Positions 1 to 34,243 of a stretch of DNA of 34,243 nt are shown here, piece after piece (the stretch's first letter is position 1; each line of letters opens with the position of its first letter). The stretch comes from Ignavibacteriota bacterium. Its GTDB lineage: Bacteria > Bacteroidota > Ignavibacteria > Tepidaquicellales > Tepidaquicellaceae. The stretch covers positions 1 through 34,243 of the forward strand of contig JAGQWH010000021.1 of the NCBI GenBank assembly GCA_020437545.1. The letters are read 5' to 3'. Below the pieces are notes generated by a model. The model saw nothing but the letters and a program-made list of their open reading frames with translations, ran no database searches and had not been told where the DNA came from. The translations under genes were made by a program, and so were the position numbers.

Positions 1-1
1 A

Positions 2-55
2 AATAATATTGAAGAAGCTGCTGATATGATTTTGACTGAATTAAGAAAAGCTTAA
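2..55 (+). CDS. 3' end of an unidentified protein-coding gene
   Basis: The frame beginning at base 2 reads NNIEEAADMILTELRKA and then stops with TAA at 53-55. It enters from the left edge, so only about 17 C-terminal residues are visible. They form an amphipathic helix, typical of the end of a cytoplasmic enzyme, but are too few to name a family. It is the only plus-strand gene in the left third and converges on the minus-strand lipoprotein gene; the hairpins at 81-103 and 281-314 lie between them. Confidence 0.5.
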   Translation, partial: NNIEEAADMILTELRKA

Positions 56-80
56 CTTCCAATTAACAACCTCCCCCTAA

Positions 81-103
81 CCCCCTCCTTTGCAAGGAGG
101 GGG
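81..103. repeat. GC-rich perfect hairpin in AT-rich spacer
   Basis: CCCCCTCCTT (81-90), a three-base TGC loop and AAGGAGGGGG (94-103) form a perfect 10-bp stem. It is preceded by CCTCCCCCTAA, so the left arm is partly duplicated. It sits 25 bases after the stop codon of the plus-strand gene. No T-run follows, so it is more likely a dispersed palindromic repeat or an RNA 3'-end stabiliser than a classical terminator. Confidence 0.6.
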
Positions 104-280
104 AATATAAACTAGAACTCAATCCATTATGATGAATTGAGTATAGATCTTTTTGTATCCTGCTGAAGATTAAAACTTCTCCTTTGATACAATTCAAAAA
201 ATCAATATTAAGAAATTTGAAATACTGATTTACTGTTAGGGTGTCCCTGTGCTGAAGTCAGGAAAAAAATACTACAAACT

Positions 281-314
281 AAAAGTGCAGCAAATTAAAT
301 TTTGCTGCACTTTT
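281..314. terminator. bidirectional intrinsic terminator
   Basis: AAAAGTGCAGCAAA (281-294) and TTTGCTGCACTTTT (301-314) form a perfect 14-bp stem around a six-base loop. The A-run on one side and T-run on the other let it act in both directions. It lies 27 bases beyond the stop codon of the lipoprotein gene on the minus strand and can also stop readthrough from the plus-strand gene ending at 55. Confidence 0.85.
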
Positions 315-341
315 ATATATAATACAATTTATTTATAAATA

Positions 342-1751
342 TCAGTTAACCTTTACTATCTCAGGCGCTTTCCATGTACCGTTCAGTATCGCTTCTTTTG
401 GCCAGTAACATCTCAGCACTACATAAGCAATACCGTCAGGAGCCGGAAGCCAGTTGGATTCCTTATCTTTACCGGGTGAATCTTTCTGAATGTAAATTGT
501 CAGCGAACTGTCTGCACCTAATTTCAATTGAGGCAGCATTGGAGAATTTATAATATATCGGTTTATAGGATTTTCTATCAGAAGCTGAGTCTTACCATCA
601 TACATTGTAAATGACCAGAAGGCGTTTACCGGAGGAAAATCACCTTTCTTAAAAGTTACTTCATATTTGTTAGTTGCCGTATTTAATGGTTGTCCGGTTG
701 CATCTTCTCTGAATGGATAATATTCAGCTTCCTGTTTGATAAGTCCGCCGATCCCCAGTTTTGCGCCGATAGCTCTGTACATGTAGTTATCACCTAAAAA
801 TTTCTCAGATCCGAAAAATTCACCTGATGATACCTTTTCTTTTAGAACTTCCTTTATTGTCGTCTCCATTGAATCCATAGCTTCTGTATAGCCGGCTGAA
901 ATCTCTGCGAATTCCTTTGAACCTTCATTAAATGGTTTTCCCGGAATAATTCCTATCTTATCAAATTCGGCTCTGAGTTTTGTTTCTGATGGTAGTACAG
1001 GACAAAACTGTAAAAGGAAACTCAAATAAGAAAGCATTCCTTCCCTTTCAGCTACTTTTGCATCAAATGCCGGCCATTCAATTGCCGGAGGTGCAGGAGG
1101 AGGAGGTGTTTTAAGATATGTACTCAAAGGTTCAGCTTTATACTGATCCTGTATCTTTATTACATTTTTAAGATCAGCCGGATTAAAAAGCTGTGTTCTG
1201 AAAGCTGCCAATGAGAATTGAGTATCACATTTCAGAACTTTATCTATTCCTTCCGGCTTCTCGCCTTTCCAGTCAGGACCTACTACCATATATTTCCCGG
1301 CTCCGTTTCCTGTAGCGCGGCTTCCCACTACATCATAGATGTATGTATACAGATCCAGAAACATTATTGAATAATATCTGTCCTTCTGAATTTCAGGAAC
1401 AGAAATAACTATCGGTTCAGCTCTTAGATCCATTGTAAGGAATGAATAAGGAGTATCAGAATTAGGAGTTACGATTGCCTTATCTTCCGGAGTAAATACT
1501 CTCGGAACATTTACGATTTTATTGAATGGTCCTTTGTATCCCGGATTCTTCTCATCTATATTGTATGCGTAAATTATTCCGTACATCTGTGCTACCGGAT
1601 ATGCATATATATATGCTTCCTTTGCAATTGTCTTTGTAGCATCCGCCTGAGTTGTTGTTTTATCATCTGTAACTTTTGTTGTATCCTCTTTTTTACCACA
1701 TGAAGATAATACAAATCCTGAAATCAGTATTACTAAAAATATTTTTTTCAT
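342..1751 (-). CDS. DUF1254/DUF1214 domain lipoprotein
   Basis: 469-residue exported lipoprotein. The N-terminus has a short hydrophobic segment ending in the lipobox VLSSC, so Cys18 is the likely lipidated residue, followed by a charged low-complexity linker (residues 19-40). The DUF1254 domain covers about residues 42-220 (EAYIYAYPVAQMYG, VNVPRVFTPED, TPNSDTPYSF, RYYSIMFLD). The DUF1214 domain covers about 345-465 (NAFWSFTMYD, NPINRYIINS). A proline-rich linker, TPPPPAPP, lies between them. The family (COG5361) has no settled biochemical role. It is the last gene of the sulfatase island, 84 bases after the formylglycine-generating enzyme gene, and is followed by a strong terminator. A surface or periplasmic role in handling the island's substrate is inference. 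Confidence 0.9.
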   Translation of the reverse strand: MKKIFLVILISGFVLSSCGKKEDTTKVTDDKTTTQADATKTIAKEAYIYAYPVAQMYGIIYAYNIDEKNPGYKGPFNKIVNVPRVFTPEDKAIVTPNSDTPYSFLTMDLRAEPIVISVPEIQKDRYYSIMFLDLYTYIYDVVGSRATGNGAGKYMVVGPDWKGEKPEGIDKVLKCDTQFSLAAFRTQLFNPADLKNVIKIQDQYKAEPLSTYLKTPPPPAPPAIEWPAFDAKVAEREGMLSYLSFLLQFCPVLPSETKLRAEFDKIGIIPGKPFNEGSKEFAEISAGYTEAMDSMETTIKEVLKEKVSSGEFFGSEKFLGDNYMYRAIGAKLGIGGLIKQEAEYYPFREDATGQPLNTATNKYEVTFKKGDFPPVNAFWSFTMYDGKTQLLIENPINRYIINSPMLPQLKLGADSSLTIYIQKDSPGKDKESNWLPAPDGIAYVVLRCYWPKEAILNGTWKAPEIVKVN

Positions 1752-1769
1752 AAATGGGTTAATTGGTTA

Positions 1770-1783
1770 TCCGCCGCGGCGGA
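1770..1783. repeat. 14-bp palindromic element, copy 1
   Basis: TCCGCCGCGGCGGA is a perfect palindrome. It is embedded between two GTTAATTGGTTA-like stretches (about 1758-1769 and 1786-1800), as if inserted into a short tandem repeat. Five more copies with the same TCCGCCG half lie at 2973, 10235, 14682, 23798 and 29027. Confidence 0.75.
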
Positions 1784-1835
1784 GTGTTAATTGGTTAATT
1801 GTGTTTAGAGATAATACATTTAAAAATAAATTCGT

Positions 1836-2801
1836 TTATGTATTGTTTCTCACAATACATCTGAATCCGATATGACTCATTCCTGTGTCTATCATTTGCG
1901 GCTGACGCGCTGCGGGTCTGTATCTTAGACAGTAATTCGGTGCGCAAAGATGCGAACCTCCTTTTACAACCTTTCTAGGGATCTTAATCTGCGGCTGACG
2001 GACATCAAAGCTTCCGCCGGGTGAATGAACTCTCGGATTTACAGCCGGTGTGCAGCAGGATTTAAATTCATCCGCGCTTTCATCCAGATTGGCCACATAC
2101 CAGTCATCCGTCCATTCCCAAACATTACCTGCCATATCAAAAAGCCCGTATCCGTTAGGCGCAAATGCTCCTACAGGAGACGTACCTTCATATTCATCCA
2201 CAAGTAAATTCTGATAAGGAAATTCTCCCTGCCATGTATTAGCCTGTGGTGCACTATATTGAACATCTGTATCTCCCCAGATAAAATTCTTTCCTTCAAG
2301 TCCTCCGCGCGCGGCAAATTCCCATTCGGCTTCTGAAGGGAGTTCCTTTCCGATCCATTTCGCATAAGCTTCCGCATCTTCAAATGCAATATGAACTACC
2401 GGGTACTTTTCTTTTCCGGATAAAGAACTCTCAGGTCCTTTGGGATGCTTCCAGCTTGTCCCGGGAACCCAAGCCCACCAGTTGTGATAATCATATAAAT
2501 TTACAGGTCCCTGTGATTTCTGAAATACCAGTGCTCCCGGAACAAGAAGTTCGGGATCAACTGTCGGATAGTCTTCAGGCAAAAGCGGTCTTTCCGCAAC
2601 TGTCACATATCCGGTTTCATTTACAAATTTTTCATACTGTTCATTTGTAACTAAATATTTATCCATCATAAATCCATCCACTGTCACTTCGTGAACGGGT
2701 TTTTCTTCAGGATAAAATTTATCGGATCCCATCATGAATTTTCCGCCGGGGATACTGATCATGTTTTCTAAATTTGGTTTCTTTTCTTTTACTTCGCTCA
2801 T
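1836..2801 (-). CDS. formylglycine-generating enzyme (sulfatase-modifying factor)
   Basis: 321 residues with the FGE-sulfatase fold across nearly the whole length: IPGGKFMMGSD (17-27), ELPSEAEWEFAARGG, GLFDMAGNVWEWTDDWY and GFRCIVR at the C-terminus. The oxygen- and copper-dependent FGEs carry two catalytic cysteines five residues apart (Cys336/Cys341 in human SUMF1). Here KGGSHLCAPNYCLRYR supplies Cys286 and Cys291, so the protein should be a true FGE that oxidises the Cys of CxAxR sulfatases, not an EgtB-like or kinase-linked relative. There is no signal peptide, which implies cytoplasmic action. Its likely clients are the two CTAGR sulfatases upstream in the same orientation (5533-7050 and 7883-9436). 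Confidence 0.94.
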   Translation of the reverse strand: MSEVKEKKPNLENMISIPGGKFMMGSDKFYPEEKPVHEVTVDGFMMDKYLVTNEQYEKFVNETGYVTVAERPLLPEDYPTVDPELLVPGALVFQKSQGPVNLYDYHNWWAWVPGTSWKHPKGPESSLSGKEKYPVVHIAFEDAEAYAKWIGKELPSEAEWEFAARGGLEGKNFIWGDTDVQYSAPQANTWQGEFPYQNLLVDEYEGTSPVGAFAPNGYGLFDMAGNVWEWTDDWYVANLDESADEFKSCCTPAVNPRVHSPGGSFDVRQPQIKIPRKVVKGGSHLCAPNYCLRYRPAARQPQMIDTGMSHIGFRCIVRNNT

Positions 2802-2832
2802 ATATTAATTATGGTTAATAAAAATTTATTCT

Positions 2833-2994
2833 ACCACAAAGGCACTAAGACACAAAGATTTTTAAAAAAGAGTAACCTCGCCGCAAGCGGCAGGGAATTT
2901 AACCCTAAGCAGTTAAAAATCCGGTTATCTGAATCTTTAACTTCCAGTTCTTCAAATTCTTTGTGCCTTTGTTCCGCCGATGCGGATTGGTGGT
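2833..2994. repeat. MITE-like element with inverted ends
   Basis: The left end reads ACCACAAAGGCAC (2833-2845) and runs on to CACAAAGATTT (2851-2861). The right end is its approximate inverse, AAATTCTTTGTGCCTTTGT (2954-2972), then GTGGT at 2990-2994. The 14-bp palindrome TCCGCCGATGCGGA (2973-2986) splits the right arm, and a second palindrome GCCGC-AA-GCGGC lies at 2880-2891. No reading frame here resembles a protein, so it is probably a non-coding mobile or dispersed repeat. It separates the HAD gene from the FGE gene. Confidence 0.55.
2973..2986 (+). repeat. 14-bp palindromic element, copy 2
   Basis: TCCGCCGATGCGGA, with conserved left half TCCGCCG and variable centre, followed by TTGG. 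It interrupts the right inverted end of the element at 2833-2994. Confidence 0.65.
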
Positions 2995-3023
2995 GTTATT
3001 TAAATTTATTTCTTAAAATTTCT

Positions 3024-4025
3024 TTACTCAAACTCAAATATCTTCTTCCAGTCATTCTTCATGCTTACAACATTCCAGTCATACTTAGCACATGCGTTAA
3101 GCGATTCATTTCCTTTTTCAGAATATTCAAATTCTCTAATTGCATCGTCATGGTTAACGATCAGCTGAATACTCGGGAGTGTATTACTCTGACAGTATTC
3201 ACACATTTCGATATCGCCTCCTGATCTGACATTACCTGCAGAAAAAATTGGTTTTCTTCCTATAAAATAATCTATGCCGACAGGTTTCCCGGCTTTATCA
3301 TTGACCAGTATAAGGTCAGGGAGTTTCATAATCTCAGCGCTACCATCAGTTATTTCAAATTTTGATTTTCCAAAACTCCCGATGACATTCTGAGTTGGTA
3401 TTCCATAGACTTCATTGGATATGACTCTCATGAAATCCAGTCCGCCGCCCGAACAAATAAATACTTCAAATTCATTTGCCCGGAGATAATTAATCAGTTC
3501 TAGCATCGGAACGTAATACACTTTAGTAAAAGGTACTTTATATTTCGGATGTTCCGCTGTATTAAAAAAATCACTTACCTGTTTTTGAAAATCCTCAAGT
3601 GTTATTCCTGCATTTGTTGCATATAATACTTTCATAAGTTCTTTCCCGCCGGTTTCTATATCATGATCAATATATTCTTTATCACCGTCTAAGAGTGCAT
3701 TAAAAATTTTTTCATCTTTCCATTCGGGATGAGTTGGAAGCATTTCTTTCACCTTCATAAACGTATAAGCTACCTGAATAGTAGGCACTTCACACCAGAG
3801 GGTTCCGTCATTATCAAAAGTGGCTATACGGTCATAGGGCTTTACATATAATGAACTGTTTTCATCAGTAACAGATTTTACAAAGTCTATTATGTTTGAT
3901 TTGGTTTTTGTTTCATTCCAGGATGGAAGCGGATCACTGCCGTTCTGAGAAAAAGTTATCCCGAAAGGAATTATAAATAATAATAAAAGAAGTAATGCTT
4001 TTATTCTGTTGTAAGATTTAATCAT
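3024..4025 (-). CDS. exported HAD-family hydrolase/phosphatase
   Basis: 333 residues from ATG at 4025. A longer frame starts at a TTG at 4109, but the ATG places a clean signal peptide (KALLLLLLFIIPFGITFS, residues 9-26) at the N-terminus. HAD motif I is TFDNDGTLWCE, with nucleophile Asp71 and acid Asp73; motif II is FICSGGGLDF; motif III/IV is GNVRSGGDIEM. The domain is of the phosphoserine-phosphatase-like HAD type (PF12710-like), exported to the periplasm, so a phosphate-ester hydrolase on an external substrate is likely. Substrate unknown. It sits between the methyltransferase and FGE genes in the sulfatase island. Membership of one transcript with them is uncertain because the MITE-like repeat separates it from FGE. 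Confidence 0.88.
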   Translation of the reverse strand: MIKSYNRIKALLLLLLFIIPFGITFSQNGSDPLPSWNETKTKSNIIDFVKSVTDENSSLYVKPYDRIATFDNDGTLWCEVPTIQVAYTFMKVKEMLPTHPEWKDEKIFNALLDGDKEYIDHDIETGGKELMKVLYATNAGITLEDFQKQVSDFFNTAEHPKYKVPFTKVYYVPMLELINYLRANEFEVFICSGGGLDFMRVISNEVYGIPTQNVIGSFGKSKFEITDGSAEIMKLPDLILVNDKAGKPVGIDYFIGRKPIFSAGNVRSGGDIEMCEYCQSNTLPSIQLIVNHDDAIREFEYSEKGNESLNACAKYDWNVVSMKNDWKKIFEFE

Positions 4026-4115
4026 GATCTTGGAATTTAATTTAAAGGAAATATTTAATGTGTAAATTAATAAAAGCTGATAGAAATTATTAGTCTTAAA
4101 ATAAATCAATTGTCA

Positions 4116-5414
4116 TTAATTGTTTCCGGCTTCTGATGTATTGAATACCACCTGATCATACCACCAGAGCTGCTCAAAAAACTTAGCTGCCGGATCCGTA
4201 ATGGATTCATTGTTCATATTATCATTTATACCATCCGTTATTTCACCAATACTTTTTATTCCGTCTATAGAGTCAAACAATTTCTTTTCAGACTTCCCGA
4301 TCGGCAGGATCAGATCCCTGTATGCATGTGTTCTGTTAATGAGTACCGCAGCCGCATCTATATCTTTTGGCAATCTGTCAGTAATGCAAATTGTTTCCGG
4401 TACCCGTATGGGTATATATTTTAGCCACTCATTTTTAATGTTAATATTATCATTTTTAAAACTGACCTGCTGAGTTCCGGAAGGATCATCATTTCTGTAT
4501 GCGATGATACTGTGCCGGACCATTGTTCCTCTGAAAAGTTCAGCTGCTGAAAATTGTTCTTCCTGTGTTAGTTTGCTGATATCATTTTTCACTGGCAACT
4601 GAGACATTACCCCGCAATGATAACTGTAAGGTGCCTGACGTACCCATCTTACGAATTTCATTCCTGCATTTTTTACAAGCTCAAAAAGCTGAGTGACGGT
4701 ATAAGCCCGGTCTTGGGGATTCAACAAAGAATCAGCTATAGATCCGTCATGAAGAAAATCAGGAGCATCACGGATAAGTTTTTCCAGCGGATGTCCGGGA
4801 GGCAGGGATCTGAGAATTTCAGTAAGATCATGAATTCCTTTTTCATTTGCACTAATGCCTGCAAGCCTGCAAAACTCCTGCATCATGTAAATACCCGCTC
4901 TGCCGTAAGGCGCGTAAACCATTAACTGCATTGCTCCTCCGGGCTTGAGCACCTCACGCAATGCGCTGAGTCCGGCATCAGGATCCTTAAGATGATGAAG
5001 CACTCCTGTGCATATTATCTTATCAAATTTGAGTCCGAGTTCATTTACTTTTTCAATTTCCAGTCTGTGAACTTCAAGGTTATTCAGTTCATATTTCTTT
5101 TTGAGTTTTAAAGTACAGTTGACACTGGTTTCGCTGAAATCAATACCTGTAACTTTGGATCCGGGCAGCCGCATTGCGTGTTTGGCAGCCTGAGATGTAC
5201 CGCATCCGGCAATAAGAACCGAGCTGTCTTCGGTAAAAGGAATATGAGGCTTATAAAGAAAATGATCGGCAAGTTTCCTTTGTCTGTCATCCGGTCTTTG
5301 TCTGTATTTGTCAAGATTATCAAGCGGTCCCGGATAAGGATAGCGTTCATAAAAATCCCTTACTTCTTTTGAAGAGCTGAGATTTCCGGGATTTGATTTT
5401 ATGAAATGTTCCAT
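4116..5414 (-). CDS. class I SAM-dependent methyltransferase with C-terminal extension
   Basis: 432 residues. The start FYERYPYPGP (about 21-30) is typical of a bacterial methyltransferase family with the FYExYPYP signature. SAM-binding motif I is VLIAGCGTSQAAKHA (about 65-79), the acidic end of beta 2 is KVTGIDFS, and motif IV/V is FDKIICTGVLHHLKDPDAGL followed by EVLKPGGAMQLMVYAPYGR. After about residue 310 there is a non-catalytic C-terminal part with LFDSIDGIKSIGEITD and AAKFFEQLWWYDQVVF, reminiscent of a PqqD-like winged helix; this resemblance is judged by eye. Substrate unknown. No signal peptide. It lies 120 bases downstream of the first sulfatase, beyond a terminator, so it probably has its own promoter (see 5435-5442). 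Confidence 0.88.
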   Translation of the reverse strand: MEHFIKSNPGNLSSSKEVRDFYERYPYPGPLDNLDKYRQRPDDRQRKLADHFLYKPHIPFTEDSSVLIAGCGTSQAAKHAMRLPGSKVTGIDFSETSVNCTLKLKKKYELNNLEVHRLEIEKVNELGLKFDKIICTGVLHHLKDPDAGLSALREVLKPGGAMQLMVYAPYGRAGIYMMQEFCRLAGISANEKGIHDLTEILRSLPPGHPLEKLIRDAPDFLHDGSIADSLLNPQDRAYTVTQLFELVKNAGMKFVRWVRQAPYSYHCGVMSQLPVKNDISKLTQEEQFSAAELFRGTMVRHSIIAYRNDDPSGTQQVSFKNDNINIKNEWLKYIPIRVPETICITDRLPKDIDAAAVLINRTHAYRDLILPIGKSEKKLFDSIDGIKSIGEITDGINDNMNNESITDPAAKFFEQLWWYDQVVFNTSEAGNN

Positions 5415-5434
5415 ATTGTAAAATAATATATTTA

Positions 5435-5442
5435 CAAAACTA
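5435..5442 (-). promoter_or_regulatory. possible -7 promoter element of the methyltransferase gene
   Basis: On the minus strand this reads TAGTTTTG, matching the Bacteroidota-type -7 consensus TAnnTTTG, 20 bases before the ATG. No TTTG is found at the usual -33 spacing, so the call is weak. It lies between the terminator at 5467-5495 and the gene, where a promoter is needed. Confidence 0.35.
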
Positions 5443-5466
5443 AGTTAAAAAGATCTTTAAAAATTA

Positions 5467-5495
5467 AACCCCGGCAGATTGATTATTTGCCGGGG
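5467..5495 (-). terminator. intrinsic terminator after the first sulfatase
   Basis: CCCCGGCA (5469-5476) and TGCCGGGG (5488-5495) form a perfect 8-bp GC-rich stem with an 11-base loop. On the minus strand it is followed by TTTAATTTTTAAA, a usable U-rich tail. It lies 38 bases downstream of the sulfatase stop codon. Confidence 0.8.
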
Positions 5496-5532
5496 TATAC
5501 TGATAAATCAATATAAGAAGAGCAATTTATTA

Positions 5533-7050
5533 TTAACCACCATTCTTTGCGCTTACCTGAGCCATCACTGCATCAAGATTAAACGAAGCAGGTTTCTGAC
5601 GCGGAGGAAATTTTACAAAGTTTGCTATTTGTTCAGCAACAATATCCTGCATTCCATACATAATGAATGCATGACTCATTGTCCAGTCAAGCCATGTATT
5701 TGAATTGTATTCGGCTCTTTCAAACGGATCACGGCGCAGATTGAACATATAAGGTAAACGCAGCTTCACCAACGGTTCGCTCCATACTCTCATTTGATTC
5801 TCTCTCTGAATAGCCAGATGACATTTCCAGTCGCCGAATCTGATCGCCATAACATCTCCGTCATCACTCATATAGAAAAAGTTTTTTCTCGGACTTTCCT
5901 TTGTTTCTCCTGTAAGAAGCGGAAGCAAGTTTAATCCATCTATATGAACTTTATAAGTCATATCACCGATCTTATATCCTGTAAGTAGTTTCTGACTTAC
6001 ATCAGGATCTCCTGCAGCAGCAAGCAATGTAGGTAACATATCCTGATGACTGCCGATCTCGTTACTAACAGTTCCTGCCTTGATCTTGCCGGGCCACCTC
6101 ATTACGCAAGGTACACGCCATGCGCCTTCCCAGTTTGTATCTTTCTGACTTCTAAATGGTGTATTTGCACCATCAGGCCAAGTATCGTTTTCCGGACCAT
6201 TATCAGTTGAATACATTACTATAGTGTTGTCAGCAATTCCCAGTTCATCAAGTTTGTCCAGCACCATCCCGATCTGTTCGTCATGTGTGAACATTCTGTC
6301 ACTGTAGTCATCCTGACCTGTCTTGCCTCTGTTCTTGTCAGCAAGATGAGTTCTGAAATGCATTGCAGTAGAGTTATACCATAAGAAAAAAGGCTGATCA
6401 GCTTTAGCCTGTTTTTCCATCCAGTCTATTGCCTTAGCAGTGATCTCTTCGTCTATGGTTTCCATTCTTTTAATAGTAAGAGGACCGGTATCTTCAACAG
6501 TTTGTTTTCCGACTTTTCCAAAGCGTGGATCAACAGTAGGATCATCTACATCAGTTGCAACACAATGCATAACACCTCTTGGTCCATACTTCTCTTTGAA
6601 TGCAGGATCTTTCGGGTAATCCGGAAGTTCCGGTTCTTCTTCAGCATTCAGGTGATAAAGATTGCCGAAAAATTCATCGAATCCGTGAACTGTCGGAAGA
6701 AATTCATTCCTGTCTCCGAGATGATTTTTTCCGAACTGTCCTGTTGCATATCCAAGCGGTTTAAGAAGTTCAGCTATTGTCGGATCATCAGCTGATAGTC
6801 CTACAGTAGCTCCGGGCATTCCGACTTTAGTTAATCCCGGTCTTACAGGATTCTGTCCTGTTATGAAAGCGCACCTTCCTGCTGTACAGCTTTGCTGTCC
6901 GTACCAGTCTGTAAAGGTTATTCCTTCCTGTCCAATCCTGTCTATGTTAGGTGTTGGATATCCCATCATGCCTTTGCTGTAATGACTGACATTCCAATAT
7001 CCAATATCATCACCCCACAGAATCAGGATGTTTGGTTTTTTTGTTGCCAT
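5533..7050 (-). CDS. type I (formylglycine) sulfatase
   Basis: 505-residue alkaline-phosphatase-superfamily sulfatase. N-terminal metal ligands Asp14-Asp15 lie in ILWGDDIG. The signature SCTAGR places the Cys converted to formylglycine at residue 55 (CxAxR form), GKNHLGD gives Lys108 and His110, and STDNGPENDTWPDG gives the second Asp-Asn metal pair. There is no signal peptide: the catalytic domain starts at residue 6 (KPNILILW), so the enzyme should be cytoplasmic, like the FGE encoded at 1836-2801. The C-terminal third (from about 380) has the usual four-stranded sulfatase subdomain. The family hydrolyses aryl or alkyl sulfate esters; the substrate cannot be read from sequence. A terminator follows at 5467. 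Confidence 0.95.
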   Translation of the reverse strand: MATKKPNILILWGDDIGYWNVSHYSKGMMGYPTPNIDRIGQEGITFTDWYGQQSCTAGRCAFITGQNPVRPGLTKVGMPGATVGLSADDPTIAELLKPLGYATGQFGKNHLGDRNEFLPTVHGFDEFFGNLYHLNAEEEPELPDYPKDPAFKEKYGPRGVMHCVATDVDDPTVDPRFGKVGKQTVEDTGPLTIKRMETIDEEITAKAIDWMEKQAKADQPFFLWYNSTAMHFRTHLADKNRGKTGQDDYSDRMFTHDEQIGMVLDKLDELGIADNTIVMYSTDNGPENDTWPDGANTPFRSQKDTNWEGAWRVPCVMRWPGKIKAGTVSNEIGSHQDMLPTLLAAAGDPDVSQKLLTGYKIGDMTYKVHIDGLNLLPLLTGETKESPRKNFFYMSDDGDVMAIRFGDWKCHLAIQRENQMRVWSEPLVKLRLPYMFNLRRDPFERAEYNSNTWLDWTMSHAFIMYGMQDIVAEQIANFVKFPPRQKPASFNLDAVMAQVSAKNGG

Positions 7051-7076
7051 TTTTTATTGTTTTGTTTTTGGTATTT

Positions 7077-7104
7077 CCCGGTTTAAATTAATTTTAAAGC
7101 CGGG
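7077..7104 (-). terminator. hairpin between the membrane-protein gene and sulfatase 1
   Basis: CCCGG-TTTAAA (7077-7087) pairs with TTTAAA-G-CCGGG (7093-7104) with one bulged base. It lies 55 bases downstream of the 135-residue membrane protein gene and 27 bases upstream of the sulfatase start. The T-run after it on the minus strand is poor, so it may be a weak terminator or a regulatory hairpin in the sulfatase leader. Confidence 0.4.
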
Positions 7105-7158
7105 TTGAATTATATGATGTATGATCTTTGGAACTTTAAATAAAATTCAATTTCGGAA

Positions 7159-7566
7159 TTAATCTGAATTACTTTTTTTCTTAATGAACAACTCGACTAT
7201 TCTCTCAACAGGACCTCGCATTATCACATAAGGAACTATCGCCAGATAGAACGAAACTCTTAAAACAACAAGAGGATGGACTGTCTTAAATTCAATAATT
7301 TCAAAAATTATTTCCATTACAGTTGCTAAAATAAAGACCTTCCCTATATCTTTCCAGATCTCCTTCAGAATATCTTTTCTGCTTCTTTTGGTATTTCCGA
7401 ATATAAGAGCCTGGATTAATGGCTTCCTTCCGGCTTTTGCATCTCTGACACCTGCTACTATTGCATATATCAAAGACATGACCGGTTGTAAAATCAATCT
7501 GAAAGCCATGGGTCCGTCATGGCGAATACCAACTGCGTTCAGAAAGTTGCTTATAAAATCTTCCAT
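7159..7566 (-). CDS. conserved small membrane protein of unknown function
   Basis: 135 residues. The N-terminal part contains FRLILQPVMSLIYAIVAGVRDAKAGRKP (about 23-50), a hydrophobic segment ending in a conserved-looking DAKAGRKP cytoplasmic motif. Two more hydrophobic stretches lie at about 78-96 (IGKVFILATVMEIIFEIIEF) and 99-118 (HPLVVLRVSFYLAIVPYVIM), and the tail is basic. I know similar LQP...RDA..GR.P proteins as conserved hypotheticals but not a function. Its place between two sulfatase genes on the same strand suggests an accessory role in the sulfatase island, perhaps substrate passage or membrane anchoring; that is inference only. Confidence 0.75.
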   Translation of the reverse strand: MEDFISNFLNAVGIRHDGPMAFRLILQPVMSLIYAIVAGVRDAKAGRKPLIQALIFGNTKRSRKDILKEIWKDIGKVFILATVMEIIFEIIEFKTVHPLVVLRVSFYLAIVPYVIMRGPVERIVELFIKKKSNSD

Positions 7567-7747
7567 GTTTTAGGTTCGTTAAGTAAACTGATTTATCAGA
7601 TTTAAAAAAATATTTTTAAATTATGTAATATACAAGATCTAATATCATTGTAAGATTTTCAATTGTAAGATTCTGTCATTTTCTCTGATATTAAATGCAA
7701 TGAGGTAAACAGCGTTAAATTAAAAACTTCAATTGCCACTTTCTATT

Positions 7748-7788
7748 AAAAAAATGTGACACTTATATATATTGTTTAAAGTGCCACA
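7748..7788 (-). terminator. intrinsic terminator after the second sulfatase
   Basis: On the minus strand TGTGGCACTT (7788-7779) pairs over ten positions with AAGTGTCACA (7764-7755), with one G-U wobble, and is followed directly by TTTTTTT (7754-7748). It lies 95 bases past the sulfatase stop codon, beyond the short tandem repeats. The wobble makes the hairpin better on the minus strand, fitting the gene direction. Confidence 0.82.
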
Positions 7789-7811
7789 CTAATTTTCTAA
7801 CTCAAAAAAAC

Positions 7812-7880
7812 AAACTATTAAATATTAACTATTAACTATTAACTAAAATCTGCTAACTGCTAACTGTTAACTGCTAACTG
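7812..7880. repeat. heptamer tandem repeats (ATTAACT, then GCTAACT)
   Basis: Three copies of ATTAACT (7824-7844) are followed after seven bases by GCTAACT, GCTAACT, GTTAACT and GCTAACT (7852-7879). This is the three-prime trailer of the second sulfatase gene. Together with the terminator at 7748 it fills the gene-free stretch 7567-7882. The rest of that stretch is AT-rich with a duplicated TTGTAAGATT around 7650-7671 and no other recognisable signal. Confidence 0.8.
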
Positions 7881-7882
7881 AA

Positions 7883-9436
7883 TTAGTTGCTTGTACTTCC
7901 GCGCTTAGCAATAGCTGCCTCGATCTGTTTTTTAACTGCATCCAGATTGAAACTTGCAGCTGCCTGCATTGGAGGAAATTCAAGCGCTGTCATTGCTAAT
8001 TTTCCAACTTCCTGTTGTACAAACACATAACGCCAGAATTCATAAGTGTACCATTGAGCGTAATACATTGAACCTTCCATATCCATTTTTTCAAACGGAT
8101 CAAGACGAAGATTTGTCAGTCCCGGCCAGTCAAGTTTTACTTTAGGACCGAACCATCCGTCAGGCTGGTCGATAAATGTATATTTGTAATCACCTATTCT
8201 TGCAGCCGCCAGGGTTGTTTCTGTAAAATACCAGAACTCATTCCTTGAAGATTTTCCACCTGACAAAAGCTCTGTCTGATCATATCCGTCGAGATGAACT
8301 TTATATTGCTTCCCGTTCAGAGATTTACCGGCTTTTAGTTCTTCAGTAATATTTGAATTACCCGCAGCTGTAACGAATGTTGGGAACCAATCAAGTCCTG
8401 ACATAACACCGTTGATCACAGTATTTGGCTTAACTGTTCCTGGCCAGCGAATCACGCATGGCGATCTGAATCCGCCTTCCGTACCCATTCCTTTAGCTCC
8501 TTTGAATGGAGATGTTCCTCCGTCAGGCCATGTAAAGCTTTCTGTTCCGTTATCAGTTGAAACTACAACTATGGTATTATCTGCAAGACCATTGTCATCG
8601 AGTTTCTTTAAAACATTACCGATGATATCATCAAATTGTGCCATACCTGCTTCCTGTAAGCTCCAAGAATTTTCCGGCGTACGAAGTGCTTCATATTTTG
8701 GGGACAGGTGAGTGACAACGTGCATTCTTGTAGGATTCATCCATGCAAAGAAAGGTTTGTTATCTTTAACGGATCTGTCTATGAAATCTATGGTCTTATC
8801 GAAAATAACATCATCGACAGTTTCCATATTAAGTTCAATTCCTTCTATAGGATGCGGAGGTAGAGGTCCTTTATCTTCGATTTTTTGCTTTCCGACTTTT
8901 CCCCATCTTGGATCAACTGTTTCATCATCCGTATCTGAAGCCCAGCAATGTAATACATTTCTTGGACCGACTGTATCTTTTAATTCGGTAGGATAATTAG
9001 GATGGAACGGATCTTCCATAGCGTCAAGATGATAAAGGTATCCATAGAATTCATCAAAACCATGTAGAGTCGGAAGATATTCATTCCTGTCACCCAGATG
9101 ATTTTTACCAAACTGACCTGTTGCATAACCCAGTTCCTTTAAAGCTGTAGCAATAGTAGGCGCCTGAGCAGGCATTCCGACAGTTGCTCCCGCCTGACCA
9201 ACAGTTGTAAGTCCCGTACGGATCGGAAGTTCACCTGTTATAAAAGATGCACGTCCTGCAGTACAGCTTGCCTCTGCATAGTAGTCTGTCAAAATTGCGC
9301 CTTCATTTGCAATTCTGTCTATGTTAGGGGTTTTTCCTGCCATCAATCCCCTGTGGTATGCTCCAATATTCCACATACCAATGTCATCTCCCATTATGAA
9401 AATGATATTCGGTTGTTTCTGTGTTTCATTTGCCAT
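7883..9436 (-). CDS. type I (formylglycine) sulfatase
   Basis: 517-residue sulfatase homologous to the one at 5533-7050. Key motifs: IIFIMGDDIG with Asp17-Asp18, SCTAGR with formylglycine precursor Cys58, GKNHLGDRNEYLPTLHGFDEF, and STDNGTESFTWPDGG for the second metal pair. No signal peptide, the fold starting at residue 9. Relative to its neighbour it has an insertion at about 195-215 (PLPPHPIEGIELNMETVDD) and a different C-terminal region, so the two probably act on different sulfate esters or successive positions. A terminator follows at 7748. Upstream of its start there are 344 gene-free bases. Confidence 0.95.
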   Translation of the reverse strand: MANETQKQPNIIFIMGDDIGMWNIGAYHRGLMAGKTPNIDRIANEGAILTDYYAEASCTAGRASFITGELPIRTGLTTVGQAGATVGMPAQAPTIATALKELGYATGQFGKNHLGDRNEYLPTLHGFDEFYGYLYHLDAMEDPFHPNYPTELKDTVGPRNVLHCWASDTDDETVDPRWGKVGKQKIEDKGPLPPHPIEGIELNMETVDDVIFDKTIDFIDRSVKDNKPFFAWMNPTRMHVVTHLSPKYEALRTPENSWSLQEAGMAQFDDIIGNVLKKLDDNGLADNTIVVVSTDNGTESFTWPDGGTSPFKGAKGMGTEGGFRSPCVIRWPGTVKPNTVINGVMSGLDWFPTFVTAAGNSNITEELKAGKSLNGKQYKVHLDGYDQTELLSGGKSSRNEFWYFTETTLAAARIGDYKYTFIDQPDGWFGPKVKLDWPGLTNLRLDPFEKMDMEGSMYYAQWYTYEFWRYVFVQQEVGKLAMTALEFPPMQAAASFNLDAVKKQIEAAIAKRGSTSN

Positions 9437-9780
9437 TTTTGTTTTGGATTAAGTTAATGAAATAAGAATAAAAAAATATTTAAAAAATTAAAATTTAGTG
9501 GGCATCTTTTTAAAGTTGATTTAAATCGCTGATAAAAAAAGGTTTAAATAATAAAACTTGCAGAAAGATTTTATAAGGATAATATTTTGATTTAAGATAA
9601 TTTTGAGGGAAAGTTAATGTTTAAATTTAAAAGAACAATTTAATTTACTATAATTGAGGCAGAGAGAAATTAAAAATCTTAATTAATACTTTCAAGTAGA
9701 AAATATCAATAAGCCATTAAATTTATGTAAACAAACCGGGAAAAATCAATTAATCTGAATCAGAAAAATTTATTCGGGTT
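9437..9780. other. gene-free AT-rich stretch upstream of the second sulfatase
   Basis: 344 bases with no protein-like frame. It must hold the promoter of the minus-strand sulfatase gene unless transcription reads through from 9781-10206. I looked for CAAAnnTA (the minus-strand -7 consensus) and found no match. No strong hairpin or tandem repeat was seen. Confidence 0.5.
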
Positions 9781-10206
9781 TTATTGTCTGAAAATAGTAG
9801 TAATAAATAACACCAGGGAAAATATCAGCATCAATATAGCCAGTATTGGTGTAAACGAAATAAGTTTAGCGCCTTTATAAGAAGATCTTATACTTTTCAT
9901 GTCATTGTGGTATTCCAGCAATCCAAAAAACAAACCTAAAATTCCAAAAAAAATGAGGATCATACCTACATCTCTTGGTTTTACCAATCTTTCCGAAGCT
10001 ACTAATTCGTTGTTCTTACTTACAAAGTCGCTGAAAAATTTATAGATTGTAAATCCGAATGATGTAAGCGATGTCGCTGTTCTTACCCATGCCATAAGAG
10101 TCCTGTTATTTGCCAGTGCTGTCCGGTCATAAGCCAGATTCGTCCTGTCAAGAGCAAGCTCGTCTGAAGATTTTATGTGTTCCGATTCCTGAGTATTTTT
10201 TTCCAA
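9781..10206 (-). CDS. DUF202 family inner-membrane protein
   Basis: 141 residues. The DUF202 signature runs ALDRTNLAYDRTALANNR then TLMAWVRTATSLTSFGF (about 17-52). Three transmembrane segments follow at about 45-60, 83-101 and 118-138. YidH-like proteins of this family are small membrane proteins of unknown function. The start is a TTG at 10206: an in-frame TAA lies two codons upstream and the only internal Met is inside the domain. It sits between the beta-barrel gene and the second sulfatase gene on the same strand. Confidence 0.85.
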   Translation of the reverse strand: MEKNTQESEHIKSSDELALDRTNLAYDRTALANNRTLMAWVRTATSLTSFGFTIYKFFSDFVSKNNELVASERLVKPRDVGMILIFFGILGLFFGLLEYHNDMKSIRSSYKGAKLISFTPILAILMLIFSLVLFITTIFRQ

Positions 10207-10234
10207 GATTTAGTGATTCTTTTGAGTATTATGT

Positions 10235-10248
10235 TCCGCCGTGGCAGA
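10235..10248 (+). repeat. 14-bp palindromic element, copy 3
   Basis: TCCGCCGTGGCAGA, followed by GTGT as in copy 1. It is flanked by GAGTATTATGT and GTATTGTGTA, again looking like an insertion into a short tandem repeat. It lies between the DUF202 gene start and the terminator of the beta-barrel gene. Confidence 0.65.
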
Positions 10249-10264
10249 GTGTATTGTGTAAAAT

Positions 10265-10299
10265 AATCCTGCTTACTGATTTAATTAGTAAGCAGGATT
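10265..10299 (-). terminator. intrinsic terminator after the beta-barrel gene
   Basis: AATCCTGCTTACT (10265-10277) pairs perfectly with AGTAAGCAGGATT (10287-10299) around a nine-base loop. On the minus strand the tail is ATTTTAC. It lies 24 bases after the stop codon of the gene at 10323. Confidence 0.75.
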
Positions 10300-10322
10300 T
10301 AAACCTTAAAATCTAAGTAAAC

Positions 10323-11147
10323 CTATTTCGGAAATAAAAACGCTATCTGAATCCTTGATGTCCAACCGGGTCCGATATCCGGTTTTACAACATTTCCAAA
10401 GGCTCCGACACTAACATTTAAATTCTGATCTTTAACCTTGAAAATTTTACCGACTGATAATCCAAGTGGTACTATCCATTCCTGACCGGAAGCAGCTTCC
10501 CAGTTAGCTGTAATAATCGGTGAAAAAGAGAAATACCATTCTTCAGGAAGATTATAATTTATAAACGGCTGAAATAGAAATTGATTTACATCTGGCTTAT
10601 TACCTTGTCCAGTGAAAGACCAGATATTATTTACAAGTCCGCCGATCACCCATTGCTTAGGCATAATAAGCGCAACTGCTGTTGGTCCTATACACCATTT
10701 ACCATTACTAATATTCGGAGAAGTTCCTGTTGGTATAGATAAAACCGGTCCTACTCCCCAGATAACTTTTGATGCTTTCTTAGGTGAGAAAAAGAATGAA
10801 GCATTAATATCTCCTACGCCGTTTGTCGTCCCGTTACCTTTGACAAGATCAGGTTGTGTTACAATCGGAAATATAATCCTTGGAATCATATTAAGCTTTT
10901 TTGTCAAAGAAAATGGTAACACCGGCTGAATATTAAGAACATTCTGCGCCTGTCCATGATCACCTAATTCATAATTTGTATTATTTTGAAATGGAACTGA
11001 GATAAGACTACTGACAGGATTTTGCACCTGCTGAGCAAGTGATTTTTTAACTACGTCCAGGGAATTTGGCTGTGAAAATGTTTCAGAGCTGGATATTGTG
11101 ATACTTACAATAAATAATAATGCTGTTACGGTAAGTTTTATCTTCAT
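10323..11147 (-). CDS. outer-membrane beta-barrel protein (transporter/neuromedin-U-like family)
   Basis: 274 residues with a Sec signal peptide (VTALLFIVSITISSSETFSQ, about 7-26). The rest is alternating amphipathic strands with frequent aromatic-rich turns: NVLNIQPVLPF, MIPRIIFPIVTQP, GVGDINASFFFSPK, GVGPVLSIPTG, WYFSFSPIITANWEA, and a final strand RIQIAFLFPK ending in an aromatic near the C-terminus. These are typical of the outer-membrane barrel family often mis-annotated as neuromedin U and now called a transporter. It is the first minus-strand gene of the sulfatase island and a plausible entry pore for a substrate, but no transport has been shown for it here. Confidence 0.78.
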   Translation of the reverse strand: MKIKLTVTALLFIVSITISSSETFSQPNSLDVVKKSLAQQVQNPVSSLISVPFQNNTNYELGDHGQAQNVLNIQPVLPFSLTKKLNMIPRIIFPIVTQPDLVKGNGTTNGVGDINASFFFSPKKASKVIWGVGPVLSIPTGTSPNISNGKWCIGPTAVALIMPKQWVIGGLVNNIWSFTGQGNKPDVNQFLFQPFINYNLPEEWYFSFSPIITANWEAASGQEWIVPLGLSVGKIFKVKDQNLNVSVGAFGNVVKPDIGPGWTSRIQIAFLFPK

Positions 11148-11254
11148 TTTATTTTTTATGTTTTTTTAAAATTGTTCCAATTTAATAAAATTAAACATCA
11201 TATTATATAAACTTTTAAAGCAAAAATTAAAAAACGGGAGAAAAATTCAAATGG

Positions 11255-11286
11255 TTTGTTATTCGCAATTTTAGAATTTATTTTTG
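11255..11286 (+). promoter_or_regulatory. Bacteroidota-type promoter of the ureide operon
   Basis: TTTG at 11255-11258 and TATTTTTG at 11279-11286 are separated by exactly 20 bases, fitting the -33 TTTG / -7 TAnnTTTG consensus. The ATG of the allantoinase gene begins at 11291, four bases after the -7 element, so the predicted start of transcription falls on or just inside the start codon. A leaderless mRNA is the simplest reading. There is no Shine-Dalgarno site. Confidence 0.7.
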
Positions 11287-11290
11287 CTTT

Positions 11291-12628
11291 ATGAATTTAT
11301 GTATTAAAAGTAAAAATATTCTTACTCCTGATGGATTGAAAGAGGCTTTGATCATTATTGAAAATGGCTTAATAAAGGATATTGTAAACCATGCAGAAAA
11401 TTCTGAATTGCCTGTTGAGGATTTTGGAGAATTGTTAATAATGCCGGCTTTGACCGATACTCACGTTCACATCAATGAACCCGGCAGAGAAGACTGGGAA
11501 GGTTTTGAAACTGCTACAAAAGCTGCAGCTGCAGGAGGTATCACTACGCTTGTCGATATGCCGCTTAACAGTTCACCTGTTACTATAGATATTGATTCAT
11601 TAAATATGAAAATCCATTCAGCCGAAAACAAACTTTTTGTTGACTGCGGATTTTATGGCGGAGTAATTCCCGGAAATTCAGATATGCTATCCGGGATGAT
11701 CGATTCGGGAGTATTGGGATTAAAAGCATTTATGACAGATTCAGGTATTGATGAATTTCCATTTGTTAATGAAAGTGATCTGAGAATTGCTTTAAAAAAA
11801 ATTGAAGGGAATAATATTCCATTGCTTGTTCATGCTGAAATTGATTGCGGCTTTATAAAAGAAAAAAATTATTCTGAATTTTCATACTCTTCTTTTCTTA
11901 AATCAAGACCTTCTGAATGGGAATTAAAAGCCATAGATATTCTGATCCGTCTCAGCAGAGAATTTGATCAGCACATTCACATTGTCCATCTTTCATCTGC
12001 TGAGTCAGTTAATAAAATCAGTGAAGCTAAATCGGAAGGTTTGAAAATAACAGTTGAGACCTGTCCTCATTATCTGTTCTTTTCCTCTGATGAAATCAAA
12101 GATAAACAAACTCTGTATAAATGCGCACCTCCAATCAGAAATGATCACAACAGGGAAAAACTCTGGGAAGCTCTAAAAGACGGTGTGATCGATTTTATTG
12201 TAAGTGATCATTCTCCTTGTCATCCTGATCTGAAATGTATTGAAGAAGGAAGTTTTGAAAAAGCATGGGGAGGTATATCTTCTTTACAGCTTGGACTGCC
12301 GGCAGTATGGACTGAATGCAGAAAGCGCGGGATATCAATTCAAACAGTCAGTAAACTTATGAGTAATAACACAGCGGAATTTATCGGGCAAGGAGATAAG
12401 AAAGGTAAGATTAAAATTGGTTACAATGCTGATATTGTCGCATTTGATCCTGACAGAAAATTTAAAGTCACTGAAGAAATGCTGTTTCACAAACACAAAA
12501 AAACTCCATACTTAAACAGAGAACTTTTTGGGACTGTCGAAACAGTTTTCATGAATGGAAATAAAATTTATGAAAACGGAAAAATCCTGACAGAACCAAA
12601 TGGAAAAATAATTTTAAACGGTAATTAA
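11291..12628 (+). CDS. allB: allantoinase
   Basis: 445-residue cyclic amidohydrolase that opens allantoin to allantoate in the cytoplasm. Metal ligands: DTHVHINEPG gives His58 and His60; GLKAFMTDSG gives Lys145, the residue usually carboxylated to bridge the metals; VHAE and HIVHLSSAE give two more His; DFIVSDHSPC gives the catalytic Asp. ETCPHYL and KCAPPIR are typical of allantoinase as distinct from dihydropyrimidinase, and the gene context (allantoicase next) settles it. First gene of a four-gene operon with gaps of 25, 97 and -4 bases. Its promoter is at 11255-11286. Confidence 0.95.
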   Translation: MNLCIKSKNILTPDGLKEALIIIENGLIKDIVNHAENSELPVEDFGELLIMPALTDTHVHINEPGREDWEGFETATKAAAAGGITTLVDMPLNSSPVTIDIDSLNMKIHSAENKLFVDCGFYGGVIPGNSDMLSGMIDSGVLGLKAFMTDSGIDEFPFVNESDLRIALKKIEGNNIPLLVHAEIDCGFIKEKNYSEFSYSSFLKSRPSEWELKAIDILIRLSREFDQHIHIVHLSSAESVNKISEAKSEGLKITVETCPHYLFFSSDEIKDKQTLYKCAPPIRNDHNREKLWEALKDGVIDFIVSDHSPCHPDLKCIEEGSFEKAWGGISSLQLGLPAVWTECRKRGISIQTVSKLMSNNTAEFIGQGDKKGKIKIGYNADIVAFDPDRKFKVTEEMLFHKHKKTPYLNRELFGTVETVFMNGNKIYENGKILTEPNGKIILNGN

Positions 12629-12653
12629 CATTTTAAAATTTTTACAATATTTT

Positions 12654-13682
12654 ATGAATGAAAATATTTCCACTGCCTTTTCAGGGTTAACAGATCTTGC
12701 GTCTGAGAGAAACGGCGGGAAAGCCATTAAAGCAAGTGATGAGTTCTTTGCAGAAAAGGAAAATCTTTTAAAGGAAGGAAGAGGGATCTTCATACCTGAT
12801 AAGTTCACGGACAAGGGTAAATGGATGGACGGCTGGGAATCACGAAGAAAACGCGTTCCCGGATATGACTGGTGCATTATAAAACTCGGTGCTGAAGGAA
12901 TCATAAAAGGTCTGGATATCGACACAAACCATTTCCTTGGAAATCATCCGCCTTATGCTTCAGTAGAAGCCTGCAGAATAGATCAGAAAGATCTTAATAA
13001 CAAAAAGGCAATGTCCGGTAAAATCAATTGGACGGAAATTCTTCCTAAATCTCCACTTGAACCCGGATCACAGAATTTATTCGCAGTATCAGATTTTAAT
13101 TTCAAAAAAGAAAAGTGGACTCATGTAAAACTTAATATCTATCCTGACGGAGGTGTTGCAAGATTCAGGGTTTACGGAGAGGTCTTCAGGGATATTGAAA
13201 ATTTTAAAGATAAAAAAAACCTGACAGATCTTGCAGGACTGATGAACGGTGGAAAAGTTCTTGTCTGTAATGACATGTTCTTCGGTTCAAAAAATAATCT
13301 GATCTCTCCGGGCAGAAGTAAAAACATGGGAGACGGCTGGGAAACTAAACGTAAAAGAACTCCCGGTCATGACTGGGTCATATTAAAACTTGCAGCTGCA
13401 GGATACATTAAAAAAATAATAGTCGATACAAATTTTTTTAAAGGGAATTTTCCGGATTCCTGTATGATTGAAGGGTGCTTCGAACCCGATGTTGAAGATG
13501 ATACATTGACAAGCAACAATATCAAATGGAATACCTTGCTCCCTGTATCAAAACTTAAGGGACATAGTTTAAACAATTTCAGTAAAGTACTCAGTAAAAC
13601 CGGACCTTTTACTCATATAAGATTAAACATTTATCCTGATGGCGGTGTAAGCAGGCTGAGATTGTTTGGGTATGCGGTTTGA
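12654..13682 (+). CDS. alc: allantoicase
   Basis: 342 residues made of two homologous allantoicase domains, about 1-175 and 183-342. Parallel motifs: GLTDLASERNGG and NLTDLAGLMNGG; DGWESRRKRVPGYDWCIIKL and DGWETKRKRTPGHDWVILKL; DTNHFLGNHPP and DTNFFKGNFPD; IYPDGGVARFRVYG and IYPDGGVSRLRLFG. The enzyme splits allantoate to (S)-ureidoglycolate and urea. It starts 25 bases after allB on the same strand. The product is the only urea-releasing step seen; neither a ureidoglycolate lyase nor a urease gene is in the window. Confidence 0.95.
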   Translation: MNENISTAFSGLTDLASERNGGKAIKASDEFFAEKENLLKEGRGIFIPDKFTDKGKWMDGWESRRKRVPGYDWCIIKLGAEGIIKGLDIDTNHFLGNHPPYASVEACRIDQKDLNNKKAMSGKINWTEILPKSPLEPGSQNLFAVSDFNFKKEKWTHVKLNIYPDGGVARFRVYGEVFRDIENFKDKKNLTDLAGLMNGGKVLVCNDMFFGSKNNLISPGRSKNMGDGWETKRKRTPGHDWVILKLAAAGYIKKIIVDTNFFKGNFPDSCMIEGCFEPDVEDDTLTSNNIKWNTLLPVSKLKGHSLNNFSKVLSKTGPFTHIRLNIYPDGGVSRLRLFGYAV

Positions 13683-13686
13683 TAGC

Positions 13687-13734
13687 ATTGGGTATTGAGC
13701 ATTGAGTATTGAGTATTGAGTATTGAGTATTGAG
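13687..13734. repeat. ATTGAGT heptamer tandem array
   Basis: Seven units of a 7-bp repeat (ATTGGGT, ATTGAGC, then four ATTGAGT and a partial) fill half of the gap between the allantoicase and uraD genes. It is inside the predicted transcript but non-coding. Confidence 0.88.
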
Positions 13735-13779
13735 AAAGAATTTATTAAACAATTCATAAAGTTTTAAGAATATTATTTC

Positions 13780-14280
13780 ATGACCATAGATGAATTAAAC
13801 AATTCCGACAGATTCGAAGTATTAAACTTTTTCCTTCAATGCTGCGGATGCACGAAGTGGATCGAGCTAATGGCTTCGTCTAGACCGTTTCTGGATAAGC
13901 AGGATATTCTGGAAAAGTCCGAAATGTACTGGAATTCAATAGAATATTTTCACCGAATGGAAGCATTTCTTCATCATCCTAAAATAGGTGATATTAAATC
14001 ATTGAAAAAAAAATATTCCGGAAGTAAGTTGTTATCAGAATCTGAACAGTCAGGTGTAAATTCAGCGTCTGAAGAGACCTTAAGGTTACTTTCCGACCTA
14101 AACACAGAATATGAAAAGAAATTCGGGTTTATTTTCATAGTTTGCGCAACAGGGAAATCCGCTGAGGAGATGATATTTTTATTGCTTGACCGGATCGGGA
14201 ATTCGTATGAAAAGGAAATTGAAATTGCCATGAGCGAACAAAATAAAATTACAAAATTAAGACTGGAGAAATTTTTATGA
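13780..14280 (+). CDS. uraD: 2-oxo-4-hydroxy-4-carboxy-5-ureidoimidazoline (OHCU) decarboxylase
   Basis: 166 residues, the normal length. All-helical OHCU decarboxylase with the signature FLHHPKIGDIKSLKKKY (about 65-81), whose His-Pro pair includes the catalytic His, and the later helix SEQSGVNSASEETLRLLSDLNTEYEKKFGFIFIVCATGKSAEEM (split here only by reading). It converts OHCU to (S)-allantoin. The gene overlaps the next one by four bases (ATGA), so the two are translationally coupled, as befits consecutive steps with an unstable intermediate. Confidence 0.93.
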   Translation: MTIDELNNSDRFEVLNFFLQCCGCTKWIELMASSRPFLDKQDILEKSEMYWNSIEYFHRMEAFLHHPKIGDIKSLKKKYSGSKLLSESEQSGVNSASEETLRLLSDLNTEYEKKFGFIFIVCATGKSAEEMIFLLLDRIGNSYEKEIEIAMSEQNKITKLRLEKFL

Positions 14281-14615
14281 GCCGCATTACAACTCACGTT
14301 TTAAATACATCTGCAGGAAATCCTGCAAAAGGAATGAAGATCAATCTTTATTACATGGGTAAAGATATCTGGGAACTTGCAGGAAGCGGGATCACCGATA
14401 AAGACGGAAGGATCAGTGATCTTCTGCCAACAGATAAAGTCATAGATCCGGGAGTATACAGAATGGTTTTTGATACCGGTGATTATTTTAAGGAAATAGA
14501 TGAATTATGTTTTTATCCTGTAGTTGAAATTTTTTTCGAAGTGTCCGGTAAAGAGCATTATCACATTCCCCTGCTGATAAGTCCGTTCGGATATACAACT
14601 TACAGAGGAAGCTGA
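14277..14615 (+). CDS. uraH: 5-hydroxyisourate hydrolase (transthyretin-like)
   Basis: 112 residues, standard for the family. ITTHVLNTSAGNPAKGM contains the N-terminal catalytic His; TDKDGRISDL contains the Arg; HYHIPLLISPFGYTTYRGS carries the last His and the diagnostic C-terminal YRGS. It hydrolyses 5-hydroxyisourate, the product of urate oxidation, to OHCU. There is no periplasmic signal peptide, so the pathway is cytoplasmic here. It ends the ureide operon and converges on the T9SS cargo gene. Confidence 0.94.
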   Translation: MSRITTHVLNTSAGNPAKGMKINLYYMGKDIWELAGSGITDKDGRISDLLPTDKVIDPGVYRMVFDTGDYFKEIDELCFYPVVEIFFEVSGKEHYHIPLLISPFGYTTYRGS

Positions 14616-14654
14616 AACCGGGTTTGTTTGTTAAACTATAATTCCGGTTTTGAT
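14615..14654 (+). terminator. possible terminator of the ureide operon
   Basis: AAACCGG (14615-14621) and CCGGTTT (14644-14650) form a 7-bp stem followed by TTGATTAATT. The 22-base loop is large and the U-tail is short, so this is a weak call. The hairpin overlaps the uraH stop codon. Confidence 0.4.
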
Positions 14655-14681
14655 TAATTATTTAACGGAAAAATTTTAAGA

Positions 14682-14695
14682 TCCGCCGAGACGGA
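14682..14695 (+). repeat. 14-bp palindromic element, copy 4
   Basis: TCCGCCGAGACGGA followed by TTATAA, in the intergenic gap between the convergent uraH and T9SS cargo genes. Confidence 0.65.
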
Positions 14696-14703
14696 TTATA
14701 AAA

Positions 14704-16764
14704 TTATTTAAGCAGAACCATTCTTTTTATCTCAGTAAATCCCTCTGTATTTAATCTGTAAAAATAAACTCCACTCGAAAGTCCACCGGCATTAAATGTC
14801 ACATTATAACTTCCGGGATTCTGAAATTCATTTACTAAATTTTTAATTTCCTTACCGAGTATATCATAAATTGTCACGCTGACATTTCCGGAAACCGGAA
14901 GGTCATAGGATATGACAGTAGAAGGATTAAATGGATTCGGATAATTCTGATTCAAAGTAAATTTAAAAGGAATGTTTTCGCCATAGCTATTTACTGAGAC
15001 CGTACCATTCAGAGAAAACTCATAAGTTCTCCATTGTGTATTATCCTGAGGAATAAAGAAAGAGGAAGTAATAGGAGCAGTGGAAAGTTGAAATCCGCCT
15101 CTTCTGAAAGCCTCTATAGGAAATGTTATACCACCGTCAGTAGAAATATTTACAGTGAGACTGTCTATGTTTGTACCCAGAGAATTATATTGTGCGTAAG
15201 CTCTGTCAAATCTTAATGTATCAAATATAGTAAGGTTTCTGTAAGATTTGGAATACATTGTATCGCGCTGTCCCGGAATATTATAATCATAAAATCTCAT
15301 TATGACCGATTTGCTGCCTCCGACAGATGGTCCGTTAGCTCCCGTATACTGCTGAAAAGTAATGAATCCATCCTGATTTAAAACCTTCCATCCCAATGGC
15401 GGAAAATAAGATTCAAATAATTCCACATTTAGTCTGGTTTCATTCGTATCTATAAATCCGGAATTCCGGTTATTATTTATACCCGAATAATCATATTTAA
15501 TATTTAAAAGATCCACCTTCCCGTCAGCAGATGCTTTCCTGACAGGAATAATATCAGGAATAATGTTTCTGCTTTTTGCAGAGTTCATCACTTCCCTGTT
15601 ATTGTTATTCTGAATGAAAACGGTTGTAAAGATCAGCGAATCAACCCAATATGGTTCTTTATAATATGTATACTGATATTGATAATTTCCAGGTTGAGGT
15701 GAGATCTGAATTCCGTTTGTATCCGGATATACAGCTCTGAAAATATTGTAAAATCTCGATTCGCCATTAGTACCTACGGAATCCGAACGATAAAATGCCT
15801 GAACTGCATTTATCTTAAGCACATAATTATTTCCGGGCATAGCTGACAAAACATTTATGTCGATCAAAGCCGTAACCGAATCATCGGTAACATTTGTTTC
15901 TGTAACGGAAATATTAACCGGCGTACCTGTATTGAGTCTTGTCTGGTAAGGGATATATAAATTTGTACTGTCTCCGTAAGGTGTATTAACAAATATCTTT
16001 CCATCTGCAAAAGTATTCGGAACGGCGGAGATATAATAATAATTACTCCTGGCTGTATTCTGAACGGGATTCTGAATATAGAAAGAATCCAATCCCAGAA
16101 TCCCCATGTGATAAACTATACCGTTAACATTTTCTATATTCCTCGCAAAAAAAGCATTCATGTAAAGGTTATTATTGTAGCATGCAAAACTGGAATTAGA
16201 AGAAAACTCTTCGTACAGAACTTTTCGCTGATAACCTGGTAAGGAAATAGAATATTGTCTGAGCGTATCATTCACATTATTGGAATCCAAATTATAGGTA
16301 GTGTAAGATTTGAGATAATAGCCGGTTCCTATTGTATAGATAAAAGGTTCAAATTCTATTTGTCTTGTCTCGCCGGTAAGCATGGCAAGTACTTTTGCGG
16401 AATCAGAGTATCCGCCGGGCTCTATCTCAAAAAAAACTTTCACCGTATCTGTAGTAGCATTTCTGCCTAAGTTAGAAATGGTAACTATAGGTGTAACTGT
16501 ATCAGAACCTGATTGCAGCACTGAATAAACAGTATCATATGGAATATTTAAAAAAGAAGTTACAGTAACATCATTATCCCCCTGAATACCTGTTGACACA
16601 TTATCTATATAAAGATTATTTCCATATCCGTTATATGTAATGAACTGCAGAACAACATCCCTCGCAGATGAATCATTGTTACCGGCGGATCTGCTTATGT
16701 TAATAAAAGAATAAAGTATAATGCAGATAAGCAAAACGACAGATACAGGATATAATTTTTTCAT
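14704..16764 (-). CDS. secreted protein with type IX secretion sorting domain
   Basis: 686 residues. A hydrophobic N-terminal segment (VSVVLLICIILYSFINI, about 7-23) serves as signal peptide. The body is Thr/Asn/Tyr-rich beta-sheet material with SNLGRNATTDTVKVFFEIEP (about 97-116), resembling CARDB-like domains, and no catalytic signature I recognise. The last ~85 residues are a T9SS type A sorting domain: NQNYPNPFNPST, VTIYDILGKEI, GGLSSGVYFYRL, and basic end KRMVLLK. The protein should be exported by the type IX system and attached to or released from the surface. It follows the sugar-transferase genes but 62 bases separate them, so shared regulation is uncertain. Confidence 0.9.
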   Translation of the reverse strand: MKKLYPVSVVLLICIILYSFINISRSAGNNDSSARDVVLQFITYNGYGNNLYIDNVSTGIQGDNDVTVTSFLNIPYDTVYSVLQSGSDTVTPIVTISNLGRNATTDTVKVFFEIEPGGYSDSAKVLAMLTGETRQIEFEPFIYTIGTGYYLKSYTTYNLDSNNVNDTLRQYSISLPGYQRKVLYEEFSSNSSFACYNNNLYMNAFFARNIENVNGIVYHMGILGLDSFYIQNPVQNTARSNYYYISAVPNTFADGKIFVNTPYGDSTNLYIPYQTRLNTGTPVNISVTETNVTDDSVTALIDINVLSAMPGNNYVLKINAVQAFYRSDSVGTNGESRFYNIFRAVYPDTNGIQISPQPGNYQYQYTYYKEPYWVDSLIFTTVFIQNNNNREVMNSAKSRNIIPDIIPVRKASADGKVDLLNIKYDYSGINNNRNSGFIDTNETRLNVELFESYFPPLGWKVLNQDGFITFQQYTGANGPSVGGSKSVIMRFYDYNIPGQRDTMYSKSYRNLTIFDTLRFDRAYAQYNSLGTNIDSLTVNISTDGGITFPIEAFRRGGFQLSTAPITSSFFIPQDNTQWRTYEFSLNGTVSVNSYGENIPFKFTLNQNYPNPFNPSTVISYDLPVSGNVSVTIYDILGKEIKNLVNEFQNPGSYNVTFNAGGLSSGVYFYRLNTEGFTEIKRMVLLK

Positions 16765-16826
16765 TTAATTGGTTTTAAATTACAAAGTGTATTTGTCTTA
16801 TCTATATTTTTGATAATAAATAAATT

Positions 16827-17195
16827 TTAAACTGTTTTTGTGACAACTGCTTTTTTAAAATAGAATCTGTAGAAGAAAAATTCCAGTAAAGTCACAAAGA
16901 TCAGAGTAATGGAATCTTTTGGAGTAAGAGTGACTGTTGTACCCTGCTGAGCATAGAATCCTGAAATCTTAAGAAAAAACACGACAACCTGATTTCCGGG
17001 AAGCTGAATCATATATCCCGAATCCGGTATGAATATTCCAACTATTAATTCACAGACCGTGAGTGATACTGCAAAAAGAGTTATGATAAATCCAAGATTC
17101 AGAAATGCCTGAAGCCAGCCCTCACTCTGATATGACCTGCAGAAAGCATAGGCAGCAAAAATAACGTGGAGAAAATAAATTACGGCAATTATCAT
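16827..17195 (-). CDS. small polytopic membrane protein, unknown
   Basis: 122 residues with about three to four hydrophobic segments: IIAVIYFLHVIFAAYAF (2-18), FLNLGFIITLFAVSLTVCELIVGIFI (about 31-56, possibly two), VVVFFLKISGFYA (about 70-82) and LIFVTLLEFFFYRFYF (about 98-113). The last part is basic. I do not recognise the family. It begins 15 bases after the stop codon of the polyprenyl-phosphate sugar transferase gene, so it is almost certainly co-transcribed with it and may belong to the same polysaccharide pathway. Confidence 0.75.
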   Translation of the reverse strand: MIIAVIYFLHVIFAAYAFCRSYQSEGWLQAFLNLGFIITLFAVSLTVCELIVGIFIPDSGYMIQLPGNQVVVFFLKISGFYAQQGTTVTLTPKDSITLIFVTLLEFFFYRFYFKKAVVTKTV

Positions 17196-17210
17196 TTGTT
17201 ATAAGAATGA

Positions 17211-18635
17211 TCAGAATGCTTCTTTGGAAAAGAAAACTTCTTTTATGGTTTTAAAAATAATTTTAATATCTAAAGCTATAGACCAATTTTCAATGTAATA
17301 AATATCATAATCAATTCTAGTCTGCATTGAGGAATCCGTTCCTCGTGCTCCATTGACCTGAGCCCAGCCGGTAATACCGCATTTGACCCTGTGTCTTTCA
17401 AGATATCTGTGAATGGTCTCTTTCATGGAATTGATAAAGAATTCCCTTTCAGGTCTTGGTCCGACAATACTCATATGCCCGGCAAGAACATTTAAAAACT
17501 GCGGGAGTTCGTCAAGACTGAATTTCCGGAGTGTCTTTCCGATCGGAGTATAACGGTCGTCATTTCGTGAAGCCATCTGAGGACCGCTTTGCTCTGCATC
17601 TACAAGCATTGAACGGAATTTCAGCATCATGAATTTCTGACCGTCCAGACCGACTCTTTCCTGCTCATAAAACAACGGTCCTTTGGAAGTTAACTTCACA
17701 AGTATTCCTATTATTACCATTATCGGCGCAAGTAAAATCAATATGATGAAAGAAACAATAATATCAAATGTTCTCTTCAGAAACCTGTTCCATATATTCA
17801 TCGGTACTGTCTTCAGCTTCATAAAAGGTATACCGTCAACTTCCTCCACCCTTAATCTGCTTGTCATCAGATCAACAAAATCCGGTGCATACATGAATTC
17901 TATATTTATACCTTCACATATCTTGAACAGATCCAGTAAAGTTTCATGCGAATCAGAAGGCAAAGAAATGAGTATCTTCTCAATTCCGAGTTCTTTTATC
18001 TTATCCGGGATGATTTTATAATTTCCAATAAACTGTTTACCTTCAAGAAAATTCTCATCATTATCATTTCTGGAAAAATATCCTATCACATTGTATCCTG
18101 CAAATTTATCTACAGAGAATTTTTCGTAGATCCTTTTTGCCATCTCGTTTGTACCGAGTATTGCTACTGTATTTACACCGACCTTCCTGTTGTATAAGTT
18201 CTTTTCCAGTTTTAATGTAAAATATCTGCCAATCGTAATAAAAAATATAGAATTTACCCAGACAAGCAAAAACACAAGCCGTGAATAAGGAAAATCTCCT
18301 TTCAGAATAAACACCATTGCCATTGCAAAAAATATGCCTATAGAAACGCACTTTATGATAGCAAATAATTCATCAAGGATAAAAACGCATCTCTTAAGCC
18401 TGTACAATTTCCTCGACTGAAATATGATCAGCCATACCGGGATCACTATTGCTGCAAACTCCAGATACCCGCTCAGATCAGGAATACCTTTTGTAACAGG
18501 GAAAATTTTCTTAAACGGCTCAAAAGAAAATCTTAACCAGTATGAAAATAAAAAAGCACAGAAGATCGATATAGCATCAACCATTATTGTTAACAGCGGC
18601 AGTATGACTTCTGTTTTTGTAGTTTTGCTTTTCAA
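17211..18635 (-). CDS. undecaprenyl-phosphate sugar phosphotransferase (WcaJ-like)
   Basis: 474-residue polyisoprenyl-phosphate hexose-1-phosphate transferase that starts exopolysaccharide or capsule repeat units. N-terminal membrane segments lie at about 12-30, 49-67, 85-108 and 113-130. A Rossmann-like middle domain (AILGTNEMAKRIYEKF) covers about 155-255. The bacterial sugar transferase domain covers about 285-474: KRTFDIIVSF, GPLFYEQERVGLDGQKFMML, KFRSMLVDAE, RKFSLDELPQFLNVL, MSIVGPRPE, and the end WSIALDIKIIFKTI. The frame opens with TTG at 18635, preceded by a stop two codons upstream; the next Met is residue 18, within the first hydrophobic segment, so TTG is the likelier start. The sugar specificity cannot be told. 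Confidence 0.92.
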   Translation of the reverse strand: MKSKTTKTEVILPLLTIMVDAISIFCAFLFSYWLRFSFEPFKKIFPVTKGIPDLSGYLEFAAIVIPVWLIIFQSRKLYRLKRCVFILDELFAIIKCVSIGIFFAMAMVFILKGDFPYSRLVFLLVWVNSIFFITIGRYFTLKLEKNLYNRKVGVNTVAILGTNEMAKRIYEKFSVDKFAGYNVIGYFSRNDNDENFLEGKQFIGNYKIIPDKIKELGIEKILISLPSDSHETLLDLFKICEGINIEFMYAPDFVDLMTSRLRVEEVDGIPFMKLKTVPMNIWNRFLKRTFDIIVSFIILILLAPIMVIIGILVKLTSKGPLFYEQERVGLDGQKFMMLKFRSMLVDAEQSGPQMASRNDDRYTPIGKTLRKFSLDELPQFLNVLAGHMSIVGPRPEREFFINSMKETIHRYLERHRVKCGITGWAQVNGARGTDSSMQTRIDYDIYYIENWSIALDIKIIFKTIKEVFFSKEAF

Positions 18636-18797
18636 TTTTTATCTGAAACGGTTTTTTATAATTATTATTTTTTAAAATAATTCTTTTAATTATAAGAGAA
18701 AATCTAAAATTATTACTTCATCTTACTCTTGATTTTTTAACTGTTAAATACGGATTGATCTTTCTGCAGTATCTGAAAATTCTGTAAAATTTTGATA

Positions 18798-20891
18798 TTA
18801 TGCAACTTCCATAAGATATAATGAATCTTTATAATCTTTCACAAAAGTTTTTCTTATCACTTTATTTTCTTCATTTCTGAGCTGCGGATCTTTTTCAACT
18901 ATTCCAAATGCAATTTTCCTCGACAATTCCAGTACATCTTTATCCCTTGTAAGATCAGTACATGAAAAGCTCAGTATTCCGGACTGTCTTATTCCGAAAA
19001 ATTCTCCCGGACCTCTGATCTCCATATCCTCTTCTGCTATCCTGAATCCGTCTGTAGTTTCACATAAAATACTCAGTCTTTTCATTGAATCATCACTCAG
19101 ATTTTTGGCGACAAGAATACAGAAGGATTGCTCGCTTCCTCTTCCCACCCTTCCGCGAAGCTGATGCAACTGTGAAAGACCAAACCTCTGAGCTTCTTCG
19201 ATTATCATAATGCTTGCATTCGGAATGTCTATTCCGACCTCTATTACAGTTGTCGAGACAAGTATATCAGTTTTTTTATTTTTAAAATCCTCAGTGGCTT
19301 CATCTTTTTCATACCATAACATCCTTCCGTGAACCATCCCGAGTCTCAGATCCGGAAATATTTTTTCTTTTAACAATACGTAATTCTCTTCAGCCGACTT
19401 CAGATCGAGTTTTTCCGATTCATCTATCAGAGGATACACGATATATACCTGCCTTCCCTTTTTTACTTCATCCCTGACGAACTCATATATCTTTGGCTTT
19501 TCATTTTCCGTTCTTAAAAAAGTTTTTATTGGGATACGGTTTTTAGGTAATTCATTAATTACCGAAACATCAAGATCACCGTAGTAGGTCATCGAAAGAG
19601 TTCTTGGGATCGGTGTAGCAGTCATAACCAGCACATCAGGATTAAATCCTTTCTCTTTTAATTTAGCCCGTTGCATCACACCGAATTTGTGCTGCTCATC
19701 GATAACTGCAAAACCAAGATTTTTAAAATCAACCTTGTCCTGTATCAATGCATGAGTTCCTATTATTATTTTTGTCTTACCTTCTCTTATTCCATCAAGA
19801 ATTTCTTCTCTGAGTTTTTTCTTTTGTCCGCCTACCAGCAGGCAGGTTTCGATATTTAAAGGTTTTAACAGATCTGATATTGTCCTGAAATGCTGTTCGG
19901 CAAGCATCTCTGTCGGGCACATAAAAGCCGCCTGATATCCGTTCTCGATAGCTATGAGCATAGAAAAAACAGCAACTATGGTTTTCCCGCTGCCGACATC
20001 TCCCTGAAGCAAACGGTTCATACACTTTTCTGATCTCATATCCAGATATATCTCATTCATTACTTTCTTCTGAGAATCCGTGAGTTCGTAAGGAAGAATG
20101 CTTTTAAATTTTTCAGTAAGTTCTTTTATGTCTTTATCAAACGTGATGCCTTTTCTTTCATTTTGGATCGACTTTTTTTTAAGTGCAAGTATAAGTTCAA
20201 GATAGAAAAGTTCTTCAAAAGCCAGACGTTTTCTTGCGGTTTCAATATCAGATAATTTTACGGGAAAATTTATTCTTAAAACGGCATCTTTTCTGCTGAT
20301 AAAATTATTATCTCTGAGTATTTCCTGAGGGAGTGTCTCTTCAATTGCATCAGGGTTGGATTTAAGCAAAGTTGCAAAGGCATTAAAGATGATCTTGGAA
20401 AGGAGCATTGGTCTTACCCAGGTTTTTTTCAGTATACCGGATAATTCATACAAAGGCAGATGCAGGAATTTCATGAAATCCATCTCAAGAGGATCATGTT
20501 CATTAATTTTCAAATGATCTCTGTAACTTATCTTCGGTACCGAGCTGAAATTTTCCCTGGTCGCTTTGATCCAGAACAGAAAATTCTCATTTAATCTGAA
20601 TTGTTTTGATCGGAATTCACTTGTCCCGAATACCGGAATATCAAGCACACCTGTCTTATCTTTCAGAATCAATTGTAACGGGTGGTTACTTTTTCTGGGA
20701 TATACGACATCTATTATCTTTCCGAATATCAGAACATTCTCGTCCAGATGCTTGTTCAGATCACGGATGTTTATCCTGGAAAGATATGTTCTCGGTATGA
20801 ATTTTAAAAAATCCTCAAGTGTATTGATCCCTATTTTGGCAAAAGCTTCAGCTCTTTTTTCACCGACTCCTTTTAGAAATTTTATGTCCAT
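18798..20891 (-). CDS. recG: ATP-dependent DNA helicase RecG
   Basis: 697 residues from ATG at 20891; a TTG at 20912 in the same frame would add seven, but the family start (helix-hairpin-helix, here DIKFLKGVGEKRAEAF) fits the ATG. The N-terminal wedge/OB domain (about 50-150, VLIFGKIIDVVYPRK) grips forked DNA. Helicase motifs: LLQGDVGSGKTI (Walker A), VIDEQHKFGV (DEQH box), MTATPIPRTL (motif III), TTVIEVGIDIPNA (motif V) and QLRGRVGRG (motif VI). RecG remodels stalled replication forks and Holliday junctions. It stands alone, with divergent transcription from the helical protein gene at 21138. Confidence 0.96.
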   Translation of the reverse strand: MDIKFLKGVGEKRAEAFAKIGINTLEDFLKFIPRTYLSRINIRDLNKHLDENVLIFGKIIDVVYPRKSNHPLQLILKDKTGVLDIPVFGTSEFRSKQFRLNENFLFWIKATRENFSSVPKISYRDHLKINEHDPLEMDFMKFLHLPLYELSGILKKTWVRPMLLSKIIFNAFATLLKSNPDAIEETLPQEILRDNNFISRKDAVLRINFPVKLSDIETARKRLAFEELFYLELILALKKKSIQNERKGITFDKDIKELTEKFKSILPYELTDSQKKVMNEIYLDMRSEKCMNRLLQGDVGSGKTIVAVFSMLIAIENGYQAAFMCPTEMLAEQHFRTISDLLKPLNIETCLLVGGQKKKLREEILDGIREGKTKIIIGTHALIQDKVDFKNLGFAVIDEQHKFGVMQRAKLKEKGFNPDVLVMTATPIPRTLSMTYYGDLDVSVINELPKNRIPIKTFLRTENEKPKIYEFVRDEVKKGRQVYIVYPLIDESEKLDLKSAEENYVLLKEKIFPDLRLGMVHGRMLWYEKDEATEDFKNKKTDILVSTTVIEVGIDIPNASIMIIEEAQRFGLSQLHQLRGRVGRGSEQSFCILVAKNLSDDSMKRLSILCETTDGFRIAEEDMEIRGPGEFFGIRQSGILSFSCTDLTRDKDVLELSRKIAFGIVEKDPQLRNEENKVIRKTFVKDYKDSLYLMEVA

Positions 20892-20909
20892 GTCAATATT
20901 TTCATTAGG

Positions 20910-20917
20910 CAAAATTA
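20910..20917 (-). promoter_or_regulatory. possible -7 element of recG
   Basis: The minus strand reads TAATTTTG, matching TAnnTTTG, 18 bases before the recG ATG. There is no TTTG at the 20-base spacing upstream. If real, transcription starts about 12 bases before the ATG and the upstream TTG cannot be the start. Confidence 0.4.
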
Positions 20918-21075
20918 AAGATAAAAGAAAACTAGAGTAATGTATTTCTTATCCCCATAAATAATTTTCAGTTAGTTTCTATATCCTTATCAATTTGTTT
21001 TTAAAAATCATATTCAAAATACTAAAAATTTATTTTTATGTTTTGTTTATTTAAAAAGATTTTTAAATTGTCACG

Positions 21076-21093
21076 AGTCATTTTTCAATGACT
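21076..21093. promoter_or_regulatory. short hairpin or operator-like palindrome
   Basis: AGTCATT (21076-21082), TTTC, AATGACT (21087-21093): a perfect 7-bp inverted repeat in the divergent gap between recG and the helical-protein gene, 44 bases before the latter's ATG. It could be an operator or a leader hairpin; nothing identifies a binding protein. Confidence 0.4.
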
Positions 21094-21137
21094 TGCACTG
21101 ATATAAAGGATAATTAAATAATTTATGAAAGAAGAAT

Positions 21138-22559
21138 ATGATACTGTTTTTGAATGACCTGACTGTAAATGAATTTTTTCAATTTGAGACTTTTCTGTAC
21201 TCGCCTTACTTTTCCAGAGTCCGTAACATCAAACTATTGTTTGACTACATTAAGCCGTTTTACCCGTATATAAAACCCGAACACATAACTTACGAGTCTA
21301 TTTCAAAAAATGTCCTTAATGAAAAGACAATAAACAAAGTAAAGATCCGTAAACTGATCTCTGATTTTTCAAAGCTTATAGAAACTTATTTATTGCAGGT
21401 AGAAATGGAAAGTGACAAGGATCACAACAAATTTCTGCTGTTAAACGCTCTCAGAAAGAGAGGTCTTACAAAACGATTCAATTCTGAATTAAGAACATTT
21501 TTGGATTCCAGAGGAAAATCTTTTTCAAAGGATGACAACTATTATCTGAATGATGTAAATGTTTACGATTCCATATTTTATTTTAACTTCAGTAATTTCA
21601 AACTGAAATTTGCTGATATACTTCAGGCTAAATCCGACTCTATTGATTATTTATTTTTATTTTTAAAGCTGCACATTTTCAATGAGATGATGGAGAATGA
21701 AGCCGGAAGAGATTTGAAATTCAATAAAAAATTTTTCAACGAAGTGATAAATTTTGTAAGAGACAATAAAAATGAGATCTATTCAAATCATCCGAATATC
21801 TATATAATTTATCTTGTTGTTTTAATGAATATGTCGGGGGATGATCTTTATGTGGAAGAACTGAAAAGGTATCTGAAAACAAATGAAAATAAAATAGACA
21901 AAAATAAATTAAATTATTATTACCATTATATAAGAGCCTATTATGTTGTCAAAATTAATTCCGGCAAGACTCAATACAGAGAAGATCTCTTTGAGATATT
22001 CAAACTGATGAATAAAAAGCGATTGTTTATTATAGATAATACGATCACTGATATGGAATTCAATAGTGTGATCAATACAGTCCTGGCTTTAAAAGAGTAT
22101 AAGTGGGTTAATAATTTCATAGAAGAATATAAAGAATTTCTGCATCCGGATTTTGCAAATGACGCTTACAATCTTTCCGTTTCAAAATTATTGTATCATA
22201 AAAAAGATTTTGACGGAGTATTTGAGCATCTCAACAAAGTGGAATTCAAAGATCCGTTTTATTATTATAATGCCAAGTTCTTATTGGCAAGAGTTCATTA
22301 TGATACAAAGAACTATATGGGGGTAACATATATTACTGAAAACCTGAAACAGTATTCAAGGTTTAATAAATTTTTAAAACCTGATCAGAAAAGTGTTATC
22401 AAAATTTTCAATAAATATATGAATGAACTCATAAAATTATCCGAAATGAACATAAAAAAAAGAAAATCAATGAAATCAATTCTGAGAAAACAATTAGAGA
22501 ATGAGAAAGCTCTTGTTACAAATATTAACTGGTTTTATGAAAAAATTGATAAACTCTGA
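21138..22559 (+). CDS. helical protein of unknown family, paralogue of 30035-31456
   Basis: 473 residues, Lys/Asn/Phe-rich, predicted almost entirely helical, no signal peptide or membrane segment. The N-terminus LNDLTVNEFFQFETFLYSPYFSR (2-24) aligns with LKSLNQNEIRQFKDFVNSPVFNK in the protein encoded at 30035-31456, and the alignment continues through a YP motif (FYPYIKP versus LYPEFSG) and KIRKLISDFSKLIE versus KLKNAMSDLFILGKE. Both proteins are 473 residues long. The C-terminal half reads like degenerate TPR-type helical hairpins (YYYNAKFLLARVHYDTKNYMG). An in-frame stop at 21126 fixes the start close to the ATG used. Likely a cytoplasmic scaffold; function unknown. Confidence 0.85.
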   Translation: MILFLNDLTVNEFFQFETFLYSPYFSRVRNIKLLFDYIKPFYPYIKPEHITYESISKNVLNEKTINKVKIRKLISDFSKLIETYLLQVEMESDKDHNKFLLLNALRKRGLTKRFNSELRTFLDSRGKSFSKDDNYYLNDVNVYDSIFYFNFSNFKLKFADILQAKSDSIDYLFLFLKLHIFNEMMENEAGRDLKFNKKFFNEVINFVRDNKNEIYSNHPNIYIIYLVVLMNMSGDDLYVEELKRYLKTNENKIDKNKLNYYYHYIRAYYVVKINSGKTQYREDLFEIFKLMNKKRLFIIDNTITDMEFNSVINTVLALKEYKWVNNFIEEYKEFLHPDFANDAYNLSVSKLLYHKKDFDGVFEHLNKVEFKDPFYYYNAKFLLARVHYDTKNYMGVTYITENLKQYSRFNKFLKPDQKSVIKIFNKYMNELIKLSEMNIKKRKSMKSILRKQLENEKALVTNINWFYEKIDKL

Positions 22560-22741
22560 TACAATTCTCAAATCTGATACCGGCTTTAATGCAGATACTT
22601 ATTAATTGATGATTTTCAAAATGGATAAAAACATAAGACTCCCAGCATATTATTCAGATCTCCACCTATAAATAAGAATCCTCTGACCGAATGCTTTTTT
22701 ACAAAACTTCGTTAATTAAATTCAAATAGCGCAATTTTATA

Positions 22742-23815
22742 TTGATTGATTTTATTTCATCCCGGAACGGCAGATTTTATTCTGAAGGGAAACCATTCAG
22801 ATTCATTGGTGCTAATATGTATGAACTTGCAAATGTCGATTCGGCTACCACCGGATCTATGTTGCAGGATGCAGCTGATGAAGGATTCCGTGTAGTCAGG
22901 TTCTGGAATTTTCATCCTGTATCAAAAGATAAGTTAAATGAGATATGTGAACTTGCAAAAATCAACAATCTTTATCTTATTCCCGTCCTCGCTGATACTA
23001 CCGGCTATCTTCAAAGCTTCAGTATTGACGCTGAATGGTACAGATCCGGTTATAAAGAAACATATCTTCCTTATGTAAAAGATTTAGTTTCATCTTTTAA
23101 GCAAGCAAAAGAAATTCTGTTGTGGGAAATTATTAATGAACCCTTTACGGATTCTTTTCAGGATATTTTTAATTTTGCAAAAGAAGTTTCCGAGACAATC
23201 AGAGCTGCAGATCACAATCATCTTATTTCCATAGGAACTATCGGCGGGATCGGTGATAAGTTTGGAAATTCTTTCTCGAGATTCAGTCTGTCCAATTTTG
23301 AAAAACTGTATTCAATTAAGACACTTGACGCAGTCTCTTTGCATGATTACAGTTTCGGGTCTACTCTTCTGGAGCGACTGGATATATACAACAGATTAAA
23401 AGGATTACACAACACTTCAAATAAATATTCTGCATTATCAGATTTTATAAATTACTTTCCTGATATGATTGATAAATTTACATTAAAGTCATTCAACAAG
23501 ACTTTTGATTTTCCGCTCACACTCAGAAGTATCTGGAAAAAATACAACAGCATGAATCTTGCTGCAGCAAAAAAGTTAAGTAAACCTGTTTATATAGGTG
23601 AAGTTGGTTTTAAGAAAAGTCTTAATGAAATGAGAAAGATAGTTATGGAAAAAGAATTGAGAGAATACTTTAATTCAGATATTTCAGGTGTTCTTCTATG
23701 GTCTTTTGAATCACAGGGAAAGTCAATCGATGGTCATGATTATGGATTTGATAAGAATGACAAGTTTGGAGAAGTTGTTCGGATTTTTGATTTTTCATCC
23801 GCCGTGTCGGATTGA
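22742..23815 (+). CDS. glycoside hydrolase family 5-like (beta-mannanase/cellulase-type) enzyme
   Basis: 357 residues with a GH5-type (beta/alpha)8 barrel. RFIGANMYELAN (20-31) and VVRFWNFHP (51-59) form the first strands; LLWEIINEPF gives Asn132-Glu133, the acid/base; SLHDYSF supplies the His-Tyr pair; KPVYIGEVGF gives nucleophile Glu287; GVLLWSFES the Trp strand. Motif order fits retaining endo-beta-mannanases or related GH5 members, but substrate is open. No signal peptide, unusual for a polysaccharidase, so it may act on imported oligosaccharides. The start is TTG at 22742: a TAG lies five codons upstream and the first ATG (residue 26) would cut the barrel. Its last five codons lie in a copy of the 14-bp palindromic element. 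Confidence 0.87.
   Translation: MIDFISSRNGRFYSEGKPFRFIGANMYELANVDSATTGSMLQDAADEGFRVVRFWNFHPVSKDKLNEICELAKINNLYLIPVLADTTGYLQSFSIDAEWYRSGYKETYLPYVKDLVSSFKQAKEILLWEIINEPFTDSFQDIFNFAKEVSETIRAADHNHLISIGTIGGIGDKFGNSFSRFSLSNFEKLYSIKTLDAVSLHDYSFGSTLLERLDIYNRLKGLHNTSNKYSALSDFINYFPDMIDKFTLKSFNKTFDFPLTLRSIWKKYNSMNLAAAKKLSKPVYIGEVGFKKSLNEMRKIVMEKELREYFNSDISGVLLWSFESQGKSIDGHDYGFDKNDKFGEVVRIFDFSSAVSD
23798..23811 (+). repeat. 14-bp palindromic element, copy 5, inside a coding end
   Basis: TCCGCCGTGTCGGA encodes the final residues SAVSD of the GH5-like protein together with the following bases, and TGA comes directly after at 23813-23815. This suggests that the element has extended or replaced the original C-terminus. 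Confidence 0.6.
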
Positions 23816-23871
23816 TTTTTGAAATAAGTTAAAATGAATCAACCAATCAACGATCAGCCGGGCAATACCAA

Positions 23872-24273
23872 TTACTTCTTCCCTCTGTTTTTTTTAAGAA
23901 TTTTCTTTGCTGCATCAACTGCTTCAATGAATTCAACCTGTTTTATATAATCTTTGATCAGATCTTTAACTTTCTTTTCAAATAATTTTGCCGAAGGATG
24001 TTTTATTGATCTTGCCAGTATCAATCTTATAACTTCATCTTCAAGAATCCGGTCAGGATTAACAAAGCCTGCATTTCCAAATTCATCATCAGGGATTTCC
24101 CACGGTTTCATCTTTTCAAGCTTGGATAAATATTTATAACACAGAGTTTGTAATGAATCATCATTTTTCCTGTGCCGGACTTTATACAGTTTACATCTTT
24201 CCAGCATGAAATCTCTTGTGATCATATTCACTGCATCTTTGAATTCCTTTTCGGGATCTAATTTTTGTTTCAT
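23872..24273 (-). CDS. hypothetical helical protein
   Basis: 133 residues, strongly charged (Lys/Glu/Asp), no signal peptide or membrane segment, predicted helical. The middle part KMKPWEIPDDEFGNAGFVNPDR (about 53-74) is the only low-helix stretch; the C-terminus is basic (KKILKKNRGKK). I do not recognise the family. It starts 58 bases after the CTP synthase stop codon on the same strand and is probably in its transcript. No terminator separates them. Confidence 0.7.
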   Translation of the reverse strand: MKQKLDPEKEFKDAVNMITRDFMLERCKLYKVRHRKNDDSLQTLCYKYLSKLEKMKPWEIPDDEFGNAGFVNPDRILEDEVIRLILARSIKHPSAKLFEKKVKDLIKDYIKQVEFIEAVDAAKKILKKNRGKK

Positions 24274-24331
24274 AATCTGTTAATTAATTATTTTGTTTGT
24301 TAAAACCCAAAGCATTCCGCACAAATACTAT

Positions 24332-25951
<1,620 letters not shown>

Positions 25952-25958
25952 TTATTTC

Positions 25959-26021
25959 GTTAATTGTGTTAATTATGTTAATTATGTTAATTATGTTAAT
26001 TATGTTAATTATGTTAATTTA
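25959..26021. repeat. GTTAATTAT nonamer tandem array
   Basis: Seven 9-bp units: GTTAATTGT, five GTTAATTAT and GTTAATTTA, without gaps. It starts 20 bases upstream of the pyrG start codon, so it occupies the pyrG promoter or leader region. Confidence 0.92.
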
Positions 26022-26031
26022 TAATCCCGTT

Positions 26032-26135
26032 AACCAGTCAACCAGTCAACCAGTTAACTAATCAACCAGTCAACCAGTTAACTAATCAACCAATCAACCA
26101 GTTAACCAATCAACCAATTAACTAATTAACTAATC
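26032..26135. repeat. AACCAGTC-type octamer tandem array
   Basis: Thirteen contiguous 8-bp units mixing AACCAGTC, AACCAGTT, AACTAATC, AACCAATC, AACCAATT and AACTAATT. The last unit (26128-26135) runs into the GNAT gene and provides its TAG stop codon (26130-26132). Base changes are shared between units, which suggests growth by slippage or unequal exchange of blocks. Confidence 0.92.
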
Positions 26136-26615
26136 AGCTATCCTTGAAAATATTTTTTCATTAAAAAAAACATCATCTTTCTTCAGACTTTTTCTCAAAG
26201 TGCCTTCATATTCAAATCCGCATTTCAGTAATAATCTTTCCGAAGCTATATTATCTTCAAATGTTCCAGCATATATTCTTTTCAAATTCAGATCTTTAAA
26301 AGCATAATCAATAACTTTATTTAAAGCAATTGTCAGATATCCTTTTCTCCAGTATTCTTCACCCAGCCAGTATCCGATCTCTGCTTTGTGTTCGCCTTTA
26401 ATGTGAATTCCGATCCCGCCGATATGTACGCCGTCATTTTCGATTGCAAATAAATGATCAACTTTATTATATCTGCACTTTTCTATGAACTCTTCTGCAT
26501 CTTTGGGAGAATACGGAAACGGAACATGCAGCAGCCATTTGCTGACATTTTCATTGTTTAATAATTTAACAAGACTGTCTTTGTGTTTATCCGATATTTC
26601 TGCAAGCTTTATCAT
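26130..26615 (-). CDS. GNAT acetyltransferase (RimJ/RimL type)
   Basis: 161 residues. Acetyl-CoA binding region: AEIGYWLGEEYWRKGYLTIALNKVIDYAF (about 74-102), split here by motif A GYWRKGYLT-like residues, then LKRIYAGTFEDNIASERLLLKCGFEYEGTLRKS with the typical N-x-S-x-x-LL-x-K-x-GF end. These enzymes acetylate ribosomal proteins or small amines; the acceptor is not predictable. ATGA overlap with kdsB (26612-26615) puts it third in the gatC-kdsB-GNAT operon. Its stop codon lies in the octamer array at 26032-26135. Confidence 0.9.
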   Translation of the reverse strand: MIKLAEISDKHKDSLVKLLNNENVSKWLLHVPFPYSPKDAEEFIEKCRYNKVDHLFAIENDGVHIGGIGIHIKGEHKAEIGYWLGEEYWRKGYLTIALNKVIDYAFKDLNLKRIYAGTFEDNIASERLLLKCGFEYEGTLRKSLKKDDVFFNEKIFSRIAD

Positions 26616-27349
26616 TTTCTGATTAACTTTTTCAGATCTTCCATAGAATCAACCGACACACAATCTTTTTTTGTGATCATTACTTTTATCTTATCTCCGT
26701 TTTCAAGAATTCTTAATTGCTCAAGTTTTTCCATTTTTTCAAGATACCCGGTTTTCATCTTTGCGAATTTCAACAAATATCTTTTGCTGTATACATATAA
26801 TCCTATATGCCTGTAAAATTTATTGTTCCCGATCAGAAAATCTTTCGTTGATTTTTGATGCATGTCAAATGGGATATAATTTCTTGAGAAGTATAAAGCA
26901 AAATTATTTTTATCAAGTACGACCTTTACTTTATTTACATCTTTAAGATCGTCTTTGTTTTTGATTTTAATAGCTAATGTTGATACATCAAGTCTTCTAT
27001 CCTTTATCATAGGCTCAATAGCCATATCAATATTTTCCGGATCTATATAAGGTTCGTCTCCCTGTATATTTACTACAATATCACATTTTATTTTTTCTGC
27101 AACTTCACTTAATCTGTCTGTACCTGATTGATGTTTTTTTGATGTCATCATAACTTCACCGCCGAATGCATTTACACAATCAAATATTCTTTTGTCATCA
27201 GTTGCAACAATTACCCTGTTCAGTGATTTGGATTTTTTTGATTGTTCATAGACTCTTTGTATCATTGGTTTTCCGTGAATGAGGAGAAGCGGCTTGCCGG
27301 GGAGGCGGGTGGATGCATATCTTGCGGGTATGATTCCGGCAATTATCAT
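26612..27349 (-). CDS. kdsB: 3-deoxy-manno-octulosonate cytidylyltransferase
   Basis: 245 residues, normal length. It activates Kdo as CMP-Kdo for lipopolysaccharide inner core or capsule synthesis. Signature GIIPARYASTRLPGKPL (4-20) binds CTP; VIVATDDKRIFD and MTSKKHQSGTDRLSEV follow; IVVNIQGDEPYIDP has the metal-binding Asp; RNYIPFD and YRHIGLYVY complete the fold. The CTP it uses is made by PyrG, encoded just downstream on the same strand. Both ends overlap their neighbours by four bases. Confidence 0.95.
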   Translation of the reverse strand: MIIAGIIPARYASTRLPGKPLLLIHGKPMIQRVYEQSKKSKSLNRVIVATDDKRIFDCVNAFGGEVMMTSKKHQSGTDRLSEVAEKIKCDIVVNIQGDEPYIDPENIDMAIEPMIKDRRLDVSTLAIKIKNKDDLKDVNKVKVVLDKNNFALYFSRNYIPFDMHQKSTKDFLIGNNKFYRHIGLYVYSKRYLLKFAKMKTGYLEKMEKLEQLRILENGDKIKVMITKKDCVSVDSMEDLKKLIRK

Positions 27350-27636
27350 TTATCAAGTACTTTTGGCACTTTAAAAAATTTTCCTGTTTTTGATGGCGCA
27401 TTCTTTAATGCTTCTTCAGTTGTAAGCCATGTATATACTTCATCTTTTCTTAATACATTCTCAGTCTCGTTTATATTTTCCAGCGGTTCGACACCTTCAA
27501 GATCGAGTTCATTAAGATGATCAATATATTCAAGAATTTTATTCAGATCTTTCTGAAGCTTTTCTTTTTCGGTACCGGAGAATTTTAGCTTTGCTAAAGT
27601 TGCTATTTTGTCTACGTCTTTTAGTGATACAGCCAT
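27346..27636 (-). CDS. gatC: Asp-tRNA(Asn)/Glu-tRNA(Gln) amidotransferase subunit C
   Basis: 96 residues, normal length. MAVSLKDVDKIATLAKLKFS is the standard opening, EKLQKDLNKILEYIDHLNELD the core helix, and VEPLENINETENVLRKDEV the conserved extended loop. GatC stabilises GatA-GatB in transamidation of mischarged Glu-tRNA(Gln) or Asp-tRNA(Asn); gatA and gatB are not in the window. It overlaps kdsB by four bases. The heptamer array at 27646-27708 ends nine bases before its start codon. Confidence 0.95.
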   Translation of the reverse strand: MAVSLKDVDKIATLAKLKFSGTEKEKLQKDLNKILEYIDHLNELDLEGVEPLENINETENVLRKDEVYTWLTTEEALKNAPSKTGKFFKVPKVLDK

Positions 27637-27645
27637 TCTCTTTGA

Positions 27646-27708
27646 GTTAAAAGTTAAAAGTTAAAAGTTAAAAGTTAAAAGTTAAAAGTTAAAAGTTAAA
27701 AGTTAAAA
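27646..27708. repeat. GTTAAAA heptamer tandem array upstream of gatC
   Basis: Nine perfect GTTAAAA units. On the gatC strand it reads TTTTAAC repeats ending nine bases before the ATG, where the -7 promoter region or ribosome site should be. The array at 29045-29121 uses the same unit in the opposite orientation. Confidence 0.93.
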
Positions 27709-27814
27709 GTTTTAAAAATGTCATTTTCTAATGCTTTTGTCGGGTGATATCCTTAGTGACATCCATTTTGCATTTTCGTGAACCGGGAATAAAGATAAAA
27801 AAGTAAAAACACAA

Positions 27815-28498
27815 TTAATTAATCAGTGATCTCGAAATCTCTGAACGAATCTCTTCAAGAAATCCTTTGTCTTTCTTATAATCAACAGGATCTGAAAAAA
27901 CGACTTTTACATTCCCTGACTTTATCTGAAATTTTCCTCTTGGCATAATTACATTTGAGCCGATCACTGCTGTCGGAACCAGCGGAACTTTTGCTTCATC
28001 TGCCAGCACAAAAATTCCTCTTTTGAATTCCCCCAAAGTCCCGTCCATGCTTCTCGTTCCTTCAGGGAAAATAACTACTGATATTCCATTAATAACTTTC
28101 TGCGCTGCTTTCTTAAGTGACTTCATAGCCTCTCTCACATTTTCCCGGTTGATCGGAATATATTGTCCGAGATACATTCCCCATCCCAGGATCGGGATCT
28201 TTGTCATGGTGTCCTTATAAATGAATCTCACATTATTCGGTATTGCTATCATTAAGATCGGTATGTCAAAATAGCTCAAATGATTCGAAATGAATATGTA
28301 ATTATCATCAGGATTTAATTTTTCCCTGCCTTCGACCACCACTTTCACGCCTGCGATAAATAATATTACTCCACCGAATACTTTGGAAAGATAATGAGTT
28401 ATCCTGCCTTTCCTGTCTACCGGTGAAACGAGTATAGTAAGAATTGCAATTATTACACAGTGAATGGATATGAAAAATGCTTTGATGTATGAACTCAC
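27815..28498 (-). CDS. plsC: 1-acyl-sn-glycerol-3-phosphate acyltransferase
   Basis: 227-residue membrane-associated acyltransferase of phospholipid synthesis. An N-terminal membrane segment (AFFISIHCVIIAILTILV, about 7-24) and a second near 40-52 anchor it. Motif I ISNHLSYFDIPI has the catalytic His-x4-Asp; motif II is GQYIPINRENVREAM; motif III is VIFPEGTRS; motif IV is KVPLVPTAVIG. It transfers an acyl chain to lysophosphatidic acid. The start is GTG at 28498; no ATG is available upstream before the stop. A -7-like element lies five bases upstream (28504-28511), suggesting a leaderless or near-leaderless mRNA. Confidence 0.93.
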   Translation of the reverse strand: MSSYIKAFFISIHCVIIAILTILVSPVDRKGRITHYLSKVFGGVILFIAGVKVVVEGREKLNPDDNYIFISNHLSYFDIPILMIAIPNNVRFIYKDTMTKIPILGWGMYLGQYIPINRENVREAMKSLKKAAQKVINGISVVIFPEGTRSMDGTLGEFKRGIFVLADEAKVPLVPTAVIGSNVIMPRGKFQIKSGNVKVVFSDPVDYKKDKGFLEEIRSEISRSLIN

Positions 28499-28503
28499 GG
28501 AAT

Positions 28504-28511
28504 CAAAAATA
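28504..28511 (-). promoter_or_regulatory. possible -7 element of plsC
   Basis: The minus strand reads TATTTTTG, identical to the -7 element of allB, five bases before the GTG start. No matching TTTG is present at 20-base spacing. Confidence 0.4.
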
Positions 28512-28563
28512 GATATTTGAATAAACTATTAAAAGTTAAATAATAAATTAATTTTACTTTTAT

Positions 28564-28571
28564 TATATTTG
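28564..28571 (+). promoter_or_regulatory. possible -7 element of the plus-strand GNAT gene
   Basis: TATATTTG ends three bases before the ATG at 28575, so the predicted transcript would begin at about the start codon. No clear -33 TTTG at the usual spacing. Confidence 0.4.
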
Positions 28572-28574
28572 CCA

Positions 28575-28997
28575 ATGAAAAGAAACTTCCGGAAGGGTAA
28601 TTATCTGATCAGTACAGATAAATCAAAACTCGATATAAAAGTAATTCACGGTTACCTGACTAATTCCTACTGGGCAAAGAACCGCCCTCTTAAGATCTCA
28701 AAGCTCACCATTAAAAATTCACTGTGCTTTGGTTTATATTTCAAAGATAAGCAGATAGGATATTCTCGTGTAATAACTGACTATGCTACATTTGCATATC
28801 TTGCTGATGTATTCATTCTTGAGGAATTCAGAGGCAAAGGTTTGAGTAAATGGATGATGAAAATAATTTTTGATTATGAAGATTTGCAAAACGTACGAAG
28901 ATGGCTTCTGGCGACAAGTGATGCACATGGCTTGTATGAGAAATTCGGATTCCATGCCTTGAAAGACCCTGATAAAATGATGGAGATGTACAAATAA
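28575..28997 (+). CDS. GNAT acetyltransferase (small, single-domain)
   Basis: 140 residues from ATG at 28575 (a TTG two codons upstream is less likely because it overlaps the -7 element). The GNAT core runs from SLCFGLYFKDKQIGYSRVITD through YLADVFILEEFRGKGLSKWMMKII (motif A, with the pyrophosphate-binding RGKGLS) to the C-terminal LYEKFGFHAL typical of motif B. These small stand-alone members are often annotated as acetyltransferases of unknown acceptor. It is transcribed divergently from plsC with a 76-base gap and ends before a palindromic element and heptamer array. Confidence 0.88.
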   Translation: MKRNFRKGNYLISTDKSKLDIKVIHGYLTNSYWAKNRPLKISKLTIKNSLCFGLYFKDKQIGYSRVITDYATFAYLADVFILEEFRGKGLSKWMMKIIFDYEDLQNVRRWLLATSDAHGLYEKFGFHALKDPDKMMEMYK

Positions 28998-29026
28998 GAA
29001 AAACCGATTTTGATTTTTAAACTTTC

Positions 29027-29040
29027 TCCGCCGCGAAGGA
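29027..29040 (+). repeat. 14-bp palindromic element, copy 6
   Basis: TCCGCCGCGAAGGA followed by TTCC and immediately by the AACTTTT array. It lies 30 bases after the GNAT stop codon. Confidence 0.6.
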
Positions 29041-29044
29041 TTCC

Positions 29045-29121
29045 AACTTTCAACTTTCAACTTTTAACTTTTAACTTTTAACTTTCAACATTCAACTTTT
29101 AACTTTTAACTTTTAACTTTA
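29045..29121. repeat. AACTTTT heptamer tandem array
   Basis: Eleven contiguous 7-bp units, seven AACTTTT-like, the others AACTTTC and one AACATTC. It lies between the GNAT and aquaporin genes, about 100 bases before aqpZ. AACTTTT is the inverse complement, in rotation, of the GTTAAAA unit at 27646-27708. Confidence 0.93.
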
Positions 29122-29224
29122 TCATTATTTAATGCATTATATAAATTCTTTTATTTTTCCGTGTAATTTGTTAAGTTGCTTTTAAATAATTTCTATACAT
29201 TATTTACTAATTAAAAAAACAAAA

Positions 29225-29911
29225 ATGAAAAAATTTACAGCAGAATTCATCGGAACGATGTGGCTGGTGCTTGGCGGTTGCGGAAGCGCAGTACTTGCAG
29301 CCGGTTTTCCGGATGTTGGGATCGGATTACTGGGAGTAGCATTTGCTTTCGGTCTTACAGTTTTAACTATTGCTTACTCTCTTGGTCACATCTCAGGAGC
29401 ACATCTTAATCCTGCCGTTTCCATTGGCTTATGGATAGGCGGAAGATTCAGCACTAAAGAATTAGTTCCATACATTGTAGCTCAGGTGCTTGGCGGTATT
29501 GCAGGTGCGGGTATTTTATATGTTATCGCTACAGGTAACGGAAGCAGTATCGGAGATTTTGCTGCAAATGGTTTCGGCGAACATTCACCCGGGAAATACA
29601 GTTTAATGGCATGCTTCGTAACTGAAGTTGTAATGACATTCATGTTCTTATTGATAATATTAGGTTCTACATACAGCAAAGCACCTGCAGGTTTTGCAGG
29701 TCTTGCAATCGGGCTGGCTTTGACATTAATTCACCTTATAAGTATTCCCGTAACAAATACATCTGTTAATCCTGCAAGAAGTATTTCACAGGCATTATTT
29801 GTAGGAGGCTGGGCAATGGAGCAGTTGTGGTTATTCATAGTTGCACCGGTAATCGGTGCTGTGTTGGCTGGTCTCGTAGCTAAGTTTCTTATGAAAGACG
29901 AAGAAAATTAA
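29225..29911 (+). CDS. aqpZ: aquaporin Z, water channel
   Basis: 228 residues, six membrane segments and two half-helices. NPA boxes are in [10 protein letters not shown] and [10 protein letters not shown]. The segment [19 protein letters not shown] matches the water-selective AqpZ subtype: His in helix 5 with Arg after the second NPA forms the narrow aromatic/arginine filter, unlike glycerol facilitators. [21 protein letters not shown] at the N-terminus is also AqpZ-like. It mediates fast water flow across the inner membrane in osmotic change. It stands alone, followed by a strong terminator. Confidence 0.95.
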
Positions 29912-29937
29912 AATTTTTTGTTATTACTTTTTTAATT

Positions 29938-29970
29938 ACCCGGTATTTTTTTTTAAATGCCGGGTTTTTT
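29938..29970 (+). terminator. intrinsic terminator of aqpZ
   Basis: ACCCGGTATTT (29938-29948) pairs with AAATGCCGGGT (29955-29965), one G-U wobble, with a T-rich loop and six T residues right after the stem. It lies 27 bases past the aqpZ stop codon. Confidence 0.93.
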
Positions 29971-30034
29971 AATCTATAACAGTTATGAAATTCAAAGTGC
30001 CGGAGGGAAATAGTATTGATTAAAATACCTGGTT

Positions 30035-31456
30035 TCAATTTAATTTCTCCCGCAGCCAAAGTTTTATCCCGAACTGATTAGTGGTCATGTTCTCAACGTC
30101 ATTCTTTATTTTATTAATGTAAAATTCTTTATCATTTCCGTAATGTCCGCTCCTGAGCTTCATCATAGCGTTTAAAATATTTACAAACTCATAGAACGAA
30201 TCTTTAAAATTTTCCTTGATAGTATTTTCCCTTTTGAGATAATGACGGAAATTATCTATGGCAGAAACAGCCTGATCAAAATATTCTTTATCAAAAAAGA
30301 TCTGAAGTTCTAATATTTTCACCTGAATCTTTATTATGAAATTCGGGAAGTTAGTCATTGAAAGCAGTTCCAGAGCTTTATCCGGATTTCCCTTTTTCAG
30401 ATTTATCATGGCATTGCAAAAATAAATAGTGCTTTCAGTATCACTGCTGAGACGCGGAGCGTTCCTGATTATATAATCTTCAGCCCACTCTGTCTGATTG
30501 TCTCTCAGAGAGATCTTCACTTCATTGATGAAATCCGGATACAGCAGCTTTCCGAGGGAAGTAAAGTCACGGGTGTTTTTTTCGCGGATTATTTCAAAAT
30601 GCTCTTTGATCAGATCTGATCTCGTGTTTATGTTGTATTCGTTTGTACAATAACCGTTGAGATGAAGGAATACCATGTATGAATCATAAACGCTGATCTC
30701 ATCTTTGTATTTTATCCCGGCTTCTTTCAGATTGCGAAAATTAACATCATTACGTTCACGCTCGAGTGAAATTATATGATAATAAATCTGCATGGTCGGG
30801 TTATCAATTTTGCTGTTTTCAACAAATGACATGAACTCGTTTAATAAATGCTTTTCGTATACTATGTTGTTTTGCTTTTCCTCATGCAGCATGACATTAT
30901 ATGACCTGAAGATCTTTATAATTGAATAGTAAAAAAACAGATCAAACATCTTCTGCTGATAATCCAGAAGTTTGTTAGGTGTCTGCGGAACAAGAAAACT
31001 AAGCTCCTGCATAACAAGCTCAAGTTTGTGAAATATATAGTGTTCATCTTTAACAGCCAGTTTTTCAATTCTTTCAACTGCCGCTTTATGTTCCTGCTTA
31101 AAAAATGTTTTAAGATCCCTTAACCGGAGTTCATCAATAAGATATTTCTCCTGAATCATGTTATCGTTTCTGAATCTTACGAATTTAAGAAACTCCTTCC
31201 CCAGAATGAACAGATCCGACATTGCATTCTTCAGCTTAAAATAATTATAACTTTCACCGGGAAAAACTTTGCCGAAAAATATTTCTTCGTTCAACTTATC
31301 TCCGCTAAATTCCGGATATAGCTTCTTAAGTTCATCAAACATTCTGATGAGTATTTCTTTTTTATTAAATACAGGTGAGTTTACAAAATCCTTGAACTGC
31401 CTTATTTCATTCTGATTTAAAGACTTAAGAAGTTTTATTACCTTAGAATTTTCCAA
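30035..31456 (-). CDS. helical protein of unknown family, paralogue of 21138-22559
   Basis: 473 residues, charged and helical, no signal peptide or membrane segment. It aligns end to end, weakly, with the protein encoded at 21138-22559: NEIRQFKDFVNSPVFNKKE corresponds to NEFFQFETFLYSPYFSRVR, and the following LYP, FKLKNAMSDLF and KDEHYIFHKLELV regions match in spacing. The C-terminal half again looks like TPR-type hairpins (AMINLKKGNPDKALELLSM, about 347-365). The start is TTG at 31456; upstream frame is open but lacks an ATG close by. Its own promoter was not found. Function unknown; possibly a scaffold. Confidence 0.85.
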   Translation of the reverse strand: MENSKVIKLLKSLNQNEIRQFKDFVNSPVFNKKEILIRMFDELKKLYPEFSGDKLNEEIFFGKVFPGESYNYFKLKNAMSDLFILGKEFLKFVRFRNDNMIQEKYLIDELRLRDLKTFFKQEHKAAVERIEKLAVKDEHYIFHKLELVMQELSFLVPQTPNKLLDYQQKMFDLFFYYSIIKIFRSYNVMLHEEKQNNIVYEKHLLNEFMSFVENSKIDNPTMQIYYHIISLERERNDVNFRNLKEAGIKYKDEISVYDSYMVFLHLNGYCTNEYNINTRSDLIKEHFEIIREKNTRDFTSLGKLLYPDFINEVKISLRDNQTEWAEDYIIRNAPRLSSDTESTIYFCNAMINLKKGNPDKALELLSMTNFPNFIIKIQVKILELQIFFDKEYFDQAVSAIDNFRHYLKRENTIKENFKDSFYEFVNILNAMMKLRSGHYGNDKEFYINKIKNDVENMTTNQFGIKLWLREKLN

Positions 31457-31580
31457 ATAAGTAAAATTAAATAAGTTAGCGGGTGAAAAGATGCTTTTAA
31501 ATATTTTAATTTTGGCAAAATATCAAACAATTTCGAGAGTTTCAATTTAATGTTAACTGCTAAAACCAGAAAAAACTTTC

Positions 31581-31612
31581 TTTGACAGCGAGAGCTGTCG
31601 TCTATATCTTTG
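31581..31612 (+). promoter_or_regulatory. promoter of the repeat-rich secreted protein, with palindrome in its spacer
   Basis: TTTG (31581-31584) and TATCTTTG (31605-31612) have a 20-base spacer, the same as at allB. The spacer contains GACAGC-GAGA-GCTGTC (31584-31599), a perfect 6-bp inverted repeat that overlaps the -33 element, so it is well placed to be an operator. The predicted transcription start is near 31619, the first base of the leader inverted repeat. Confidence 0.65.
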
Positions 31613-31618
31613 TTACCA

Positions 31619-31785
31619 ATTGGCGAAACGAGTAATGAATTCAAAAACTTTTAAATACCTCTCACATACAGCCCTATATATCATTGCTCGTATCGCCAAT
31701 ACAGCTTAGCTGATAGTAAGTTGGCTTAATTCCTTCTTATTATTGTGAGAGGTGTTTTTTAAAAATACTAAAAGGAGAAATTGCA
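31619..31785 (+). promoter_or_regulatory. structured 5' leader, candidate attenuator or pseudoknot
   Basis: 167 bases between predicted transcript start and ATG. Arm A ATTGGCGAAACGAGTAATG (31619-31637) pairs with A' CATTGCTCGTATCGCCAAT (31682-31700), 17 Watson-Crick pairs plus one G-U. Arm B ACCTCTCACA (31657-31666) pairs perfectly with B' TGTGAGAGGT (31744-31753), which is followed by GTTTTTT, as in a terminator. Order A-B-A'-B' means the helices form a pseudoknot or compete. A third helix GCCAA (31695-31699) with TTGGC (31721-31725), enclosing CAGC-TTA-GCTG (31702-31712), competes with A'. A Shine-Dalgarno GGAG lies at 31774-31777. It matches no riboswitch class that I recognise. The stretch 31457-31618 also holds the promoter; no gene is seen in it. 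Confidence 0.6.
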
Positions 31786-34243
31786 ATGAAAGTGTTTACT
31801 AAGAGTTTATCAGTACTTTTATTAATTTTTTGCGTTTCAGGAAATTTGGCTTTTGCCGCAAATGAGTTGTTCAGAAGCATTGCTAACGGCAACTGGAATT
31901 CAACATCCACGTGGGAAATGTCAACCAACGGCGGATCGTTATGGTTTGCTGCTACAAGTACACCGACAAATCTGAGCAGTACTATCACTATTAACAATAC
32001 AGTGACAGTTACAGAAAATGTTACTGCAGATCAGATCATACTTAGCGGCGGTTCTGATCTTTCAATTGCATCCGGAATTACTCTTACTTATCCGGGTAAT
32101 GGAGGTTCGATTTTGGTATCAGGAAATTCAATATCGGGTGCGGGTACATTCAGGATAGAAGGATCGTTTTTTCTGGATCTGAGACCAAACGGAGTTTTCA
32201 GTGCGGGTTTGAGAGTAGCGTCCGGTACAATCATAGCAACCAGTGGTGCAAGCCCTTATATCGGAAGACTTTACGGTCCCGTAACGGTTGATTCAGGTGC
32301 AATTCTTTCGCCGTCCATGACAGGGAATGTCATAGTATATGCTCTCGAGATATATGGTAATGTTATAAATAACGGAACGTTGACTGCAGGCGGCGGAAAT
32401 AACACTAATCGTAACAAGTATATCAGATTCAAAGGAGAAGAGTTTGTTAATAACGGGGCAGTGACTGTATTTACAATTATTCTTGATACGAATACGACTA
32501 TCTCCGGCGCAGGGACATTTACTCCCTATAGAATTTATATTGATTCAAACGGAAGTGTTACAATGCTTTCTGACATGACATTTTCTCCGGGAAATGATTT
32601 TCATTTTATCAGCGGAGGGACATTGAATCCAAACGGATATACATTAAATTTTACTTCGGCGACTTTAACGCTAAACAGCGGATCAACAATAACCAATTCG
32701 GGATTAATCAGAACTCAAAATACTGTCAACTTAAATTTAAGAGCCGGTTCGAATTTTAACGCTCCGCTGAATGTAAACACAGGCCTTACAAATGCAACGG
32801 ATTTTTCTTCACCTTATGTCGGACGGTTATACGGTCCGGTAACTGTAGATGCCGGAGCAACGCTTGCGCCAACCTTGACTGGGAATGTCATAGTTTATGG
32901 TCTCGAGATTTACGGTAATGTAATTAATAACGGGACTCTGACTGCCGGCGGGGGCAATAACACTAATTTAAACAAGTATATCATTTTCAAAGGAGGTGAA
33001 TTTGTAAATAACGGAACAGTGTCGGTGTTTACAATATCTCTCGATACAAATATAAATATCTCAGGAGCGGGGACTTTTACTCCTTATCGTATCTATGTAG
33101 GCGCAAACGGAAATGCTACAATGCTTTCTGACATGACTTTTTCTCCTGCCCTGGAACTTCACTTTATAAGCGGAGGTATGCTGAATCCAAACGGGAATAC
33201 ATTAAATTTCACTTCGGGTACATTGCAGCTTAACAACGGAGCAATAATTGCCAATTCCGGATTATTCAGAACGCAGAATACCGTTAACTTAAATCTAAGA
33301 GCCGGCTCAAATTTTAACGCTCCGCTCAGAGTAAGTTCAGGGCTTACAAATGCAACTGATTATTCAACACCTTATGTCGGAAGATTATATGGTCCTGTCA
33401 CCGTAGATACGGGAGCAACTCTTGCACCGACTATGACGGGTGGAACTATAGTTTATCATCTTGAATATTACGGGAATGTTACGAACAACGGAACACTTAC
33501 AGCCGGAGGATTCAACAATACCCAGTTTCTCAAGTCAATGAGATTCAAATGTCCTGTATTCGTCAATAACGGACTATTGTCTGTACTGACAGTTAATCTC
33601 GATACAAATCTAACTCTTTCGGGTACAGGATCTTTTACAACCAATGTAAATATTCTCAGCAACAGAAATGTTACTCTCACATCTGATCATCAGTTTAGCT
33701 CAGCAATAATTAACAGCGGTTCAACTTTTACTATCAGCAACAGCAGAGCTAAATTCACTGCTTCAAATCCGATACTTCAAAACGGAAGCTTCATTACAAC
33801 TAATTCAAAAGTAGAATATAACGGAACAGTATTACAGACGATATCTTCCGCCAATATTAATTATAACGGTTTAATAATAAATAATCCTGCCGGCGCAATA
33901 TTAACAGGAAGCTTTACAATTCCTGATACTCTAAGTTTCATATCAGGAGATCTTAATCTGAACGGAAACAACATTACTTTTATGCCCGATGCATATTTAA
34001 ATGAAACTCCGGGAAATCTTGTCTTTGGAAATACAGGATTCTTAGTAACAACAAGAACTTTAGGAGCTCCTTCTGCTCTGAATGTTGCAGGGTTCGGAGC
34101 TCTGCTCACGTCTTCATCAAGTCTTGGCAGTACTGAAATAAAAAGAGGTCATACAGTTCAGAACGGATTAAACGGCGGAACAAGTATTAAAAGATATTAT
34201 GATATTACTCCTGCAAACAATACCGGTCTTAATGCAAGCCTGG
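31786..34243 (+). CDS. large secreted protein with 186-residue tandem repeats (3' end beyond window)
   Basis: An open frame from ATG at 31786 runs 819 codons to the window edge without a stop. Signal peptide: KSLSVLLLIFCVSGNLAFA (6-24), cleaved before ANELF. The following WNSTSTWEM stretch resembles the start of many Ignavibacteria surface proteins. From about residue 156 the sequence is Asn/Thr/Gly-rich, short beta strands, in a repeat of 186 residues: PYIGRLYGPVTVD, PYVGRLYGPVTVD and PYVGRLYGPVTVD recur at bases 32251, 32809 and 33367. After about residue 600 the third copy diverges into other beta-strand sequence. A beta-helix or beta-solenoid stalk with a C-terminal T9SS sorting domain beyond the window is expected from the family but not visible. 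GGAG eight bases upstream of the ATG is the clearest ribosome site in the window. Confidence 0.9.
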   Translation, partial: MKVFTKSLSVLLLIFCVSGNLAFAANELFRSIANGNWNSTSTWEMSTNGGSLWFAATSTPTNLSSTITINNTVTVTENVTADQIILSGGSDLSIASGITLTYPGNGGSILVSGNSISGAGTFRIEGSFFLDLRPNGVFSAGLRVASGTIIATSGASPYIGRLYGPVTVDSGAILSPSMTGNVIVYALEIYGNVINNGTLTAGGGNNTNRNKYIRFKGEEFVNNGAVTVFTIILDTNTTISGAGTFTPYRIYIDSNGSVTMLSDMTFSPGNDFHFISGGTLNPNGYTLNFTSATLTLNSGSTITNSGLIRTQNTVNLNLRAGSNFNAPLNVNTGLTNATDFSSPYVGRLYGPVTVDAGATLAPTLTGNVIVYGLEIYGNVINNGTLTAGGGNNTNLNKYIIFKGGEFVNNGTVSVFTISLDTNINISGAGTFTPYRIYVGANGNATMLSDMTFSPALELHFISGGMLNPNGNTLNFTSGTLQLNNGAIIANSGLFRTQNTVNLNLRAGSNFNAPLRVSSGLTNATDYSTPYVGRLYGPVTVDTGATLAPTMTGGTIVYHLEYYGNVTNNGTLTAGGFNNTQFLKSMRFKCPVFVNNGLLSVLTVNLDTNLTLSGTGSFTTNVNILSNRNVTLTSDHQFSSAIINSGSTFTISNSRAKFTASNPILQNGSFITTNSKVEYNGTVLQTISSANINYNGLIINNPAGAILTGSFTIPDTLSFISGDLNLNGNNITFMPDAYLNETPGNLVFGNTGFLVTTRTLGAPSALNVAGFGALLTSSSSLGSTEIKRGHTVQNGLNGGTSIKRYYDITPANNTGLNASL
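32251..33924 (+). repeat. 558-bp coding tandem repeats
   Basis: Repeat starts at 32251, 32809 and 33367 are exactly 558 bases (186 codons) apart. Copies 1 and 2 are full length and similar over their whole length at DNA level, for example GGGAATGTCATAGT and CTCGAGAT at the same offsets. Copy 3 keeps similarity for about 90 residues and then departs. A partial older copy may precede copy 1, since LRVASG upstream of copy 1 matches LRVSSG upstream of copy 3. The end coordinate is where a third full copy would stop. Confidence 0.85.

Follow-up and report, generated by a model that had tools for sequence, protein, structure and literature searches.

The window, a 34,243-nucleotide stretch of an Ignavibacteria genome, ends within a gene for a secreted repeat-rich protein, upstream of which, on the opposite strand, lies the gene for the helical protein P0002 (Table 1). 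The region between these divergent genes contains a promoter, a predicted transcript start, a set of interlocked inverted repeats and a Shine-Dalgarno sequence.

Table 1. Features of the leader and its flanking genes, in window coordinates
Feature	Position	Strand	Basis or remark
P0002, divergent 473-aa all-helical TPR-like protein, large unnamed family	30035..31456	-	
Promoter module CTAAAA-N11-TTTCTTTG (upstream box and -33 box)	31560..31584	+	Spacing fixed at 25 nt; recognisable at all 21 leaders
-7 box TATCTTTG	31605..31612	+	Bacteroidota TAnnTTTG position; predicted start 31617
P1 5′ arm (a), ATTGGCGAAACGAGTAATG	31619..31637	+	Pairing read from the sequence; leader comparison
P2 5′ arm (b), ACCTCTCACA	31657..31666	+	Both-side changes: 8/10 pairs in structure-blind alignment, 10/10 on 21 leaders (alignment fitted to P2)
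P1 3′ arm (a′)	31682..31700	+	Pairing and leader comparison
P4, small hairpin GTAT-CGCCA-ATAC within a′, excludes part of P1	31690..31702 (stem 31690-31693/31699-31702)	+	Most subtypes; moderate support
P5 hairpin, 31702-31708 with 31717-31723	31702..31723	+	MFE structure; counterparts in most leaders, window's subtype only
P2 3′ arm (b′), TGTGAGAGGT	31744..31753	+	Compensatory changes with b
U-run after P2, terminator-like	31755..31760	+	Sequence; T enrichment over 54 leaders
Shine-Dalgarno AAGGAG	31772..31777	+	Sequence
Secreted repeat-rich protein gene, runs off window	31786..34242	+	

The original prediction described a 19-base arm pairing almost fully with a downstream segment and, interlocked with it, a perfect 10-bp helix ending in GTTTTTT, and both are found as described. 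P1 pairs at 18 of its 19 positions, a pattern for which 0.02 chance matches are expected in the whole window, and the 10 bp of P2 can be extended to 14 (31653–31666 with 31744–31757). The strands follow the order a-b-a′-b′, with GTTTTTT placed directly after P2. The fold of the 167-nt stretch, which captures the nested part only, has an energy of −43.6 kcal/mol (z = −5.15; none of 200 shuffles is equally stable), while P1 and P2 summed as a pseudoknot reach −42.3 kcal/mol as compared to −28.3 kcal/mol for the best among 30 shuffles. The third helix of that prediction (GCCAA at 31695–31699 with TTGGC at 31721–31725) is present in the window but is not conserved, its partner being absent in G002 and G010. 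A further helix (P3, TATC/GATA), drawn at first, was set aside as limited to some members.

A TAnnTTTG box located at −12 to −5 relative to the start has been reported for Flavobacterium (PMC9723704), and the transcript start predicted for the window follows from the placement of TATCTTTG at the corresponding position. Thus, the transcript would begin close to arm a as originally claimed, but not at its very first base, since the arm opens at +3. The arrangement recurs upstream of all 21 leaders described below: CTAAAA and TTTCTTTG are separated by about 11 nt, and a TAnnTTTG-like box stands a few bases ahead of arm a, which in most leaders starts approximately +1 to +10 from the inferred start and usually at +2 to +6. 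Between the -33 and -7 boxes the window also has an inverted repeat, GACAGC-GAGA-GCTGTC (31584–31600), which is absent in G002.

DNA and protein searches of relatives recovered homologous leaders ahead of a secreted-protein gene in G002, G010, G001, G014, G022, G023 and G013. A covariance model built from eight leaders then retrieved 21 convincing copies from nine same-family genomes, with this genome contributing five, and each is followed on the same strand by a gene whose product has a signal-peptide-like N-terminus. The original prediction had proposed covariation among such leaders as its test, with missing arms or uncompensated substitutions counting against it, and the homologous leaders bear it out. 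In the 21 leaders, 92.4% of the P1 and P2 cells hold standard pairs as against 32–49% in controls with slid partners, and all ten P2 pairs display changes on both sides in this alignment, which was fitted to P2. In a structure-blind MAFFT alignment of eight leaders, double changes are seen in 8 of the 10 P2 pairs, a result matched by none of 500 shuffles. P1 is mostly invariant within the window's subtype, the exception being a single U-A to A-U exchange present in six sequences; compensatory support is hence strong for P2 and comes chiefly from between subtypes for P1. R1 matches in G047, G019 and G038 (E 0.01–0.8) look like chance, the one in G047 being without a pseudoknot, and a dispersed repeat or MITE was rejected, as matches elsewhere in a DNA search of the own genome are limited to the promoter box and short AT-rich segments. 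Two leaders from two genomes (L071 and L067) have arrays of short ACTTAAT tandem repeats between the leader and the start codon, downstream of P2.

The same layout, built from other P1 and P2 sequences, also lies ahead of P0002-like genes, of which many belong to the sister family. One such subtype pairs GGCTATATGATGC with GCATCGTATAGCC and ATCCCCC with GGGGGAT, a second CGGCTATG with CATAGCCG and CCGCCAA with TTGGCGG, and a third CTAATGGCA with TGCCATTAG and ACCTTCCG with CGGAAGGT; further arm pairs are GGCGAAAACG/CGTTTTCGCC, CAGCGAAACAG/CTGTTTCGCTG, CGGGAGAGAAAAT/ATTTTCTCTCCCG and AGCGCATAAATTT/AAATTTATGCGCT. Among 54 leaders chosen by inspection, P1 is represented by 35 different arm pairs and P2 by 47, and 51 of the 54 score below all ten of their own shuffles; the automatic scan chose the wrong P1 in a handful (e.g., L036, L224, C165 and G029 661232), which were read by eye. 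Both stems are complementary in almost all leaders, in the a-b-a′-b′ order of an H-type pseudoknot, with loops long enough to cross the stems (L1 mostly 12–40 nt and L2 mostly 10–30 nt; L3 20–57 nt in the window's subtype and 18–26 nt in the majority of leaders from the other subtypes). The arms of the CGGCTATG subtype are nearly invariant, so covariation within it is uninformative.

Since these 54 leaders were hand-picked, a search for the promoter module provides the unbiased test. The pattern CTAAAA-N{8,15}-TTTCTTTG was matched exactly at nine sites in the 4.29-Mb genome and at 30 sites in eight relatives. A reversed-pattern control gives a similar count, and the discriminating feature is therefore the exact 25-nt spacing; in the 4.29-Mb genome most matches with this spacing sit at leaders. 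Five of the nine newly examined 25-nt-spaced sites hold a clear pseudoknot of a previously unseen subtype (AAGGCGAT..GAAGATG with CATCTTCATCGCCTT, P2 of CCCCCG/CGGGGG or similar, and a U-run; 0 of 100 shuffles for each). Four of these precede a lipoprotein and outer-membrane-protein-like gene pair and the fifth is cut off by the end of its contig. None of nine differently spaced module sites has a pseudoknot, the low score of L260 being due to a plain inverted repeat. This genome has a further GAAGATG-subtype leader (L252, G000:C72:1-150), which a contig end truncates.

The product of the divergent gene, P0002, matches no Pfam or NCBIfam family. Its relatives number 50, 52, 45 and 33 matches in four genomes (G000, G029, G032 and G010; fragments included) and are almost confined to two families of this Ignavibacteria order. 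The AlphaFold2 model is an all-helical solenoid (pLDDT 91), and VIA-align places the TPR domains of the RRNPP receptors Rap and NprR first for residues 139–473 (Z 15.7, rmsd 5.7, 284 aligned, 8% identity), a weak likeness given that helical repeats align widely. Unlike these receptors, P0002 is without a matching N-terminal HTH: Foldseek returns no significant match for its N-terminal 142 residues, and the two best structure rows for the model of this part are weak (Z 5.2 and 4.4) and contain OmpR-type winged helices. The charge of the protein is near neutral and it is not obviously RNA-binding. A second member of the family in the window (21138–22559, +), divergent to recG (18798–20912, −), is without a pseudoknot leader.

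A P0002-like gene of about 475 codons is the divergent neighbor of the leader at 13 of the 19 copies whose contig permits the check, typically starting about 150–235 nt away, with one annotated start overlapping the leader. At the other six the leader and the secreted gene are kept without a P0002-like neighbor, one of them having only a decayed P0002-like fragment upstream. The decayed P0002-like fragment at L073 (G000:C414:12187-12453) has seven stops and lies about 160 nt upstream of an intact leader. The RNA accompanies the clade nearest P0002, being present at 9 of 11 sampled members as compared to about 4 among 75 others, with classes assigned by inspection, and the idea that all of the roughly 50 paralogues carry it was accordingly rejected. 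In a maximum-likelihood tree the P0002-like proteins group by leader subtype, with the exception of G042, where a GGCTATATG leader falls inside a clade with otherwise differently worded leaders; such shared inheritance of leader subtype and protein clade is not by itself proof of interaction. Conversely, the module is kept and the pseudoknot missing at L027 (G011:C56) and L230 (G022:C75) beside P0002-like genes and at L265 (G014:C22) elsewhere, in each case before the expected type of gene, the RNA having apparently been lost. Leaders without the neighbor and modules without the RNA together indicate that the RNA belongs to the downstream gene, with the protein as a frequent companion.

Over the 54 leaders, the 8 nt after P2 are 62% T as compared to a background of 34%, and at least five of the eight are T in 37 leaders, leaving 17 without a strong U-run. 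As a terminator P2 would have to span a loop of about 50–110 nt, and a simple terminator scanner does not call it. P1 and P2 are compatible with each other as a pseudoknot, unlike the usual mutually exclusive pair; the sole either/or pairing found is that between P1 and the small hairpin in a′, which is moderately supported. Hairpins of this type occur in most subtypes, are absent in the CGGCTATG subtype, and average −5.0 as against −3.4 with shuffled flanks, that is, they are only moderately stronger. Two leaders of this genome (G000 C69 and C165) differ by one substitution in a′, and arm a and the sequence that pairs with a′ in the hairpin have changed along with it. P1 and the hairpin are both kept as a result, which suggests that both pairings are under selection. 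A leader-peptide attenuator was rejected, as the 24-codon ORF of this leader is unrelated or absent in the other 20, and no unpaired core common to the subtypes was seen across those compared.

Judged by its sequence and that of its relatives, the region is a genuine folded cis-acting 5′ leader RNA with a predicted pseudoknot at the inferred transcript start, ahead of secreted and outer-membrane genes, and it probably controls the amount of surface protein made. We tentatively posit, as a quite possible mechanism, that it gates this expression by conditional termination at P2 and the U-run, with the divergent protein as the likely trans factor. Arm a, made up of the transcript's first bases, would pair with a′ downstream, and b, inside the loop thus made, with b′ beyond, forming an H-type pseudoknot whose second stem abuts the U-run. 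P2 and the U-run would then act as a conditional intrinsic terminator (or as a decay element or roadblock) in the untranslated leader, and formation of P2 may be set by the state of a/a′, which could adopt either the long P1 or the local hairpin, in which case P2 is simply nested. Setting that state, and so gating the surface protein, would most likely fall to the divergent protein. The original prediction had offered an attenuating riboswitch or a protein-sensed leader: its structured cis leader, interlocked helices, U-run, Shine-Dalgarno sequence and secreted-protein gene all stand, while the metabolite branch is not supported, for want of a shared unpaired core. The protein-sensed leader remains the better half of that reading because the helical-repeat protein gene is the recurrent divergent neighbor, and sensing is thus proposed from genomic association.

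The pseudoknot might instead be a stabilizer that conceals the 5′ end and shields long, abundant mRNAs of surface proteins from decay, with neither switching nor a partner protein. Such a role would fit several observations: in almost every leader arm a is no more than a few nucleotides from the predicted start, the pairing is kept while the sequence drifts freely, and the downstream genes are mostly long and secreted; yet neither the enrichment of a U-run after P2 nor the strong tie to one protein clade is expected from it, and we consider it somewhat unlikely.

We regard as unlikely, too, a reading in which the divergent protein acts as a transcription factor on the common promoter module and the RNA is an independent layer. 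The protein may indeed act at the promoter instead, given the modules kept beside P0002-like genes where the RNA is lost; the module is largely specific to this regulon, and the faint winged-helix likeness of the P0002 N-terminus would be in keeping with such a role. However, one module serves different protein clades, it is the RNA sequence rather than the module that tracks the clade, and the Foldseek result for the N-terminus offers no backing. A stand-alone trans-acting small RNA ending at the U-run, with the downstream gene transcribed by read-through, would account for the own promoter, the compact fold and the U-run, but is quite improbable, as the element, wherever the contig continues, always leads into a secreted or outer-membrane gene on its own strand and has no conserved unpaired seed. 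A new class of metabolite or ion riboswitch would share the leader position, the pseudoknot and the U-run; it is most improbable, however, because no unpaired part is common to the subtypes, and the downstream genes are without an evident common pathway. Moreover, Rfam 15 has no family above its gathering threshold for the window or 16 related loci, and a loose threshold gave chance matches only, which agrees with the original view that the leader fits no recognized class. A DNA-level element (an operator pair or recombination site) would explain near-perfect inverted repeats, but the fixed position relative to promoter and start, the U-run, the a-b-a′-b′ topology and compensatory change without conserved sequence make it a negligible prospect.

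The protein-sensed, conditionally terminating leader that we favor would share with intrinsic-terminator attenuators and protein-sensed leaders (trp/pyr type, ribosomal-protein leaders) an untranslated leader, in most copies a GC-rich stem directly before a U-run, a possible exclusive alternative pairing and a candidate protein partner. It differs from them in that a long-looped pseudoknot supplies the terminator-like stem as its second stem, the partner gene is divergent and outside the operon, and the sequence is wholly different between paralogous leaders. Like ompA-type 5′-protective stem-loops, it locks the 5′ end of the transcript in a stem ahead of outer-membrane or secreted cargo, but with a pseudoknot instead of a simple hairpin, a U-run and a linked protein family. 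The preQ1, SAM-II and fluoride riboswitches likewise have a pseudoknot in the leader; unlike them, the present RNA has no conserved ligand core, pathway link or Rfam match. Within the library searched, no paper was found that connects Ignavibacteria with leaders of this type. Structured cis-regulatory leaders as such are a known kind of element; the novelty lies in combining a fixed topology with stems whose sequences change freely and with a companion protein that has paralogues.

These leaders constitute an uncatalogued family of structured RNAs. Its members retain topology, position and promoter, but both stem sequences are replaced wholesale between paralogues, as a result of which sequence-based RNA searches miss most of the family. 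The leaders provide a way into the question of how Ignavibacteria control their outer-membrane and secreted proteins, as well as an initial hint of what the unnamed P0002 family does, which has 33–52 matches per genome in the four genomes counted. It is conceivable, though rather doubtful, that each of the paralogous helical-repeat proteins recognizes, as its cognate RNA, the re-worded leader to which its gene is divergent, and that the proteins individually switch these bacteria's repertoire of surface proteins. If leader and protein do form such cognate pairs, they would be naturally orthogonal RNA–protein regulators.
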